Shown here: one piece after another, positions 1-64,000 of the stretch
Position numbering within the stretch: the first letter of the stretch is position 1
Layout of the letters: each line of letters begins with the position of its first letter
From: Exiguobacterium sp. s122
GTDB lineage: Bacteria; Bacillota; Bacilli; Exiguobacteriales; Exiguobacteriaceae
Assembly (NCBI RefSeq): GCF_018618475.1
Contig: NZ_JACSMD010000001.1
Span: 62,001-126,000 of the forward strand
Length of the DNA stretch: 64,000 nucleotides
Direction: 5' to 3'
Made by a program: the position numbers and the translations under genes
The notes under the pieces: generated by a model
The model's database searches: none
Told to the model about the DNA's origin: nothing
Seen by the model: only the letters and a program-made list of their open reading frames with translations

Positions 1-584
1 TGGCTGCCTTGAAACAGATGACGATTGAGGACACGTTGTCGCTTCTCGATCATGAGGCGTTCGAACAAGCCGTAACGATGATTCACAAGGCACGTCACAT
101 CAAAATTTTTTCAATCGTCCATAATCTATTGCTCTGTCACGACTTTAAAGCGAAGATGAACCGAATCGGAAAACACGTCTCGCTTTGTGAGGTCGATCCT
201 GAGTTTGAAGCGGCCAACTCTGACGAGACGACGTGCGCACTGCTCATCTCCTATACAGGGGAAAGTGACACGACGCTTCGGCTCATCCCGTATTTAAAAC
301 AGCGTCGTATTCCTATTCTCGTTTTGACGAGTGTCGGCGAGAACGCCATCTCGAGCGAGGCGGATTGTACGCTCCGGTTAACGACGCGGGAACGTCTTTA
401 TTCAAAGATTGGTAGCTTTACCTCGAACGACTCGACGCACTGCCTGCTCGATTTGCTGTACGCCGGTGTGTTCTCGAAAGATTACGAAGCGAACCTCGCC
501 TATAAAATCAATATGTCAAAACGACTCGATCACCGAAAGAGTTCGAGTGAAATCATGCAAGAAGAAGAGCATCCGTTCACGTGA
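1..584 (+). CDS. RpiR/MurR-type regulator, C-terminal SIS domain (5' partial)
   Basis: This is the C-terminal part of a transcription regulator that normally has an N-terminal helix-turn-helix of about 80 residues followed by a sugar-isomerase (SIS) domain sensing a phosphosugar. The frame is open to the window edge, so the TTG at 9 is probably not the true start. The visible 190 residues hold a SIS-like fold, including an ISYTGES segment typical of the phosphosugar-binding loop, and a helical tail. The stop codon lies inside a 32-bp palindrome shared with the convergent gene on the other strand. Family assignment is good; the ligand cannot be told. Confidence 0.8.
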   Translation, partial: AALKQMTIEDTLSLLDHEAFEQAVTMIHKARHIKIFSIVHNLLLCHDFKAKMNRIGKHVSLCEVDPEFEAANSDETTCALLISYTGESDTTLRLIPYLKQRRIPILVLTSVGENAISSEADCTLRLTTRERLYSKIGSFTSNDSTHCLLDLLYAGVFSKDYEANLAYKINMSKRLDHRKSSSEIMQEEEHPFT

Positions 585-596
585 ACGGATGCTCTT
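565..596. terminator. Perfect palindrome, probable bidirectional terminator shared by two overlapping convergent genes
   Basis: Two 16-bp arms (AAGAGCATCCGTTCAC and its complement) meet with no spacer. The two convergent genes overlap by 8 bp in its centre, so both C-termini are encoded by the palindrome and both proteins end in EHPFT. There is only a short T-run on each side. Confidence 0.6.
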
Positions 597-3108
597 TGCG
601 GCGCAGATAGAAGAGATAGCCGACGAACAGGCCGAGACCAAGCAAACTGAGCGCGGTCGTGACGGTGAAGAACGGCGGACGATACGTCAATTCGACGTCG
701 TTTCGTCCTTCATCGAGAGGAATCGCGCTGAACGCATAGTTCGCCTGTAAGACGTCGCGCTTTTCTCCGTTAACACGGGCACTCCATCCTCGCTCAAACG
801 GAACCGGGAGGACGGCATACGCTCCCGATGCGGCGTCCTCGACCGTGAAGTCGAGGTCGGGGCCGTCCCACGTGACCGGGATGTCCGGACGAGCATCCGC
901 CTCGTCGAGCGCGGATTCGAGTGTCGTATAATCTTCCCATTCGACGGTCACGTTCTCGAGCGCGTACGTGCCTTCCGGAAGACGTAACGGCACACGGTCA
1001 GTAAGCGGTGTGCGAAGCGTCATCGAGGTGAGGTCGGTCCGATAAATCGAGGCTTCAGGCTTTCGTGTCGTCCGGTAACCACCGAGCTTGATGAAGAAGC
1101 CGTCTCCTTCAAGTTTCCGGATGTTGAACGAGACATACAAGTCGCCTGTCGCATCCTCTGGTACGTCTGGAATCAAGTCGATTCCACCTTCCTCAGAAGT
1201 GACGCGGAGCGTAGCCCCGAGGAGTGCGGCTTCGGCGTCTTCTGTCGTAAAGTCGATTGAACGGGCCGGGGTCGGCGTCTCACTTCCATCGTCTAAGATG
1301 ACGCCCGAGAGCATCGCCTGCTCACGTGTCAATACCGAGGCGTCCTCAAGGTCGGCTTGACGATATGTGGACGTCGTCGTCCGGACGAACGGAAGCCGTG
1401 TCTCGCTCTCATAGACAGCGTAACGTTCTGTTTCAGCAAGAAGATTAAAGCCATAAGGCGCTTCGCTCGACACGTTTTGGTTGCGCATCCAGTAAGGGCT
1501 CGACAAAAGGTGATGCAAGTTTGCGCGATTGCCGAGCGTGCCGTAGCGGCTCACACTTTCACGCAACATATCAATCTCAAGATCACGCCAATAGAACGTC
1601 AGCAAATTCCCGTTCAAAATGCTTGAATACAGACTCGTTCCGAGGAACGACTGGACGATGGGCGTATTGTTGCGCAAGTGGACCATCCAATCGAGCCGTT
1701 CGAGCGGTCCAGCTTCTTCTTGTACAAGCTCAATTAATTCTCGCTGTTCCGGACTGTCGTAACGTGAGCTGTTCACGAACGTCTCATTCGTATTGACGAT
1801 CGACTTGTCGTGAAGGACGAGCTTTGTGTAGCCGTTGAAGACGATGAGACAAGACGCGATCAGAACGTAAGGTGCAAGCGCGGGTTTCCACCAGAGCGAC
1901 GCGACGGTGGCGAGCATCAAGAAGAAGATGACAACACCGACTTCCCACGTCGCGACATCACCTACTAGACCAAAAAGGAGATAGAGTGTGACTGTTCCGG
2001 TTGCAGCGATCAGGAAGGCGTTCGTCTCGAATCGCCACTGCGACAATCCGACCGCAATCGCACCGCCAATCGTGAAACTCGCGAGGTACTCCCAGCGGAA
2101 CTGTGGCGCTGAGAACCCGTTAAAGAAGCTGCCGACGTGTGGGCTGAAGTGGAGCACGATGAACAAGAGGCTCATCGACGCGAATAGCCGAAACGCGGTA
2201 TGGCGATAGAGGGGACGATAGAGCGCGAGCAACACGAAAGCGGCTGGAACGATTAAAATCGTACTATCGTACAACACGTTATCAGGGCGGAGCCACGGGA
2301 TGTCATGGGCGAGTGACGGTCGCTCGTTCTGCAGAAAGCCGTAGGTGGCCGGAATGAACGCGAACGCGCTCAACAATAGTGCGAGCACCCCAGACCCACT
2401 ATAGAGCAACCATTGGTGTCGACGTCTGAGCCGATCTTCCGGAAAACGGATGAACTGGCGGAACAAGACGTAGACGAGGACGAACACCAAGTTGATGTAC
2501 GCAAAGTAGAAGTTGTTGACGAGCATCAGGGCGCTGACCGCGATAAACAGGTCCGCCCGACCGAGTCGGATGATGCGCTCGAGTCCAATGACGAGAAGCG
2601 GCACCCATAAAAAGGCATCCGCGAAAAACTCCCAAAACGTGACGTGTCGGATGTACATGACCGACACGCCGTACACGACGGCGCCGACGAACGCGTAAAG
2701 CGTCTGGACGTGAAAGAGTCGATACGCATAGGTCGTCAAGACGAAGATGACAGCTAAACGGACGATGCTGACGACGAGCGCGAGTTGTAACCAAAGCTCG
2801 AGGTCCGGCGTGATGAGTCCCAGTACGTCAAATAACGAGACGACAACAACGGTGAGCCAAAAGACGACAGACGTCGCATAATAGTAGGCGAGCTGGGTGA
2901 TGACGCCACCACCGAAACCGAAGTCTTCCGCATAGACGAGGTTGCCTTTATGAAACGTCTCGTACAAGAAATGTTTGAATGGGACCATCTGCGACAAGCC
3001 GTCGTTCGGTCCGGCGATGTAGCCGCCTTGCGACTGATAATAGATGAAGAATGCATGGGCGACGATTGACACGAGAAACGCGGCGACGATCAGCTTGACG
3101 TTCTTCAT
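577..3108 (-). CDS. yfhO: YfhO-family polytopic membrane glycosyltransferase
   Basis: An 843-residue membrane protein with an N-terminal anchor, about a dozen hydrophobic segments in the first 430 residues, a large extracytoplasmic region (about 440-810) and a last membrane helix near 815-835. The early GPNDGLSQ loop is typical of YfhO proteins. In Bacillus subtilis, YfhO works with CsbB to move N-acetylglucosamine from a lipid carrier onto lipoteichoic acid outside the membrane. Here it is the last gene of a csbB-gtcA-yfhO-like operon and overlaps the gtrA-type gene by 4 nt, which supports the same role. The substrate is inferred from that homology. Confidence 0.82.
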   Translation of the reverse strand: MKNVKLIVAAFLVSIVAHAFFIYYQSQGGYIAGPNDGLSQMVPFKHFLYETFHKGNLVYAEDFGFGGGVITQLAYYYATSVVFWLTVVVVSLFDVLGLITPDLELWLQLALVVSIVRLAVIFVLTTYAYRLFHVQTLYAFVGAVVYGVSVMYIRHVTFWEFFADAFLWVPLLVIGLERIIRLGRADLFIAVSALMLVNNFYFAYINLVFVLVYVLFRQFIRFPEDRLRRRHQWLLYSGSGVLALLLSAFAFIPATYGFLQNERPSLAHDIPWLRPDNVLYDSTILIVPAAFVLLALYRPLYRHTAFRLFASMSLLFIVLHFSPHVGSFFNGFSAPQFRWEYLASFTIGGAIAVGLSQWRFETNAFLIAATGTVTLYLLFGLVGDVATWEVGVVIFFLMLATVASLWWKPALAPYVLIASCLIVFNGYTKLVLHDKSIVNTNETFVNSSRYDSPEQRELIELVQEEAGPLERLDWMVHLRNNTPIVQSFLGTSLYSSILNGNLLTFYWRDLEIDMLRESVSRYGTLGNRANLHHLLSSPYWMRNQNVSSEAPYGFNLLAETERYAVYESETRLPFVRTTTSTYRQADLEDASVLTREQAMLSGVILDDGSETPTPARSIDFTTEDAEAALLGATLRVTSEEGGIDLIPDVPEDATGDLYVSFNIRKLEGDGFFIKLGGYRTTRKPEASIYRTDLTSMTLRTPLTDRVPLRLPEGTYALENVTVEWEDYTTLESALDEADARPDIPVTWDGPDLDFTVEDAASGAYAVLPVPFERGWSARVNGEKRDVLQANYAFSAIPLDEGRNDVELTYRPPFFTVTTALSLLGLGLFVGYLFYLRRKEHPFT

Positions 3109-3494
3109 ACGGTCGTCTGCTCGCGTTTCAAAATTTTACTCGTGACGATGAACGTCGCCGGTACGGCAATGAAGATAGCAAACAGTGGGGCGATTGACGT
3201 CGAGACGCCGAGCTGTTCGACGAGTAGATAAATACAGACGGTCGTGACCGTGAAGTTGACGACTTGCGTCAACGGGAACTGCAAAAATTTTCGTAACGTC
3301 GGTTTGACTTTGAACGTGAAATAGCTGTTCAAAAAGAAAGAGGCGACCATGCTGAGCGTGAACGCCACCACATGAGAAACCCCATAGCCGACTTTCCATA
3401 CGTGATGAAACAACATGTAAATCAAATAGTAATTGAGGGTGTTAATTCCCCCGATGACGATGAATCTTATAAACTCTGCCTTTCGCTTGTTCAT
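3105..3494 (-). CDS. GtrA/GtcA-family small membrane protein (probable lipid-carrier flippase)
   Basis: 129 residues with four hydrophobic segments and the IVGGINTLNYYLIY start typical of GtrA-like proteins. Members are thought to move polyprenyl-phosphate-linked sugars across the membrane for cell wall polymer decoration. It overlaps the upstream GT2 gene by 53 nt in another frame and the downstream yfhO-like gene by 4 nt, so the three are translationally coupled: synthase, flippase, transferase. An AGGAAGAGTG ribosome binding site sits before the ATG. Confidence 0.85.
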   Translation of the reverse strand: MNKRKAEFIRFIVIGGINTLNYYLIYMLFHHVWKVGYGVSHVVAFTLSMVASFFLNSYFTFKVKPTLRKFLQFPLTQVVNFTVTTVCIYLLVEQLGVSTSIAPLFAIFIAVPATFIVTSKILKREQTTV

Positions 3495-4428
3495 TCACAC
3501 TCTTCCTTTGCATATTGGTTTCTTGAATCAAATAGGCGGGACGCTGTTTCGTCTCGAAATAGATGCGTCCGACGTATTCCCCGATAATCCCGAGGCTGAC
3601 GAGCTGGATGCCACCGAGCAACAGAATCGCCGAGATGAGCGTGAAGTAACCAGGTGTCTCGACACCGTCTTGGATGATGCCGAACAAGGTGAACAAGATG
3701 TAGAGCATCGACAAAATCAAAATCGAGACGCCCGTATAAAAACAGAACCGGAGCGGCTTCGAGTTAAACGAAATTAAACCATCGACCCCATAATTAAACA
3801 GCTGGTTGAACGACCATTTCGTCTCGCCGTTTTGCCGTAAGACATTTTCATACGTGACAATTTTTTGTTCCATTCCAATCCAAGAGAATAACCCTTTCGA
3901 GAAGCGGTGGTTCTCGTTCATGCGTAACAAGGCGTCAATCGCCTCGCGGCTGAGGAGGCGGAAGTCACCGACCCCGTCTTCGAGTTCGACGTCGACGATT
4001 TTATTGATTAACTTGTAGTACGTTTGAGAAGCAAGTTTACGTATGCCGCTCTCTCCGGTCCGGTCACGTTTAGCGATGACTTGATCATAGCCTTCTTCGT
4101 ATCCGTCAATCATTTGTGGAATGAGGGCCGGAGGATGTTGCAGATCGGTATCCATCAAGATGGCGGCATCCCCAGTCACATGCTGAAGTCCGGCCAGAAT
4201 GGCAGCCTCTTTCCCGAAATTTCGAGAGAACGACACGTATCGAACTGCCTCATGGTGGATTGTTAATTGCTTGATAGCGTCTAACGTGCGATCGGTACTC
4301 GCATCATTGACGAAGACGATCTCATAGTCGTACGGGCTCCCCTCGAATTGCTCGTGGATGGCTTCAAAGATGAGTGGAATGTTTTTTTCTTCGTTATAGG
4401 CGGGGAGAATAAATGAGATGACTTTCAT
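3442..4428 (-). CDS. csbB: CsbB-like family 2 glycosyltransferase (polyprenyl-phosphate sugar synthase)
   Basis: 328 residues from the ATG at 4428, which has an AAAGGAGTG site about 9 nt upstream; a longer open frame to 4545 lacks a site and runs through the promoter. Residues about 1-220 form a GT-A catalytic domain with VNDASTDRT near 40 and the metal-binding DTDLQHPP near 93. Two membrane helices follow near 225-285. Such enzymes load a sugar onto undecaprenyl phosphate in the cytoplasm. Gene order (CsbB-like, GtrA-like, YfhO-like) matches lipoteichoic acid GlcNAc decoration. A sigma-B-type promoter lies just upstream, consistent with the origin of the name csbB (controlled by sigma B). 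Confidence 0.85.
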   Translation of the reverse strand: MKVISFILPAYNEEKNIPLIFEAIHEQFEGSPYDYEIVFVNDASTDRTLDAIKQLTIHHEAVRYVSFSRNFGKEAAILAGLQHVTGDAAILMDTDLQHPPALIPQMIDGYEEGYDQVIAKRDRTGESGIRKLASQTYYKLINKIVDVELEDGVGDFRLLSREAIDALLRMNENHRFSKGLFSWIGMEQKIVTYENVLRQNGETKWSFNQLFNYGVDGLISFNSKPLRFCFYTGVSILILSMLYILFTLFGIIQDGVETPGYFTLISAILLLGGIQLVSLGIIGEYVGRIYFETKQRPAYLIQETNMQRKSVNEQAKGRVYKIHRHRGN

Positions 4429-4460
4429 AAAAAAACACTCCTTTCTACACAGTTTGCGTA

Positions 4461-4487
4461 GTACCCTCTTCCCGCTTCGTCTTAAAC
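4461..4487 (-). promoter_or_regulatory. Sigma-B-type promoter of csbB operon
   Basis: Reading the minus strand, GTTTAA and GGGTAC are separated by 15 nt and end 33 nt before the csbB start. This is one mismatch from the Bacillus sigma-B consensus (GTTTAA, 12-15 nt, GGGTAT). Confidence 0.6.
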
Positions 4488-4513
4488 TCAAGCGCCGTCC
4501 CACAGTTTCCCAC

Positions 4514-4542
4514 AAAAAACATCCATCCGCACGGGATGGATG
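4514..4542 (-). terminator. Terminator of the kyn operon
   Basis: On the minus strand, nine-base arms CATCCATCC/GGATGGATG with a 5-nt loop are followed by six T, starting a few bases after the kynB stop. It separates the kyn operon from csbB. Confidence 0.85.
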
Positions 4543-4547
4543 CAAGG

Positions 4548-5171
4548 TTAATCGAGGGCTCGCAGTAAAGCACGGACAGGACTGCCGTCTCCTTTTGTAA
4601 TCGGGAGCGGAACGGCATTCAACTCATAATCACCCGGTGCGATATGATCGAGGACGAGCCCCTCTAATATATGGACACCGTTTCTCGCGAGCGCATGATG
4701 GGCCGCCATCTCTTTACTATCGATTGCATCGACTGACGGTAAATCGAGACCGATCAAGTAAATCTCAAGGTCTCCGAGACGGTCGGCGAGTGACGGGGTC
4801 AGCTCCGGAATGCGTTTCGGGAACACTCGTTTATCCGGCCACCCGTCTGTTTTAATAATGAGGCGTTCGACGCCGGTCAAGTCAAACCTGTCCAAGTCGC
4901 TCGCTTCGATGCGGTCATGGCCGGGTAAGTGAATCACGCGAACCGGCCCGATGTAGAGGCCGGGGTCAAGGTCGATGACGCGTTTGCCGGCATCATCAAA
5001 ATGGAACGGTGCGTCAATATGCGTCCCTGTATGGAGACTCATCGTCACTTTTCCGACGTTAACGGAGCCGCTATCGACCATCGGCCAAGCGATGTCATAG
5101 CGAAACGGGGTATCTCCGGGCCATGTCGCAATCGTGTCTTCAAGCGGTTGAGAGACATCAATCCAACTCAT
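4548..5171 (-). CDS. kynB: Kynurenine formamidase (arylformamidase)
   Basis: 207 residues of the cyclase/KynB family. The metal-binding motif HTGTHIDAPFH spans residues 47-57, giving the expected ligands H47, H51, D53 and H57. The enzyme hydrolyses N-formylkynurenine to kynurenine and formate. It lies 12 nt after kynA in a kynU-kynA-kynB operon, which settles the substrate within a family that otherwise includes other cyclic amidases. A TAAGGAGGAG site precedes the ATG. Confidence 0.93.
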   Translation of the reverse strand: MSWIDVSQPLEDTIATWPGDTPFRYDIAWPMVDSGSVNVGKVTMSLHTGTHIDAPFHFDDAGKRVIDLDPGLYIGPVRVIHLPGHDRIEASDLDRFDLTGVERLIIKTDGWPDKRVFPKRIPELTPSLADRLGDLEIYLIGLDLPSVDAIDSKEMAAHHALARNGVHILEGLVLDHIAPGDYELNAVPLPITKGDGSPVRALLRALD

Positions 5172-5183
5172 CGTGACTCCTCC

Positions 5184-6023
5184 TTATAATTTTGTTCGTA
5201 CTGTCCAAAGTTCTGGGAAGAAGCGATGGTCGAGGACGCGTCGCAAATAATTGACACCGGACGAACCGCCCGTGCCCATCTTCTGACCGATAATCCGTTC
5301 GACCGTACTCATATGGTTGAAGCGCCACATTTGTTGTTGGCTTCCGATGTCGAGTAACTTTTCCCCGAGTTCGTATAAATCCCAATACGTGTCCACGTCA
5401 CGATAGACTTCGACCCATGCCGCCTCCACGCTCTCGTTCCATTCCCAGTCTTGTGTCACGTCTCGGTCTAATATGGCTTGATCGATGGCCAGACCTCGGC
5501 GGTGCATTTCGCGAACGGTCACGTCGTAAATGCTTGGTGCTTCGAGAGATCGCTCGAGAAGCGGGTACAGCTTTTCGTCGTGAGCATAGACACTAAGCGT
5601 GCGAGCATTTTTAAATCCGAGCGCAAACTCGATTTGACGGTTCTGATAGGACTGGAAACCAGAAGACGAACCGAGTTTGTCACGGAACTCGAGATACTCA
5701 GCCGGTGTGAGTGTAGCGAGAACGCCCCATGATTGAATCAGTTGCTGTTGAATCTTTGACACTCGGGCGAGCATCTTGAACGACCGCTCGAGTTCTTGCG
5801 TTGCGATAGCTGCCGTCGCAGCAGTCAACTCGTGCAAGATGAGCTTCATCCACAGCTCACTCGTCTGATGGATGATGATAAAAAGCATCTCATCATGATG
5901 ATCCGAAAGGCGATGTTGACTCGATAGAATCGGATCGAGTTGCAAATAATCGCCGTACGACATGTCTTTCGAGAAATCGGTTTGAATCGTTTGTTCGACT
6001 TTATGTTCGATGCGTTCACTCAC
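5184..6023 (-). CDS. kynA: Tryptophan 2,3-dioxygenase
   Basis: 279 residues, full length for the bacterial haem enzyme. The probable haem-ligand histidine is H237 in [14 protein letters not shown], followed by the flexible GTGGSSG loop that closes over tryptophan; the N-terminal [14 protein letters not shown] and [17 protein letters not shown] segments are typical. It opens the indole ring of L-tryptophan to N-formylkynurenine. The start is GTG with AGGGGG upstream, 12 nt after kynU. Confidence 0.95.
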
Positions 6024-6035
6024 TGTGTTTCCCCC

Positions 6036-7313
6036 TCATGCCACGACTTCGCGAACGTTCGCGAACGCTTCATATTCTTTGTCATCCATAATCGTCTTCA
6101 AGATTTGAACGACATCATATACGTCTGTGAACGTATTATATAAGGCGACCGGTGCGAGTCGGATAATATTCGGAGCCCGGAAATCAGGGATGACACGATG
6201 TTGTTTGAGTGCTTTGCAGATACGAGCCGCCTCCGGGTGTTCAAGACTAAGGTGCGCGCCGCGAGCTACTTGATCACGCGGACTGCCAAGTACGAATCCG
6301 TATGGACGCAATTCCGTTTCGACGAGGTCCAGCATGTAAGACGTCAAGGCGAGTGATTTTTCACGAATTGCTTCCATTCCCACTTCATTGAACATTTCGA
6401 GCGCACCAAGTTGAGGAGCGAGGCTCAAGACGTGCGGTGTCCCAATCTGGAATGCCCCGGCGTCGTCAGCTGGCGTCATCGTATGATCCATGTCGAACTG
6501 TTTGTCTTTCCGTGATCCGAACCATCCGGCGAGTCCAGGAGTGGTCCCAAAATGGCGTTCATGGACGAACAAACCGCCGACGCTCCCAGGTCCGCCGTTC
6601 AAATGTTTGTAGTTGCACCAATATGCAAAGTCGACACCCCAATCATGGAAGGCGTGCGGGATGGCCCCGACGGAATGACAGGCATCGAAGCCGATTAAGA
6701 TATCGCGTTCATGGGCTGCTTTGGCGAGACGCGCCATGTCTAAAATTTGTCCGCTCCGATAAAGCACCGTCGGCAAGACGATTAGGGCGATCTCATCCGT
6801 CATCGCGGCGATGAGATCGTCTTCCCTTAAATAACGACCGTCCGGACTCTCGACTTGGACGAGATGGTCAGCTGGATCGAGGCCACGCAGTTCGAGTTGA
6901 CTTTTCAGCGCATAAATATCCGATGGGAACGTGAGGGTATCCGCTAAAATTTTTGTTTTCTTCCCTTCTGGCTTATAGAACGAGGCGACGAGCTGATGCA
7001 AGTTGACCGTCGTCGATCCCGTCACCATGACTTCTTCCGCTCGTGCCCCGATGAGCGGTGCGTTCAAGCTAGCGAGTTGCTCCGATAAGTTGAACCATGG
7101 GTGACGCCCCGACATCCACCCGTCGATTCCAAGCTCTTTCCAGTCTTGTAACGATTCCATGAGCGTTCGTTCCGCTCGTTTTGATAAGAGACCGAGGGAA
7201 TTCCCATCCATATAAATCCCGTCTTGTGGCAAATAAAACTCTTCTCGATAACGTGCGAGCGCGTCGTTCGCATCGAGCGTCTCGGCGTAGGACCGTGTGA
7301 AATTTTGTAGCAT
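6036..7313 (-). CDS. kynU: Kynureninase
   Basis: 425 residues from the ATG at 7313, chosen because AGGGGG lies about 7 nt upstream; an in-frame ATG at 7319 is too close to that site. It is a fold-type I PLP enzyme: the Schiff-base lysine is K236 in NYKHLNGG and the pyridine-binding aspartate is in GFDACHSVG near 210. It cleaves kynurenine to anthranilate and alanine. As first gene of the operon it follows a clear sigma-A promoter. No later catabolic gene is present, so anthranilate is the likely end product here. Confidence 0.94.
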
Positions 7314-7351
7314 ACTCATCCCCCTAAATTTCGTCATGCAATTCTGACAAA

Positions 7352-7380
7352 AGCGTAGCAATCGGGGAAGGGTGTGTCAA
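7352..7380 (-). promoter_or_regulatory. Sigma-A promoter of the kynUAB operon
   Basis: On the minus strand, TTGACA, a 17-nt spacer and TACGCT, with a predicted start near 7345 and a leader of about 30 nt before kynU. No obvious operator repeat is seen. Confidence 0.7.
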
Positions 7381-7406
7381 CTGAGGGAAGAGCCTAAACC
7401 GAAGAA

Positions 7407-7431
7407 GAGCCACCTTCGAGAAAGGCGGCTC
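7407..7431 (-). terminator. Terminator after the BCCT transporter gene
   Basis: Arms GAGCC-CCTT and AAGG-GGCTC with one mismatch, followed on the minus strand by a weak T-rich tail (TTCTTC). It lies 8 nt after the stop codon. Confidence 0.55.
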
Positions 7432-7438
7432 GTTCGAG

Positions 7439-8950
7439 TCATTTAATTTTCTTTACGTTCTCTTTACGCAATAAGCTGAAGAGTGTATACACCATCAAAA
7501 GAAGAATGATTGTGAACGGCAGGGCAGAAATCAAGGAAGCGGTCTGAAGACCCTCGAGACCGCTCGCGAGGAGCAGGACAGCGGCGATTCCGCCGAGCAA
7601 GACGCCCCAGACGATTCGGACACCGAGTGGGGGGTTTAGACTTCCGTTTGTCGTCATACTGCTGATGATATACGTCGCTGAGTCAGCGGACGTGATCAAG
7701 AACGTCAAAATGAGCAGAATCGATAAGACGGACAAAAGGAACGACAGCGGTAATTCGGCGAACGTGGCGAACAATGCGCTCGTAACGTCAGCATCGACCG
7801 CTTCGGCAATCGATGTCCCGCTGAACAAGTCAAGGTGAAGCGCCGTTCCACCGAAAACAGCAATCCATAAAAGGGCAATCAGTGGGGGAACGACGAGCAC
7901 TCCGACGATGAATTCTCGAATCGTCCGACCACGTGAGACGCGGGCGACGAAGGCGCCGACGAACGGAGACCAGGCAATGGCCCACGCCCAGTAAAAAATC
8001 GTCCAATCTTGAACCCATGTCCCTTGTTGGTAGGGCTGCAACCGTAAGCTGTACCGAATGAAGTTTTGCAAATAGTCACCGAGGCCAAGGGTAAACGTCT
8101 CTAAAATGAAGACGGTCGGCCCGGCGATGAACACAAAACTCATCAAAACAAGAGCTATCCCCAAGTTCACGTTACTGAGCCATTTGATGCCGCGGTCAAG
8201 ACCAGTCGTCGTCGAAGTCAAGAACAGGATCGTCAAGACGATGATGATGAGCACTTGAACGAGTGCCGTGTTCGGCAATCCAAAGACGCTGTTCAAGCCG
8301 CCGTTGATTTGAAGGACACCGAGACCGAGGGACGTTGCGACACCCATGACGGTTGCGATGACAGCAAAGATATCAATCGTTTGGTTGATCGGACGTGTGT
8401 AGACCTTCTCTTTCAATAAGGGTGACAGACTCGTCGAGATGCGTCCATCTGTATTACGACGAAATTGGAAATAGGCGATAATGAGGCCGACAATGGCGAA
8501 GACGGACCATTGACTCACACCCCAGTGAAAGAATGAATAGGCCATGGCAAGGCGGGCGCTCTCGACTGTCAGTTCAGGTGTATCGGCATAAGGGGGAGTA
8601 AAAAAATGACTCATCGGTTCAGCGACACCCCAAAAGACAAGTCCGACCCCGAAGCCAGCCGAGAACAGCATTCCAATCCAAGTGAAAAATGGGTACTGCG
8701 GTCGATCGTGGTCCATCCCAAGACGAATCTTCCCGTATTTACTGAACGCGAGAAAGATAAGGAACAAGACAAACAAAAAGACGGATAACAGATAGAACCA
8801 ACCGAACGATCGCGTTGTGAACGTGAAGACGGTTCCGGCCACCTCAGCAAACAAGGTCGGACTTAATGCGCCGAATAGGACGAGCAAGGCGATTAGACTC
8901 GCCGAGATGTAAAATACGCGATTCAACCGCGGCTTCGAGGAATGCTTCAT
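7439..8950 (-). CDS. BCCT-family betaine/choline/carnitine transporter
   Basis: 503 residues with about 12 membrane helices. FGVGLVFWGVAEP near residue 100 and the tryptophan-rich segment WTIFYWAWAIAWSPFVG near 320 are hallmarks of the BCCT family, which takes up glycine betaine, choline or carnitine with sodium or protons for osmoprotection. The ATG at 8950 has AAAGGAGA at ideal distance; an upstream in-frame ATG does not. It is a single-gene unit. The exact substrate is not readable from the sequence. Confidence 0.92.
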   Translation of the reverse strand: MKHSSKPRLNRVFYISASLIALLVLFGALSPTLFAEVAGTVFTFTTRSFGWFYLLSVFLFVLFLIFLAFSKYGKIRLGMDHDRPQYPFFTWIGMLFSAGFGVGLVFWGVAEPMSHFFTPPYADTPELTVESARLAMAYSFFHWGVSQWSVFAIVGLIIAYFQFRRNTDGRISTSLSPLLKEKVYTRPINQTIDIFAVIATVMGVATSLGLGVLQINGGLNSVFGLPNTALVQVLIIIVLTILFLTSTTTGLDRGIKWLSNVNLGIALVLMSFVFIAGPTVFILETFTLGLGDYLQNFIRYSLRLQPYQQGTWVQDWTIFYWAWAIAWSPFVGAFVARVSRGRTIREFIVGVLVVPPLIALLWIAVFGGTALHLDLFSGTSIAEAVDADVTSALFATFAELPLSFLLSVLSILLILTFLITSADSATYIISSMTTNGSLNPPLGVRIVWGVLLGGIAAVLLLASGLEGLQTASLISALPFTIILLLMVYTLFSLLRKENVKKIK

Positions 8951-9095
8951 GAGGTCTCCTTTCATATGCTGAAATTATTATCTAAAAGTAATAATCCCCT
9001 AATTATATGTTGAGAAAACAGAATGTTTGAGATTTTGCACGAAGCTTTTCAAATGAGGGAATAAGAAAACAAAACGTGGACAGGGAGGAAACGAC

Positions 9096-9944
9096 ATGAA
9101 GTTGATTGCCATCGACCTCGACGGGACACTTTTGTCTCGGACCGGGGTCATCACAGAAGCAAACCAAAAGCTGATTCGACAGCGACAAGCACAAGGGGAC
9201 ATCGTCGCCATCTCGTCAGGGCGTTCGATTCATGACATTGAAGAAATTTTGAAGCGGAGCGGTTTGACGTGTCCCATCCTTTCAGGGAATGGGGCCATCG
9301 CCTTTTATGAGAACGAACGAATCTATTACTATGCGCTCCCAAAACAAGTCGTGAGCGAATTGTGGGAGGTAGCGCATGAATATGATACGTATGTCGAGTT
9401 TTATACAAACGCGGGTGTGAAAGTATTACGTTCCGGAACGGAGTTGTTGAAACGAGAACTCGATGACGTCTTACCCCACGATCAGTCGTTTACTCGCGAG
9501 TGGGGAGAGCGAGAAATCGAGATTCAAAACGAGCAGTACGGGTTGACATATGTCGATGAGGTGAGTGAGATTGATTTTGAGGCTGATGAAGTCTACAAGG
9601 TGTTCATCTATTCATTTGATCGACAAAAACTTCAAAAATTACGAAAACATTATGAGTCACGCACCGACATATTGATTACAACGGCAGGCTGGACAAAAAT
9701 TGAGATTGGACACCCGAGAGCGAGTAAAGGAATGGCGCTCGAACAGTTGGCGCAGCATCACGGCATCGCCAAAGAACATATCGTGGCGATTGGAGACAAT
9801 TTGAACGACGTCTCGATGTTTGAAGTGGCCGAGACGCGCATTGCGATGGGCAACGCGGTCGATGCGCTAAAAGACATGAGTACGCACATCACAAAAGACG
9901 CCGAAGAAGACGGCGTCGCGTATGCGCTCGAGCACTATATTTGA
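9096..9944 (+). CDS. Cof-type HAD-IIB sugar phosphatase
   Basis: 282 residues. Motif I is DLDGT with nucleophile D7 and D9, motif II is AISSGRS near 35-45, and the C-terminal GDNLNDVSMFEVA near 230 carries the magnesium aspartates. The size and the large C2 cap are those of Cof/YwpJ-like phosphatases acting on small phosphorylated metabolites. GGGAGGAAACG precedes the ATG. It is monocistronic. Confidence 0.9.
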   Translation: MKLIAIDLDGTLLSRTGVITEANQKLIRQRQAQGDIVAISSGRSIHDIEEILKRSGLTCPILSGNGAIAFYENERIYYYALPKQVVSELWEVAHEYDTYVEFYTNAGVKVLRSGTELLKRELDDVLPHDQSFTREWGEREIEIQNEQYGLTYVDEVSEIDFEADEVYKVFIYSFDRQKLQKLRKHYESRTDILITTAGWTKIEIGHPRASKGMALEQLAQHHGIAKEHIVAIGDNLNDVSMFEVAETRIAMGNAVDALKDMSTHITKDAEEDGVAYALEHYI

Positions 9945-10044
9945 AGGATTTGGAGAAATGGTGAACACGGATTCGAAGCTTTCAAAAACGGCTATTGTAT
10001 TACTGTAGTCCTCGTTCATCAAGGAAGTTGGAAGGGGACGACAG

Positions 10045-10194
10045 ATGAATCATCGCTTGAGACGTTTGACTAAGTGTGAACCGGTCAAACGACAGCCTGT
10101 TTGGACAACCGGTCATCAAACCGTTCCCTTTCACTACCTGTCGCCGACCTTACGCGATGTGAGGCGCAGACGAAAAGGATTCTTGGGAACATGA
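10045..10194 (+). CDS. Possible small basic protein, 49 residues
   Basis: An ATG with GGAAGGGG about 8 nt upstream opens a 49-codon frame rich in arginine (RRLTK, RDVRRRRKG). It has no signal peptide or membrane segment. Its stop overlaps the start of another frame that looks non-coding. It lies inside the candidate structured RNA region, so it may be a real peptide, a leader peptide, or chance. I do not recognise it. Confidence 0.25.
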   Translation: MNHRLRRLTKCEPVKRQPVWTTGHQTVPFHYLSPTLRDVRRRRKGFLGT

Positions 10195-10450
10195 GTCGGA
10201 TGGTCGGAATGTTTCCTCAGGCGGAGGTGGGCCGGATGGGATTCGTGACAGATTTCGTTCATATAGGTCGAACTTACGATTGTTTGGCAACCGGAAGCCA
10301 TGCTTCTGTATGTGCCGCATCGTCAGAAAGACGAACGATTGCTCGGAAATCGTGGCATGAATCGCATCACTTTCTAGCACGACGTTACACATATGGGACG
10401 GTCGATCATGAGATCGGGTGCAAGTCCAACCGACTAGAGACGCTCACCGT

Positions 10451-10475
10451 AAGCGCCACGATTGTGGCGCTTTTT
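10451..10475 (+). terminator. Intrinsic terminator ending the 10-kb unassigned transcript
   Basis: AGCGCCAC-GATT-GTGGCGCT followed by TTTT on the plus strand; the minus-strand side lacks a T-run, so it mainly serves rightward transcription from the unassigned region. Confidence 0.8.
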
Positions 10476-10807
10476 CATTGTGCGAACGTTGAGACACGTG
10501 ACGGGGAAGCACCAGCCGCCGCTTTATACTCGATGCGGTGACCGTCGACCGCCTTTGTCACGCGGAACGAGTAGTCGGCGTCCGGTTCGTCGCGGAATGT
10601 GACATCGTAGACGTACCCGCTAAAGCCGAGTGCTCCATCGAGGGAATAGGTCTGTTCCGGAATGTTATAATGAGTGGCAAGGTATGATTCCAAAGCGTGT
10701 TCACGTTCTTTGATTTCTGCGTCATAACGTACGTATAAAAAAGCAACGAGGGCGATGGTGACGAATAAAGTAGAACGGACAAGGGTGTTCCAATTACGAC
10801 GTGGCAT
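10475..10807 (-). CDS. DUF3139-like small membrane-anchored protein
   Basis: 110 residues: one N-terminal membrane helix (about 10-27) and a short extracytoplasmic domain with HALESYLATHYNI and VYDVTFRDEPDADYSF, the pattern of DUF3139 proteins of Bacilli. Function unknown. A GAAAGGAGACTCACCG ribosome binding site precedes the ATG. Confidence 0.65.
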   Translation of the reverse strand: MPRRNWNTLVRSTLFVTIALVAFLYVRYDAEIKEREHALESYLATHYNIPEQTYSLDGALGFSGYVYDVTFRDEPDADYSFRVTKAVDGHRIEYKAAAGASPSRVSTFAQ

Positions 10808-10896
10808 CGGTGAGTCTCCTTTCTTTAAGTAGAATTAGATGATATTTTACGGAAAATTCAGACAAATTACAAGCGATTTTTGCGGGAGGTGACAAA

Positions 10897-11058
10897 ATGC
10901 CGAAAATCTATTGGCTTGGGACGTTCGCAAGTGGTCTGCTCCTTCTCTCAATTGGAGAAGGGGCGGCAGTGCCGCAGGTCTTGCCCTACGTTTTGATCGC
11001 GGTCGGGATTATCGGATTTCTCACGCAATCATGGTACGAACAAAAACGACGCCGTTAA
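10897..11058 (+). CDS. Small two-helix membrane protein, 53 residues
   Basis: The ATG at 10897 has GGGAGGTGACAAA upstream. The 53 residues form two hydrophobic segments (about 5-20 and 29-45) with a basic C-terminus (EQKRRR). The stop codon lies in the loop of a strong terminator. Unrecognised, but start, site and terminator support a real gene. Confidence 0.65.
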   Translation: MPKIYWLGTFASGLLLLSIGEGAAVPQVLPYVLIAVGIIGFLTQSWYEQKRRR

Positions 11059-11076
11059 GCCGGCGTCGTTTGTTTT
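11045..11076. terminator. Bidirectional terminator between the 53-residue protein and the ABC-F gene
   Basis: AACGACGCCG and CGGCGTCGTT arms with a 6-nt loop; TTTGTTTT follows on the plus strand and AAAAA-complement T-run on the minus strand. Confidence 0.85.
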
Positions 11077-12919
11077 ACATCAATTCGAGTAATTCCAATA
11101 CTAACGAATCGATTTCGGATTGAAGCGCATCGCTTTGTTGCTGCAACGTCATCAATCGTTCCAAGTCGTTCGTCTCACTCATTTCAAGGATGAGTGACTG
11201 ATGGAGTGCCTCGAGCTCGGCTAAGCGTACTTCTTCATGAGAAGTATCTTTTGAGCTTGGCGCCACTCTTTGCTTTGACGTGGCTTTTTGTTTCGGGATC
11301 GGAGTCGCCGTCTCCATTGCCTCGCGTCGCTTCTCGAGTGCGTACGAGACGTTTCCAGAAAAACGCGTCGTCGTTCCGTCGAGCCAATACGTGATCGGGA
11401 ACAGTTTATTCAAGAAATAGCGGTCATGCGATACCGCGACGAGTGTCCCGTTGAAACGGTCGAGCGCCTCTTCGAGGGCCTCACGTGCTTCGATATCCAG
11501 ATGGTTCGTCGGTTCGTCGAGGACGAGGACGTTCATCTCTTCATGCATCAGGATGGCGAGCATGAGCCGCATCTTTTCCCCGCCACTCAAATCCTTGACC
11601 GGTTTGAATACGCTCGCGCCGTAGAAGAGGAATTGGGCGAGGAGTTGTCGCGCTTTGCCTTCGTCGACTGGAATCCGGTCCCGAAACGCCTCGATGAGCC
11701 GATGGGCGTGATCAAAATCGATGTGTTGGGACAAATAACCGATTTTAGACCGTTCGGCTCGCCGGACTTCGCCGGAAGTCGGTTCGATGTGGCCGAGCAA
11801 TACGTTCAAGAGCGTGGACTTCCCACTCCCGTTCGGACCGACGATGGCAATCCGTTCCCTGTGCCCTGCATAGAAGGAGACGTGCTCGAAGACGGTTCGG
11901 TCGAAACGGACGGACACATCAGTCGCTTCGAAAACGTCGCGGCCAGTCCGGCCATGTGCTGTGAACTGGATGTCAGGTTGAATGGATTCGAGTTGCGGTC
12001 GCTTGATCGTCTCGATTCGGGCGAGCGCTTTTTCCATCGACTTGGCCCGCCGGTAAAACTTCTCGTTCGGTGGATGTCCTTCGTTCGCCCACTGTCTGAG
12101 CTGACGAATCGTTTCTTTCATCTTCTTGATTTTCTTTTGTTGCTCCGTGTAGGCATGGAACTGGTCAAGGAGCCGCTTTTCTTTTTGGGCGACGAAGGCG
12201 CTATAATTGCCGTCAAAGCTTGCCAGCTCACCGTCTTCACATTCCACGATGCGGGTGGCGACGGCGTCTAAAAACACACGATCGTGCGAGACGAGGAGGA
12301 GTGTGGACGGACTGTCTGAAAGAAACGTCTCGAGCCAAGCCATCGCTTCGAGGTCGAGGTGGTTCGTCGGCTCGTCTAAGATGAGCAGGTCTGGCTCTTG
12401 AAGCAAGGCCAGAGCTAATCCGATTTTCGTCCGTTCCCCTCCGCTAAGCGTATCGAATGGCCGGTCGACGAAACGGTCCAGTCTGAGCCCGTCAATCATC
12501 GCGTTCACTTTCGAATCGATGGTATAGCCGCCGTTGTTCTCGAAACGGGTCTGGAGTGCACCGTATGTCTCGAGGAGCGTCTCAATGTCGGTTCGTTCGG
12601 CCATCGCCTCTTCAAGTCGTCGCATCTCATTGCCGAGCGTCACGAGCTCGGAAAACGCCGTATAGAGCACGTCTCGACCGGTCTTGTCGGGATGGGACGG
12701 GATTTGAGCCAAATAGCCAATCATCAACCGCTGTTTCCGGTAAATCGTCCCGCCATCTGGTGTTTCAGTGCCGACGATGAGCCGGAGAAGCGTCGTTTTG
12801 CCGCTCCCGTTTCGTCCGACGAGCCCAATCCGTTCACCCGCATTCACGTGAAGGTTGGCGTCGGTCAAGACGGCATGGCCGCCATATTGCTTTTGGATAT
12901 TTTGTAATTCGATTAACAT
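11075..12919 (-). CDS. ABC-F family ATPase (ribosome-associated)
   Basis: 614 residues with two soluble ATPase domains and no membrane segment. Domain 1 has Walker A GRNGSGKT at 35-42, signature LSGGERTKIGLAL and Walker B LLILDEPTNHLD; domain 2 has GPNGSGKST near 360, LSGGEKMRLMLAI and VLVLDEPTNHLD. A charged linker (about 240-300) joins them and a C-terminal coiled coil ends the protein. ABC-F proteins act on the ribosomal E site, either to relieve stalling or to displace antibiotics. Length resembles YdiF/YfmR, but the attenuator-like leader with an upstream peptide is more typical of antibiotic-inducible members. Which of these it is cannot be decided here. Confidence 0.9.
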   Translation of the reverse strand: MLIELQNIQKQYGGHAVLTDANLHVNAGERIGLVGRNGSGKTTLLRLIVGTETPDGGTIYRKQRLMIGYLAQIPSHPDKTGRDVLYTAFSELVTLGNEMRRLEEAMAERTDIETLLETYGALQTRFENNGGYTIDSKVNAMIDGLRLDRFVDRPFDTLSGGERTKIGLALALLQEPDLLILDEPTNHLDLEAMAWLETFLSDSPSTLLLVSHDRVFLDAVATRIVECEDGELASFDGNYSAFVAQKEKRLLDQFHAYTEQQKKIKKMKETIRQLRQWANEGHPPNEKFYRRAKSMEKALARIETIKRPQLESIQPDIQFTAHGRTGRDVFEATDVSVRFDRTVFEHVSFYAGHRERIAIVGPNGSGKSTLLNVLLGHIEPTSGEVRRAERSKIGYLSQHIDFDHAHRLIEAFRDRIPVDEGKARQLLAQFLFYGASVFKPVKDLSGGEKMRLMLAILMHEEMNVLVLDEPTNHLDIEAREALEEALDRFNGTLVAVSHDRYFLNKLFPITYWLDGTTTRFSGNVSYALEKRREAMETATPIPKQKATSKQRVAPSSKDTSHEEVRLAELEALHQSLILEMSETNDLERLMTLQQQSDALQSEIDSLVLELLELM

Positions 12920-12949
12920 GATTCGTTCCTCCTAAAGTAGAGGCCTATC

Positions 12950-12978
12950 AAAAAAACCGAGCGCAAAGAAGCGCTCGG
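12950..12978 (-). terminator. Leader terminator upstream of the ABC-F gene (attenuator)
   Basis: CCGAGCGC-TTCTTT-GCGCTCGG on the minus strand followed by seven T, ending about 30 nt before the ABC-F start and after its promoter. An upstream AAAGCGC (12990-12996) can pair with the left arm (GCGCTT), giving a mutually exclusive antiterminator. Confidence 0.75.
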
Positions 12979-13042
12979 CAAGAGAGAGAGGCGCTTTGTC
13001 GTATTTCAACAATGTCTAAAAAAGGACAGACGGGTCCTATGG

Positions 13043-13120
13043 TTACGCGACATCGTGAAAAATCGCACGCAAAATGTACAAATGTTCTGTTGACCAATGC
13101 GTACGTCCGACAAAGTTCAC
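13043..13120 (-). CDS. Leader peptide of the ABC-F gene, 25 residues
   Basis: A GTG start with AAAGGAGGGAGAAAA directly upstream opens a 25-codon frame (MNFVGRTHWS...) ending in TAA at 13043, between the promoter and the leader terminator. Position and strong ribosome binding site are those of regulatory leader peptides whose stalled translation by an antibiotic opens a terminator. Too short for domain analysis. Confidence 0.55.
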   Translation of the reverse strand: MNFVGRTHWSTEHLYILRAIFHDVA

Positions 13121-13152
13121 TTTTCTCCCTCCTTTCTTTCATCATTGTCTTT

Positions 13153-13181
13153 AGTGTAAGCGATTTCTGGAAATCAAACAA
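13153..13181 (-). promoter_or_regulatory. Sigma-A promoter of the ABC-F leader
   Basis: TTGTTT, 17 nt, TACACT on the minus strand; predicted start near 13146 gives a leader of about 225 nt. Confidence 0.65.
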
Positions 13182-13246
13182 CTATAGAAACAGGAATTTA
13201 ATCAAGAGATGTCGTATTGTTTAGGCATCAGGAGAGGAGGGACACG

Positions 13247-14164
13247 ATGCGAAAGGAATGGCTCGGTGCCATCAGCTTGACGCTCGCCGCGAGCATTTGG
13301 GGCGGCATGTACGTCGTCAGTAAATATGCGCTCGGCTTTATCGAGCCGTTCACCCTCATTTGGATGCGTTACTTCGTGGCCTTTATCGTATTGATGTGCG
13401 CGTGGTGGCTGTTCGGGAGAGAGCGGATCGGGCGGAGGGATTGGAAATGGATTGCCCTCGTCGGGGTCATCGGCTATGTCGCCTCGATCTCGTTTCAGTT
13501 CATCGGGACGAAACTGTCAGATGCGCACACAGGTTCGCTCGTGACGGCCGCGACGCCCGCGTTCATGGTGCTGTTCGCCCGTTTGATTTTGAAAGAGAAG
13601 TTGACACCGGTGAAAATCGGCTCGCTCCTCTTGGCGACGATTGGCGTCATCATTGTCGTCGGCTGGCACGTCGAGGGCACGTACTTTATCGGCAGCTTGA
13701 TTTTGGTCGGGGCGGCGATCACATGGGCGCTCATGTCGATTTATGTCAAGATTGCGTCGGCGACGCTGTCGTCGTTGACGATCACGACGTTCGCGATCGG
13801 AATCGCGTTCGTCTTGATGACGCCGCTCATGGGGATGGAAGTGGCCGAACATGGGCTCCCGACGATGACGACCGTTCTGTGGCTGAGCGTCCTCTATGTC
13901 GGGATTGTCTCGACGGCTGGGGCGTTCTTCTTTTGGAACAAGGGGCTTGAACTCATGGACGCGAGCGTTGGGTCGCTCTTTTTCTTCTTTCAACCGCTCG
14001 TCGGCGGTTATCTCGGCTGGCTTGTCTTGAACGAACAGCTCGACAGGAACTTCTTCATCGGCGCGGCCTGCATCGTGACGGCCGTGACGTGGTCGACCCT
14101 CGTTGAACGACGGCAAAAGCGCGCCACGACTCAAATCGAATCGTATAAACGAAACGTTCAATGA
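13247..14164 (+). CDS. EamA/DMT-family transporter
   Basis: 305 residues with ten predicted membrane helices in two EamA repeats (SLTLAASIWGGMYVVSKYAL opening repeat 1; GAAITWALMSIYVK opening repeat 2). These drug/metabolite transporters export amino acids, nucleobases or other metabolites; the substrate is not readable. The ATG at 13247 has GGAGAGGAGGGACACG upstream; the longer open frame lacks one. Confidence 0.9.
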   Translation: MRKEWLGAISLTLAASIWGGMYVVSKYALGFIEPFTLIWMRYFVAFIVLMCAWWLFGRERIGRRDWKWIALVGVIGYVASISFQFIGTKLSDAHTGSLVTAATPAFMVLFARLILKEKLTPVKIGSLLLATIGVIIVVGWHVEGTYFIGSLILVGAAITWALMSIYVKIASATLSSLTITTFAIGIAFVLMTPLMGMEVAEHGLPTMTTVLWLSVLYVGIVSTAGAFFFWNKGLELMDASVGSLFFFFQPLVGGYLGWLVLNEQLDRNFFIGAACIVTAVTWSTLVERRQKRATTQIESYKRNVQ

Positions 14165-14168
14165 CAAA

Positions 14169-14194
14169 CGGGACCTGGCGACAGGTCCCGTTTT
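14169..14194. terminator. Terminator between the EamA and oxidoreductase genes
   Basis: CGGGACCTG-GCGA-CAGGTCCCG followed by TTTT on the plus strand; it also closes the convergent oxidoreductase gene. Confidence 0.8.
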
Positions 14195-15098
14195 ACGTGT
14201 GAAATAAGTCGGTAACGAGTTGTTGCGTCAAAAGCGCTTCGCGACCGTCCGTTAAAATCGGTGTATCTTCGGTCACTGCCTCGATGAAGTGATCGATGGC
14301 GCCTTGGAAACCACGTTGGGTAAGTAGCGTGTCCCACGAGCCGAACGTCTCGGTTGTCTGCGTCCCGCTCGTAAAGCGATTCAACGTAGTCATCTCGTCG
14401 ACAGTGAGTCGGACACCGTCCGCCACGGCGCTGAGTCCTTCATGGTTGGTTCCGGCTTTTCGATGCATGGAAGTCGTATGGAGGCCGTAATCGTCTCGCC
14501 AGACATGTCGCGCCGAATGTAGTTCATTGGCTTCGGTCGTCTCAAGGTGCCCCGTCACGAGTCGTAGATCACCCGTCGATAAGTAACGGAGCGTGTCGAC
14601 GACGTGTAAATAGTCGTCGAGTAAGGTGAAGGTATAACTTCGTCCAATTCCGTTCCCGCGATGTTTGACAAAGTCGAGTAGATGGAACGGTCCGAAAGCC
14701 CGGACTTGCTGATACATCGGGGCGAAACGACGGTTGAAGCCGACCATCAACTTCCGGTCATGGCGCTCGGCCAGTTCGACGAGCCGTTCTGCTTGTTCCA
14801 TCGTCGCGGCAAGCGGTTTGTCGACGTACACGTCGACGCCATGGGCAAGCAAGTACGAGACGACGTCGTAATGCGTATCAGTCGCACTATGGACGAACGC
14901 CGCGTCGACGGACGTCGCGAGTTCGGGTAGTCCCGCGAACGATTCCATTCGATAGGCCCGACAAATCGCCTCGCGTTTCGCGACGGTCGGTGAGAACGCG
15001 CCGATCAGTTCAAAGCTTGTGCTATTCGTTAAAATCGGCAAATATGCTTTTTGGGCGATGCCGCCGAGACCGACAATCCCGATTTTCGGTTTTCGCAT
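14193..15098 (-). CDS. Gfo/Idh/MocA-family oxidoreductase
   Basis: 301 residues. The N-terminal Rossmann domain starts IGIVGLGGIAQKAYLP and contains the family DVYVDKPLA motif near residue 95, whose lysine contacts NAD(P). The C-terminal domain is the usual substrate/dimer sheet. Members oxidise or reduce sugars, inositols or related compounds; there are no pathway neighbours to suggest which. Monocistronic. Confidence 0.9.
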   Translation of the reverse strand: MRKPKIGIVGLGGIAQKAYLPILTNSTSFELIGAFSPTVAKREAICRAYRMESFAGLPELATSVDAAFVHSATDTHYDVVSYLLAHGVDVYVDKPLAATMEQAERLVELAERHDRKLMVGFNRRFAPMYQQVRAFGPFHLLDFVKHRGNGIGRSYTFTLLDDYLHVVDTLRYLSTGDLRLVTGHLETTEANELHSARHVWRDDYGLHTTSMHRKAGTNHEGLSAVADGVRLTVDEMTTLNRFTSGTQTTETFGSWDTLLTQRGFQGAIDHFIEAVTEDTPILTDGREALLTQQLVTDLFHT

Positions 15099-15126
15099 TC
15101 AATCACTCCTTTACCTCATCATAACG

Positions 15127-15180
15127 AAAAAACAGACCGAAAGACATCCGCGCATAAAGCGTTTCTGTCTTCGGTCTGTT
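15127..15180 (-). terminator. Terminator of the sigma/anti-sigma operon
   Basis: Long hairpin ACAGACCGA-AGACA / TGTCT-TCGGTCTGT with a 19-nt loop, followed on the minus strand by six T. Confidence 0.75.
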
Positions 15181-15182
15181 CA

Positions 15183-15902
15183 TTAGAGACTCGCGCTCAA
15201 GACGATGTCCCCTTCGGGCATCGTGTTCCCACGCTTCGGTTCTTTCGTCACGGCGACTGTGTCCCAGTCCATGTCGGCCTCGGTCGCATCAAGCGTATAA
15301 ATAACGGTCCCGTTGCCTTTGTCATCGGTGACGAACGCACCGGTCGGGATAGGAGAGCCGTCTTTCAACAGCCATACTTGATATACTTCGTTCGCTTCGA
15401 GCGGAGTGAGCCCGTTCGTTTGAACGATCAGCTGTCGCGTCCCGTCTTGTTCGGCGAGATAGGCCACACCGTCGGCTTCCCCGTCGAGCGGGACGGTTTC
15501 AGTTAAGGAAATTCCGCTCGGTTCGGTCTGATTGAGCAACAAGTAGCCATTCCCAATCAACGATAAGACGAGGGCAGCGGCGAGCGCGAACGCGCCCCAC
15601 GAGGTTTTCCGTCGTTCTTTTGGTGCACTGAACGGCGTTGGCGGCGGCGGTTTGATTGCGTTCGGTTCGACCGCTTTCGGTGCTTCGTCTTCAGCGAAGA
15701 CGCGATCTAAAACCCGTGCCTTCATGCCACTTGGCGGCTCTGCTGGTTCGGAGAGGAACGCGACGCCGCCGACGAGAGCCTCGAGTTGTTCGAGTTCTTG
15801 TTGGCACGTCTCACAAGTCGCGAGGTGTGCCTCAAACTGAACTCGTTCGTCTTCTGTCAAATGTCGGTTGAAGTAGTCAATCAATTGGTCACAAGCGTTC
15901 AT
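15183..15902 (-). CDS. Anti-sigma factor with zinc-finger and RskA-like domain
   Basis: 239 residues. The N-terminal cytoplasmic part carries the anti-sigma zinc motif H26-x3-C30-x2-C33 (HLATCETC). A proline-rich linker leads to one membrane helix (about 103-120), then an extracytoplasmic RskA-like domain (VYQVWLLKDGSPIPTGAF). It would hold the ECF sigma factor encoded just upstream inactive until a signal outside the membrane is sensed. Its start overlaps the sigma gene stop by 4 nt (ATGA). Confidence 0.9.
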   Translation of the reverse strand: MNACDQLIDYFNRHLTEDERVQFEAHLATCETCQQELEQLEALVGGVAFLSEPAEPPSGMKARVLDRVFAEDEAPKAVEPNAIKPPPPTPFSAPKERRKTSWGAFALAAALVLSLIGNGYLLLNQTEPSGISLTETVPLDGEADGVAYLAEQDGTRQLIVQTNGLTPLEANEVYQVWLLKDGSPIPTGAFVTDDKGNGTVIYTLDATEADMDWDTVAVTKEPKRGNTMPEGDIVLSASL

Positions 15903-16459
15903 CGTTCCACCTCCTTATCAATTAAATCTGGGGATAATCGTCTTCGTAACTGCTTCAATGCCAACCGAACCCTTCCTTTTACGGTGCCGAGTGGTATGCC
16001 ACACGCATCCGCAATCTTTTGTTGGCTAAGTCCTTGGAAATACATGAGACGCACGACTTCTTGTTGCTCAGTCGGAAGTTCCGCCATCGCGGTCTCGATT
16101 TGCGTCCGTTCTTCTTGCCATTCGACCTCGCTTTCAACCGATTTCTCGTTCGATGGGATCGTTTCGGCATAAGCTTCATCGAGTTGAAGGTCTGGCTTTC
16201 GCTTTCGAATCAAGTCGATGGCGACGTTTCGTCCCATCGTGAAAAGCCAAGATCGAAACTTCCCTTTCGATTCATCATAAATGCCGCCCCCGCGCCACAG
16301 CTTGATAAATACTTCCTGCATCGCTTCTTCGGCGAGGTCGCGGTCCTGGGTCAGTTGCATCAGGAACGCATAGAGGATTCGTTCATAACGATCGTATAAC
16401 GTTTCGAGCGCTTGTTTGTCTTTTTGCCTGACACGCTCATACAGTTCGTAATCAGTCAT
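15899..16459 (-). CDS. ECF sigma factor
   Basis: 186 residues. Region 2 (about 10-80) has LYDRYERILYAFLMQL and AEEAMQEVFIKLWRGG; region 4 (about 125-175) has LPTEQQEVVRLMYFQGLSQQ and the helix-turn-helix IADACGIPLGTVKGRV. With no regions 1 or 3 it is an extracytoplasmic-function sigma factor. The partner anti-sigma gene follows with a 4-nt overlap. A third gene at 17689-17961 encodes a protein very similar to its region 2 alone. Confidence 0.93.
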   Translation of the reverse strand: MTDYELYERVRQKDKQALETLYDRYERILYAFLMQLTQDRDLAEEAMQEVFIKLWRGGGIYDESKGKFRSWLFTMGRNVAIDLIRKRKPDLQLDEAYAETIPSNEKSVESEVEWQEERTQIETAMAELPTEQQEVVRLMYFQGLSQQKIADACGIPLGTVKGRVRLALKQLRRRLSPDLIDKEVER

Positions 16460-16576
16460 CGCGTTCTCCTTTAGTCAAAAGGGAAGTCCCTTGTAGTTAT
16501 CTAACGGTTCAAATCACAAAATGGATGTCTGTTTCAGGTGACAAATTCGTGAACAGTATATATGTAGTCGACGCAT

Positions 16577-16834
16577 TCAGTGAGAACACATCGTGGTGTC
16601 CTCTAAAAACCTAAACAGAAACGCTTGGATGCGGTTAAAGACCGCGTAGGCGACGATGCTGAATAGACTTGCTGTACCAAGCGCCGCTACGAGAGCGAGC
16701 GCGTTCGAAAGCCATTGTTGCCAAAAAGGAACGGTCCGAATTCCAAGTAAAAAGGCAAAGACGAGCCCGAACCCAATGAGGATTCCGCTATACTGGCAGT
16801 AATAGCGACTTACCGATTTTTTCAAGTCACTCAT
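16577..16834 (-). CDS. Small membrane protein, unknown
   Basis: About 85 residues with two long hydrophobic segments (near 15-40 and 48-75) and a basic N-terminus. The start is uncertain: the ATG at 16834 touches the AAAGGG site, while the TTG at 16825 is spaced correctly. It is divergent from the HAD gene at 16894. Function unknown. Confidence 0.55.
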   Translation of the reverse strand: MSDLKKSVSRYYCQYSGILIGFGLVFAFLLGIRTVPFWQQWLSNALALVAALGTASLFSIVAYAVFNRIQAFLFRFLEDTTMCSH

Positions 16835-16893
16835 CCCTTTCGTACTTTTACTATACGAGATGGGGTATGGCGACACAAGGAGGAGGATTACGA

Positions 16894-17685
16894 ATGAGAC
16901 GATTTACAGGAGAAGGACGGACCCTCGTCTGTTTCGATTTTGATGAAACGTACTTTCCACATGCGTGCACGACAGAGCAATTGGCCGACGTCCGGCGGCT
17001 CGAAGATTTTCTCGAACAACACGCAGAGCGCTTGTCAACGATGTGGGTCACGGGTAGTTCGTTCGCCAATGTGGCGGAGAAGGCGAGTCGTGCCTCGATG
17101 CGCTATTGGCCGCATCGCATCGCTTCGAGCCTTGGGACGGAACTATATCGCGTCACGAGTGAGGGGGCGCTCGAACTAGATTCCGCATTCGGACAGCTAT
17201 TTCCGATTGATTTCTCGGAACGCGTCCGACGTGTCGTTGAAACAGTCCGATCCGAAACGATTGTCCTCGAAGCGCAAGCGAGCGTCGGGCTGAACGACTG
17301 GATGCACAACTATTACTATTATGGTAATGAGGAAGATGCGCTCGAGCGAATTCGGGACGAAGCAAAGATGACCGGCATCGCAGTAAACGTCAGCCGGTGC
17401 AACCCGCTCGCGGGCGACCCAGAAGGAGCGTACGATATTGATTTCATCCCGGAGGGTGCCGGAAAAACGGCAGCGGTTGATTATGTATGTGACCGCTTCT
17501 CGTTTCGAGCTGAGGACGCGTATGCGTTCGGGGATAGCGGAAACGACCTCGAGATGTTGAAGCGGGTCGGCAACGGATACGTCCTCGGGAACGGGACGGA
17601 GCAGGCGAAACGAGTCCATCAACGCATTACGAAAAAATCTTACGCGGCCGGGATTTTAGAAGTGTTAACACGTGAGTTCGATTGA
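16894..17685 (+). CDS. HAD-IIB hydrolase, sucrose-phosphatase-like
   Basis: 263 residues. Motif I is CFDFDETYF near residues 14-22, motif II WVTGSSFANV near 50, and the magnesium motif AFGDSGNDLEMLKRVGNG is near 210-227. Organisation is like plant/cyanobacterial sucrose-phosphate phosphatase-type HAD-IIB proteins, but substrate is unknown. The chosen ATG has AAGGAGGAGGA about 7 nt upstream; the longer frame starts without a site. Confidence 0.85.
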   Translation: MRRFTGEGRTLVCFDFDETYFPHACTTEQLADVRRLEDFLEQHAERLSTMWVTGSSFANVAEKASRASMRYWPHRIASSLGTELYRVTSEGALELDSAFGQLFPIDFSERVRRVVETVRSETIVLEAQASVGLNDWMHNYYYYGNEEDALERIRDEAKMTGIAVNVSRCNPLAGDPEGAYDIDFIPEGAGKTAAVDYVCDRFSFRAEDAYAFGDSGNDLEMLKRVGNGYVLGNGTEQAKRVHQRITKKSYAAGILEVLTREFD

Positions 17686-17688
17686 CGT

Positions 17689-17961
17689 TCATGCACTTTG
17701 GACTAACTGCCGAGCTACTGTCTCGGCCCGGGCAAACAACCTGAGTCGGAGCGACATCGTTTGAATATCAAACGTGTGAGGGGCGCGCCACAGCTCGGAA
17801 AATACCTCGAGCAGTGCGGCTTCGGCCAATTCGGCCCGTGTCGTCAAACGGAGTGCGGTCAAGTAAAGGACCCGCTCATATCGGTCGTAGAGGAGCTCGA
17901 ACGCAGAGGTGTCTCGTTGAATGATTCGTTCGAATAATTCGTGGTCGGATAAGAATGGCAT
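17689..17961 (-). CDS. Stand-alone sigma-70 region 2-like protein
   Basis: 90 residues from the ATG at 17961 (CTCAAAGGAGTTCACA upstream). Residues 5-85 align with region 2 of the ECF sigma factor encoded 1.2 kb away: LLYDRYERVLYLTALRL against TLYDRYERILYAFLMQL, and AEAALLEVFSELWRAP against AEEAMQEVFIKLWRGG. There is no region 4, and the stop is not followed by region 4 remnants in the frame. It could be a co-sigma factor in the manner of Bacillus RsoA, a decoy, or a decaying gene. Confidence 0.7.
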   Translation of the reverse strand: MPFLSDHELFERIIQRDTSAFELLYDRYERVLYLTALRLTTRAELAEAALLEVFSELWRAPHTFDIQTMSLRLRLFARAETVARQLVQSA

Positions 17962-18071
17962 TGTGAACTCCTTTGAGGCACATCGTGGCCTAGAAATGGA
18001 CATAACAACAATGGACTTATTCCCTATCTCGAATAGCCTGTAAACGATAACATCTCGATTCGAGCACATTC

Positions 18072-18100
18072 AAAAACCCGAACGCACGATGCGATCGGGT
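18072..18100 (-). terminator. Terminator of the zinc-ribbon gene
   Basis: ACCCGA-TCGCA / TGCG-TTCGGGT arms followed by five T on the minus strand, just after the stop codon. Confidence 0.7.
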
Positions 18101-18106
18101 ATCGGT

Positions 18107-18325
18107 TCAAAATGAGGTATAGCAATGCGGACATGTTTGGGTGTTGCCACTGGAACGCTTGAACGTCTTTTTGCAAGTTGGGCATGTGACGGTCGCGCTG
18201 TCCGCCTCAAATAAACTGCCCCGATTGTATAATACATTTCTCAAGTTTGGTAACGCCTTGGCCGCAAACGTCATGGAAATAAATAAAACGATCGCCAAGA
18301 CCGCGAGCATAACATACGTCGTCAT
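18107..18325 (-). CDS. Small membrane protein with C-terminal zinc ribbon
   Basis: 72 residues: an N-terminal membrane helix (about 3-25), a short linker, and a zinc ribbon with CPTCKKTFKRSSGNTQTCPHC near residues 48-68. The ATG at 18325 is 8 nt after AAAGGAG; a TTG at 18331 is too close. Likely a membrane-anchored metal-binding protein of unknown function. Confidence 0.7.
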   Translation of the reverse strand: MTTYVMLAVLAIVLFISMTFAAKALPNLRNVLYNRGSLFEADSATVTCPTCKKTFKRSSGNTQTCPHCYTSF

Positions 18326-18448
18326 CGACAACGCTCCTTTCGTTTGAATCGCTTATTCCCAGCATACTCGAAAAATATCGAAGAGCACACCTAAAACTAG
18401 AAATACGAACTTTTGTTCGGTATAATGGAGTTGAAGGAGGGAGAACAG

Positions 18449-18682
18449 ATGAAGGATGAGTTGTTGCGTGATATGCGTTTAGGTCGCTTAGTAGAAATGA
18501 TGTATGTCGATCGACACGGGGTGATTTCAAAGCGCCGGGTCAAACTGTTAAAGTTACAAGGCGAACGAATCATTGCGTGGGATGTGCAAAAACGGGCTCG
18601 TCGAACGTTTTATGTTGAACGCGTCCTCGCCTGTCTCCCGATTATTGAACGCGCTTATGGAAAAGAGGAGGGAATCGGATGA
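18449..18682 (+). CDS. Small WYL-like domain protein
   Basis: 77 residues; GAAGGAGGGAGAACAG precedes the ATG. The core LVEMMYVDRHGVISKRRVKLL followed by IIAWDVQKRARRTFYVERV resembles the beta-rich WYL fold of regulatory proteins, with an arginine-rich strand suited to nucleic acid or nucleotide binding. There is no DNA-binding wing-helix of its own. It overlaps the next gene by 4 nt. Confidence 0.55.
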   Translation: MKDELLRDMRLGRLVEMMYVDRHGVISKRRVKLLKLQGERIIAWDVQKRARRTFYVERVLACLPIIERAYGKEEGIG

Positions 18683-18870
18683 CCCCGCTTCCGAAATGTT
18701 CAGCCCCTGCAAAACGTGCACTTGATGCGGCTTATATCGATACGCTCGAACAGCTCGCGACATACACGAAACAGGAAATTGCGGCTTTGCACGGTGTCGG
18801 CCCGAACGTCCTACAAGTCTTAGAGCAGGCGCTTCATGAGCATGGATTAGCGTTTGTTCCCGACAAGTAA
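18679..18870 (+). CDS. Stand-alone RNA polymerase alpha C-terminal-domain-like protein
   Basis: 63 residues with the helix-hairpin-helix pattern of the alpha subunit C-terminal domain: APAKRALDAAYIDTLEQLATY followed by ALHGVGPNVLQVLEQALHEHGLAF. Such single-domain proteins are annotated as DNA-binding in many Bacilli, without a known role. Translation is coupled to the upstream WYL-like gene by an ATGA overlap, so the two probably act together. Confidence 0.75.
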   Translation: MTPLPKCSAPAKRALDAAYIDTLEQLATYTKQEIAALHGVGPNVLQVLEQALHEHGLAFVPDK

Positions 18871-18871
18871 C

Positions 18872-18903
18872 ATCTCTCGTCCTTTTTGGATGAGAGATTT
18901 TTT
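18872..18903 (+). terminator. Terminator of the WYL-like/alpha-CTD-like operon
   Basis: ATCTCTCGTCC and GGATGAGAGAT arms, TTTTT loop, then a T-run. Confidence 0.75.
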
Positions 18904-19032
18904 AATGAGACGGTTGCTTTCTTATGAAAACGGGAAGTAATATATTTGTCATCTCTATTACGCCTAAAATCTAGTAACATGACGATAAGGTTTGTAAACC
19001 TAGCGACACCCATGAGAAAGGAAGTACACAGC

Positions 19033-20493
19033 ATGAGGACGAAACGTTTATCCGCCATTCTAGGAAATGAGATGGACGATACCGAACGTGATCCATGGGT
19101 GACCGGAATTGAAACGGATTCCAGAAAGGTCAGCCCAGGGAATTTATTTATTTGTATCCGCGGCTATACGGTCGATGGTCATGAATTCGCTGAAGACGCC
19201 GTCTTAAAAGGGGCGAGTGCTGTGATTTCGGAATATCCACTTGAACTTGATGTGCCGAACATTGTTGTGGCGGATACGAAACGAACTGCTGGTGTCGTCG
19301 CAAGTACATTTTATGATCATCCCTCGCATCGGATGCGCGTTTATGGCGTGACCGGGACGAATGGAAAGACGACCACGGCAACACTCACATACGATTTGTT
19401 TCGATTGTCAGGACGACCGGTCGGAATCGTCAGTACGATTGGTGCCCGTTATAAAGACCAGACGCTTCAAACACCGAACACGACACCGGAAGCTGTCGTG
19501 TTGCACCGGATTTTAGCTGAAATGGCGGATGCCGGTGTGACGGACTGTGTCGTCGAAGTATCTTCTCATGCCATGATGGAAGGCCGTGTTGAAGGGGTTC
19601 ATTTCCATGCGGCTGCATTTACGAACTTGACGCACGATCATCTCGACTATCATCGTTCGATGGACGAGTACGCTCGGGCAAAAGCAAAGTTGTTCGAACA
19701 AGTCGAACAAACGAACGGGGATGCCATCATTTTAAACGCACAAGACGAGGCGAGTGCCGTTATGGCGTCATTTGCGCCGACACGCCGCCGTGTCATGTAC
19801 AGCACACATACGAACGTACCCGCAGACATTCAAGTCATTTGGCTCGATGATACAGTACGCATTAAAGTGAACGCGATGACGATTGAAGTGCCGGTTCAGT
19901 TCATGGGCGCATTCAATGCGGCGAATTTGGCTGCAGCTATTGGTCTCGTATCGACATCTGAATTGATGCTTCGCGCCATTATTGCCAACGTGCCCGGACT
20001 GACATTGCCAAAAGGTCGACTCGAGCGCCTTGACACAGAAGACGCAGAGATTTACATCGATTATGCGCATACACCTGACGGGTTGGAAAAATGCTTGTCA
20101 ACACTTCAAAAAGGCGATCGTGACTTGATTGTCGTCTTAAGTGCTGCCGGAGACCGGGATCCGACGAAACGAGCCGAGATGGGGCGAGTGGCAAGCCGTT
20201 ATGCGGATGGATTGATTGTGACCGTGCATGATGTACGGACGGAAGATCCGAAACAAATCATTGATGGTCTGTTAAAAGGAATCGATCCGGATACGCAATA
20301 TGTGACGTTCAATGACCGACGTGACGCGTTGCATCAAGCAGCTCACCAGGCGCTTGAAGGGAAACGAGTCGTCGTCGTCGGAAAAGGACATGACCATGTC
20401 GAACGTATTGGAAGACAGAACGTCCCGTTCAACGAAACGAGCATCTTGCTAGAAGAATTAAAAAAATTAAAAGGCCAAGAACCGGCCGTTTAA
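19033..20493 (+). CDS. murE: MurE-type UDP-MurNAc-dipeptide ligase
   Basis: 486 residues, the usual MurE length. The ATP-binding GTNGKTTT is at 108-115, the central domain has EVSSHAMMEGRVEGVHF and THDHLDYHRSMDEY, and the C-terminal domain carries GKGHDHVER. The enzyme adds the third amino acid of the peptidoglycan stem. The position of the diaminopimelate-selecting DNPR motif reads HDVR (399-402), which differs from the diaminopimelate type; Exiguobacterium walls are reported to contain L-lysine. The gene stands alone rather than in a division cluster. A GAAAGGAAG site supports the ATG at 19033. Confidence 0.88.
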   Translation: MRTKRLSAILGNEMDDTERDPWVTGIETDSRKVSPGNLFICIRGYTVDGHEFAEDAVLKGASAVISEYPLELDVPNIVVADTKRTAGVVASTFYDHPSHRMRVYGVTGTNGKTTTATLTYDLFRLSGRPVGIVSTIGARYKDQTLQTPNTTPEAVVLHRILAEMADAGVTDCVVEVSSHAMMEGRVEGVHFHAAAFTNLTHDHLDYHRSMDEYARAKAKLFEQVEQTNGDAIILNAQDEASAVMASFAPTRRRVMYSTHTNVPADIQVIWLDDTVRIKVNAMTIEVPVQFMGAFNAANLAAAIGLVSTSELMLRAIIANVPGLTLPKGRLERLDTEDAEIYIDYAHTPDGLEKCLSTLQKGDRDLIVVLSAAGDRDPTKRAEMGRVASRYADGLIVTVHDVRTEDPKQIIDGLLKGIDPDTQYVTFNDRRDALHQAAHQALEGKRVVVVGKGHDHVERIGRQNVPFNETSILLEELKKLKGQEPAV

Positions 20494-20495
20494 CG

Positions 20496-20522
20496 AAACG
20501 ATGACACATGTCATCGTTTTTT
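20496..20522 (+). terminator. Terminator of murE
   Basis: AAACGATGAC-ACAT-GTCATCGTTT followed by T, directly after the stop. Confidence 0.8.
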
Positions 20523-20525
20523 AAT

Positions 20526-20551
20526 GTGTAGAAATCATGAAAACAGGAAAT
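20526..20551 (+). promoter_or_regulatory. Possible sigma-B-like promoter of the YflT-type stress gene
   Basis: GTGTAG, 14 nt, GGAAAT, about 38 nt before the start codon. Four mismatches to the sigma-B consensus, so this is a weak call favoured mainly by the stress-protein context. Confidence 0.3.
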
Positions 20552-20589
20552 ACCTATAAATGTAACGCCATTGAAGGAGGAGAAAAGAC

Positions 20590-20934
20590 ATGTCAGTTTT
20601 GTACAAAGAGTTCACAAATGATGAAGAAGTCGTCACCGCCATTCAATCGATGAAAGCAAAAGGGGTCGACGAGTCGCACATTTACGTCATCACCCACGAC
20701 GATGATCGCACCGATCGAGTTGCCGACAATGCGGACGCGAATACCGTTTCGGCATCAGATGTCGGTCTCGGAACGGCAACAAAAAACTTGTTCCGTAAAA
20801 AAGGAGACGAGTTACGTGCCCAATTCGAGGAACTCGGGTTCTCTTCAACCGAGGCGGATAGCCTTGAGAAGAAGCTAGACCAAGGGAAAGTCATTGTCGT
20901 CGTGAAAGACGCACCAAACGGCTTCACGTTATAA
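20590..20934 (+). CDS. YflT-like general stress protein
   Basis: 114 residues. The YKEFTNDEEVVTAIQSMKAKG start, IYVITHDDDRTDRVADNA middle and C-terminal GKVIVVVKDA are the pattern of the heat-induced stress protein YflT domain. Soluble and acidic, probably ferredoxin-like fold; biochemical role unknown. TTGAAGGAGGAGAAAAGAC before the ATG gives strong translation. Monocistronic. Confidence 0.85.
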   Translation: MSVLYKEFTNDEEVVTAIQSMKAKGVDESHIYVITHDDDRTDRVADNADANTVSASDVGLGTATKNLFRKKGDELRAQFEELGFSSTEADSLEKKLDQGKVIVVVKDAPNGFTL

Positions 20935-20957
20935 CCTCACACTTGAAGCATACAGAG

Positions 20958-20987
20958 ACAGGGCTGCATCCATCGATGCAGCCCTGT
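20958..20987. terminator. Terminator shared by convergent stress-protein and oxidoreductase genes
   Basis: ACAGGGCTGCATC and GATGCAGCCCTGT arms with a CATC loop; short T-rich tails on both sides. Confidence 0.7.
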
Positions 20988-20991
20988 TATG

Positions 20992-21987
20992 TTAGGAATG
21001 GAGTCGAACGACCGTCCGTCCGCTCAGCTCGCCACGTAGCATCGCTTCGGCCTGACGAGGGACGTCATGGAGCGGAATCTCGTGGACCATATGTTTCAAC
21101 ACCGTCTCATCAATCAACTCATGGAGCCGTTCCCAGGCGGTGACACGCCGTGCGACCGGCTGCATCACCGAATCGATTCCAATGAGACGGACGCCTCGAA
21201 GAATGAACGGATAGACGGTCGTGTGCAATTCATGACCGCCTGCAAGGCCACAGGCGACAACCGTTCCTTCATAACGGGTTCGGCTTAAGACGTTACCGAG
21301 TGTCTCGCCGCCGACTGAATCGATGGCGGCGTCAAACCGTTGTTTGTCGAGCGGGCGCGCCGAACCTTCAAGCTCGCTCCGGGCCATGATGTTCTCGACA
21401 CCGAGCGTTCGTAAGTAGGTCGGGTCAGTCTTTCCGGTTGAAGCGAGCACGTGATACCCGAGCTTGTGGAGTAGGGTAATGGCGAAACTGCCGACACCAC
21501 CGGACGCACCAGTGACGAGCACTTCTTGACCCGGGTGAATCTGTTCATGCTCGAGCGCCTCGACGGCGAACATGGCCGTCAGACCAGGTGTGCCAATCGT
21601 GATGGCGTCCCGCATCGATAACCCTTTTGGCAATTTGACGAGCCAATTGCCCGGCACTTGGGCGTAATGGCTGAACCCACCGAAATGACGTTCACCGATC
21701 CCGAACCCCGTCGCAATGACTTCGTCGCCTTCTTTAAAGTCAAGGTGGTCGGACTCGACGACTTTTCCGACGAACTCACAGCCTGGAATGAACGGGAACT
21801 CGTTAATGATCGCCCCCGCTCCGGTCAACCCGAGCGCATCTTTGTAGTTGAGCGCGGAGTAATGGACTTCGACTAGGACGTTCCCCTCTTCTTCTCGCGG
21901 CAGTGCGTCGCGTTTGACGTCGGTCACTTCGGCATGTAGCCGGTTTTCTTCTTTGTTTAGAACGAGTGCTTGAAACGTGTCATGCAT
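20992..21987 (-). CDS. YhdH/AcuI-type NADPH:quinone (acryloyl-CoA) reductase
   Basis: 331 residues of the zinc-free medium-chain reductase family. The N-terminal half shows VHYSALNYKDALGLTGAG and IPGCEFVGKVVES; the cofactor domain has VLVTGASGGVGSFA near 150. The high match to YhdH/YhfP-type proteins suggests reduction of an activated double bond with NADPH. The ATG at 21987 is 8 nt after AGGGG; the ATG at 21993 is only 2 nt from it. Confidence 0.88.
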   Translation of the reverse strand: MHDTFQALVLNKEENRLHAEVTDVKRDALPREEEGNVLVEVHYSALNYKDALGLTGAGAIINEFPFIPGCEFVGKVVESDHLDFKEGDEVIATGFGIGERHFGGFSHYAQVPGNWLVKLPKGLSMRDAITIGTPGLTAMFAVEALEHEQIHPGQEVLVTGASGGVGSFAITLLHKLGYHVLASTGKTDPTYLRTLGVENIMARSELEGSARPLDKQRFDAAIDSVGGETLGNVLSRTRYEGTVVACGLAGGHELHTTVYPFILRGVRLIGIDSVMQPVARRVTAWERLHELIDETVLKHMVHEIPLHDVPRQAEAMLRGELSGRTVVRLHS

Positions 21988-22130
21988 CGTCATTTCCCCT
22001 TTCGACTTGCAAGATTTTATCCATTAATACGATTCCCGTTCACAGAAAATATATACACAAATGTTTCGTTCTCATGAGGGGTGGAATGGTATAATGGAAT
22101 AGATTCAACTAGAGTGAGGAGGAATGTAGC

Positions 22131-22550
22131 ATGCGGCACGATGACTACGAGTTTGACGAAGAAGTAGAAGAAGGCGAACTGTTTAACGTATACGACATTC
22201 TACCGCCCGATGGTACGATTCTCGAGATGGCGACTGCCGAAGAGATGGTCCGAGCGGCGGAGCTTGAAGCGAAGCATCACGCGCTTCAACGCATCCAAGA
22301 CTCAAACTTTCAGTTATCCGGCGTGACGTTCAAAGAGTTACTCACAGAATTCGAACGATATGAGCAAGAATCGATGGAATTCTGGACGGGCGTATATAGC
22401 CGATTGCGCATTCCATGGGCATGGACGATTCGAATCGACGTGGCCAACGGTCCGATTCACGTCGTCAATGACCGTGATATTTTTATTGATGAAGAAGATT
22501 TTGAAGAATACGACTTCGACGATTTCATCGATGACGAAGACGAAGATTGA
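22131..22550 (+). CDS. Highly acidic hypothetical protein
   Basis: 139 residues with an acidic N-terminus (YEFDEEVEEGELF) and a very acidic C-terminus (DEEDFEEYDFDDFIDDEDED). The middle is helical with a WTGVYSRLRIPWAWTIRID core. No signal or membrane segment. GAGTGAGGAGGAATGTAGC is a strong ribosome binding site and TATAAT lies at 22091-22096. Unrecognised. Confidence 0.75.
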   Translation: MRHDDYEFDEEVEEGELFNVYDILPPDGTILEMATAEEMVRAAELEAKHHALQRIQDSNFQLSGVTFKELLTEFERYEQESMEFWTGVYSRLRIPWAWTIRIDVANGPIHVVNDRDIFIDEEDFEEYDFDDFIDDEDED

Positions 22551-22554
22551 ATCG

Positions 22555-22595
22555 AAAACGTCTTTCCCTCATTCAGTAGGGAAAGACGTTTTTTT
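22555..22595. terminator. Bidirectional terminator whose arm encodes the C-terminus of the convergent gene
   Basis: AAAACGTCTTTCCCT / AGGGAAAGACGTTTT with an 8-nt loop and T-run. The minus-strand gene ends inside it. Confidence 0.85.
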
Positions 22596-22778
22596 CATGG
22601 AGCGGACGTCCGAGCGCATGCGCACGACTTCCGTCGCACCGAACCATAGTCCGACGCTCGAGAGGATGGACACGCCGCTCACCAACGCGCCGACGATAGC
22701 TGTGTCGCCAATCATCGTGGACGAGAGGACAAGGCTGAATAAGCCGAAAAACAATAACCCTCCTGCGATCGTCTTCAT
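22569..22778 (-). CDS. Small membrane protein, unknown
   Basis: 69 residues with two hydrophobic segments (about 3-22 and 27-47) and a basic cytoplasmic tail. AGAAAGGATGATGGTGTC lies before the ATG. The last residues (KKTSFPTE) are encoded by the shared terminator. Unrecognised. Confidence 0.55.
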   Translation of the reverse strand: MKTIAGGLLFFGLFSLVLSSTMIGDTAIVGALVSGVSILSSVGLWFGATEVVRMRSDVRSMKKTSFPTE

Positions 22779-22847
22779 GACACCATCATCCTTTCTGTTT
22801 TTGTCTGACTTCAGTGTAGACGCTTCATAACAGAAAGGGTGGTTGAA

Positions 22848-22865
22848 TTTTAACCCGGGTTAAAA
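22848..22865. repeat. Perfect palindrome after the SDR gene
   Basis: TTTTAACCC/GGGTTAAAA, 18 bp with no spacer, touching the stop codon of the short-chain dehydrogenase. It could act as a weak terminator or a protein site. Confidence 0.35.
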
Positions 22866-22866
22866 A

Positions 22867-23568
22867 TTAGGCGAGGTCATGGATCGAGTACGTCTTCCCG
22901 TTCACAAACGGCGTATCAATCATATGCTGAGTCAATACCTTGGCCACAGTCTCTGGAGATCGGAGCCGACCTTCTGAGACGTACGCTTGAAACTGTTCGA
23001 CGTCGTGAAAGGCGTCTTTTGACGAGGCGCGAATCGTCGCTTGCATCGATGTGTCCATCACGCCAGGGTTAAATAAGGCGGCCCGATGGTGCGTGTCGGC
23101 CAACTCGAGGGAGAGTGTCTCCGTGAAGTGGTCGAGACCGGCTTTCGTTGCGCAGTATGCGCTCCATCCAGAAATCGGACGTTTGGCGGCGCCCGACGTC
23201 ACGTGAATGAGCGAGACGGGCAACGTGTAACGGAGCACATGGTTAGCGAGGAGCATCGGTGCAAGCAAGTTGGCTTGGACGTGTGACATCATCTGGTCAG
23301 GGTCTAACTGTCCGACCCGATGAATTGGTTCAATCAGCGCCGCGTTTTGAACGACGAGGAGTGAATCGGCGCGTTCGATGAGCGGACGCATTTGTTCGAG
23401 CGCGTGGAGTAGGCTCACAGAATCGGAGAGGTCGACGCTCACATGGCGGAAAGGGGTATCACCTTGCGTGCGTGAGAAGTTGACGATTTCGTAATCTCGC
23501 TCCGATAGTTCCTCGGCGATTGCACGGCCTAGACCGCGCGAGGCACCCGTGACGATGGCAAGTTTCAT
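22867..23568 (-). CDS. Short-chain dehydrogenase, YueD/sepiapterin-reductase-like
   Basis: 233 residues. TGASRGLG at 7-14 binds NADP(H); catalytic S125, Y138 and K142 (SAYCATK) are in place. The short form without long C-terminal extension resembles Bacillus benzil reductase YueD. Second gene of a two-gene unit, 11 nt after the acetyltransferase. Physiological substrate unknown. Confidence 0.87.
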   Translation of the reverse strand: MKLAIVTGASRGLGRAIAEELSERDYEIVNFSRTQGDTPFRHVSVDLSDSVSLLHALEQMRPLIERADSLLVVQNAALIEPIHRVGQLDPDQMMSHVQANLLAPMLLANHVLRYTLPVSLIHVTSGAAKRPISGWSAYCATKAGLDHFTETLSLELADTHHRAALFNPGVMDTSMQATIRASSKDAFHDVEQFQAYVSEGRLRSPETVAKVLTQHMIDTPFVNGKTYSIHDLA

Positions 23569-23579
23569 AACAGTTCCTC

Positions 23580-23972
23580 CTATTCGTGAATCGTTTTACG
23601 ATAACCGTAAAACGGACGGAAATTCAATCTTTTATAGTACGTTTGTGATGAGGCGCTCGCAAGCATTTCGAGACGTGTCGTCGGATAAAGGGAGTGTACG
23701 TACGACAAGAGCTGCTCCCCGAGTCCGAGTCGACGATGTGGGGTGGCGACAAGCAGTTCACAGATGTATAAGCTCACGGCCGTGTCGGTCAACCCGCGGA
23801 CGTACGCGACGATTGATCCGTCGACCTCGATCACATAGGCCACGTTTGAGTGGTCCCACGCCTGCCTCGTCTCATCCGAGCGGTCGACGAGCTGTGTCCA
23901 ACCTTCTGTCTCGTTTAATATTTGAATTTGTTCAAAGTCCTGCTCAGTGTAGGAACGAATAAAGTAACTCAC
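23580..23972 (-). CDS. GNAT-family N-acetyltransferase
   Basis: 130 residues from a GTG at 23972 with GGAGG 8 nt upstream. The acetyl-CoA loop is HRRLGLGEQLL near 83-93, preceded by the strand SLYICELLVATP. Substrate unknown. Co-transcribed with the downstream SDR gene. Confidence 0.82.
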   Translation of the reverse strand: MSYFIRSYTEQDFEQIQILNETEGWTQLVDRSDETRQAWDHSNVAYVIEVDGSIVAYVRGLTDTAVSLYICELLVATPHRRLGLGEQLLSYVHSLYPTTRLEMLASASSQTYYKRLNFRPFYGYRKTIHE

Positions 23973-24115
23973 TATAGAAACCTCCAAATGAACTGACGTG
24001 GCACATTGATGACAAGATCTTAAAAAATCATTCCCCTAAATAACGGAGGACGCAAGAGGCGTAGGCGTGCTCCATGATACGATAGATGAAGATTTTTAAG
24101 ACAGGGGTGTACGTC

Positions 24116-25018
24116 ATGGTCGAGTTTATTTTAGGAATCCTTATCGGGTTAAGTGTAGCATTCATCGCCTATAAAATCCGTCGTCAAGTGAAGCAGGCGG
24201 ATGAACCGATAACCCGATTCACCGACCAGATGAAAGATGTCATCTACGTTTTTGACGTGAAACCGGTCTTTCGGTTTCGTTACATCAGTCCGTCACTTGA
24301 TGACTATCTAGGAGAAGGGACGGTTGCGAAAAACTATGACGACCCGAATGACTGTTTTCATCGCATTCATCCGGATGACTATGAGCTACTTGTCCAGAAA
24401 GTGACAGGGCAGGTTAACTATGAAGAACCGATTTTGCAACGATGGCAAACGAATGACGGTCGTTATTTATGGTTTGAGGAGTATGCGACACCAATCTATG
24501 AAGGCGAGGAACTCGTCGCCGTGCAAGGTGTCATCCGGAATGTCGAGGCGGCCGTCACAGAACGAGAAGCGCTCGTGTATGAGAGTCGCCATGATAGTCT
24601 AACCGGCGTGTGGAATCGACGGGCGTTCGAAGAGACCGTCGATCGCTTACCGATTGCCTCCACATGCGGCGTCATTGTAATCGATTTAAACGATTTAAAG
24701 CAGGTGAATGATACATACGGGCACTCCGCCGGCGATGTGTTGCTCCAACGAGCGGCACATGTGTTGACACGAAAAAGTCCAAAAGTCTACCGACTCGGTG
24801 GAGACGAGTTCGTCGTATTGATGACCGGTTCGGACCAGGAGTTGTCGGAACTTGTTACGGCCATTCATTTTGCTTTTGAAGAAGCAGGCATATCGGCTGC
24901 GGTCGGTTCATCCTTTACAGAGGACCATACCGATTTCGTCGCCTTATACGATAAGGCGGATCAAGCCATGTATGAACAAAAACGCTGTATGAAACAAAAA
25001 ACCTCACCGACCCGGTAA
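24116..25018 (+). CDS. Membrane-anchored PAS-GGDEF diguanylate cyclase
   Basis: 300 residues: one N-terminal membrane helix (2-20), a PAS domain (about 40-145, with YISPSLDDYLG and the C-terminal LVAVQGVIRNVEA), and a GGDEF domain from HDSLTGVWNRRAFEE at 159. The active-site GGDEF is at 228-232, so it should make cyclic di-GMP. The inhibitory RxxD site upstream is absent. AGGGGTG lies before the ATG at 24116. Confidence 0.88.
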   Translation: MVEFILGILIGLSVAFIAYKIRRQVKQADEPITRFTDQMKDVIYVFDVKPVFRFRYISPSLDDYLGEGTVAKNYDDPNDCFHRIHPDDYELLVQKVTGQVNYEEPILQRWQTNDGRYLWFEEYATPIYEGEELVAVQGVIRNVEAAVTEREALVYESRHDSLTGVWNRRAFEETVDRLPIASTCGVIVIDLNDLKQVNDTYGHSAGDVLLQRAAHVLTRKSPKVYRLGGDEFVVLMTGSDQELSELVTAIHFAFEEAGISAAVGSSFTEDHTDFVALYDKADQAMYEQKRCMKQKTSPTR

Positions 25019-25036
25019 TGGATCGGTGAGGTTTTT
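24996..25036. terminator. Bidirectional terminator between the GGDEF and symporter genes
   Basis: AAAACCTCACCGA and TCGGTGAGGTTTT arms with T-runs on both strands. Confidence 0.85.
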
Positions 25037-25037
25037 G

Positions 25038-26819
25038 TTAACTACCGCTTGCCTCTTCTTCAGTTTCTTCACTCGTCCCGAGATTATTCAAGTACGTTTC
25101 GTAGCGTGGGAGCCAGAAGCGATACGAGACAAAGACGAGCCCGGCTGTTACGGCAAATAATCCGATCGTTGCCGGGAAGAACCATCCTGAGACAATCCCG
25201 TCCGCGTAGGCGAGTCCAATCGGTGAGAAGACGAAGTAGACGAAAATCATCGACGCGACAAGTAGAATCGACGTCGAAATGGCGTGACGCCACGGCTTGA
25301 CGCGACCGAGCTCGATGCGAATCGGATTCGCCGTCGTCATCGGGCGAACTTTCGCGAATAGGAGCATAATCGATGTCTCGATGACGAACAAAATGCCATA
25401 AATGTGAATAAAGTTAATCCCAAGGTCAAAGCCAAACCACTGCTGCGTGCCCCAGACGAGAAAATAGTACGTGATGACATGGAACACGATGACAATTTTC
25501 GCGGCAATCGGAGGGACACGCTTCACGAGCATCCCAATTAAGACAATGACGAGAATCGGGATGTTGAAGAAGCCGGTGAATCGACGAATCAAGTCCCAAA
25601 GCCCGTCTGGTGCATACATCAAGTTCGGGGCGACGAAAAACGAAATGAGGGCGACGAACGTCCCAAACCATTTACTGACGCGAATCAAATCTTTGTCTGA
25701 TGCGTTTGGTTTAAACTTCGGTTTATAAATATCGAGCACGAACAACGTGGCGATACTGTTTAACAAGGAGTTAAACGAACTGAACACGGCCCCGAGCAAG
25801 ACAGCAAGGAAGAAGCCCATCAGCCACATCGGTAACAAGTCGGCAATCAAACTCGGATAGGCGAGGTCGGCCTTGTCGACGTTTGAACCGTACAAGTGAA
25901 ACGCGATAATCCCTGGAAGTAACATGAAAATCGGAACGAGCAATTTCAAGTAACCGGTGAACAAGACCCCTTTTTGTCCCTCGGCCAAGTTCTTGGCGCC
26001 GAGCGCACGTTGAATGACGTATTGATTAAGCGCCCAATAAAACAAGTTGGCGAAGATCATGCCGGTAAAGATAGACAAGAACGGAACCGAGTCGTTACTC
26101 GAACCGATAGCATTCAATTTTTCCGGGTTCGACGTCGCGATTGTCTTCATTCCATCGACAAGATTGCCATCGCCGAGTGCGATGAAACCGAGTGTCGGGA
26201 CGAGGAATCCGATGATGATGAGTCCAATCCCGTTCAACGTATCCGATACAGCCACGGCACGTAGTCCGCCGAAGATTGCGTAGATGGCTCCGATAATCCC
26301 GATGAACCAGATGACCATCCAGAGCGCCTGTTCGAAACTGACGCCGAGTAGTTCCGGCACATCGAATAGCTGTAAGACGGCAAGGCCGCCGGAATAGAGC
26401 ATTGACGGAATGGTGACACACATATAACCGAACAAGAACAAAAGAACCGTCAGACGGCGGACGTCCTCGTCATACCGTTGGCTCAAAAATTCAGGGATGG
26501 TCGAAATGCCGATCCCGAGGAAGCGCGGTAGTAAAAAGAGCGCCATAATAATGGCGGCGATCCCGGCTGTGACTTCCCACGCCATGGCGGACATATTGCC
26601 GGCGAACGACTGACCGTTCAAACCGATTAATTGTTCGGCGGAAAGGTTTGTCAGTAATAACGAACCGGCGATGAACAGGCCGGTCAACCCACGACCCGCA
26701 AGGAAATAGTCATCGGCGCTGTCGACTTTGCCACGCGTCATGCGATACGACACGTACGCCACGAGTCCCATAAAGATGGCACCAGTAATCAATATGTAAG
26801 CGACTTGCTGAATGGTCAT
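25038..26819 (-). CDS. Sodium:solute symporter (SSS family, SglT-like)
   Basis: About 593 residues with 13-14 membrane helices. SADDYFLAGRGLTGLFIAGS and NLSAEQLIGLNGQSF near residues 35-70 are typical of the sugar branch (SglT/YidK-like). It would import a sugar or related solute with sodium. The ATG at 26819 follows AAAGGGGG at proper distance; the 40 residues before it in the open frame are not needed. The substrate cannot be told; no sugar gene adjoins it. Confidence 0.87.
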   Translation of the reverse strand: MTIQQVAYILITGAIFMGLVAYVSYRMTRGKVDSADDYFLAGRGLTGLFIAGSLLLTNLSAEQLIGLNGQSFAGNMSAMAWEVTAGIAAIIMALFLLPRFLGIGISTIPEFLSQRYDEDVRRLTVLLFLFGYMCVTIPSMLYSGGLAVLQLFDVPELLGVSFEQALWMVIWFIGIIGAIYAIFGGLRAVAVSDTLNGIGLIIIGFLVPTLGFIALGDGNLVDGMKTIATSNPEKLNAIGSSNDSVPFLSIFTGMIFANLFYWALNQYVIQRALGAKNLAEGQKGVLFTGYLKLLVPIFMLLPGIIAFHLYGSNVDKADLAYPSLIADLLPMWLMGFFLAVLLGAVFSSFNSLLNSIATLFVLDIYKPKFKPNASDKDLIRVSKWFGTFVALISFFVAPNLMYAPDGLWDLIRRFTGFFNIPILVIVLIGMLVKRVPPIAAKIVIVFHVITYYFLVWGTQQWFGFDLGINFIHIYGILFVIETSIMLLFAKVRPMTTANPIRIELGRVKPWRHAISTSILLVASMIFVYFVFSPIGLAYADGIVSGWFFPATIGLFAVTAGLVFVSYRFWLPRYETYLNNLGTSEETEEEASGS

Positions 26820-26923
26820 ACGAGAGACCCCCTTTGGTTTCTTCTTATTTATAAGTATCTTCATGTAATACCCATTAAAGCAGGTAATCATTTCCCGTTT
26901 TCTCGTCTGTAAACAAAACGTAA

Positions 26924-26957
26924 CAAAAAAAGCCATGTGTACGAGGACACATGGCTT
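26924..26957 (-). terminator. Terminator of mgtE
   Basis: AAGCCATGTGT / ACACATGGCTT with a 6-nt loop and a run of seven T on the minus strand, overlapping the mgtE stop codon. Confidence 0.85.
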
Positions 26958-28314
26958 AAAGAAATTGAAGCATGGATGTAGCGACGGTGAAGTAAATGAT
27001 TAACCCAAGATTGTCCATCAGCGTCGTGATGAACGGACCCGAAGCGACAGCCGGGTCAAGTTTTAATCGATTAATGAGAAGTGGGATGAGCGTCCCGACA
27101 ATCGTCGCCACGCTCAGTGCCGCGAAAATGGAAATCCCGACAATGATACCAATTAAGGCGTTGTCATATAGGAACGTGATGACACCGAAGATGACAATCA
27201 TGCAGACGACCCCGAGGATGACCCCGGTCCCGAACTCGCGTCGCACCATCTTCATGACGTTCTTTCGATTAATCGTGCCGAGTGCAATCGAGCGGACCGC
27301 GACGACGAGTGATTGGGTCGCGGCGTTTCCAGCTGAGCCCATGACGAGTGGCATGAAGACGGCGAGGAGCACGATCGTCTCAAGCGTTTCTTCAAATCCG
27401 CCAATCGTCGAGGCGGTGATCATACCAAGGAACATCAGGCTGATAATCCAAGGCGCGCGTTTTTTGGCCGCCTCGACCGGTCCCATGTTGATGTCAGATG
27501 AACCTTTTGTCGCAGATAGTTCTTCAAAGTCTTCGGTCGTCTCGCGCTCGATCACGTCCATGACATCATCGACCGTGATGATTCCGAGTAGTTTCTCTTC
27601 ATCGTCGACGACGGGAAGGGCAAGCAAGTCGTACTTTTGCACGGTCCGGGCCAAGTCTTCTTGGTCGGTGAGCACGTTCGCAGAGACGACACGTCGTCCC
27701 ATAATATCGGCGATCCGAGCATCGAGCCGTGACACGATCAAATCGCGGAGCGAGACAACGCCGACGAGGCGACCGGATGCATCGATCACGTACAAATAAT
27801 AAATCGTTTCGGCGTCCGGTCCGAGGTCACGTAGCTCTTCGAGCGTTTCGCCGACGGTCTTATCTGCCTTTAAGACGACGAACTCCGTCGTCATGACGGC
27901 TCCGGCCGTGTCGTCCGGATAGCGCATCAAGTCTTTGACTTCTGTGGCCTCGGTCTCGTCCATCTGTTCGAACAACTCGTTCATAAAGTCGTCAGGCAAT
28001 TCGTTCATCAAGTCAGCCGCATTGTCCGAGAACATGTCGTTTAACACGCGGACCGCATACGGCCGTGGCATCTCTTGGATGAACTGTTCTTGCTCTTCGA
28101 GTTCTAACTTCTCAAATAAATCGGTGAACGCTTCTGGTGTGAGCGCACGGTAGACGAACTGGCGCTCCGGTTGCTCAAGTTCGATGAATAGATCCGCCTG
28201 TTCGCCGGGGTGAAGGGTAAGGAACAAGTCGCGGAAATCGACCGGGTCCCCCTTTTGAATGAGCGCGGTCACTTGAGCTTGGTGACGCGCATGTTCTGTA
28301 CGTTCGATTGCCAT
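26956..28314 (-). CDS. mgtE: MgtE magnesium transporter
   Basis: 452 residues: N-terminal helical superhelix domain (about 1-130), two CBS domains (about 135-255) and five membrane helices (about 280-450) with the GSAGNAATQ pore motif. The cytoplasmic domains sense magnesium and close the channel. I do not see an M-box riboswitch in the 292 nt shared with the divergent arc operon, although many mgtE genes have one. Confidence 0.95.
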   Translation of the reverse strand: MAIERTEHARHQAQVTALIQKGDPVDFRDLFLTLHPGEQADLFIELEQPERQFVYRALTPEAFTDLFEKLELEEQEQFIQEMPRPYAVRVLNDMFSDNAADLMNELPDDFMNELFEQMDETEATEVKDLMRYPDDTAGAVMTTEFVVLKADKTVGETLEELRDLGPDAETIYYLYVIDASGRLVGVVSLRDLIVSRLDARIADIMGRRVVSANVLTDQEDLARTVQKYDLLALPVVDDEEKLLGIITVDDVMDVIERETTEDFEELSATKGSSDINMGPVEAAKKRAPWIISLMFLGMITASTIGGFEETLETIVLLAVFMPLVMGSAGNAATQSLVVAVRSIALGTINRKNVMKMVRREFGTGVILGVVCMIVIFGVITFLYDNALIGIIVGISIFAALSVATIVGTLIPLLINRLKLDPAVASGPFITTLMDNLGLIIYFTVATSMLQFL

Positions 28315-28379
28315 CGACTCACTTCCTTTTCCATAGTAGATTCAGGTACGTCCCTATCATACAGGAAAGTCATTCAAAA

Positions 28380-28490
28380 AAAATAATGAATTTTTTTCAC
28401 AATGCATACAACGTTTATTCATAAGAAGACCGTCGTGGATGAATGTTCAAGGTTTCACAACTGTTTTTTCATTCAATTTATTCAATCGTT
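28380..28490. promoter_or_regulatory. Cluster of ARG-box-like half sites between mgtE and arcA
   Basis: ATTCA/TGAAT half sites recur: AATGAATTT, TTTATTCATAAG, GATGAATGTTCAAGG and TTCATTCAATTTATTCAATCG-like sequence. ARG boxes bound by ArgR/AhrC are built from such units, and ArgR controls arc operons in several Firmicutes. The spacing is imperfect, so this is tentative. Confidence 0.35.
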
Positions 28491-28502
28491 TATCCAATGT
28501 TT

Positions 28503-28518
28503 TGTGGAATTCACCACA
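28503..28518. promoter_or_regulatory. Crp/Fnr-type (ArcR) operator upstream of arcA
   Basis: TGTGG-AATTCA-CCACA, a 16-bp dyad of the Crp/Fnr class. Its centre lies about 61.5 nt before the start predicted from the GATAAT at 28560-28565, the usual place for class I activation. ArcR, a Crp/Fnr protein encoded at the end of the cluster, is the natural candidate. Confidence 0.6.
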
Positions 28519-28531
28519 GGGATACCGTCGG

Positions 28532-28565
28532 ACTTACCCGTCCTGATATTGGGTAAGTTGATAAT
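28532..28565 (+). promoter_or_regulatory. arc promoter region with inverted repeat
   Basis: The -10 element GATAAT (28560-28565) has no recognisable -35 hexamer at 17 nt, as expected of an activator-dependent promoter. An inverted repeat ACTTACCC-N11-GGGTAAGT (28532-28558) sits where the -35 would be. Confidence 0.45.
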
Positions 28566-28606
28566 GTAAGGGTAGCAACACACCCGAAACACTAGGAGGA
28601 AGCGAG

Positions 28607-29878
28607 ATGATAACGATGATGGATCAACAGACCTCACGGGATACAACGCTGAAACATCCAATCCACGTGTATTCAGAAATCGGCGAACTCAGGACGGTGC
28701 TTCTAAAGCGCCCGGGCCGTGAACTTGAAAATTTGACCCCCGAATACTTAGAACGACTCCTCTTCGATGACATTCCACATTTACCGGTCATCCAAAAAGA
28801 ACATGACTACTTTGCGAGCGCGTTACAAAATCGTGGCGTCGAGGTTTTATATTTAGAAAAATTGATGGCCGAGACGTTATCGCTCCCCGGTGTACGTGAA
28901 CGTTTCATCGCGGATATCTTGTCGGAGTCGAAGTCAAACATCAACGGGTCTTACGAGACGTTGAAAGAGTACTTGCTCGCCTATGACAACGAACAGTTGA
29001 TTGAGACGGTCATGGCCGGCATTCGCAAGTCAGAAATCAAACCGGAGAAACGACGTCATCTCCATGAAATGATTGAAGACACGTATCCGTTCTATTTGGA
29101 TCCAATGCCAAACCTGTATTTCACCCGTGACCCGGCAGCGGCCATCGGCAATGGCTTGTCCATCAACCGAATGAAAGAACCGGCGCGACGACGCGAATCC
29201 TTGTTCACCCACTACATCATCAAATACCATCCGCGGTTTGCAAAACACGACATCCCGATTTGGTCGAACCGAGACTACCGCTTCGCAATGGAAGGCGGCG
29301 ACGAACTGGTGTTGTCTAAAGAAGTCGTCGCCATAGGCATCTCGGAACGCACGACCGCTCAAGGGATCGAGCGGGTCGCAATCAACTTATTAAAGAACGG
29401 CGGTTCGTTTAAAAAAGTGATTGCCATCGAGATTCCAAAGTCACGCGCATTCATGCATCTCGATACCGTCTTTACGATGGTCGACTACGATAAGTTCACG
29501 ATTCATCCATTCATCCAAGGACCGGAAGGAAAGATGAATATTTTCGAACTGTCACTGAACGAAGATGGCGAACTCCATATCACCCAGCATACCGATCTAT
29601 TAAAAGTGCTAAAAGACGCGCTCGGACTAGCTGAGGCGGTCCTCATTCCATGCGGGGGCGGCGACCCGATTGCTGCGGCACGTGAACAGTGGAACGACGG
29701 ATCGAACACGCTTGCCATCGCGCCAGGGGTCGTTGTCACGTACGACCGGAACTACGTCTCGAACGAACTTTTGCGTTCAGAGGGTGTCGAAGTGATTGAA
29801 ATCATGTCGAGCGAGTTGTCACGCGGCCGTGGGGGTCCGCGTTGCATGAGTTGCCCGATTATCCGTGAAGATATTTGA
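28607..29878 (+). CDS. arcA: Arginine deiminase
   Basis: 423 residues. [11 protein letters not shown] near 166, [14 protein letters not shown] near 226 and the C-terminal [16 protein letters not shown] with nucleophile C413 identify the enzyme, which turns arginine into citrulline and ammonia. First gene of arcABDC; AGGAGG lies 7 nt before the ATG. It protects against acid and, with carbamate kinase, makes ATP without oxygen. Confidence 0.96.
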
Positions 29879-29895
29879 CGAGGAGGAACACGAAC

Positions 29896-30924
29896 ATGTC
29901 CACAACGTACAATGTTGATTTGGTAGGTCGTCATTTTTTATCACTCAATGAGTTTTCTGGAGACGAATTGAACTATTTGATTGATTTATCGGCCGCGTTC
30001 AAACGGCAAAAACAACAACGTATCCCGCATCGAATTTGCGAAGGGAAAAACGTGGCACTTTTGTTCGAAAAACCGTCGACACGGACACGTTGCGCCTTCA
30101 CGGTCGCAGCCGTCGATCTTGGCATGCATCCAGAATATCTCGGCAAGGCAGACATTCAATTCGGTAAGAAAGAATCGGTTCGTGATACGGCGATCGTCCT
30201 CGGTCGCATGTTCGACGGCATCCAGTTCCGAGGCTTCGCGCATGCCACGGTCGAAGGACTCGCCCGTGACGCGGGTGTCCCGGTCTGGAACGGCTTGACC
30301 GATTTATATCATCCGACTCAAATTTTAGCCGATTTCTTGACGGTGAAAGAACAGAAAGGCAGTCTTGCCGGTATTCGCTTCGTGTATGTCGGGGACGGAC
30401 GCAACAACATGGGCAACACGTTGTTGATTGGTGGCGCGAAAGTTGGAATGGACATGCGGATTTGTGCCCCGAAATCGCTTTGGCCGTCAGACGAGATCGT
30501 CGATTACGCCCGCTCGGTCGCACAAGAGACCGGCGCGACAATCACACTCACTGAGAGCATTGAGGAGGCCGTCGCCAATGCGGACGTCATCTATACAGAC
30601 GTGTGGGTGTCGATGGGCGAAGAGGCCGAGTTCGCAGAGCGGATTCAACTGCTTCGACCGTATCAAGTGAACATGGAGATGCTCGAGAAGACGGGGAACC
30701 GTAACGTCATTTTCTTACACTGTCTCCCGGCATTTCATGATTTAGAGACAGAAGTAGGCCGGTCGATTCACGAAGCGTATGGCTTAACTGAGATGGAAGT
30801 GACCGATGAAGTGTTCCGGAGTCGTCATTCGTTCGTGTTCGACCAGGCGGAGAACCGGATGCATACGATAAAAGCGGTCATGGCGGCGACGCTCACGGAT
30901 ACAAGAGAATGGCTCGAACGTTGA
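29896..30924 (+). CDS. arcB: Ornithine carbamoyltransferase, catabolic
   Basis: 342 residues. The carbamoyl-phosphate site STRTR is at 61-65 and HCLPAFHD near 280 binds ornithine. Position between arcA and arcD indicates the catabolic form that splits citrulline to ornithine and carbamoyl phosphate. The ATG at 29896 follows GAGGAGG; the frame extended upstream overlaps arcA without a site. Confidence 0.95.
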
Positions 30925-30925
30925 C

Positions 30926-30949
30926 GAAAGGGAGGGTTTCCTCCCTTCA
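30926..30949 (+). other. Intercistronic hairpin between arcB and arcD
   Basis: AAGGGAGG-GTTT-CCTCCCTT without a T-run, in the 48-nt gap. It could stabilise the arcAB part of the message or reduce arcD expression; it is not a full terminator. Confidence 0.55.
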
Positions 30950-30972
30950 ATGAAGCGAAAGGGATGAGTTAA

Positions 30973-32448
30973 ATGTCTACGAAATTAGATCATGACTCAA
31001 GTGGTTCAGTCGGCACAAATCCTAATCCGAAAGATAAACGGCTTGGACTCGGAGCTTTAACGGCACTCGTCGTCGGATCGATGATTGGAGGCGGGGCGTT
31101 CAACTTGGCGGCCGATTTGGCCCAAGGCGCAAATGCAGGTGCCATTCTCATCGGCTGGGTCATCACGGGCATCGGGATTATTACGCTCGGTCTCAGTTTT
31201 CAAAATTTGACGATGCGGCGACCGGACCTTGACGGTGGGGTCTACAGTTACGCCCGCGCCGGCTTCGGACAGTTCGTCGGATTTAATTCGGCTTGGGGCT
31301 ACTGGCTTTCGGCCTGGCTCGGAAATGTCGCATATGCGACGCTCTTGTTTAGTTCAATCGGCTATTTCTTCCCCATCTTCGAAGGCGGTCAAAACATCGC
31401 CTCCATCATCGGAGCGTCCATCATGTTATGGCTCGTTCATTCTCTCATCTTACGTGGCATCCACGAGGCATCGATGATCAACATCATCACAACCATCGCG
31501 AAGCTCGTTCCGATTTTTGCCTTTATTACCATAACCCTATTTTTCTTCAACTTAGATAACTTTACGTTCGATTTCTGGGGCCAAGGCGGCTTCTCGTGGA
31601 GCAGTATCCGCGAACAAGTCGTCTCGACGATGCTCGTCACGCTATGGGTCTTTATCGGTGTCGAGGGGGCGGTCGTCTTGTCGGGTCGCGCCCGGAAACG
31701 TTCAGACGTCGGGAAAGCGACCGTCATCGGGCTCCTCGGGACGCTCATCATTTATTTGCTCATCTCCGTTATGTCGCTCGGGTTATTGAATCCTGAGAAC
31801 GTGGCGAACGCCACGCAACCGGCGATGGCTTATTTACTGGAATCAGCCGTCGGCCCATGGGGGGCGATGCTTATCAACGGTGGGCTCGTCATCTCGGTAC
31901 TCGGTGCTTGGCTCGGCTGGACGTTGCTCGCTGCAGAAATCCCGTTCGTTGCCGGAAAAGATGGCGTCTTTCCGAAGTGGTTCACGAAAGAAAATCGAAA
32001 CAATGCGCCGGTCAACGCACTCTGGCTCACGAACGGGTTGATTCAGTTGTTCCTGTTCACGTTTTTATTCTCGGACGCGGCGTATAATTTTGCCTTCTCG
32101 CTCGCATCGAGCGCCATCTTGATTCCTTATGCGTTCTCGGCGTTTTATCAGGTGAAAGTCGCGAAAAATCGCATCGGTTACAATGTGGGAGAACGGCGCA
32201 CTCGCGACCTTGCGATTGGTGTCGTTGCCTCAATTTACGGGATTTGGCTCATCTACGCAGCCGGCGTTGATTATCTCTTATTGACGACTTTATTGTATGC
32301 GCCAGGCACTTTGCTTTATGTGAAAGCGCAACGTGAGAATGGCATCAAGTCGCTGACGAAGACCGAATGGATTGTCGCAGGGCTCTTAACGGGACTCGCC
32401 ATCTTCGCGCTCGTCCGGATCATTTCAGGCAATATTTCAGTCATTTGA
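30973..32448 (+). CDS. arcD: Arginine/ornithine antiporter
   Basis: 491 residues, about 13 membrane helices, APC superfamily. GSMIGGGAFNLAADLAQGAN near 37-56 and GVEGAVVLSGRARKRSDVG near 230 are typical of the basic-amino-acid antiporters. It exchanges external arginine for ornithine, fuelling the deiminase pathway without energy cost. Located between arcB and arcC. Confidence 0.94.
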   Translation: MSTKLDHDSSGSVGTNPNPKDKRLGLGALTALVVGSMIGGGAFNLAADLAQGANAGAILIGWVITGIGIITLGLSFQNLTMRRPDLDGGVYSYARAGFGQFVGFNSAWGYWLSAWLGNVAYATLLFSSIGYFFPIFEGGQNIASIIGASIMLWLVHSLILRGIHEASMINIITTIAKLVPIFAFITITLFFFNLDNFTFDFWGQGGFSWSSIREQVVSTMLVTLWVFIGVEGAVVLSGRARKRSDVGKATVIGLLGTLIIYLLISVMSLGLLNPENVANATQPAMAYLLESAVGPWGAMLINGGLVISVLGAWLGWTLLAAEIPFVAGKDGVFPKWFTKENRNNAPVNALWLTNGLIQLFLFTFLFSDAAYNFAFSLASSAILIPYAFSAFYQVKVAKNRIGYNVGERRTRDLAIGVVASIYGIWLIYAAGVDYLLLTTLLYAPGTLLYVKAQRENGIKSLTKTEWIVAGLLTGLAIFALVRIISGNISVI

Positions 32449-32462
32449 TTGGGGGAATAACC

Positions 32463-33425
32463 ATGATGAAGAAACGAGTCGTCATCGCCCTCGGTGGCAA
32501 TGCGATCCAACAAGGAAAAGACGCGACCGCTGCCGCGCAAATGCGTGCCGTCGACCTGACAGCCGATGCGTTGGCAGGACTAATCGCAGAAGGGGTCGAG
32601 GTCATCATCACACATGGGAACGGACCGCAAGTCGGCAATTTGATGTTGCAACAAGCAGCTTCTAATAGCGACGCGACCCCGGCGATGCCGCTCGATGTCT
32701 GTGGGGCGATGACGCAAGGCATGATTGGCTATTGGTTTGAGAACGCGCTGACGAAAGCGCTCCGTAAACGTGGGCTCGAGCGCTCGGTCGTCTCGATTGT
32801 CACGCGAGCTGAAGTCGATCCGAACGATAGTGCATTCAGTCACCCGACTAAGCCAATCGGTCCATTTTATTCCGAGGAAGAGGCGTTACACATTGAACGT
32901 GAGACCGGCTTCTTGTTTAAAGAGGATGCTGGACGTGGGTATCGACGGGTCGTCCCGAGCCCGTTTCCTGTCGCGATTTGTGAGCATGCGGTCATCCGGG
33001 ACCTCGTTGACAACGGACACATCGTCATCGCCTCGGGCGGAGGAGGCATCCCGGTCGTGGACACCCCCGAAGGTTACGTTGGTGTCGAGGCCGTCATCGA
33101 TAAAGATTTCGCGGCCGCGAAACTAGCTGAACTCGTCGAGGCCGACCTGTTGCTCATCTTGACGGCGGTCGATCACGTTTACGTCAACTATGGGACGCCG
33201 GAACAAGCGGCGCTTGAAGAGACGACGAAAGAACAACTCGACGTCTATATCGCCGAAGGTCAATTCGCCCCGGGCAGCATGTTGCCAAAAGTCCGGGCCG
33301 CCCTTCAGTTCGCGGAGACTGGAGAACGACGTGTCGCCATCATCACGTCACTCGAACAGGCGGATGCGGCGGTACGAGGCTCGATTGGGACACGCGTTCG
33401 GCTCGCGCCGACACTTCAACAATAA
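32463..33425 (+). CDS. arcC: Carbamate kinase
   Basis: 320 residues. ALGGNAIQQ at 9-17, THGNGPQVGN near 48 and ASGGGGIPV near 190 are family motifs. It makes ATP, ammonia and CO2 from carbamoyl phosphate, the energy-yielding last step. The ATG at 32463 has TGGGGGAATAACC upstream, 14 nt after arcD. Confidence 0.96.
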   Translation: MMKKRVVIALGGNAIQQGKDATAAAQMRAVDLTADALAGLIAEGVEVIITHGNGPQVGNLMLQQAASNSDATPAMPLDVCGAMTQGMIGYWFENALTKALRKRGLERSVVSIVTRAEVDPNDSAFSHPTKPIGPFYSEEEALHIERETGFLFKEDAGRGYRRVVPSPFPVAICEHAVIRDLVDNGHIVIASGGGGIPVVDTPEGYVGVEAVIDKDFAAAKLAELVEADLLLILTAVDHVYVNYGTPEQAALEETTKEQLDVYIAEGQFAPGSMLPKVRAALQFAETGERRVAIITSLEQADAAVRGSIGTRVRLAPTLQQ

Positions 33426-33431
33426 CTAGGT

Positions 33432-33460
33432 CGTGGCCTCCAACGAGGTCACGGCTTTTT
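33432..33460 (+). terminator. Terminator after arcC
   Basis: CGTGGCCTC-CAAC-GAGGTCACG with one G-T pair, then GC and TTTTT. It separates arcABDC from the glucosidase gene. Confidence 0.75.
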
Positions 33461-33523
33461 ACATCTGCCACATCCTCCCGTTTTCGAACCGGACACATCG
33501 GGAAGGAAAGTTGTATGTCGAAA

Positions 33524-33559
33524 CTGACATTGGTATCATCGACAGTGTAAACGTTTGCA
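33524..33559 (+). promoter_or_regulatory. Promoter of the GH31 gene with overlapping cre/LacI-type operator
   Basis: CTGACA, 16 nt, TGTAAA (33546-33551). The -10 lies inside TGTAAACGTTTGCA (33546-33559), a CcpA-binding cre with one mismatch and nearly a perfect 16-bp palindrome when flanks are included. A repressor here would block the promoter. Confidence 0.6.
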
Positions 33560-33581
33560 CAAATAGAAAGGAAGTGACGAA

Positions 33582-33595
33582 GAGCGGCAACGCTC
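33582..33595 (+). other. GNRA-loop hairpin between ribosome binding site and start of the GH31 gene
   Basis: GAGCG-GCAA-CGCTC lies between AAAGGAAGTGA (33567-33577) and the ATG at 33602. Without the hairpin the spacing would be about 25 nt, too long for a normal site; folding brings the two closer. Confidence 0.4.
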
Positions 33596-33601
33596 GACAC
33601 T

Positions 33602-35944
33602 ATGCGTTTATTTGAACAAGACAACGTCTATACGAAACAAATGAAACCGAATGCGGACGATCGAGCCATCGTTCAAGGGAGTTGTTATCGCTTTACTGTA
33701 CTCACGAGCCAATTGATTCGGATGGAATACGCCGAAGACGGTATCTTTGAAGACCGTCCGACACAAGTCGTTTGGAATCGCGCGTTCGATGTCCCTGATT
33801 TTCGGGTCGTAGAAAATGAGCATGAGTTGCAAATCATCACCGAGCATGTGCACTTATATTATGTAAAAGGCCCGTTTGCGCCGAACACGCTCTACGTGGA
33901 CGTGAAAGGGAACTTTAGTACGTATTACAGTCGTTATATGTTCCACGGCACGGAACGTACGTTAAAAGGGACGGCCCGGACACTTGACCATGTGGACGGA
34001 GCGGTCGAGCTTGAAGAAGGGATTGCCTCGAAACAAGGCTACGCCGTGATTGACGACTCGACATCCTTTATCATGACCGAAGATCGGTTCGTGGAACCTC
34101 GTCGAAAAGGGATTCATGATTTATATTACTTCGGGTATGGCCATGAATATCGACAAGCACTGCGCGATTTTTATCAATTGACGGGCCCGACGCCACTTCT
34201 GCCGCGCAAAGCGTTAGGCAACTGGTGGAGCCGTTACTGGCGATACGATGAAACGGAATATAAGAGCCTGATGCATCGATTCAAGACCGAAGACATCCCG
34301 TTCTCTGTCAGCGTCATTGATATGGATTGGCACGTGACAGACATTCCGGAAGAATACGGAAGCGGCTGGACGGGCTATTCATGGAATAAAAACTTGTTCC
34401 CGGATCCGAAAGGCTTCTTGAGTTGGTTGAAAGAAGAAGGATTCCTCGTGACGTTGAACCTACACCCTGCCGACGGTGTCCGTGCGTTTGAAGATCAATA
34501 CGCGGCGATGGCTGAAGCGATGGGAATCGATCCTGAGACCGGGGACCGCATCCCGTTCGACTTTTCGGATAAGCGTTTCATCCAATCCTATTTTGAGCAG
34601 ATGCATCATCCTCATGAAGCGGATGGCGTCGACTTTTGGTGGATTGACTGGCAACAGGGATCGACGTCGAAGATGGAAGGGCTCGATCCGCTTTGGATGC
34701 TGAACCATTATCACGCGGTCGACATCGCGCGTGACGGTAATCGCCCGCTCATCTTTTCTCGTTATGCAGGCCCGGGGAGTCACCGCTATCCGGTCGGATT
34801 TTCAGGCGACACGCTCATCTCGTGGGCCTCACTGGCGTTTCAACCGTACTTCACGGCGACGGCGTCGAATATCGGCTACGGCTGGTGGAGCCATGATATC
34901 GGTGGGCATTACCGCGGCGTGAAAGACGATGAACTCGCGGCACGGTGGGTCGCTTTCGGTGTGTTCAGTCCGATTACGCGACTCCATTCCACATTTAGCA
35001 TCTTCAATGGAAAAGAACCATGGCGGTTTGGCATGGAAGCCGAACAGGCGATGAAACAATTCCTTCGACTCCGGCATCAACTCGTGCCTTATTTGTATAC
35101 GATGAATTGGCGCAATCATATGGACGCGACACCGCTCATTTTGCCGATGTATTATGACCATCCAGAAGATGAGATGGCGTACGAAGCGCCGAATCAGTAT
35201 TATTTCGGCAGTGAGCTGGTGGTGGCCCCGATTGTCGTCAAACGAAATGACCGGCTCCACGTCGCACCGGCGAACGTTTGGTTACCGGAAGGCGACTGGT
35301 TCGATTTCTTCACCGGACATCATTATGTCGGTGGAAAATCTGTACGTGCCTTCCGCCGACTCGATGAACAAGCTGTGTTCGCGAAAGCCGGGGCGATTGT
35401 CCCGATGGCAGCGCATCACCCTGGCAGCAACGACACGGACAATCCGTCTGAACTGGAAGTCGTCGTCTTTCCCGGCGCCTCGAATACGTTCACACTGTTT
35501 GAAGATAACGGGACGGACCGCTCCTATGAGACGGGGGCCTATGCGGAGACGACGTTCACCCTCGATTGGGAAACGAGACGCTTACACATCCGCGTGAGTG
35601 GGGACACGACCGTTTTACCAGAAGAACGGAATATCACCTTGCTTGTACGCGGCGTGAAAGCGGAAGGTGAATATGAGCGGGCGACCCAAACACTTCGCAT
35701 CGAACTCGGTCCGATTGAGGAAGAGTTGACCGTTGAGCTCCCGGTCGAACTGACGACGAATGACAATCGTCTCGACCGCCTCTACCAATTCCTTGACCGA
35801 GCGGAGATCGCGTACGATTTGAAAGACCGACTCTATCGGTCGGCCGCGGCGAAAACCCGGCTTGAAGCGTGGCTGTTTGACTTACATGCGCTCGAATTGG
35901 ATCGCGACTTACAAGATGCCATCATGGAACTGATGCTCGACTGA
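33602..35944 (+). CDS. Glycoside hydrolase family 31 alpha-glucosidase
   Basis: 780 residues: an N-terminal beta-sandwich (about 1-190), a TIM barrel starting at LPRKALGNWWSRYWRYDETEY near 200, and C-terminal beta domains followed by a helical tail of about 65 residues rich in RLYQF and DLKDRLY. The catalytic strand reads GVDFWWIDWQQGS near 345, with the aspartate as likely nucleophile. GH31 enzymes release glucose or related sugars from alpha-linked substrates. There is no signal peptide, so it is cytoplasmic. Its place between arcC and arcR is unusual. Confidence 0.88.
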   Translation: MRLFEQDNVYTKQMKPNADDRAIVQGSCYRFTVLTSQLIRMEYAEDGIFEDRPTQVVWNRAFDVPDFRVVENEHELQIITEHVHLYYVKGPFAPNTLYVDVKGNFSTYYSRYMFHGTERTLKGTARTLDHVDGAVELEEGIASKQGYAVIDDSTSFIMTEDRFVEPRRKGIHDLYYFGYGHEYRQALRDFYQLTGPTPLLPRKALGNWWSRYWRYDETEYKSLMHRFKTEDIPFSVSVIDMDWHVTDIPEEYGSGWTGYSWNKNLFPDPKGFLSWLKEEGFLVTLNLHPADGVRAFEDQYAAMAEAMGIDPETGDRIPFDFSDKRFIQSYFEQMHHPHEADGVDFWWIDWQQGSTSKMEGLDPLWMLNHYHAVDIARDGNRPLIFSRYAGPGSHRYPVGFSGDTLISWASLAFQPYFTATASNIGYGWWSHDIGGHYRGVKDDELAARWVAFGVFSPITRLHSTFSIFNGKEPWRFGMEAEQAMKQFLRLRHQLVPYLYTMNWRNHMDATPLILPMYYDHPEDEMAYEAPNQYYFGSELVVAPIVVKRNDRLHVAPANVWLPEGDWFDFFTGHHYVGGKSVRAFRRLDEQAVFAKAGAIVPMAAHHPGSNDTDNPSELEVVVFPGASNTFTLFEDNGTDRSYETGAYAETTFTLDWETRRLHIRVSGDTTVLPEERNITLLVRGVKAEGEYERATQTLRIELGPIEEELTVELPVELTTNDNRLDRLYQFLDRAEIAYDLKDRLYRSAAAKTRLEAWLFDLHALELDRDLQDAIMELMLD

Positions 35945-35946
35945 CG

Positions 35947-35968
35947 AGAGGGGGAAACCCCTCTTTTT
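35947..35968 (+). terminator. Terminator of the GH31 gene
   Basis: AGAGGGG-GAAA-CCCCTCT then TTTT. Confidence 0.85.
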
Positions 35969-35991
35969 CTTGTCAGAAAACTGTCGGATTT

Positions 35992-36005
35992 TGAAAGCGT
36001 TTACA
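35992..36005 (+). promoter_or_regulatory. cre site in the arcR promoter
   Basis: TGAAAGCGTTTACA matches the cre consensus TGWAANCGNTNWCA at every position. A TATACT at 36019-36024 lies just downstream, so CcpA bound here should repress arcR when sugar is plentiful. Confidence 0.7.
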
Positions 36006-36064
36006 CAAAAATGAGCGCTATACTTAAAGAGAAAACGAGCATTTGTGAAAGAGAGGAATGCGAC

Positions 36065-36754
36065 ATGAGATCGAGATGGACAGTAGAGGATTTGCGGCAA
36101 ATCGATGTGTTCGAGAAATGTGCCAGCCGAGAATTGGATGCATTATTGCCCCATGTGTACCACCGAGCGTATCGAAAAGGGCAGGTGCTGTTCATGGAAG
36201 GGGACCCACGAGAACGCGTCTATTTTTTAATGGACGGCTACGTCAAGCTCGAACGGTTGAATGAGGCGGCCACTTCCCAATACACCGATTATTTGAAGCC
36301 GAAGCAGCTATTCCCGTATAGCGGAATGTTTTCGACGACATCGTATCGTCACTCCGCGGAGGCGCTCACTGATATCACGGTCATTTATATGCCGGCAGAC
36401 CGATTCGAACAACTCGTCTCGAGAAATGCGACGATGCTGTTACATATCATCGGACAGATGAATCGGATTCTCGACCTACACGAACGACGGCTGCAAGAAA
36501 TCACCACATCCAGTGCGACCGATCGGGTGCTCCATACGATTCATTATTTGATGGAAGACTTAGGGGAGCGCGAGGCCGACAGCATCCGCATCCGTTGCCC
36601 GTTCACGACGATCGAACTATCACGCTTATCGGGAACGTCACGGGAGACAGTCTCGAGTATTTTGTCCCGGCTACGAAAAGAAGACATCCTGCAAGTTGAC
36701 GCCCGTCAACTCGTGACGGAGCATCCGGAATATTTTGAACAAGCGACACCGTGA
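36065..36754 (+). CDS. arcR: Crp/Fnr-family regulator of the arc genes
   Basis: 229 residues: cyclic-nucleotide-binding-like domain (about 15-130, with GQVLFMEGDPRERVYFLMDGYVKL) and a C-terminal winged helix with TTIELSRLSGTSRETVSSIL near 180-200. No cysteine cluster for an iron-sulfur centre is visible. Clustering with arcABDC and the Crp/Fnr dyad upstream of arcA indicate ArcR. The ATG at 36065 has GAGAGGAATGCGAC upstream. Confidence 0.87.
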   Translation: MRSRWTVEDLRQIDVFEKCASRELDALLPHVYHRAYRKGQVLFMEGDPRERVYFLMDGYVKLERLNEAATSQYTDYLKPKQLFPYSGMFSTTSYRHSAEALTDITVIYMPADRFEQLVSRNATMLLHIIGQMNRILDLHERRLQEITTSSATDRVLHTIHYLMEDLGEREADSIRIRCPFTTIELSRLSGTSRETVSSILSRLRKEDILQVDARQLVTEHPEYFEQATP

Positions 36755-36779
36755 CACCGCGCGTTGGCACGGTGTTTTT
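36746..36779 (+). terminator. Terminator of arcR
   Basis: ACACCGTG / CACGGTGT arms with a 14-nt loop then TTTTT; the arcR stop codon is in the stem. Confidence 0.75.
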
Positions 36780-36825
36780 GCATGCTCTTGCAAGCGAAGC
36801 GTTCGCTATGAAACGATGCATGCGA

Positions 36826-36848
36826 TATAATTAGTGAGAATCATCACA
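36826..36848 (+). promoter_or_regulatory. cydDC promoter with Rex/Fnr-like operator
   Basis: TATAAT at 36826-36831 is followed at once by AGTGA-GAATCA-TCACA (36833-36848), with flanks TT and AA. With flanks it is close to the Rex consensus TTGTGAA-N4-TTCACAA, and its position over the transcription start fits repression. A Crp/Fnr protein is the alternative. Confidence 0.55.
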
Positions 36849-36887
36849 AAGAAATGATGTTATGACTTGCTAGAAAGGATGAACGCA

Positions 36888-38603
36888 GTGAAACGACTGC
36901 AAGCCCTCGCGTTAGCTGAAAAACGACACATCATCGGCCTCGTCATCTCGGCCGTCATGATCGGATTGTCGATTTTGGCCCAAGCGTATTTAATCGTCGA
37001 CGTCGTCGACCGTGTTTTCTTACAAAATCAATCATTCGAAAGCGTCCTTCCGGCGCTCGGCTGGCTCGTCCTCGCGCTCCTGATGCGGGCGATGTTCGGT
37101 TACGTCTCGGGACGGATCGGTGCGAGTCTGTCGGAGAAGGCGAAACGCTCGCTTCGTCGACAGTTGCTCGACCGCTATACGTCGAATCCGGTGGAGACGT
37201 CACTCTCGGGACAATCCGGCAAGAAAGTAAGCGTGTATATGGACGCTGTCGACGAGGTCGACGCCTACTTTAGCCAATATTGGCCTCAAGTCATTCAGAC
37301 GTCGATTATTCCGCTCCTCATTCTCATCGTCGTCTTCAGTCAACATTGGATTTCAGGGGTCATCATGATGGTGACGGCGCCGTTCATCCCGATTTTCTTC
37401 ATCATTATCGGGATTGCGACGCAAAAGAAATCCGAACAGCAGATGGAGAAGATGAATCAGTTCTCTGGTAAGTTTTTAGACGTCTTGCAAGGCCTGACAA
37501 CGCTCAAGCTATATGGACGGACGGAGCGGGAAGCGCAAGCGATTGAGAAGAGCAGTCTCGACTTCCGAGACGCCACGATGGTCGTCTTAAAGACAGCGTT
37601 CTTGTCAGGCCTGATGCTCGAGTTTATCTCGATGCTCAGTACCGGGGTCGTCGCCCTCGAAGTGGCGCTCCAAATGGTCGTCTGGCAGAACTTGACGTTC
37701 TTTGCCGGCTTCCTCATCCTCGTCCTAGCTCCTGAATATTACTTGGCCATCAAAGACCTCGGTGGCGCGTTCCACACCGGCCGCGGCAGTATGGGGGCGG
37801 CCGACCGAATCTTTGAAGCACTCGACGCTCCGGATGATCGCATTACGTGGGGCGAGCGTGAACTGACGCGTCGCACCCCAGAGCTTCGACTCGAAGAGGT
37901 GTCGTTCCAATACAAGGGCGGCCGCTTCACGCTACAACCGCTCAGCGCTACCATTCCGTCGCGGTCTCACATCGCGTTGGTCGGGGCGAGTGGGTCAGGG
38001 AAGACGACGGTGTTGAATCTACTCTCCGGGCTCGTCAATCCCGATACAGGTCGCGTCCTCGTCGACGGGGAATCGCTCCATTCGTATACTGACACGTCGT
38101 GGTATGGGACGGTCGGTTATATCTCGCAGACACCTTACTTGTTCGCAGGGACGCTCGCCGACAATATCGCACTCGGAGAGACCGCTGACGAAGCGGCGAT
38201 TATGCGCGCGGCCGAAGCGGCCGGACTCGTCGACGTGATTCGTCATCTGCCAAACGGGCTTTACACCGAACTAGGCGAAGGCGGATACGGCTTATCTGGC
38301 GGCGAGCGGCAACGGCTCGCACTCGCCCGTGCCTTTCTGAAGCGTCCAGGCATCATCCTGTTTGATGAACCGACGACCGGTCTTGACTTGATGACCGAGC
38401 AAATCGTGCGCCGCTCCATCGAAGAATTGTCGCGTGACGCGACGCTCGTCACGGTCGCCCACCGTTTGCATACGATTAAACAGGCGGATTCAATTTGGTT
38501 TATGGACAACGGGGCGCTCGTTGCGAGCGGGACACATGAACAGATGTTACACGTCCCAGCCTACGCCGACTTGTTCACGTTACAGAAAGGAGTGAGCGGA
38601 TGA
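36888..38603 (+). CDS. cydD: CydD subunit of the thiol-reductant ABC exporter
   Basis: 571 residues from the GTG at 36888; AGAAAGG is 9 nt before it, whereas an ATG at 36879 touches the site. Six membrane helices (about 15-300) are fused to an ATPase domain with GASGSGKTT, LSGGERQRLALARAF and IILFDEPTTGLD. CydDC exports cysteine/glutathione-type thiols and is required to assemble cytochrome bd. Start of cydC overlaps by 4 nt. No cydAB here. Confidence 0.93.
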   Translation: MKRLQALALAEKRHIIGLVISAVMIGLSILAQAYLIVDVVDRVFLQNQSFESVLPALGWLVLALLMRAMFGYVSGRIGASLSEKAKRSLRRQLLDRYTSNPVETSLSGQSGKKVSVYMDAVDEVDAYFSQYWPQVIQTSIIPLLILIVVFSQHWISGVIMMVTAPFIPIFFIIIGIATQKKSEQQMEKMNQFSGKFLDVLQGLTTLKLYGRTEREAQAIEKSSLDFRDATMVVLKTAFLSGLMLEFISMLSTGVVALEVALQMVVWQNLTFFAGFLILVLAPEYYLAIKDLGGAFHTGRGSMGAADRIFEALDAPDDRITWGERELTRRTPELRLEEVSFQYKGGRFTLQPLSATIPSRSHIALVGASGSGKTTVLNLLSGLVNPDTGRVLVDGESLHSYTDTSWYGTVGYISQTPYLFAGTLADNIALGETADEAAIMRAAEAAGLVDVIRHLPNGLYTELGEGGYGLSGGERQRLALARAFLKRPGIILFDEPTTGLDLMTEQIVRRSIEELSRDATLVTVAHRLHTIKQADSIWFMDNGALVASGTHEQMLHVPAYADLFTLQKGVSG

Positions 38604-40315
38604 GTTCACTTTGGACAATCACAAAATGGATGATGCGAGAGAAGAAGGATATCATCCTCTCGATCTTCTTTGGGTATGCGGCGGGACTTGCCGCCGTCGC
38701 TTTGTTCGCAGCGAGCGGCTATCTCGTCTCACGGGCCGGCCTCGTGCCGCCGCTCTATGCGCTCATGATTCCCGTCGTCTTAATCAAGTTGTTCGGTGTC
38801 ATCCGGGCAAGCGCGCGGTATCAAGAACGTCTCGCCTCGCACCGGGCGACGTTCACGATCTTAAGTGAACTCCGTGTCCGGTTTTATCGACAACTCGAGC
38901 CGCTCGTCCCGAACATCTTCGCGAAGTATCGAAGCGGTGACTTGCTCGCCCGTGTCGTCGGAGACGTAGAGAGTTTACAGAACTACTTTTTACGCGTCTT
39001 CTATCCGCCGATTATTTTAGTGCTCGTCTTCTTGAGCACCATCTTTTTCGTCACCTACTTCTCGATTTTCGTCAGTCTCTGGATTTTGTTCGGCGTCTTT
39101 GTGACCGGTTTTCTCATTCCGGCCTATTTCGCACGCGTCCGGGCTCGGCACGACCGTAAACTACGGTCACTTCGTGGCGACTTATCAAGTGGGATGACGG
39201 AGATGATGTACGGGTATCGTGACCTGTTGCTCCATCAACATCTCGGAAAGACGAAACAAGACTTGATGGAACGAAGCGACCGCTACGTGGCGGCTGAGCG
39301 CGAAGATGTGACGAGTCAGTTCTTCAATTCGTCGCTCGTCGTCGGTGCGTCGTTACTCGTCTCGTGGGGCGTGCTTGCGATTGGGGCCTACTTGGTCGTA
39401 GGCGGAGAGCTCGACGGTTTGTTTCTCGCCATGCTCATTATGATGTCGCTCACGGCGTTCGAGAACGCGACGCCGATGGCGGTCTTCCCGGGCCACTTTG
39501 CCGACAGCAAACAGGCGGCCGATCGCTTGTTTGAAGTCGTGGCGCCAAGTGAAGCGATGGAACAAGCCGAAGCGGAAAGACGCGCCATCACGCTCCTCGG
39601 AGCACCGGAGGTTTCTGTCCGTCACGTGAACTACCGATACCCTGACACGTTCCGGGACGTCCTCGTCGACGTCGATGCGGTCTTCCCGAGCGGGTCGAAG
39701 ACCGCCATCGTCGGGCCGAGCGGCTCTGGGAAATCGACGCTTGTTCAAGCGCTCCTCGCTTTTATCCGCCCCGATGAAGGCGACATCTTCATTGACGAGA
39801 CGCGACTCGACGACGTCACACAGGCATCAATTTGGGAACATGCGAGCGTCGTCCTTCAAGAGAATCACTTTTTCTTTGGGACGGTGCGAAACAATTTGGC
39901 GCTCGCTGGTGACCATACGGACGAGGCGATGGCGGCCGCGCTCAAAAGCGTCCGGCTCGACTTTTCGCTCGATGAACCGGTGCTTGAGAAAGGCGCCAAC
40001 TTGTCGGGTGGGGAACGCCAACGACTCGCGATTGCCCGGGCACTACTCAAAAACGGTTCGCTCTGGCTACTTGACGAAGCGACGTCAGCGCTCGATGCAC
40101 GGACCGAGACGGACGTATACGCCGAGATGTTTAAAACAGCTCAGGCGGCGACGCTCGTCATGGTCAGTCACCGACTGAACGGTCTTGAGGCGTTCGATCA
40201 AATTATCGTCATGGAAGCCGGACGTGTCATCGAGATGGGTTCTTACGATGAGTTGATGCAGGCGCGTGGCACGTTCTATGCGTTAAAGCAAATTGAACAA
40301 GATGTGTTCGCTTAA
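38600..40315 (+). CDS. cydC: CydC subunit of the thiol-reductant ABC exporter
   Basis: 571 residues, the second half-transporter: membrane domain (about 15-310) with LASHRATFTILSELRVRFYR, then an ATPase domain with GPSGSGKSTLVQ, LSGGERQRLAIARALL and WLLDEATSALD. Forms a heterodimer with CydD. Translation is coupled through the ATGA overlap. Confidence 0.93.
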   Translation: MSSLWTITKWMMREKKDIILSIFFGYAAGLAAVALFAASGYLVSRAGLVPPLYALMIPVVLIKLFGVIRASARYQERLASHRATFTILSELRVRFYRQLEPLVPNIFAKYRSGDLLARVVGDVESLQNYFLRVFYPPIILVLVFLSTIFFVTYFSIFVSLWILFGVFVTGFLIPAYFARVRARHDRKLRSLRGDLSSGMTEMMYGYRDLLLHQHLGKTKQDLMERSDRYVAAEREDVTSQFFNSSLVVGASLLVSWGVLAIGAYLVVGGELDGLFLAMLIMMSLTAFENATPMAVFPGHFADSKQAADRLFEVVAPSEAMEQAEAERRAITLLGAPEVSVRHVNYRYPDTFRDVLVDVDAVFPSGSKTAIVGPSGSGKSTLVQALLAFIRPDEGDIFIDETRLDDVTQASIWEHASVVLQENHFFFGTVRNNLALAGDHTDEAMAAALKSVRLDFSLDEPVLEKGANLSGGERQRLAIARALLKNGSLWLLDEATSALDARTETDVYAEMFKTAQAATLVMVSHRLNGLEAFDQIIVMEAGRVIEMGSYDELMQARGTFYALKQIEQDVFA

Positions 40316-40318
40316 ACG

Positions 40319-40353
40319 AAAAACGAGCGGCTCCGTCGGAGAGCCGCTCGTTT
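40319..40353. terminator. Bidirectional terminator of cydC and of the opposite-strand sRNA
   Basis: AACGAGCGGCTC / GAGCCGCTCGTT with a 7-nt loop. TTTTT follows on both the plus strand (cydC) and minus strand (sRNA). Confidence 0.88.
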
Positions 40354-40478
40354 TTCTATGGCAAATCTGGGTGCAACAAATGGGGGTTGTCGCATTGCTT
40401 TCAAAAAGAGTGTCGTGGAGGGGAATCCACGTGACGCCTGCGTTTGGGGAACGAGCGCGTCAAGCTTTTAGGAGCTAC
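40319..40478 (-). ncRNA. Candidate Fur-regulated C-rich small RNA
   Basis: An independent transcription unit of about 160 nt on the minus strand, antisense to nothing coding. From its predicted start near 40478 it folds into three successive hairpins that each present a C-rich loop: TGACGC/GCGTCA with inner CGTT-CCCCA-AACG (40432-40462); CGTGGA-TTCCCC-TCCACG (40414-40431); GCGACAA-CCCCCAT-TTGTTGC (40373-40393). An intrinsic terminator ends it. No open frame with a ribosome binding site is present. C-rich loops suit pairing with G-rich ribosome binding sites, as in FsrA or RsaE-type RNAs. With a Fur box in the promoter, an iron-sparing role is the likely reading. Confidence 0.65.
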
Positions 40479-40484
40479 ACGTTG

Positions 40485-40514
40485 AGTATAAATGATAACG
40501 ATTCTCATTGTCAA
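40485..40514 (-). promoter_or_regulatory. Sigma-A promoter with Fur box in the spacer
   Basis: On the minus strand, TTGACA (40514-40509), 18 nt, TATACT (40490-40485). The spacer holds TGATAACGATTCTCA (40493-40507), 12 of 14 matches to the 7-1-7 Fur box TGATAATNATTATCA, and the match continues into a second overlapping half site. Fur-iron would exclude RNA polymerase. Confidence 0.75.
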
Positions 40515-40529
40515 TTAAAATTCAAAAGA

Positions 40530-40557
40530 AAAACTGCAACCGTACGTTGGTTGCAGT
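40530..40557 (-). terminator. Terminator of the 174-residue membrane protein gene
   Basis: ACTGCAACC / GGTTGCAGT with a 7-nt loop followed by TTTTTCTTTT on the minus strand, just before the Fur-box promoter. Confidence 0.8.
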
Positions 40558-40565
40558 GAAAGAAA

Positions 40566-41090
40566 TCAGTTTGACGGGACGCCTTTACTGAGCGTGAACC
40601 GAAGCAAACTAAAGAGATAGCGAATATAGAACAACGCGAACGCGTAAAAGATGGCGATGATCGGCGAAACGATGTCCACGCCCGGAATATTCATAAGAAA
40701 CTCGAAGATGAGAATCGAGAGTAAGAAAATATAGAGGCCCGCATCAAGATAGAGCGGCATCAAAGTTCCGCGTTGATGCCAAAACGTGCGCACGAGTGGA
40801 GCCACAATCATGCCGATGATGCGTTCGGCGAACCCGATGCTCAAAACGGCGATCATAAAAGAGGCAATCGTATCGAAGCCGACGAGACGCGGGAAGGCAA
40901 ACATCGAAATGAGTAAGAGTGGTCCGATGAAAATCATCATGGAGATGGATGTACGTAAAAAGATGAATAAGTTCCGCTTCAACGTATCGACTCCCCCAAA
41001 GAGTGATTGACGGAACGACTTACCGCGTTGATAGTCGAGGACAAAAGATCCCACGAACATCAAACCAAATAGTGATAACAAGACTGTCAT
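40566..41090 (-). CDS. Membrane protein of unknown function
   Basis: 174 residues with four or five hydrophobic segments (about 3-20, 45-65, 75-95, 115-135, 140-165) and a conserved-looking basic loop RGKSFRQSLFGGVDTLKRN near 22-40. No known family recognised. Monocistronic, upstream region of 143 nt without a gene. Confidence 0.65.
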   Translation of the reverse strand: MTVLLSLFGLMFVGSFVLDYQRGKSFRQSLFGGVDTLKRNLFIFLRTSISMMIFIGPLLLISMFAFPRLVGFDTIASFMIAVLSIGFAERIIGMIVAPLVRTFWHQRGTLMPLYLDAGLYIFLLSILIFEFLMNIPGVDIVSPIIAIFYAFALFYIRYLFSLLRFTLSKGVPSN

Positions 41091-41233
41091 GAAATATGTT
41101 TCCCCTTTTTCTAGTCAAATCGATAATTACTAGGCATACGAACCAAAGTCTAGCCTAGTGTACCGATTCAACTAGGGAAAGTAAAGCAGGAAAACTGACA
41201 AACGTGTTACACCTTTACGAATGTTTTTCGGCT

Positions 41234-42304
41234 TTATGACGCCAATATGAAGCGATTACGTCCCGATTCTTTTGCGTGGTATAACGCTTCATCGGCGTGT
41301 TTTAACACACTGTCGACTTCGATATCGTTCGAATGACAGGCGCCGAGCGAAACCGTGATGTGAAGCGTGCCGGCACTCGTCTCAAACGGGAACGTTGAGA
41401 CTTTTTCTCGTATAGATTCGGCAAGACGTGAGACATCATCTTTTTGAGCGTTTGGCATGATGATTAAAAATTCTTCCCCGCCAAACCGCCCGACGAGGTG
41501 GTCTTCGCGGCTTTCGTCGACAAGAAGCATGCCGAGTTCACGTAGCACGTCGTCCCCGACGTCGTGGCCATATGTATCATTCACACGTTTAAAGTGGTCG
41601 ATGTCGACAAGGATGAGTGCGTATTCTTCTGCCTCGACGGTCAGATTGGCCATCGCCTCGTTTAAACGACGACGATTCGCGATTCCGGTCAAAGCGTCCG
41701 TGCGGGCGAGCTGTTGTTGATGTTGTACATTCTCAAAATGACGACGCAGTTCATGTAATAGACGGTAAGAGGCGGCGGCACCGAGATAGGTCATCACAAT
41801 ATAGACGAGCAAAATCGGATAAAATAGCTCGAGCGGTAACGCGTAGAACAAGGCGGAACCGAAAACAATTACGCTAATGGTCATGAAGATAAGCAATGTG
41901 GTACGTGTATTGTCGAGCTTTAATCGTAACAAGCTCGTCGGTACGACGAGGGCAATCATCGTAATGATGGCTAGGTAGAAACCGACATACTCTCCGTTTG
42001 TAATCATGAAGAATCGACCAATCAGAAACAACACGGCAGCGACGACTCCGCTCACCCAGCCCCCAAATAAAACAGCAAGTGTGATAGGAATGGTCCGTAA
42101 GTCAATGAGAATGCCTTCAAGATGAAGGGCGTTTGCCAATAAAATCAACGCGATCACACCGCTCTGAATCCCGAGAAGCACGCGAGCTTTGAACGGCGAC
42201 TTTGGAGTGAGACGCGGCCGGTTCCGAAAAGGCAGAAACGAGATCGTGAACAGTGTAAACAAGATGCATAAATCGATAAAGAAGGAGTTGATGATAGTGA
42301 GCAT
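41234..42304 (-). CDS. Diguanylate cyclase with 5TM sensor domain
   Basis: 356 residues: an N-terminal membrane module of five or six helices of the 5TM-5TMR_LYT type (GILIDLRTIPITLAVLFGG and GYWV-like segments, about 35-175), a short coiled linker, and a GGDEF domain from TDALTGIANRRRLNEA. The active site GRFGGEEF is intact. The RxxD inhibition site reads REDH, so feedback binding may be lost. The ATG at 42304 is 8-9 nt after GGGGGGA; a GTG at 42310 is too close. Confidence 0.87.
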   Translation of the reverse strand: MLTIINSFFIDLCILFTLFTISFLPFRNRPRLTPKSPFKARVLLGIQSGVIALILLANALHLEGILIDLRTIPITLAVLFGGWVSGVVAAVLFLIGRFFMITNGEYVGFYLAIITMIALVVPTSLLRLKLDNTRTTLLIFMTISVIVFGSALFYALPLELFYPILLVYIVMTYLGAAASYRLLHELRRHFENVQHQQQLARTDALTGIANRRRLNEAMANLTVEAEEYALILVDIDHFKRVNDTYGHDVGDDVLRELGMLLVDESREDHLVGRFGGEEFLIIMPNAQKDDVSRLAESIREKVSTFPFETSAGTLHITVSLGACHSNDIEVDSVLKHADEALYHAKESGRNRFILAS

Positions 42305-42386
42305 GGACACAGTCCCCCCGCGTGAAAATGGAAATAATTAGTTTTAGTGTAGCACAATGATTAGCGAATGAATGGTTTCAATCGGC

Positions 42387-42722
42387 TCACCATTCGCGCC
42401 ACTCTTCAGTCATGTCGTCTTCGGTCTCGTAACCGACAAGTGCTGCCCCCGCTTTAATAAAGTCATACAGCTCTTCACGTTCCATCGTCTCAATGAAGTA
42501 GTCATATGCTTCATCAAGCTCGTTCAGCCGTAAAACGAGATCGCGCACCGCTGTACGAATACTCGTTTCAGTACCATCCGAATGAGACAAGGTCGTCACG
42601 TATTGGTGTAGTGCGGCATCAACGGCTCGAATTCCTGAAAGTGTGTACATATCGTCGCCGTCATTTAACCGTTCTTCCCATAGCAGTGTAGGGCGATTCG
42701 CCCATATAGCATCCATAGTCAT
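42387..42722 (-). CDS. Acidic hypothetical protein
   Basis: 111 residues, helical and acidic, with IRTAVRDLVLRLNELDEAYDY-like segments and ending EEWREW. Soluble. GGAGGAATAGAC precedes the ATG. Divergent from the 59-residue membrane protein. Unrecognised. Confidence 0.6.
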   Translation of the reverse strand: MTMDAIWANRPTLLWEERLNDGDDMYTLSGIRAVDAALHQYVTTLSHSDGTETSIRTAVRDLVLRLNELDEAYDYFIETMEREELYDFIKAGAALVGYETEDDMTEEWREW

Positions 42723-42807
42723 GTCTATTCCTCCTCGATTGGGTCCACAGCTTTCCTTCTATCCGAGTAAAGATGTTTGGTATGATAGAAAAAAAGGGGG
42801 ACTGTCT

Positions 42808-42987
42808 GTGCGGTATTGGGATCATTTTAAACGAGCATTCATACCGATTGCGCTCATCTTGATCGGACTTGCGATCTTCTATACATTATCGGCAAGAAAC
42901 AACCCGGCCTTGACCATTCTTGGCGCTGGAATCGTCGGTGTCATTTTATTTTTAGTGATGCGCCATATGAATCGGGTCGAGGATTAA
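42808..42987 (+). CDS. Small two-helix membrane protein, 59 residues
   Basis: A GTG at 42808 with AAGGGGGA upstream opens a frame for 59 residues with two hydrophobic segments (about 9-26 and 33-50). TATGAT at 42781-42786 could be its -10. The longer open frame upstream crosses the divergent gene and is not coding. Unrecognised. Confidence 0.6.
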
Positions 42988-42989
42988 AG

Positions 42990-43019
42990 ACGAGAACACG
43001 TTCGTGGTTCTCGTTTTTT
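42990..43019 (+). terminator. Terminator of the 59-residue protein gene
   Basis: ACGAGAAC / GTTCTCGT arms followed by TTTTTT. Confidence 0.75.
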
Positions 43020-43069
43020 GTTCTCGCTTCATTTTTTTGGGTACACTACATAGTAAGGAGGGATGTATC

Positions 43070-44020
43070 ATGGCAAAAGCTACATTTGCGGGAGGCTGTT
43101 TTTGGTGTATGGTCAAACCGTTTCATAAATACGAGGGTGTCGAGCAGGTCGTCTCAGGTTATACAGGCGGACATGTCGATAACCCGACGTATCAACAAGT
43201 CTGTTCGGAGACAACGGGGCACTTAGAAGCAATCGAAGTCACGTATGACCCAGACGTCATCTCGTATGAGGAGTTATTAAACATTTATTGGCGTCAAATC
43301 GATCCGACCGACGGCGGTGGACAGTTTAACGACCGCGGGGAATCGTATCGCCCAGCGATTTTCTACCATTCGGAAGAACAACGTACAGCGGCTGAACAAT
43401 CGAAGCAAGAAATCGAGGAGTCAGGCCGATTCGATCGTTCCATCGAAGTCGAAATTCGTCCAGCCCAGACGTTTTGGGAAGCGGAAGACTACCATCAAGA
43501 CTACTACAAGAAGAATCCGTTCCGTTATGAGATGTATCGTGTCGGTTCAGGACGCGCGAAATTCATCAAAGAGGCGTGGAGCGATAAGAAGCAACAGAAA
43601 GAATTAAAAGAACGGCTCACCCCGATGCAATATAAAGTCACGCAAGAGAACGGAACCGAGCCGCCATTTCAAAATGAATATTGGGACGAGGAGCGAGAAG
43701 GGTTATACGTTGATATCATCGACGGGACACCGCTCTTCACATCGCGTGACAAGTTTCAGTCGAACTGCGGTTGGCCGAGCTTCTCGCGTCCGATTGAAGA
43801 AAAGCAACTCGATTTGAATATGGACACAACGCATCATATGGTACGGACCGAAGTTCGTTCCAAACGTGCCGATAGTCACCTCGGTCATTTGTTCGACGAT
43901 GGTCCAAAAGAACTTGGTGGATTGCGTTACTGCATCAATTCAGCCTCGCTTCGGTTTATTCCGAAAGAAGAGCTCGAGTCAGCCGGCTACGGAGAATATA
44001 AGCATTTATTTGACGCGTGA
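43070..44020 (+). CDS. msrAB: Bifunctional peptide-methionine sulfoxide reductase MsrA/MsrB
   Basis: 316 residues. The MsrA domain (1-160) has catalytic C10 in GGCFWC; the MsrB domain (about 170-310) has catalytic C288 in RYCINSASL. Together they reduce both S- and R-methionine sulfoxide in proteins. The zinc-binding CxxC pairs of many MsrB domains are absent. The ATG at 43070 has AAGGAGGGATGTATC. Followed 13 nt later by a DUF2252 gene. Confidence 0.95.
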
Positions 44021-44033
44021 AGGGGAGAAGGCG

Positions 44034-45326
44034 ATGTTCACTTCAGTCAAGCAACAAATTCGTCGCGAGACGATTGCGACCGTCCTTGATTATTATGATA
44101 CGTCGATTCGAAACTTGTCCGAGGAAGCACGGCGTGAAAAATACACGAAAATGAGCGCGAGCCCGTTTTCTTTTTTCCGGGGCAGCTCCCACTTGTTTTA
44201 TTACGATTTTGCGAAAGTCCCGCTCGCATTTGACACCGGGGACGCGCATCCGACGTTCATCCAAGGGGATTTGCATTTTGAGAACTTCGGTGTGTTCGAG
44301 GATGGGGCCGGTACGATCATTTATGACGTGAACGACTTCGACGAAGCGTACATCGGTTCCTATTTGTTCGATGTGTTGCGAATGGCGATCTCGGTCGACT
44401 TGTTTGCCACAGAAGCCGGGCTCGACGCGACAGCGGCAATCGAGTCATACGCGAAAACGTATGCCAAAGCGATTGAGCGCTATGCAAACGGAAAAAACGA
44501 GGACGTCCAGTTCACGAAAGCAAACACGTGCAAAGCGATCAAAAAAGTGATTAAAAAAGCCGAGGCGAAAAAAGATGCGTTCATGGCCGAACGGACTGAG
44601 GTGCGCGATGAGGAGCGATACTTCGCGACGAGCGAGGACTTGATTCCGGTAAGCGAGACGATGGCGGCCAAAATCAAAGCGGCCTGGCCCGACTATTTGT
44701 CGTCGTTGAAAGAAGCGCATCGCCATCATGCCGACCATTACGGCGTAAAAGACATCGCCGTCAAACTCGATAGCGGAACGGCCTCGATTGGCTTAGAGCG
44801 CTATTACATCTTGATTGAAGGCGCGGATGACGAACATGACGAAGACGTCATCCTTGAGATGAAAGAGGCCCAGTCGGCCGTCCCGTCCCTTTTCTTGCCG
44901 ACGCATCCGTTGTTCGAGAACGGTCTCTCCCATCAAGGGGCACGGGTGACAGTGGCGCAACGGGCGATGGTGCATAGCGGGGACCCGTACCTCGGTTATT
45001 TGACAATCGATGATCACGAATATTATGTACGACAACGTTCCCCGTATAAACGGAAAGTGAAGGCGAAACACATCAAAGACGAGGCGGCGCTTATTGAGAC
45101 GTTGAACGTTCAAGCTGAAATTACGGCCAAGGTCCATGCCCGTGCAGATGCGGATGCGAATGTCCTTGATTATGAGGCAAGTGAGCGGATTGCCGCCGCA
45201 ATCGGAGACGCCAAACCGCTCTTTATCCGTCAAATTGCGAGATGGGCTAAATTTTACGGAGATCAAGTCCGGTATGATTTTGAGGCGTTCCAAGCATGGC
45301 TCGCCACCCGCGACGAACAAGCGTGA
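44034..45326 (+). CDS. DUF2252 family protein
   Basis: 430 residues. FFRGSSHLFYYDFAKVP near 48-64 and IQGDLHFENFGVFEDGAGTIIYDVNDFDEAYIG-type sequence near 80-110 (H-x-E-N-F and D-V-N-D-F-D) recall the aminoglycoside-kinase-like fold of DUF2252. Activity unknown; the HxxN and DxD residues needed for phosphate transfer appear kept. Probably co-transcribed with msrAB. AGGGGAGAAGGCG precedes the ATG. Confidence 0.85.
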   Translation: MFTSVKQQIRRETIATVLDYYDTSIRNLSEEARREKYTKMSASPFSFFRGSSHLFYYDFAKVPLAFDTGDAHPTFIQGDLHFENFGVFEDGAGTIIYDVNDFDEAYIGSYLFDVLRMAISVDLFATEAGLDATAAIESYAKTYAKAIERYANGKNEDVQFTKANTCKAIKKVIKKAEAKKDAFMAERTEVRDEERYFATSEDLIPVSETMAAKIKAAWPDYLSSLKEAHRHHADHYGVKDIAVKLDSGTASIGLERYYILIEGADDEHDEDVILEMKEAQSAVPSLFLPTHPLFENGLSHQGARVTVAQRAMVHSGDPYLGYLTIDDHEYYVRQRSPYKRKVKAKHIKDEAALIETLNVQAEITAKVHARADADANVLDYEASERIAAAIGDAKPLFIRQIARWAKFYGDQVRYDFEAFQAWLATRDEQA

Positions 45327-45381
45327 CACTTGCCGGCTTGCCACGTTTTCCTGCACAATGATGGGTAAAGGATGTGGACGT

Positions 45382-45663
45382 ATGATTACCGAACAACAAC
45401 TCATCGCCCAAATGAAACACGTGATGAACCAAATCGAGCAGTCGAACGGTGAGACGCAAAAACGGCATGTGGCCAAGCTGATGGGCTACTGCGAACTATT
45501 GCTTGCGGACTCGGCCCCGAGTCCCTCCGTTCAACCGTCTATGCCGGTGACGGCAGCGCCTGCGATGGAGAAGCCTCCACTCGATCGGCAAATGGCGGCC
45601 TTTCTCGGCATTCCGCTCGAAGAGGACGAACAACCGAAAACTGATTCACTGCTCGATTTTTAA
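45382..45663 (+). CDS. YwdI-like (DUF5327) small protein
   Basis: 93 residues: an N-terminal helical segment MITEQQLIAQMKHVMNQIEQ, a linker rich in alanine, proline and serine, and an acidic tail ending TDSLLDF. The pattern matches YwdI of Bacillus, of unknown function. GTAAAGGATGTGGACGT precedes the ATG. Confidence 0.7.
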   Translation: MITEQQLIAQMKHVMNQIEQSNGETQKRHVAKLMGYCELLLADSAPSPSVQPSMPVTAAPAMEKPPLDRQMAAFLGIPLEEDEQPKTDSLLDF

Positions 45664-45689
45664 GCTGCGCCATCGGCGTGGCTTTTTTT
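45662..45689 (+). terminator. Terminator of the YwdI-like gene
   Basis: AAGC-GCGCC / GGCGT-GCTT arms with ATC loop, then TTTTT. Confidence 0.7.
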
Positions 45690-45701
45690 AACCCAATTTT
45701 G

Positions 45702-45729
45702 TTGACTTATATACCTAAGGGGGTATAAT
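45702..45729 (+). promoter_or_regulatory. Rhodanese gene promoter with CsoR/CstR-type operator
   Basis: TTGACT, 16 nt, TATAAT. The spacer and -10 are covered by TATACC-TAAGGG-GGTATA (45710-45727), an 18-bp dyad with a G-tract, the hallmark of CsoR-family operators. A persulfide-sensing CstR fits a rhodanese gene best. Confidence 0.6.
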
Positions 45730-45766
45730 CGGGGTGACGATAAGGAATGAGGATGGAGGTAGACCG

Positions 45767-46135
45767 ATGATTGATTTCTTGTTTGTAGCAGTCTTGATTG
45801 GATTGATTTACGTGTGGTGGTCGAAGCGGAGCAGTGTGAAGACGGTGTCGACGGGTGAACTGAAGCGTAAGATTAGCGAGGAACAGAACATTCAGTTGCT
45901 CGACGTGCGGGAACCGCAAGAATATCGAGGTGGTCATATTCAACAGGCGAAAAATGTGCCTCTCTCCGGCTTCTTGCGCGCGCATGCCCAATATCCGAAA
46001 GAGAAAGACCGTCCCGTTTATGTCATCTGTCAAAGCGGGATGCGTAGTCAACGGGCGGCCGTGATGTTACAGAAGGCAGGCTATACAGACGTCTATTCGG
46101 TCAAGGGCGGGATGAGCTTTTGGCGTGAATCATAA
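45767..46135 (+). CDS. Membrane-anchored rhodanese-like sulfurtransferase
   Basis: 122 residues: an N-terminal membrane helix (2-18) and a single rhodanese domain with LLDVREPQEYRGGHI near 44-58 and the active-site loop CQSGMRS, catalytic C88. It would carry sulfane sulfur on the cytoplasmic face of the membrane, similar to YqhL. The ATG at 45767 follows GGATGGAGG. Confidence 0.88.
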   Translation: MIDFLFVAVLIGLIYVWWSKRSSVKTVSTGELKRKISEEQNIQLLDVREPQEYRGGHIQQAKNVPLSGFLRAHAQYPKEKDRPVYVICQSGMRSQRAAVMLQKAGYTDVYSVKGGMSFWRES

Positions 46136-46168
46136 AAAAACCGGCTGACATGATTCAGCCGGTTTTTT
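46134..46168. terminator. Bidirectional terminator between rhodanese and phosphatase genes
   Basis: CCGGCTGA-CATGAT-TCAGCCGG flanked by A7 and T6. Confidence 0.88.
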
Positions 46169-46172
46169 ACAC

Positions 46173-47498
46173 CTATTTCAGTTTCATCGCCTGTAGGATA
46201 TGCTTTGGCACATCCGTATTGTCGAGCAATCCATTGAACCGTTCTTGTTGGGGGCCGTATGCGTAGAGCGGCACGTCGACACCTGTATGTTGAGTCGTCG
46301 TCCAACCGACATAGGCCCGCTTACTGATGATTTCATTCAAGGTTATGACGCGTTTTGACTCCTCCGCAGATCGAATCAGTTCAGCCTCCTTCGGTGTGAG
46401 CGTCATCGACGTATACTGCTCGACGACAGCCTCGACGTTTGTCAGCTCCTCATCGAACGCATCGACCATGAAGTCTCCAGTCGCCGTAACGGAACGAAGC
46501 ACTTCCGGTTTTGCGACGTATTCGCCATAGCCGCCTACGGACATGCCGCCGGTGTCATGGTCTCCGGCAACGACGACGAGCGTCTGTTTATCCTTCATCG
46601 CGAATTGGAGAGCAGCCTCGAACGCCTCGTGGAACGCTTCTGCGTCCTTCATCGCCCATGCGGCATCATGGGCGTGTCCCGCCCAATCGATTTGACTTCC
46701 TTCAACCATGAGGAAGAACCCATCTTTATCTTGTTTCAGTGAAGTGAGGGCCGCGTCAGTCATCTCGGCCAAGCTCGGTTCGTTCGTGTGATCGCGATCG
46801 AGTTCAGGTGCCATCGCATCGTCCGCGAATAGACCGAGTAATTTAGCGGACTTGGCAGCTTTTAACTCGTCACGGTTCGTCGCATACGTATAACCGGCTT
46901 CTTCTGCGCGTTTAATCAAGTCTTCTTTTTGTAGTCCGCCGTTCGCTTCCGTATTGAAATATTTTTGACCACCGCCGAGCAGGACGTCGACTTCGAGAGC
47001 GTCCATGTATTGTTTGGCAATCTCGGCTTCACTCGCTCGTGAAGCAACGTGCGAGGCGAATACGGCGGGTGTCGCGTGCGTGATCGTCGACGTGGCGACG
47101 AGTCCGGTCGCTTTTCCGTTTTGGCTCGCTTTCTCGAGCACGGACGTCAACTCGTTCCCATCCGGATCCATACTGATCGTCCCGTTATTCGTCTTCACAC
47201 CGGTCGCCATCGCCGTGCCGGCCGCGGCCGAATCCGTCACCTTGGAATTTGCGGAATAGGTGCGCATCATGCCGGTCAATCGCTTGTCGAGCGCCGTCTC
47301 ATCTTCACCCGCATACCAGCGATAGTTTGTTGCGTAAGCCGCGGAATAGCCGTCAGGAATCATGAAGATGACGTTCTTGACTGCCCCCTTTCCGTGTTTG
47401 CCATTTGCTTCGGCCGCTTCTTGATTATGTAATCCTGCTGTCCATGTTCCGGCCGTCAAGCCGAGGGCGAGCGTTCCAATCATCCATGTTCGTTTCAT
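46173..47498 (-). CDS. Secreted alkaline phosphatase
   Basis: 441 residues. A signal peptide (1-22 or slightly longer) is followed by the phosphatase domain: metal-binding IFMIPDG with D49, the phosphorylated serine S90 in VTDSAAAGTAMATG, and HDTGG near 320. It releases phosphate from monoesters outside the cell. I looked for PhoP boxes upstream and saw at most one TTTACA unit, so phosphate control is not shown. AAGGAGGCAGACAA precedes the ATG. Confidence 0.93.
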   Translation of the reverse strand: MKRTWMIGTLALGLTAGTWTAGLHNQEAAEANGKHGKGAVKNVIFMIPDGYSAAYATNYRWYAGEDETALDKRLTGMMRTYSANSKVTDSAAAGTAMATGVKTNNGTISMDPDGNELTSVLEKASQNGKATGLVATSTITHATPAVFASHVASRASEAEIAKQYMDALEVDVLLGGGQKYFNTEANGGLQKEDLIKRAEEAGYTYATNRDELKAAKSAKLLGLFADDAMAPELDRDHTNEPSLAEMTDAALTSLKQDKDGFFLMVEGSQIDWAGHAHDAAWAMKDAEAFHEAFEAALQFAMKDKQTLVVVAGDHDTGGMSVGGYGEYVAKPEVLRSVTATGDFMVDAFDEELTNVEAVVEQYTSMTLTPKEAELIRSAEESKRVITLNEIISKRAYVGWTTTQHTGVDVPLYAYGPQQERFNGLLDNTDVPKHILQAMKLK

Positions 47499-47700
47499 TT
47501 GTCTGCCTCCTTAAGTGATGAATCTTACAAACCGAACTATAACGGACGCACATTGCAGTCGCGTTTCCTTCATTTTGAGAAAATGTAAAGAGTTTTAGGT
47601 CCAATTTGCAGAGACCGACTTTTGACCTAACGACGTTTCTGCTTTAGCTTTTTCGGGCATTCTGCTACGGTAAGGGAAGTAGAAGAGAGGGGTAATGACC

Positions 47701-48333
47701 ATGGCAGTGATATTATTTGATATCGATGGGACGCTCGTCGACACGACCGTTCCGATGACAAAGGCGATTCACGAAGCGCTCGAAGCGCTCCCGCATTTAC
47801 CGAAACCGAACGAGGAAACGGTCCGCTCAGGTTATGGACTCGCCGGCAACGCGTTTTGGGAGCACGTCATCCCGGAGGCGACGATTGAAGAGATTCGCCA
47901 AATCCGAAAGCTCCGTCATGAGACACTCGAGCGCGCAATGGAAGGGCAACACGTGTTGTTCGATGGCATATATGAAATGCTCGAAACGCTCCATGCTGAC
48001 GGACACACGTTGACGACCGCGAGCAATTGCGGCGTCCATTACTTGAATTTGATTTTGGACTCGCAACGCATTCGTCCGTTCATGACGGCGCCAGAATGTC
48101 TCGAATCGGTGAGCGGGGAGAAGAAGGCGGACATCTTGACGGCACACCGTCTCCGTCATGGGGACGGGGAGTACATGATGGTCGGGGACCGCAAATCGGA
48201 CGTCGAGGCGGCACGCGCCCATGACTTCCCTGTCGTCTTGACCGGATTCGGATTCGGCAACGAAGAAGAGTGGGCGCTCGCCGATCACGTGATTGAGACG
48301 CCGGCAGATTTAGTCGCCTATATCAACGCATAA
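47701..48333 (+). CDS. HAD phosphatase, PGP/phosphatase-like
   Basis: 210 residues. Nucleophile motif FDIDGTLVD with D7 and D9, cap helices, TTASNCGVHYLN motif II near 100, and the magnesium motif MMVGDRKSDVEAARAH near 160. Resembles phosphoglycolate phosphatase-type HAD proteins. AGAGGGGTAATGACC supports the ATG at 47701; an ATG-less extension of two codons exists. Substrate unknown. Confidence 0.85.
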   Translation: MAVILFDIDGTLVDTTVPMTKAIHEALEALPHLPKPNEETVRSGYGLAGNAFWEHVIPEATIEEIRQIRKLRHETLERAMEGQHVLFDGIYEMLETLHADGHTLTTASNCGVHYLNLILDSQRIRPFMTAPECLESVSGEKKADILTAHRLRHGDGEYMMVGDRKSDVEAARAHDFPVVLTGFGFGNEEEWALADHVIETPADLVAYINA

Positions 48334-48370
48334 AAAAGGACCGGTTGAACATGGCGTTCAACCGGTCTTT
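48332..48370. terminator. Bidirectional terminator between the HAD and aldehyde dehydrogenase genes
   Basis: GACCGGTTGAAC / GTTCAACCGGTC with ATGGC loop and T-runs on both strands. Confidence 0.88.
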
Positions 48371-48371
48371 G

Positions 48372-49784
48372 TTATAAACCGAGCGAGATGTATTTCACTT
48401 CTAAAAACTCTTCGATGCCATGGTGACCGCCTTCACGTCCGAGACCGCTCTCTTTCCATCCGCCGAACGGGGCCTGCGGCGTCGAAGGAAGGCCATCGTT
48501 GACGCCGACGATGCCGTATTCGAGTGCTTCGGCCAAGTAGAGCGCTTCGTTGATGTCTTGGGTGAACACGTACGCGGCGAGCCCGAATGGTGTCGCATTC
48601 GCCCGTTCCACCGCCTCCTCGAGCGTATCAAACGAGGCGATTGGGGCGACCGGCCCAAACGTCTCTTCGTTCATGCAAAGCATGTCCTCGTTCGCGTACC
48701 GGACAACAGCTGGGCGAACGAACAAGCCGTCGAGCTGTTCGCCACCGAACACTTCACCGCCACGAATCTGTGCGTCCTCGAGATGCTTCATCACTTTGTC
48801 GACAGCAGCCTCATCGATGAGCGGACCGATATCGACCCCGTCTTCGAGTCCGTTGCCGACTTTGAGCTCTTCGACCGCCTCGATGAACTTCTTTGAGAAC
48901 GCGTCGACGATGGAACGCTCGACGTAAATACGGTTAGCGCAGACACACGTCTGACCCGCGTTCCGGAACTTTGTCGCAATCGCTTGTGGAACGGCCTTCT
49001 CCAAATCGGCTTTTGCGGTAACGATGAGCGGGGCGTGCCCCCCGAGCTCGAGCGAGATTTTTTTCATCGTATCGGCAGCGTCACGCATGAGCATTTTTCC
49101 GACCTCGGTCGAACCGGTAAACGTCAATTTCCGAACACGTGTGTCTTGTTGCCACGCTTTGACGATGTCGGAAGCCGTGCCCGTCACCAAGTTGATGACG
49201 CCCGGCGGGAAACCGGCCTTTTCTGAAAGTTTGACGAGGTCGATGGCGGTCAACGGTGTGGCCGACGCGGGCTTGATGACGACGGTGCAACCCGAGGCGA
49301 GTGCCGGACCGACTTTTCGCGTGATCATGGCCGCCGGGAAGTTCCATGGCGTGATGGCTGCGACAACACCGACCGGTTGCTTGATGGCGAAGATGCGTTT
49401 GTTGTTCGCCGATGCGGGAATCGTCTCGCCATAGACGCGCCGTCCTTCAGCCGCGTACCACTCGATGAAGCCGTTCGCATAACGGATTTCTCCAATCGCT
49501 TCTTTTAGCGGCTTGCCTTGTTCTTCGACCATCGTCCGGCCGAGTGTTTCCGCCTCCTCTTCAATCAAGCGATGCCACTCGAGTAAAAGCGCCCCGCGTT
49601 CCTCGGCCGTCTTTTGTTGCCACTCCGCCAACGCCGCATGAGCGGCATCAACGGCACGACGGGCCTCCGTTTCTCCGCTCTTCGTGACCGTTGCCATAAT
49701 ATTTCCGGTCGCCGGATTTCGGACTTCGATTGTTTCATCCGTCTCGATCCATTCCCCGTTAATCCAGTTATGTTCAGCTCGCAT
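48372..49784 (-). CDS. gabD: NAD(P)-dependent succinate-semialdehyde dehydrogenase
   Basis: 470 residues. PWNFPAAMITRKVGPALASG near 145-165, FTGSTEVGK near 220, the general base in LELGGHAPL near 252 and the catalytic cysteine in GQTCVCANRIYVE near 287 are family motifs; the double cysteine is typical of GabD-like enzymes. It oxidises succinic semialdehyde to succinate. No gabT is nearby, so the substrate is from homology only. The ATG at 49784 follows AAAGGGG. Confidence 0.9.
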   Translation of the reverse strand: MRAEHNWINGEWIETDETIEVRNPATGNIMATVTKSGETEARRAVDAAHAALAEWQQKTAEERGALLLEWHRLIEEEAETLGRTMVEEQGKPLKEAIGEIRYANGFIEWYAAEGRRVYGETIPASANNKRIFAIKQPVGVVAAITPWNFPAAMITRKVGPALASGCTVVIKPASATPLTAIDLVKLSEKAGFPPGVINLVTGTASDIVKAWQQDTRVRKLTFTGSTEVGKMLMRDAADTMKKISLELGGHAPLIVTAKADLEKAVPQAIATKFRNAGQTCVCANRIYVERSIVDAFSKKFIEAVEELKVGNGLEDGVDIGPLIDEAAVDKVMKHLEDAQIRGGEVFGGEQLDGLFVRPAVVRYANEDMLCMNEETFGPVAPIASFDTLEEAVERANATPFGLAAYVFTQDINEALYLAEALEYGIVGVNDGLPSTPQAPFGGWKESGLGREGGHHGIEEFLEVKYISLGL

Positions 49785-49870
49785 CTTGATTTCCCCTTTC
49801 ATCTAGGTGCACAGTAAGAAAGTACCCGTTTTCAAAAATCATACACAATTTTACAAAGGGGAGACGAATC

Positions 49871-50383
49871 ATGTGGATGATTCTCATTGGTTATCTCGTG
49901 GGCAGTGTGCTCGGGGGACGCCTCTACGGTTTAATAAGTGGACACGACCTCTCGAAGAGTGGATCCGGTAATACAGGGGCGAGAAACGCGTTTCGCGCAG
50001 GTGGAGTCAAAGCATTTTTATTTGTCTACGGGTTCGACGTCTTGAAGACAGTCCTCGTCTTATCGTTTAGCGGAACGTATTTTTGGGAGACCGCCCTCGC
50101 TTTGACGGTGGGGCACATTTATCCTCTCTGGCAGATGAGACGTGGTGGGAAGGGATATGCCGTTTTTTCTGGAATTATTTTAGCGTATAGCCCGCTTTGG
50201 TTTGTGGCAGGTCTTTTGCTTTTACTCGTCTTCATCAAACTGACGGGCAACTCTCGGGAGACAGGGCTCGTGATGCTCATCTTGTTGCCTCTTGCGGCAC
50301 TCGGTGAATGGAGCGACGTGATGATTTCATGTGTCATCCTAAGCATCATCTGGTGGCATCATCGAAAGGGGAAAACGACATGA
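49871..50383 (+). CDS. PlsY-like acyl-phosphate acyltransferase paralogue
   Basis: 170 residues, about five membrane helices. GSGNTGARNAFRAGG near 32-46 and GHIYPLWQMRRGGKGYAVFSG near 78-98 are the PlsY active-site loops. PlsY makes lysophosphatidate from acyl phosphate and glycerol 3-phosphate. At 170 residues it is shorter than usual, and its stop overlaps the next gene, a GNAT-aminotransferase fusion, suggesting a special role rather than the housekeeping one. Confidence 0.82.
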   Translation: MWMILIGYLVGSVLGGRLYGLISGHDLSKSGSGNTGARNAFRAGGVKAFLFVYGFDVLKTVLVLSFSGTYFWETALALTVGHIYPLWQMRRGGKGYAVFSGIILAYSPLWFVAGLLLLLVFIKLTGNSRETGLVMLILLPLAALGEWSDVMISCVILSIIWWHHRKGKTT

Positions 50384-51969
50384 TTGAATTTCGACAAGCA
50401 ACGCCGGAAGATGCGCCGGCGATTCATCGGTTGAATTATGAGACGTTCGTGGAAGAGATTCCACAGCACCAACCGAACGAGGAACGACGCCTCGTCGACC
50501 GGTTTTATGACACGAGTACATATTGGGTCGGGGAACAGGATGGCCATCTCGTCGCGATGTGCGCCTTACGTACAGCGCATCCTTTTTCATTGGAACAAAA
50601 AGGGGTCCGGCTACCGCCGGGGGAATGGATGGAAATTCGTTTACTCGCGGTGACCCGTTCTTATCGAAATACGCGTACGTTCGCCGGTTTGATGCGCGCC
50701 GTGATGGAAGACGCATTAGCACGAGGTGTCGAGGGCGTCGTGATTAGCGGGACGACACGTGAACAAAAGCTGTATCGCCGTTTCGGATTTGTTCCGTTCG
50801 CCCCTCCAGTCGGTCCGGTGGAAGCCCGATACATTCCGATGCTGTTGACGCGCGCTGGCTTCTTTGAGTCGGAGACGTCTGCAGTTTTACGGCCGAAATT
50901 GCTACTTGCCGGTCCGGTCGAACTTTCTTTGAACGTACGTCAAGCCCTCACGTCACAGCCGATGCCCCATCGTTCGAACGAAGCGAAGCGATTATTGCAA
51001 AACGTGCAGGCGAAGTTATCCCGTCTCGTGAAGTTGCCATACATGTATACATTACTCGGTAGCGGGACCGTCGCGAACGACGCGGTGGCGGTGCGTTTAG
51101 CGGGACGCGGGCTCATCTTGGATACGGGCGAGTTCGGAAAACGGCTCATGGATCATGCGAGACGTGCCGGCCTTTTATTTGACGTGCTCGCGATGCCCCA
51201 TTCAGAGGCAGATTGGCGCGAAGTGGAACGGTATGCACCGAGATGGATTTGGACCGTTCACTGTGAGACGTCGACCGGAGAACTTGTCGACATGGAACGA
51301 TTGCGTCGCTATGCAGGCGAACACGACACAATCGTGGCGATCGATGCCATCAGTGCGGTCGGAACGTTTGAGATCGACTATTCATTTGCCGATCTGGTGA
51401 CATTCGTTTCTGGAAAAGCGCTCCGGGCCGCTCCGGGCCTCGCTTTTGTCGCCATGAAGAAACGAGCTGAACCGATTCGACGGATTCCTCGCTATCTGGA
51501 TTTGGCACAGTATGATCCCATCGCGTTCACGCAGTCGATGTCTTTAATCAAAGCACTCGAGGTGGCGTTGGATGAACTGACCGAGGCCGAGATTGAGACA
51601 CATCAACGAAAGATGGACGTTCTGCAGGAGACGTTCGCAAAGCACGGTGTCCCTTTCAAAAAGAAACCGAATCAAGCGCCTGGGATTTTAGCTCTTCATT
51701 TACCCGATCCTCTCTCGTCATCTGAACTTGGGAACCAACTGCACTATCATGGGTACCGCGTCCAATTTGAAAGTGACTACTTGAAGGCGGCGAACTGTCT
51801 ACAAATTTCAACGATGGGCTGGACGACAACGCGCGACGTACGAGCGGTCGCCACGCTCGTCGCGACATGGATGCAACAAAAAACCGCCACGATGGAACGT
51901 GACGGTGTTAAACCCGAAAGTCTTGCCGGGCCAAATGACGAATCTTACGACCGAGGCGTCTTGAGTTGA
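50380..51969 (+). CDS. Fusion of GNAT acyltransferase and class V aminotransferase
   Basis: 529 residues. Residues 1-160 form a GNAT domain (MEIRLLAVTRSYRNTRTFAG near 84-103, YRRFGFVPF near 132). Residues about 175-510 form a fold-type I PLP enzyme of the serine-pyruvate/phosphonate aminotransferase kind: LGSGTVANDAVAVRL near 226, AIDAISAVGTFEID with D322, and FVSGKALRAAPG with Schiff-base lysine K346. Start ATG overlaps the PlsY-like stop (ATGA); AAAGGGGAAAACGAC is the site. The last 20 residues are encoded opposite the end of ubiB. Substrate unknown. Confidence 0.8.
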   Translation: MIEFRQATPEDAPAIHRLNYETFVEEIPQHQPNEERRLVDRFYDTSTYWVGEQDGHLVAMCALRTAHPFSLEQKGVRLPPGEWMEIRLLAVTRSYRNTRTFAGLMRAVMEDALARGVEGVVISGTTREQKLYRRFGFVPFAPPVGPVEARYIPMLLTRAGFFESETSAVLRPKLLLAGPVELSLNVRQALTSQPMPHRSNEAKRLLQNVQAKLSRLVKLPYMYTLLGSGTVANDAVAVRLAGRGLILDTGEFGKRLMDHARRAGLLFDVLAMPHSEADWREVERYAPRWIWTVHCETSTGELVDMERLRRYAGEHDTIVAIDAISAVGTFEIDYSFADLVTFVSGKALRAAPGLAFVAMKKRAEPIRRIPRYLDLAQYDPIAFTQSMSLIKALEVALDELTEAEIETHQRKMDVLQETFAKHGVPFKKKPNQAPGILALHLPDPLSSSELGNQLHYHGYRVQFESDYLKAANCLQISTMGWTTTRDVRAVATLVATWMQQKTATMERDGVKPESLAGPNDESYDRGVLS

Positions 51970-53545
51970 AGTAGGCGACGACGGCGACGACACCGCCGGA
52001 CCAGAACAACCATTCGTCAGGACGGATGTAGCCGAGAAGACCGACGAGCAGGCCGAGGAGAATCAATCCTGAATTGAACAGCTGACGGTGCAACAGTTCC
52101 TTCGATTCGAGCTGACGCTGGAACATCGCTTGTTCGGATAAACGTTTACGGGTTGGCTCTTTTAAAAAGTTGTCGAGTAACGGTGGCACGTTCAACAACT
52201 TTTTACCGTAGTTGAGTGCCGTCATGACATACCGGTTTTGAATCGTCGTCCCGTCCGCTTCGAGCCACTGGATGACGATTGGCTTCCCGAGCGTAAAGAG
52301 GTCAATTTTCGAGTCGAGGATTTGTAAAATCCCGAGTAACGTTGAGGCGGCCCGCCCGAAGAAAGCGAACTCGGCCGGCAACTGAATCGGCTCATTTTTA
52401 ACAAGCAATTGAATATCTTGCAACACTTTTTCGATGAGCTTCGTATCGACCGTGTCGATGTCGGTCTCTAAGTAAAAGGTGACGGCTTTCTCGAGCGCTT
52501 GGCGAATGTTATGTTTATTCGCTGTCGGTAGAAGGAACCGCAAATCTTCCAGTCCATCGACGACCCCGTCGTAGTCGAGAGAGATGAACGCCTGCAAGAT
52601 TTTTCGAATCGTCGCCATGTCTTGCGGTGTCGTCGAACCAACCATCCCGAAGTCGAGCAAGATAATCGTTCCGTCGGCCCGAATTTGGACGTTGCCAGGA
52701 TGGGGATCGGCATGAAATTTCCCACCGAACAAGAGTTGCTCAGCGGCCATCGTGAACAGACGTTCGGCGAGCGCGGAACGGTCGATGTTGTTCTCTTTCA
52801 AGAAGGCGAGGTCCGTGATGCGACGCGCGTCGACCCAGTCCATCGTCAATACCCGGTTCGTACAGAGGTGCTCGTAATAGTCCGGGATATATACGTTCGG
52901 GTTTTCGGCATATTTCGCTTTAAAGTAGTGTGCATTTTTTAATTCGGTTTGAAAATTTAATTCATCCCCGATGACAAAAATCATTTGGCGATATAAGCTA
53001 TCTAAGTCGGTCGATTTTGCGAGCGAGGTCCGTTTGAGCATCGTCGTGACGATGCGCATCGCTTTAAAGTCCGTCCGGATGATTTTTTCGATGTCTGGGC
53101 GTTGGATTTTCAAGGCGACCCGCTTGCCGTTCTCGATTAGTGTGGCGCCATATACTTCACCGATCGAGGCCGAAGCGACGGCGTCGATGTCGACGTCTTT
53201 GACGACCTGTGTGTACGGGACGCCCCAATCCGCCTCTAAAATGGCACGCGATTTCTCCCAACCGGACGTCGGGACACGGTCGACGAGCTCGGACAGTTCA
53301 TTTAAAACGGACGTCGGCAATAAGTCGGCCCGAATCGATAAGAATTGCCCGAGCTTAATCAAGAGCCCTTCTAACCGCAAGGCGTTCCGCTTATACTCGC
53401 GGGCGAGACTGAGCATGAGTGCCTCATATTCTTCTTGATTTGTCAGGCCTTGTTGTTGCTTGCGCGAGAAGGCGTAAATTTTAATGATGAATCGGGTGAA
53501 CATTGTGACGATTATCCATATGCGGAACAAGGCGATTCGTTTCAT
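51908..53545 (-). CDS. UbiB/ABC1-family atypical kinase
   Basis: 545 residues. The family KxGQ motif is LLIKLGQFLSIRADLLP (KLGQ at 64-67), the alanine-rich nucleotide loop ASASIGEVYGA near 130, then FHADPHPGNVQI and LLDFGMVG. Two membrane helices end the protein (about 480-520). These kinases/ATPases support isoprenoid quinone production; here menaquinone is the likely context. The ATG at 53545 is preceded by AAGGATG at a long spacing; an ATG at 53578 is possible. Its 3' end overlaps the convergent fusion gene by 62 nt. Confidence 0.87.
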   Translation of the reverse strand: MKRIALFRIWIIVTMFTRFIIKIYAFSRKQQQGLTNQEEYEALMLSLAREYKRNALRLEGLLIKLGQFLSIRADLLPTSVLNELSELVDRVPTSGWEKSRAILEADWGVPYTQVVKDVDIDAVASASIGEVYGATLIENGKRVALKIQRPDIEKIIRTDFKAMRIVTTMLKRTSLAKSTDLDSLYRQMIFVIGDELNFQTELKNAHYFKAKYAENPNVYIPDYYEHLCTNRVLTMDWVDARRITDLAFLKENNIDRSALAERLFTMAAEQLLFGGKFHADPHPGNVQIRADGTIILLDFGMVGSTTPQDMATIRKILQAFISLDYDGVVDGLEDLRFLLPTANKHNIRQALEKAVTFYLETDIDTVDTKLIEKVLQDIQLLVKNEPIQLPAEFAFFGRAASTLLGILQILDSKIDLFTLGKPIVIQWLEADGTTIQNRYVMTALNYGKKLLNVPPLLDNFLKEPTRKRLSEQAMFQRQLESKELLHRQLFNSGLILLGLLVGLLGYIRPDEWLFWSGGVVAVVAYFNSRRLGRKIRHLARQDFRV

Positions 53546-53639
53546 AAAAGTACCGACATCCTTTACAAGCAGTCGCATGACTGTTCTGATTTTTTGTATC
53601 TTTACTGTACCATACAATGCTTAAGAGAAAGGGCCAGGG

Positions 53640-54245
53640 ATGTTCATGGAATGGGAATTACTCAACGTCGTCGGAACGGTCGCGTTCGCGGCGAGTGGTG
53701 CCATCATCGCGATGGACGAAAAGTACGATATCTTTGGGGTATGGCTGCTCGCGTTTACGACCGCGTTCGGCGGCGGGGCGATTCGAAACGTCCTGCTTGG
53801 CAATCCCGTCAGTTTAATTTGGCAACAAAATGATTTATTTATTCTCTGTTTTCTCGTCGCTCTCCTCATCTTCCTGCTACCGAGCGTCGTCTTGCCACAC
53901 TGGGAACGCTGGGGCGTCATCGTCGATGCCATCGGACTCGTCGCTTTCGCGTTCCAAGGGGCGCAAGTCGCGATTAAACTCGATTTGCCGCTATCAGCAG
54001 CGATTGCGGCGGCCGTATTGACCGGTGTCGGCGGCGGTGTCGTCCGTGATTTACTTGCGGGTCGAAAGCCGCTCGTTTTGCAATCGGAAGTGTATGCGAT
54101 TTGGGCGATCATTATCGCCGTCGTCACGTACTACTTTCGTCTCGAGAGCGGATTGCCCGTCTATGCGTTACTCATTGTCGTTGCAACCCTTCGAGTGATA
54201 TCCTACTATCGAAAGTGGAATTTACCAGCACGACAAGTTAGATAA
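53640..54245 (+). CDS. TRIC-family cation channel protein
   Basis: 201 residues, seven membrane helices in two homologous halves, each with the glycine-rich GGGxxRxxLxG motif (FGGGAIRNVLLG near 44, VGGGVVRDLLAG near 130). Bacterial TRIC proteins form trimeric potassium/sodium-permeable channels. Either ATG at 53640 or 53646 could be used. Followed 13 nt later by a DUF423 gene in the same direction. Confidence 0.87.
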   Translation: MFMEWELLNVVGTVAFAASGAIIAMDEKYDIFGVWLLAFTTAFGGGAIRNVLLGNPVSLIWQQNDLFILCFLVALLIFLLPSVVLPHWERWGVIVDAIGLVAFAFQGAQVAIKLDLPLSAAIAAAVLTGVGGGVVRDLLAGRKPLVLQSEVYAIWAIIIAVVTYYFRLESGLPVYALLIVVATLRVISYYRKWNLPARQVR

Positions 54246-54258
54246 GGGGGAACGAATT

Positions 54259-54624
54259 ATGAAAGTCTTACTCATCATCGGCGCAGCACTCATGGCGCTC
54301 GGCGTCGCACTTGGTGCGTTCGGTGCGCATGCATTGAAGGAACGCCTCACACCAAACATGCTCGCGAACTGGCAGACGGGTGTACTCTACCATATGATTC
54401 ATGCAATCGGGATTATTGCTCTTGCCTCGATTTTAATGCGTGTCAGCATCAGCCAATTCAATACGGCAGGCTGGCTCATGTTCGCTGGAATTATCTTTTT
54501 CTCGGGTAGTCTATACGTCATGGCGCTTACAGGCATCACGAAGCTCGGTGCTGTCACGCCGATCGGTGGCGTTCTCTTCATCGCAGCCTGGGTCTTCGTC
54601 ATCCTCGGCGCTTTGAAATTGTAA
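54259..54624 (+). CDS. DUF423 membrane protein
   Basis: 121 residues, four membrane helices. GAALMALGVALGAFGAHALKE near 7-27 and the ITKLGAVTPIGGVLFIAAW end are the DUF423 (YwdK/YgdD) pattern. Function unknown. Second gene of the TRIC unit. Confidence 0.87.
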   Translation: MKVLLIIGAALMALGVALGAFGAHALKERLTPNMLANWQTGVLYHMIHAIGIIALASILMRVSISQFNTAGWLMFAGIIFFSGSLYVMALTGITKLGAVTPIGGVLFIAAWVFVILGALKL

Positions 54625-54704
54625 TCAAAAATCCATAGCAGGTTAATAATCGAGCGGTATACTTCATCTTGTAAGACCCTCGTGTTCATTGCAACGAACC
54701 ACTC

Positions 54705-54753
54705 GGTCGTCCTTCATGTACACCTTCGGGCTGATTGAAGGATGACCCTTTTT
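54705..54753 (+). terminator. Terminator of the TRIC-DUF423 unit
   Basis: GGTC-TCCTTCA / TGAAGGA-GACC with a G-T pair and long loop, then CTTTTT. Confidence 0.7.
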
Positions 54754-54893
54754 ACGTTTTTTGGGAATGGTGAATTGTAGAAACGTTGGAAAAGATGTTT
54801 TTTGAACATAAGGGTAATACGTTGCTATTTTCAACTATTATTACAAGAACATTTCGAAATATCACAAATGATTAGATCGCTGACAGTAAGCGA

Positions 54894-54927
54894 AAGTGGG
54901 TGTACCAGGAGGTACACCCACTTTTTT
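54894..54927 (+). terminator. Strong terminator in the gene-free region
   Basis: AAGTGGGTGTACC-AGGA-GGTACACCCACTT then TTTTT. No coding gene precedes it. Confidence 0.85.
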
Positions 54928-55033
54928 ATCGTAATAAAAGTGAAATATAACTTTAACAGGAAAACATTGAACTCTTCGATATAATTAATCGTGTTGAAAC
55001 TGAAAATTTAATCGTTTTTGTTACATAGCAAAA

Positions 55034-55063
55034 TCGACCTCATAAAAGACCGTTATGTATACT
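55034..55063 (+). promoter_or_regulatory. Probable promoter of the M23 hydrolase gene
   Basis: TCGACC, 18 nt, TATACT, with predicted start near 55070. A WalR-type tandem TGTWAH repeat is not seen (only one half, TGTTAC at 55019-55024). Confidence 0.45.
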
Positions 55064-55090
55064 CTGTTTAGTTTAGAAAGGATGTCCGCA

Positions 55091-56647
55091 TTGATCAACT
55101 GGAAACGCACCGTCTCGACACTGACGCTCAGTGCCTTGCTTCTTGGATCACACTCGGTGGCTGATGCCTCGACGACAATCAAAGAGAAACAAGAGCAACA
55201 GAAGAAAGTTCAAGACCAACGTAAAAACGTAAAAGACAACCAAGCGAACACATCTTCAAAAATTCAAGCGAACAATCAAGAAATTTCGAAGGTGCAAGAA
55301 GAAGTAAATAAAATGGACGCGCAGCTCCAAGATATCATCTATGATGTCGCAGCGAAGCGCCAAGAAATCAAACGTACTGAGATGAAGATTGAAGATCTCG
55401 AAGCAGACATCAAAGCATACCAAAAGAAAATGGAAGCGCAAGAAGCGATGATGCGTGAACGAATGGCCACGATGCAAATCAATGGCGGAGGCTCAATCAA
55501 CTGGGCTGAGTTCATTTTCGGTTCAAAAAACTTCTCTGACTTGATTACTCGTATGATCACGGCGGGGACGATTCAACGCAGTGACCAAGAGCTGTTCGAT
55601 GACTACGAAGCGACACGCCAATCCCTTCAAGAGGCACAGGCCGCATTGAAAGAGCAACGTGCATCGCTTTTAGAACAACAAAAAGCGCTCGAAGCGCGTC
55701 AAGCCGACCTCGAGAAGAAAATGAAACAGCGCGAAGCACGCATCAAAGAGCTTGAAGAAAAGAACATCGAGTTCGAGACACAAATCTTTGACCTTCAAGA
55801 AATCGAAGCGACGTTAATCGCGCAAGAAGAAGCAATCGCAGCTGAAATCGAAGCACAACGCCGTGAAGAAGAAGAAGCACGTCGTCGCGCCGAAGAGGCA
55901 GCGCGTCAAGAAGCGGCTCGTAAGGCAGAAGAAGCGCGTCGTGCCGAAGAAGCTAAGGCCGAAGCAGCTCGCCAAGAGGCAGCGCGCCAAGAAGCAGCCC
56001 GTCAAGAGGCTGCACGAGCAGAAGCAGCGCGTCAAGCTGCTGCTCAGCAAAAGCAGAACAATAATAATAGTACCCAGTCGTCAACATCTTCAAACCAAAC
56101 GACACAAAATTCGACGCCGGCACCAAAACCGGCTGCGCCAGCGCCGAAACCAGCTGCACCGGCTCCGAAGCCAGCAGCTCCAGCACCAAAACCAGCACCG
56201 AGCACACCGACTGCATCGACGCCAGCGCCAACTGGTGCGATGTTTATCCAGCCTGCAGCGGGACGCTTCTCGCAAGGGTGGGGACCGGCAAGCGGTCAGT
56301 TCGGCTATACGTTCCATAACGGTGTGGACATCGCTGGACCTGTCGGCACGCCAATCCGTGCATCAGCAACCGGTACCGTGATCCGTGCAGGATGGGGTGG
56401 GGCTTACGGGAACCACGTCATGATTGCACACGTCATCAACGGACAAGTGTGGACAACAGTTTACGCCCACATGAACTCGGTGTCTGTTAGCGCCGGACAG
56501 CGTGTAACGCAAGGTTCGAACATCGGGACACTTGGAAACACTGGGAACTCGTCAGGCCCGCACCTCCACTTTGAGATTCATAGAGGGAGCTACTCGTACT
56601 CGTCATCGAGCGCGGGGAACACGGTCAACCCACGTCAGTTCTTCTAA
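55091..56647 (+). CDS. Secreted coiled-coil M23 peptidoglycan endopeptidase
   Basis: 518 residues from a TTG at 55091, 9 nt after AGAAAGG; the ATG at 55082 touches the site. A signal peptide (about 1-28) is followed by a long coiled coil (about 30-210) with a GGGSINWAEFIFGSKNFSDL hinge, an alanine/glutamate/arginine-rich helix (about 225-320), a linker of APAPKPA repeats (about 345-385) and a C-terminal M23 domain with zinc ligands in FHNGVDIAG and HLHFEIHRG. The architecture is that of EnvC/CwlO-like hydrolases that cut cross-links during growth or division. Confidence 0.9.
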   Translation: MINWKRTVSTLTLSALLLGSHSVADASTTIKEKQEQQKKVQDQRKNVKDNQANTSSKIQANNQEISKVQEEVNKMDAQLQDIIYDVAAKRQEIKRTEMKIEDLEADIKAYQKKMEAQEAMMRERMATMQINGGGSINWAEFIFGSKNFSDLITRMITAGTIQRSDQELFDDYEATRQSLQEAQAALKEQRASLLEQQKALEARQADLEKKMKQREARIKELEEKNIEFETQIFDLQEIEATLIAQEEAIAAEIEAQRREEEEARRRAEEAARQEAARKAEEARRAEEAKAEAARQEAARQEAARQEAARAEAARQAAAQQKQNNNNSTQSSTSSNQTTQNSTPAPKPAAPAPKPAAPAPKPAAPAPKPAPSTPTASTPAPTGAMFIQPAAGRFSQGWGPASGQFGYTFHNGVDIAGPVGTPIRASATGTVIRAGWGGAYGNHVMIAHVINGQVWTTVYAHMNSVSVSAGQRVTQGSNIGTLGNTGNSSGPHLHFEIHRGSYSYSSSSAGNTVNPRQFF

Positions 56648-56656
56648 TCAAATGCC

Positions 56657-56692
56657 ACGAGCACCTGTCGATTGCGATAGGTGCTCGTTTTC
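56657..56692 (+). terminator. Terminator of the M23 gene
   Basis: ACGAGCACCTGTCG-ATTG-CGATAGGTGCTCGT, then TTTTC. Confidence 0.8.
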
Positions 56693-56695
56693 ATG

Positions 56696-56736
56696 AAAAA
56701 AATCGCTCCTACCATAACCGGTAGGAGCGATTTTTT
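56696..56736 (-). terminator. Terminator of the amino-acid permease gene
   Basis: AATCGCTCCTACC / GGTAGGAGCGATT with a 6-nt loop, flanked by A- and T-runs; overlaps the permease stop codon. Confidence 0.85.
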
Positions 56737-58096
56737 AGTTCGCCTGTTCGATGTCATCGGATGGGTTCTCCGATTTCCGGAAGCGTTCCCGGACGAAGTA
56801 GACGATTGTTAAGCCAATCAACCATGGAATCCCAAACTTGAGCAAGATGTCAAAGTCGGTGAACCATGTCGTGATCATCAGGCTGAGCAGCAAGACGGCT
56901 CCGAGGAGCGGCAAGACCGGGTATCCGAGCATGCGGACCGGGAGCTTACGGCCGGTCCATTTCTTGCGGAAGAACAAGTGGGAGACGAATACCATGAACC
57001 ATGTGAAGATCGCACCGAACATCGAGATGCCCATGAGGAACGGATACGACGTCTCCATGAAGATTTGCAGGAGTGCCGCGAGAACGATTCCGCCTGTTGA
57101 GACGAAAAGCGCATACGTCGGGATGCCGTTCTGGCTCACTTTTTTAAACACACGTGGTGCGTCGCCAGCTTCGGCGAGCGAATACATCATCCGAGTCGAG
57201 GCATACAATTGGGCGTTCATCGCCGAAAGTGCGGCAATCAAGATGACGAAGTTCAAAATACCGGCTGCGCCAGGCACGTCGAACTGTTGCATGACGAGGA
57301 CGAACGGGCTTTGATCGATGCCCGCCTGCTGCCATGGGATGAGCATGAGCATAATCGCAATCGTGACGAGATAAAAGAACGTCAAGCGGAATACGGTCGC
57401 CCGTAACGCTTTCGGGACGGCGCGGTCCGGGTCTTTCGCCTCGCCTGCCGTGACGGCGACGAGTTCAGTCCCGAGAAAGCTGAAGAGCGAGATGAAAATC
57501 GTTACCCACATCCCATAAAAACCGAAAGCGAAGAAACCTTCGTTCCCTGTCGTAATCGATTCAATCGGAGAACCGGGCTGGCCGAACAACGTGGCCGTAC
57601 CGAGAATGATGAATAAGAAAATGGCGCTAACTTTGATGAAGGATAACCAGTATTCGGTCGTGCCGAACGTGTGGACGTGGCGGGCGTTGATGTAGATGAG
57701 GAGCCCACCGAACAAGGCGACCCAGACGAAACCGTTCACATCCGGGAACCAGTAACGCATATAGATGGCAATCGCACTCACCTCGACGCCGATGGCGAGG
57801 ACGTTGGCGACCCAGTACGAATAACGGACCAAAAAGCCGGCGAGCGGATGCACGTAACGTTCGGCAATCGTGCCAAACGAACCAGATGTCGGATGGGCGA
57901 CCGTCATTTCTGCGAGACAGCCCATGAGTAAGAGGACGATAAACGCCCCGATGGCGTAGCTGACGAGCACGCTCGGTCCCGCTGTCTGGATGGCGAGCCC
58001 GCTTCCGAGGAAGAGGCCCGTCCCGATGGCGCTCCCGAGCGAAATCATCGTGAGTTGCCGGGTCGACAGCTCACGTTTTAGTTTGCTTGTTTCCAA
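56735..58096 (-). CDS. APC-family amino-acid permease
   Basis: 453 residues from the TTG at 58096, which has AAAGGAGATAAGACAA upstream; the remaining open frame upstream has no site. Twelve membrane helices. SLGSAIGTGLFLGSGLAIQTAGPSV-type helix 1 near 17-40 and FSFLGTELVAVTAGEAKDPDRAVPK near 200 place it with the AAT/AnsP-GabP group. It imports an amino acid by proton symport; which one is unknown. Its promoter lies opposite the trp operon promoter. Confidence 0.88.
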   Translation of the reverse strand: METSKLKRELSTRQLTMISLGSAIGTGLFLGSGLAIQTAGPSVLVSYAIGAFIVLLLMGCLAEMTVAHPTSGSFGTIAERYVHPLAGFLVRYSYWVANVLAIGVEVSAIAIYMRYWFPDVNGFVWVALFGGLLIYINARHVHTFGTTEYWLSFIKVSAIFLFIILGTATLFGQPGSPIESITTGNEGFFAFGFYGMWVTIFISLFSFLGTELVAVTAGEAKDPDRAVPKALRATVFRLTFFYLVTIAIMLMLIPWQQAGIDQSPFVLVMQQFDVPGAAGILNFVILIAALSAMNAQLYASTRMMYSLAEAGDAPRVFKKVSQNGIPTYALFVSTGGIVLAALLQIFMETSYPFLMGISMFGAIFTWFMVFVSHLFFRKKWTGRKLPVRMLGYPVLPLLGAVLLLSLMITTWFTDFDILLKFGIPWLIGLTIVYFVRERFRKSENPSDDIEQAN

Positions 58097-58240
58097 TTGT
58101 CTTATCTCCTTTAGCCAAGTGAAGTGTTGTTGGGGACGACTATAGCAGACGAAAAAAACGTATGTCAACTTGCCGGGTTGCGAAAAACGTCGCCTTTTTC
58201 GTGTCACTTATAGAAGCAAACTTTTTTTGCACGCTTTTGT

Positions 58241-58269
58241 TTGACAGGGGAGTCCGTCCCCTGTATAGT
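58241..58269 (+). promoter_or_regulatory. trp operon promoter with inverted repeat in the spacer
   Basis: TTGACA, 17 nt, TATAGT, a near-consensus sigma-A promoter. The spacer holds ACAGGGGA-GTCCG-TCCCCTGT (58244-58264), perfect 8-bp arms overlapping both hexamers, a likely repressor site. Confidence 0.75.
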
Positions 58270-58282
58270 ACGAGTTAACTTA

Positions 58283-58559
58283 ATTGAAACGAACAAAGGC
58301 GTTGACGAAGAGAAGTAACGACAGGCCCCGCATGACAGAGAGCTGATGGTTGGTGTGAATCAGTATGTGGGACGTCGCGAATGGACTTCCGAGCTCTAAA
58401 CCGAAACTTTGAGTAGGCTTTAGCGGGTGACCCACCGTTATCACGGGGAAGCGGATGATCGTCCGTGAAGTGGGTTCTACGGAACCAACGAAGGTGGCAC
58501 CACGGGGTTACTCGTCCTTCTCATAGCGTAAGCTATGGGTAGGCGAGTAACCCTTTTTT
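58283..58559 (+). ncRNA. Tryptophan T-box leader 1
   Basis: Stem I carries the AGTA-type motif (GAAGAGAAGTAACGACA) and a specifier loop GCGAATGGAC with codon UGG at 58382-58384. The T-box core AACGAAGGTGGCACCACGG lies near 58487-58505; its UGGC bulge complements the GCCA end of tRNA-Trp. The terminator GGGTTACTCG/CGAGTAACCC (58505-58553) with an inner CATAGC-GTAA-GCTATG hairpin and T6 follows. Uncharged tRNA-Trp would stop termination. Confidence 0.92.
58505..58559 (+). terminator. Regulated terminator of T-box 1
   Basis: GGGTTACTCG / CGAGTAACCC closing a long hairpin with a GTAA-loop inner stem, then TTTTTT. Confidence 0.85.
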
Positions 58560-58569
58560 CGTTTCACAT

Positions 58570-58827
58570 AGAAAATCGATGATTGAGAAGAGTAGCATGG
58601 AGCAGTCTCGTCCAGAGAGTCAGGGGTGGTGAGATCCTGACCGAGACCTTTATGCGAATGGGCTCATGAGAGCACGGCCGAATGCAGTAGGTCGTGACGG
58701 TTTCCCCCGTTATCGGGATACGATGTGATTGCATCGGAAAAAGCGGGATCTTATGCATGATCCAACGAGAGGTGGCACCGCGGTCCATACCGTCCTCCAT
58801 ACGACAGACGTCGTATGGAGTTTTTTT
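58570..58827 (+). ncRNA. Tryptophan T-box leader 2
   Basis: A second complete T-box directly follows the first. Stem I (GATTGAGAAGAGTAGCATGG) has specifier GCGAATGGGC with UGG at 58659-58661; the core AACGAGAGGTGGCACCGCGG is at 58764-58783, again with a UGGC bulge; terminator CTCCATACGAC-AGAC-GTCGTATGGAG with T7 is at 58795-58827. Two T-boxes in series give a steeper response to tryptophan starvation. Confidence 0.92.
58795..58827 (+). terminator. Regulated terminator of T-box 2
   Basis: CTCCATACGA-type 11-bp arms, 4-nt loop, TTTTTTT; ends 29 nt before the trpD start. Confidence 0.88.
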
Positions 58828-58855
58828 GTACCGAAAATTAGAGGAGGAACTATAC

Positions 58856-59845
58856 ATGTTGACACGACTACTGACGAACCGAGTGACAGCGACAGAGATG
58901 AAACAAGCCGCGGAGGAACTGTTCACGGCGGACACGGCCCGCATTAAAGAAGTGCTACTCACGTTAAAAGCGCGAGGTGAGACAGCCGACGAGATGGCAG
59001 GACTCGCCGCCTACATCCGTGAAGCGGCGACATTCCCCGAGACGACGTTGCCTGTCCTTGACGTTTGTGGCACGGGCGGGGACGGCGCCCATACGTTCAA
59101 CATCAGTTCGACCGTCGCGTTCGTCTTGGCGGGGCTCGGCATCCCAGTCGCAAAACATGGGAATCGGAGCGTGTCGAGCCGGTCGGGCAGCGCGGACGTG
59201 CTTGAGGCGTTAGGCGTCCCGATCGTCCGGACAGCGGAAGATGTGCTAGCGGACCTCGAACGAGCCAACCTCAGTTTCTTGTTCGCTCAACACGTTCATC
59301 CGATTATGAAACATGTCATGCCGGCACGAAAAGAGCTCGCGACCGCCACGATCTTTAACCAAATCGGGCCGCTCACGAACCCGCTTAAACCGAGACGACA
59401 ATTGATTGGCGTGTATCATCCGTCGCTCCTCGAGAAGATGGCGGCGGCGATGAAGCAACTTGGCGTCGAACGCGGCATGGTCGTCCACGGCGCCGGCGGT
59501 CTCGATGAAGCAAGCCTTGCCGGTGAGAACGACGTATTGTTCTTTGACGGCAATCAGACGGCGCGCTATAAAGTTGACCCACGCGACGTCGGGTTGATGC
59601 GGGCCCCGCTCTCGGCACTTCGCGGCGGAACACCATCAGAAAACGCGGAGACGCTCGTCGCCGTGTTGAACGGACAAGAAGGACCTGCCCGGGACGTCGT
59701 CCTCTTGAACGCGGCACTCGCCTTATGTACGTATGGGGCAGTGAAGACACTACGTGAAGGAGTCGCAAAAGCGAGCCATAGTATCGATGAGGGCCTCGCG
59801 CTTGGCGTACTCAACCAATTACAACAAACGGAGGTTCGACTATGA
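58856..59845 (+). CDS. trpD: Anthranilate phosphoribosyltransferase
   Basis: 329 residues. DVCGTGGDGAHTFNISS near 70-86, KHGNRSVSSRSGSADVLEALG near 98 and the anthranilate-site segment FLFAQHVHPIMKHV are characteristic. It joins anthranilate to PRPP. It is the first gene of the operon: no trpE or trpG precedes it, and there is no fused TrpG domain. GAGGAGGAACTATAC precedes the ATG. Confidence 0.96.
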   Translation: MLTRLLTNRVTATEMKQAAEELFTADTARIKEVLLTLKARGETADEMAGLAAYIREAATFPETTLPVLDVCGTGGDGAHTFNISSTVAFVLAGLGIPVAKHGNRSVSSRSGSADVLEALGVPIVRTAEDVLADLERANLSFLFAQHVHPIMKHVMPARKELATATIFNQIGPLTNPLKPRRQLIGVYHPSLLEKMAAAMKQLGVERGMVVHGAGGLDEASLAGENDVLFFDGNQTARYKVDPRDVGLMRAPLSALRGGTPSENAETLVAVLNGQEGPARDVVLLNAALALCTYGAVKTLREGVAKASHSIDEGLALGVLNQLQQTEVRL

Positions 59846-60603
59846 GCTACTTGACGAAAATCATCGGGACGAAGCTAGAAGAAGTGAACGAGATGAAGGC
59901 GATGGACGTCGTCCGGACCGAGCCGATTCGATTGCTCGACGTGATGAACGACGGCTTCCACGTCATCGCCGAAATCAAGCGGGCGTCCCCCTCAAAAGGG
60001 TTGATTCGGGACCGAGTCAATGTCGCGGAACGTGCCCGAGCGTATGAAGCGGCCGGGGCGACGATGATTTCCGTCTTGACCGATGCGACGTATTTCAAAG
60101 GATCGTTCGACGATTTAAAGCTCGTCGCGGAGGCGGTCGAGATTCCGGTTCTCTGTAAAGACTTCATCATCGACGAACGACAGCTCGACCGGGCGAAAGC
60201 GGCCGGTGCGAGCGCGGCGCTTTTAATCGTCGCGGCGCTTCATCCGAGTCGGCTCACCGCGCTCACAGCATATGCCCGAGCGATTGGCCTCGACGTTCTC
60301 GTCGAGGTGCATGATGAGACGGAACTCCAAACGGCGCTCGAACTCAAGGACGTATTGATTGGCATCAACAATCGTAACTTGAAAACGTTCGAGGTCACGC
60401 TCGAGACGTCAATCAACTTGATGCAGAAATATCCGAACGTCACGTTCGTCAGCGAGAGCGGCGTGGATCGAAAAGAAGCGGCCGAGCGGCTCCAGGCAGC
60501 CGGTGCGAGCGCGATCCTCGTCGGGGAGGCGCTCATGCGTGAAGAAGACCCGACGTCACTCATCGAGGAGTTGACAGCATGTTCGTTAAAATATGTGGAG
60601 TGA
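59842..60603 (+). CDS. trpC: Indole-3-glycerol phosphate synthase
   Basis: 253 residues, a TIM barrel. VIAEIKRASPSKGLI near 41-55, VLCKDFIIDERQL near 103-115, IGINNRNLKTF near 172 and SESGV near 205 are the family motifs with the catalytic lysines and glutamates. Overlaps trpD by 4 nt and trpF by 25 nt. Confidence 0.96.
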   Translation: MSYLTKIIGTKLEEVNEMKAMDVVRTEPIRLLDVMNDGFHVIAEIKRASPSKGLIRDRVNVAERARAYEAAGATMISVLTDATYFKGSFDDLKLVAEAVEIPVLCKDFIIDERQLDRAKAAGASAALLIVAALHPSRLTALTAYARAIGLDVLVEVHDETELQTALELKDVLIGINNRNLKTFEVTLETSINLMQKYPNVTFVSESGVDRKEAAERLQAAGASAILVGEALMREEDPTSLIEELTACSLKYVE

Positions 60604-61151
60604 AGACGGAAGAAGCCGTCCGGGTTGCGGTCGAGGCGGGGGCTGACGCGATTGGATTCGTGTTTGCCGATAGCTCCCGGCGTATCGATGTGGAGACCGC
60701 AAAGCGGTTACGTCAGCATATCCCAGAGTCGGTACGCGTCGTCGGGGTGTTCCTCGACCCGTCACCGGAGGAAGTCGAACGTACGCTTCCCGCCGGGTTG
60801 ACCGATCTTCAACTCCATCGCCGGACATGTCCGCTTGACGCGTTCCGACGTTTTGGGTTACCGATTATCGAAGCGAGTCGTGAGGCGGAAGCGGATCTTG
60901 TGCTCTTGGATGCACCCGTTCCAGGAAGCGGGAAAACACTCGACTGGGCGACGTTAAGACGACCAAATCAACCGTTTTGGCTCGCCGGAGGGTTAACCCC
61001 AGAGAATGTCACCACGGCGATTCAAATCGTAAGACCTGATGGGGTCGACGTTTCAAGCGGCGTCGAGACGGACGGAGAGAAAGATGTTGAGAAGATTCGC
61101 ACGTTTGTCAAACGTGCCAAGGAGGAGTATGTATGTACAGCCAACCAGTGA
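60579..61151 (+). CDS. trpF: Phosphoribosylanthranilate isomerase
   Basis: 190 residues. [10 protein letters not shown] with catalytic C6, [14 protein letters not shown] near 23 and the C-terminal [11 protein letters not shown] and [10 protein letters not shown] identify TrpF. It is slightly shorter than usual, and [11 protein letters not shown] replaces the common LQLHG segment. Start lies inside trpC, stop inside trpB. Confidence 0.94.
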
Positions 61152-62314
61152 ACGGAAAGTTTGGACCTTACGGAGGGAAATATATACCGGAGACACTCAT
61201 GCAAGCGGTCGAAGAGTTAGAGGTCGCTTACGAGGAAGCGAAGCAAGACCCGGCATTCCATGAGCAGTTCGAGGAACTTTTAAGCGAATATGTCGGGCGT
61301 GAGACACCGCTTTACTACGCGGAGAACATGAGCCGCCGCCTCGGGACGAACGTCTATTTGAAGCGAGAAGACTTGAACCATACCGGCGCCCATAAAATCA
61401 ACAATACGATCGGCCAAGCGCTGCTCGCCAAACGGATGGGCAAGCAGAAGATCGTCGCCGAGACCGGAGCAGGACAACACGGTGTCGCGACCGCGACGGT
61501 GTGCGCGTTACTCAATCTCGAATGTACAATCTTTATGGGCGAAGTAGATGTCGAGCGCCAACAGTTGAACGTGTTTCGGATGGAGCTACTCGGCGCGACG
61601 GTCGTCCCGGTCAAGTCGGGGAGCCGGACGTTGAAAGATGCAGTGAACGAAGCGTTACGCTACTGGGTCAAACACGTCGACGATACGCATTACGTCATGG
61701 GTTCCGTGCTCGGACCGCACCCGTTCCCGGCGATGGTCCGTGATTTCCAAAGTGTGATTGGCATGGAGACGCGTCGTCAAATGCTCGACAAGACCGGTCG
61801 CTTGCCGGACGCGGTCATCGCTTGTGTCGGCGGCGGCAGTAACGCGATGGGTATGTTTTATCCGTTCTTGAATGATGAAACGGTCGCCTTATACGGTGTC
61901 GAGGCAGCGGGGAGCGGAATTGACACACCGGAGCATGCGGCGACGCTCACAAAGGGTGAGGTCGGCGTGCTCCACGGGTCGCTCATGTACGTGCTCCAGG
62001 ACGCGGCCGGGCAGATTCAAGAAGCGCACTCGATTTCAGCCGGACTCGATTATCCTGGCGTCGGGCCGGAGCATAGTTTCTTGAAAGACATCGAGCGGGT
62101 TCGCTACGCTGCCGTCACGGATGATGAGGCGCTTGCGGCTTGCATGTCGCTCAGTCGGAATGAAGGCATCATTCCAGCGCTCGAGTCATCGCATGCACTC
62201 GCCTATGCCGAGACGCTTGCTGAAACGATGACGGAGGATGAGATTCTCGTCATCTGCTTATCGGGACGAGGAGACAAAGACGTACACACGATTCGAGAAA
62301 GGGTGACAGGATGA
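61133..62314 (+). CDS. trpB: Tryptophan synthase beta chain
   Basis: 393 residues. [13 protein letters not shown] near 8-20, the PLP lysine in [14 protein letters not shown] near 85, [13 protein letters not shown] near 108 and [15 protein letters not shown] near 230 are canonical TrpB1 motifs. It condenses indole and serine. Overlaps trpF by 19 nt and trpA by 4 nt. Confidence 0.97.
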
Positions 62315-63090
62315 TGCGCTTAGATGAAGCGATTCGGGAGCGGAGTGAAGGGACGGCGTTCGTCCCGTATATCATGGCAGGAGACGGCGGACTCGACAAC
62401 TTGATTCCGACGATTGAACGGCTTGAAGCGATGGGGGCGACAGCGATTGAACTCGGCATCCCGTTCTCGGATCCGGTAGCGGACGGACCAGTCATCGAGG
62501 CGGCCGGTATGCGCGCCCTCGCCGAAGGCGTGACGCTCGCACAAGTGCTCGACCGTTTAATAGAAGGAACTGGACGTTTTTCAGTCCCGATTGTCCTCAT
62601 GACCTACTTGAATCCGGTGTTTCGCTTCGGAGTGCAACCGTTCTTTGAAAGAGCGGCAGCATGTGGAGTGAGCGGGGTGATCATCCCGGATTTGCCATTT
62701 GAAGAAAGTCTCGAACTGTTCGCCGAGACGGATCGCCACGGCGTTGCCTTCATCCCGCTCGTCACATTAACGAGTAGCGCGCAGCGGGTCGAGACGATAT
62801 TGAATCAGGCCGAGGGATTCGTCTACGCGGTCACGTTGAAAGGAACGACTGGGAAGGCGGATGTGTTTCCAGACGAGTTGCTCGGACATTTACAGGCGCT
62901 CACGGCTCGTTCGCCGGTGCCCGTGCTTGCCGGATTCGGCGTTCATCTGGCCGAACAAGTCCGAGTACTCGGCGAGGCGTGTGATGGCGTCGTCGTCGGC
63001 AGTTTTATCGTCGAGGCGCTCCACGAAGGACGAGACGAGGAAGTGGCAGCTTTGATTCGAGCGGCGAAGACAGTGGACACAAAAAGGTAA
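62311..63090 (+). CDS. trpA: Tryptophan synthase alpha chain
   Basis: 259 residues, a TIM barrel. [11 protein letters not shown] near 17, [19 protein letters not shown] near 48-66 with the catalytic glutamate and aspartate, and [11 protein letters not shown] near 172 identify TrpA. It releases indole to TrpB. Last gene of the operon; the stop lies in the terminator hairpin shared with hsp20. Confidence 0.96.
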
Positions 63091-63117
63091 GGAATGTGCC
63101 GAGGCACACCCCTTACC
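63081..63117. terminator. Terminator between trpA and hsp20
   Basis: GGTAAGG-TGTGCC / GGCACA-CCTTACC. The minus strand has TTTTT after it, so it is a full terminator for hsp20; the plus side is weak. Confidence 0.7.
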
Positions 63118-63556
63118 CTTCAATTTCAATCGTACGTGTCGTCGACCCGTCATCAGCTTTTGGAATCGTCAAATGCAGCACCCCGTCCGCGAGCTTCGCT
63201 TTGATGCCGTCCTCTTTCACGTTCGGCAGATAGAGTGAACGTTGCATTGAGGTGACACGGCGCTCTCGGTACACATAATCTTTGTCTTCTTCTTTTTCTT
63301 CGCGTTGATCGACCGAGAGGACGAGGTGGTCTTTGTCATAACGGACGTGGATATTCTCTTTTTGAATGCCCGGCATCTCAGCTTCGATGACGTATTGGCT
63401 TTCTTGGTCTTTGACGTCGAGTTTGAACGAGTCGAGGAACGAGGTCGCCCCTTCTTTTGGGTCGAACAATTGATTCATCCGTTCAAACATATCGCCGAAC
63501 AAGTCTTTGCGGAGCCGATCGAGTTCATTCTTTCGAAATGGGGTCAAGTCGAACAT
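63113..63556 (-). CDS. Hsp20/alpha-crystallin small heat-shock protein
   Basis: 147 residues. The alpha-crystallin domain covers about 45-140, with YVIEAEMPGIQKENIHVRYD, RRVTSMQRSLYLPNVKEDGIKA-type sequence and LADGVLHLTIPKA. A short C-terminal tail with TRTIEIEG carries the IEI anchor. It is an ATP-independent holdase. The ATG at 63556 follows GGAGGG; the longer frame crosses a terminator hairpin. Confidence 0.93.
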   Translation of the reverse strand: MFDLTPFRKNELDRLRKDLFGDMFERMNQLFDPKEGATSFLDSFKLDVKDQESQYVIEAEMPGIQKENIHVRYDKDHLVLSVDQREEKEEDKDYVYRERRVTSMQRSLYLPNVKEDGIKAKLADGVLHLTIPKADDGSTTRTIEIEG

Positions 63557-63574
63557 ATGAATCCCTCCTCCATT

Positions 63575-63624
63575 AAAAAACGAACATGGCAGAAGTGTTG
63601 TCACTTCTACTATGTTCGTTTTTT
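63575..63624. terminator. Large hairpin between the TrkA-C gene and hsp20
   Basis: Thirteen-base arms AAAAAACGAACAT / ATGTTCGTTTTTT with an inner AGAAGTG/CACTTCT stem. It should terminate the upstream minus-strand gene; the hsp20 ribosome binding site begins only 5 nt after it. Confidence 0.8.
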
Positions 63625-63671
63625 ATATGGTCTAAACCTGATTCACGTGACGAAATGATGAAAAGAAATCG

Positions 63672-64000
63672 TCATAACTCGACACGTTCGAGCCCGTCCT
63701 CCCCGAACTTGCGGTCGAGTTGGTCGTGGCGGTATGTCGAGGCGAGGACGTATAACAAATCGCCCGGCTCGATTTTCGTCTGGCCCGTCGGCGGGATCAG
63801 ATAGTCTTGGCGCACAATCGCGTTCACGACCGTGTTCGGTGGAAGCGTGATGTCGGCAAGCGTCTTCCCAATCATCGACGACTCTTCCGTCGCGACGTAC
63901 GGAACGAGTTGATGTTGCGACTGTTTGCTCGAGACGAGCGCAATCGAGTACGGAGACCGAATCTTATCGGGTCCGAGTAAGTCGAGTTTCGCCGCAAGCG
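63672..64000 (-). CDS. TrkA-C domain protein, probable cation/proton antiporter (5' end outside window)
   Basis: The last 109 residues only; the frame is open to the window edge. ESSMIGKTLADITLPPNTVVNAIVR and TKIEPGDLLYVLAS form a TrkA-C (RCK-C) regulatory domain, as at the C-terminus of NhaP2/KefB-type antiporters or potassium channel regulators. The membrane part, if any, lies beyond the window, so the protein type is inferred. Confidence 0.65.
   Translation of the reverse strand, partial: LAAKLDLLGPDKIRSPYSIALVSSKQSQHQLVPYVATEESSMIGKTLADITLPPNTVVNAIVRQDYLIPPTGQTKIEPGDLLYVLASTYRHDQLDRKFGEDGLERVEL

Follow-up and report, generated by a model that had tools for sequence, protein, structure and literature searches.

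The closest published parallels to the RNA element described here appear to be OLE RNA, by size and type of host, and the so-called Soda Lake RNA, a large covarying RNA of a single genus. OLE RNA is described in the cited passages as a structured non-coding RNA of about 600 nt from Bacillota with highly conserved stretches (PMC9723947, PMC12054373). Soda Lake RNA (smtA motif, HRC-65-1) is longer than 350 nt, folds into a complex covarying structure and has been found in one genus, Thioalkalivibrio; according to the cited part of the report it lies beside a metabolic gene, upstream of smtA, in a Gram-negative host, and its function is unknown (PMC11109978). The raiA motif RNA, or ModT, is presented in the passage cited as a structured and conserved non-coding RNA of Bacillota occurring in more than 2,500 species (PMC11706538), and GOLLD and ROOL are there introduced as large ornate bacterial RNAs (PMC12286853).

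The element analyzed here lies in the genome of Exiguobacterium sp. s122, within a window of 64,000 nucleotides that was analyzed as a whole. It is similar to OLE RNA in its size class, in its Gram-positive Bacillota host and in its highly conserved stretches, however no OLE covariance match was found at the locus and its distribution is far narrower. With Soda Lake RNA, as far as the two can be compared by description, it shares the large size, the covariation, the restriction to a single genus and the position beside a metabolic gene, although it is located downstream of a HAD gene and not upstream of smtA in a Gram-negative host. Like raiA motif RNA it is structured, conserved and non-coding in Bacillota; that RNA differs in its reported wide occurrence, and the window holds no gathering-level Rfam match besides two T-boxes. 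GOLLD and ROOL, as introduced in their source, are likewise large bacterial RNAs, but for the element no Rfam match was obtained, and no copy among the phage records searched with blastn or the viral contigs searched with the exact 5' motif. The partner gene of OLE RNA is oapA. The element is flanked by a Cof-type HAD gene and by a convergent frame of 110 codons that has no Pfam or NCBIfam match.

A preliminary description, made from the letters of the sequence alone, had pointed to about 530 nt without a convincing gene at this place. This was borne out: judged from the window sequence and its open reading frames, the gap between the HAD stop at 9944 and the 3' end of the convergent frame at 10475 holds no convincing gene. 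The conserved block of this genome starts five bases 3' of the HAD stop codon. On comparison with its relatives, in alignments of 12 rows (A2) and 7 rows (A7), the element is a conserved structured RNA on the plus strand that ends in a predicted intrinsic terminator (Table 1). The convergent frame has a relative at the same place in one type-1 genome (G007, L077), and in a type-2 genome (G009, L076) no frame of 80 aa or more was present there.

Table 1. Position of the element, its parts and its neighbours within the window.
Feature	Position	Strand	Basis or remark
Cof-type HAD-IIB hydrolase (PF08282, TIGR00099)	9096-9944	+	family profile matches
Proposed RNA gene, ~530 nt, structured, conserved	9949-10476	+	alignments, folding; from just past the HAD stop codon to the T run at the terminator
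5' block, most conserved sequence	9949-10007	+	alignments, pair probabilities, pattern scan
Hairpin P3, GTCCTC...GGGGAC	10008-10039	+	predicted fold; hides Shine-Dalgarno-like AAGGGG
49-codon frame, judged not a conserved gene	10045-10194	+	start, stops, substitution ratios
Hairpin P5, GTTTGAC...GTCAAAC	10064-10090	+	first hairpin of the preliminary description
Hairpin GTTTGGAC-AACCG-GTCATCAAAC	10099-10121	+	second hairpin of the preliminary description; species-level feature only
Hairpin P11, TGTCGCCGACC...GAGGCGCAGACG	10139-10172	+	
Long-range helix, 5' strand GGTGGGC	10226-10232	+	pairs with 10442-10448
Long arm P13, GATGGGATTC...GAATCGCATC	10235-10368	+	
3' module common to both types	10371-10440	+	TTTCTAG/CTAGAGA around GGAC-GG / NTGNAA-GTCC, plus upper stem
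Long-range helix, 3' strand GCTCACC	10442-10448	+	pairs with 10226-10232
Intrinsic terminator stem-loop	10451-10472	+	AGCGCCAC/GTGGCGCT then T's
Convergent 110-codon frame	10475-10807	-	membrane- or secretion-like start (by eye)
ABC-F ribosomal-protection-like gene	11075-12919	-	NF000355, 461.8 bits vs cut-off 380
Tandem T-box leaders	58293-58522 and 58570-58800		134.2 and 135.7 bits

We determined the distribution of the element by BLAST and with covariance models. BLAST detected it in 12 of 19 Exiguobacterium genomes, on which two covariance models were trained, one for the 5' and one for the 3' domain. The 3'-domain model gave a single match at E<=0.001 in every one of the 19 genomes, with E-values of 4.9e-7 to 1.2e-5 in the seven genomes outside the training set. 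The 5' model reached 15 of the 19. It matched in three of the seven divergent genomes, with E-values between 9.4e-7 and 9.5e-4 and some 0.4 kb 5' of the match to the 3' model, and by alignment the 5' block stands at the expected place in all seven. Carriers include Exiguobacterium aurantiacum, alkaliphilum, profundum, aestuarii, chiriqhucha and others. A third model, built from all 19 genomes and run over 398 genomes of the class, recovered these 19, its own training rows, at E<=4.4e-14, whereas none of the 379 other genomes scored below E=0.048; twelve matches outside the genus had E-values of 0.048-0.099. The class-wide search used strict filters with 10 candidates scored per genome and may miss distant relatives. 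Presence in 19 of 19 genomes of the genus and in none of those searched outside it makes the family genus-wide and, at this search sensitivity, genus-restricted.

Neither the 5' model nor the first 3' model gave a match at E<=0.001 in any of 19 genomes of the sister genus. Weak 3'-domain matches in four of them (E 0.07-0.61), as well as one extra match in G014, were rejected as other sequences having no GTGAAC upstream. Those in L071 (1002-1082), L072 and L073 fall in conserved intergenic sequence that we take to resemble a reverse-strand riboswitch leader. A pattern scan with the 5' motif returned 17 loci, 14 of them from Exiguobacterium; the other three (Allomuricauda, an Actinomycetota MAG and a Bacteroidales MAG) were discarded as lacking the 3' domain. 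A second weak BLAST match in the same genome, C1:1592580-1592625 (E 7.3e-4, 46 bases), is not a copy. No match was found in plasmids, in 50,697 phage records searched with blastn, in viral contigs searched with the exact 5' motif or in E. coli genomes searched with megablast, and a mobile or phage origin was rejected on the plasmid, phage and viral results. Among the matches listed for Exiguobacterium and noncoding RNA in open-licence papers without their supplements, no description of the element was present.

The relatives fall into two subtypes: type 1 comprises 12 genomes including the present one, type 2 the remaining seven. The minimum free energy of the single sequence is -180.1; shuffled versions average -165.5 (z -2.26), two out of 100 reaching as low a value. 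This modest difference is insufficient by itself; the alignment-based z-scores suffice. The RNAalifold consensus energy was -221.6 for the 12 rows of type 1 against a column-shuffle mean of -155.5 (z -8.95), and -254.0 for the 7 rows of type 2 against -185.6 (z -10.0), with 60 column shuffles each that kept conservation and gaps and with columns of more than 50% gaps removed. On the minus strand the consensus fold was weaker, with z-scores of -6.6 for type 1 and -7.3 for type 2, which points to the plus strand. In type 1 the count of pairs changed on both sides does not distinguish between the strands: the consensus fold contains 28 on the plus strand, a number that the best of 60 shuffles also reached, and 27 on the minus strand against a shuffle maximum of 22.

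We also counted compensatory changes in the structures as named here. In the type-1 structure 25 of 152 pairs were changed on both sides against a shuffled mean of 14.5, in the type-2 structure 22 of 171 against 6.2; the pair types of the type-1 structure were ordinary (57 of 500 shuffles as high). When the partners were shifted by one to three columns, pairing fell from 93-95% to 38-47%, a control that leans toward the structures because they were derived from the same alignments. A home-made tree-aware test, in which substitutions were replayed and each pair was judged separately, was significant for 0 of 152 pairs of type 1 and 3 of 171 pairs of type 2, as well as for 0 of 23 and 0 of 20 pairs; one of the three significant pairs (299-416) changes to a non-pair and is no true compensation. 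This test was conservative here, since fewer column pairs passed than expected, and we read its outcome as a lack of power with 7-19 close relatives and not as support of R-scape grade. Covariation of the whole structure exceeds that of the shuffles on most measures. The locus thus carries a conserved, covarying multi-stem fold without coding, the per-pair test being underpowered and mostly negative. Comparative folding, which the preliminary description had proposed as a check, confirmed its observation of a structured RNA, the alignment-based z-scores being the chief support.

Both subtypes share the 5' block, the 3' module and the terminator, and differ in the middle. The 5' block has the consensus TGGAGAAATSGTGAACNNGGRTT, followed by 12 variable bases and RAAYGGNTANTGTW. 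Single rows depart from the consensus in the first box, and the number of spacer bases is constant in 19 of 19 rows. Of the 98 columns of the 5' domain 33 are invariant in 19 rows. The block is weakly folded in type 1, where its main helix reaches a mean pair probability of 0.18; type-2 helices touching it reach 0.41-0.89. The weak folding in type 1 suggests that the block may be a binding or tertiary segment, or in part a DNA control element. A search for long-range partners, with columns of more than 20% gaps removed, yielded many options of 5-7 bp, none of them backed by clear covariation.

The outer helix of the 3' module reads TTTCTAG/CTAGAAA, in type 2 TCTCTAG/CTAGAGA, and encloses the GGAC/GTCC helix with GG opposite NTGNAA (NTGAGA in G003 alone). 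In a structure drawn by hand, 96.7% of cells were paired over 19 rows, 17 of them distinct. The covariation score of the module was 0.245 against 0.183 for the shuffled alignments, with 0 of 500 shuffles as high. Its three pairs changed on both sides are ordinary (350 of 500 shuffles as high) because few columns vary, and its pair types are ordinary as well (380 of 500); in the alignment used (A8) the rows G015 and G008 are off by one base in helix 1, which lowers the count.

The preliminary description had also placed a strong plus-strand terminator at the end of the element, and visual inspection shows a terminator-like hairpin at the corresponding position of every one of the 19 aligned relatives. 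Three of its eight pairs are changed on both sides, each in one row, G018. In this genome (L004, 40-127) the terminator appears by eye to be re-made as AAGCGCCCCC...GGGTGGGGGTTT, the whole stem being swapped and the hairpin retained. The other 11 type-1 rows all keep AAGCGCCAC.

Of the individual helices, P3 shows a mean pair probability of 0.98 in type 1 with 96.2% of cells paired and no change on both sides; the region is different in type 2. P5 is paired in 94.2% of cells over 12 rows and contains one pair changed on both sides. This hairpin and the one following it had been read as duplicated units sharing a direct repeat, a reading that does not extend to the family: by eye the second hairpin is recognizable in only two of the 12 type-1 rows, G000 and G004, with a T-A pair replaced by C-G in the latter. 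The repeat ACCGGTCA at 10080 and 10108 is at chance level, four 8-mer repeats being present against a shuffled mean of 2.15, a count reached by 20.7% of mononucleotide shuffles. In P11 four of 14 pairs are changed on both sides (98.2% of cells paired) and in the long arm P13 five of 19 (96.5%). Type 2 has a long arm at the place corresponding to P13, with 4 of 25 pairs changed on both sides. The long-range helix has a mean probability of 0.99 and 97.6% of cells paired over the 12 type-1 rows without changes on both sides, and it is not predicted in type 2. We further observed that TGGTGA of the 5' block (9959-9964) can pair with TCACCG (10444-10449) in 12 of 12 type-1 rows; this pairing was not listed for type 2. 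As it competes with GGTGGGC/GCTCACC, the two may constitute a possible conformational switch in type 1 only.

We next consider how the RNA could arise. A HAD ortholog lies directly upstream of the element in 19 of 19 genomes, and in all of them GTGAAC of the 5' block stands 14-20 nt past the HAD stop. On the plus strand between 8900 and 10900 no sigma-70-type site matched in 9 of 12 positions. Synonymous variability of the HAD gene is even, with 0.36 in codons 261-280 and 0.28-0.38 elsewhere (per 20 codons), and does not drop toward the 3' end. With neither a 9-of-12 promoter nor a synonymous drop toward the end of HAD, read-through from this gene is the most economical source; the element would most simply be the end of the HAD transcript, an own promoter being possible too. 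Three other genomes of the class encode HAD proteins with 46-49% identity, and the 2.5 kb inspected in each case contained no such RNA. The ABC-F gene follows the locus in all three genomes read, both subtypes among them, and since this gene stays adjacent as well, adjacency of HAD is weak evidence of functional coupling.

The comparative data make it highly probable that the element is a real functional structured RNA. As the best explanation overall we favor, with moderate confidence, a genus-restricted large non-coding RNA that would be trimmed from the HAD transcript and work as an RNA; an autonomous role in trans seems slightly more probable than its absence. Under this explanation the structured RNA, about 530 nt long, is present in single copy and inherited vertically. 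RNA polymerase would continue past the HAD gene into the element and stop at the terminator, and the HAD message would be trimmed or cleaved near the HAD stop to release the folded RNA. The released RNA would most likely be a stable ribonucleoprotein scaffold or a regulatory RNA acting away from its own message, in which the 3' module and the 5' block may be the working parts and the middle a replaceable frame. The length, the conserved stretches outside firm helices, the two subtypes with a common core and the presence in 19 of 19 genomes would fit such an autonomous RNA released from the HAD message, be it a ribonucleoprotein scaffold, a regulator or a ribozyme. A bolder version, to which we give a rather low probability, would see here a previously undescribed class of large 'ornate' RNA that occurs throughout one genus, derives from the end of a phosphatase transcript and functions autonomously, either in a ribonucleoprotein or as a catalyst. 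Its two subtypes would have retained the 3' module and the 5' block in common, with a rebuilt middle.

Alternatively the element could be a cis-acting 3' UTR of the HAD mRNA, its fold guarding the message against 3' exonucleases or tuning the HAD level and acting on this message only. The short distance of GTGAAC to the HAD stop, the lack of a strong promoter between the two, and the common strand with one terminator are all consistent with this. However, a stability element should by its size need far less than 530 nt, as we infer, the long conserved stretches with the invariant columns of the 5' domain in 19 rows argue for more than stability, and HAD homologs elsewhere do without the element, so that we consider a purely cis-acting role unlikely. 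Similarly improbable in our view is an own promoter, inside HAD or in the 5' block, in the latter case with a transcript that could start near 10005. Such a promoter would bear on where the transcript originates and is compatible with an autonomous function. The constant spacer between the two boxes of the 5' block and the poor folding of the block in type 1 would agree with a promoter. So would weak 8-of-12 sites among the best four per genome. In at least 10 of 19 genomes such a site lies inside HAD, about 266-270 nt ahead of GTGAAC, and in four type-2 genomes one lies 15 nt ahead of this box. Against it stand the missing 9-of-12 match, the number of sites near the element (2 vs 2.3 expected in all) and the even synonymous variability of HAD.

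The preliminary description had further noted a 49-codon basic frame with a ribosome site and had considered a dual-function RNA that also encodes this short peptide. The frame exists, and a Shine-Dalgarno-like sequence with ATG is present in 12 of 12 type-1 rows, but conserved coding was not found: the start is absent in 7 of 7 type-2 rows, and the stops wander in the 12 type-1 rows, giving lengths of 16, 16, 16, 21, 27, 28, 28, 28, 39, 39, 49 and 80 codons. Synonymous to non-synonymous pairwise codon differences were 62:309 in frame vs 53:355 and 51:315 in the other frames; the synonymous share is slightly highest in the frame at 10045, the difference being small. The peptide-like conserved part coincides with hairpin P5. 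A dual-function RNA is therefore very unlikely. A 16-codon frame in the 5' block was also rejected, with 6 synonymous to 363 non-synonymous differences, stops, and absence or early stops in type 2. When starts present in 90% or more of the rows are considered, the longest frame common to all spans 16 codons for type 1 and 27 codons for type 2, and the two lie at different positions. The type-2 start, at column 258, is conserved in all 7 rows and opens a frame of 27-38 codons; among the best five frames per strand type 1 offers no counterpart.

We also compared the locus with known RNA families. At gathering thresholds Rfam 15 matched the whole window only in two T-boxes located elsewhere than the element. 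The genes behind these tandem leaders presumably form a trpD-trpC-trpF-trpB run; the interval from the leaders to the trpD-like gene contains no trpE-like frame of at least 150 aa. At E<=10 five Rfam matches fall inside 9900-10520, none near its gathering score, the best being a microRNA model with 24.3 bits vs 57.3. A twister-sister ribozyme was rejected at 15.7 bits vs 34; its GCAAG letters are confined to G000, and GAAAG, GGAAG or GAGAG is present in each of the remaining 18 rows. RNase P RNA (RF00011), tmRNA (RF00023, ARAGORN) and 6S RNA (RF00013) are absent at the locus and have copies at C1:1223693 (311 bits), C1:700348 (190.9 bits) and C1:1781866 (77.5 bits), respectively. SRP RNA families gave no match at the locus at E<=10, nor did OLE RNA (RF01071) in 9900-10520, and the OLE model matched in 0 of 19 genus genomes, a search that also gave nothing in its control genomes. 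The earlier statements that the RNA belongs to no assigned family, that it shows no hallmarks of RNase P RNA, tmRNA or SRP RNA, and that rnpB and ssrA should be sought elsewhere in the genome agree with these searches. In spite of the OLE-like size and host, it is thus most improbable that the element is a highly divergent representative of one of the known large families (OLE, RNase P, tmRNA, ROOL, GOLLD), as no family comes near gathering at E<=10, RNase P RNA, tmRNA and 6S RNA each reside elsewhere, and OLE was found in none of the 19 genomes, though its controls were empty too.

The reading as a large non-coding RNA without assigned family, with which the preliminary description had ended, is supported by the occurrence in 19 of 19 genus genomes, fold and covariation above shuffles, the stronger fold of the plus strand, the terminator and the missing Rfam match. 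Few large structured bacterial RNAs of unknown function have been described, and any well-supported addition may be a source of new RNA chemistry or ribonucleoprotein biology. Exiguobacterium grows in the laboratory, and the family offers a ready model with 19 species, a fixed address and two subtypes that reveal its unchangeable parts. The element suggests that a genus-wide RNA of half a kilobase can escape Rfam, perhaps because its distribution is too narrow for broad comparative pipelines.
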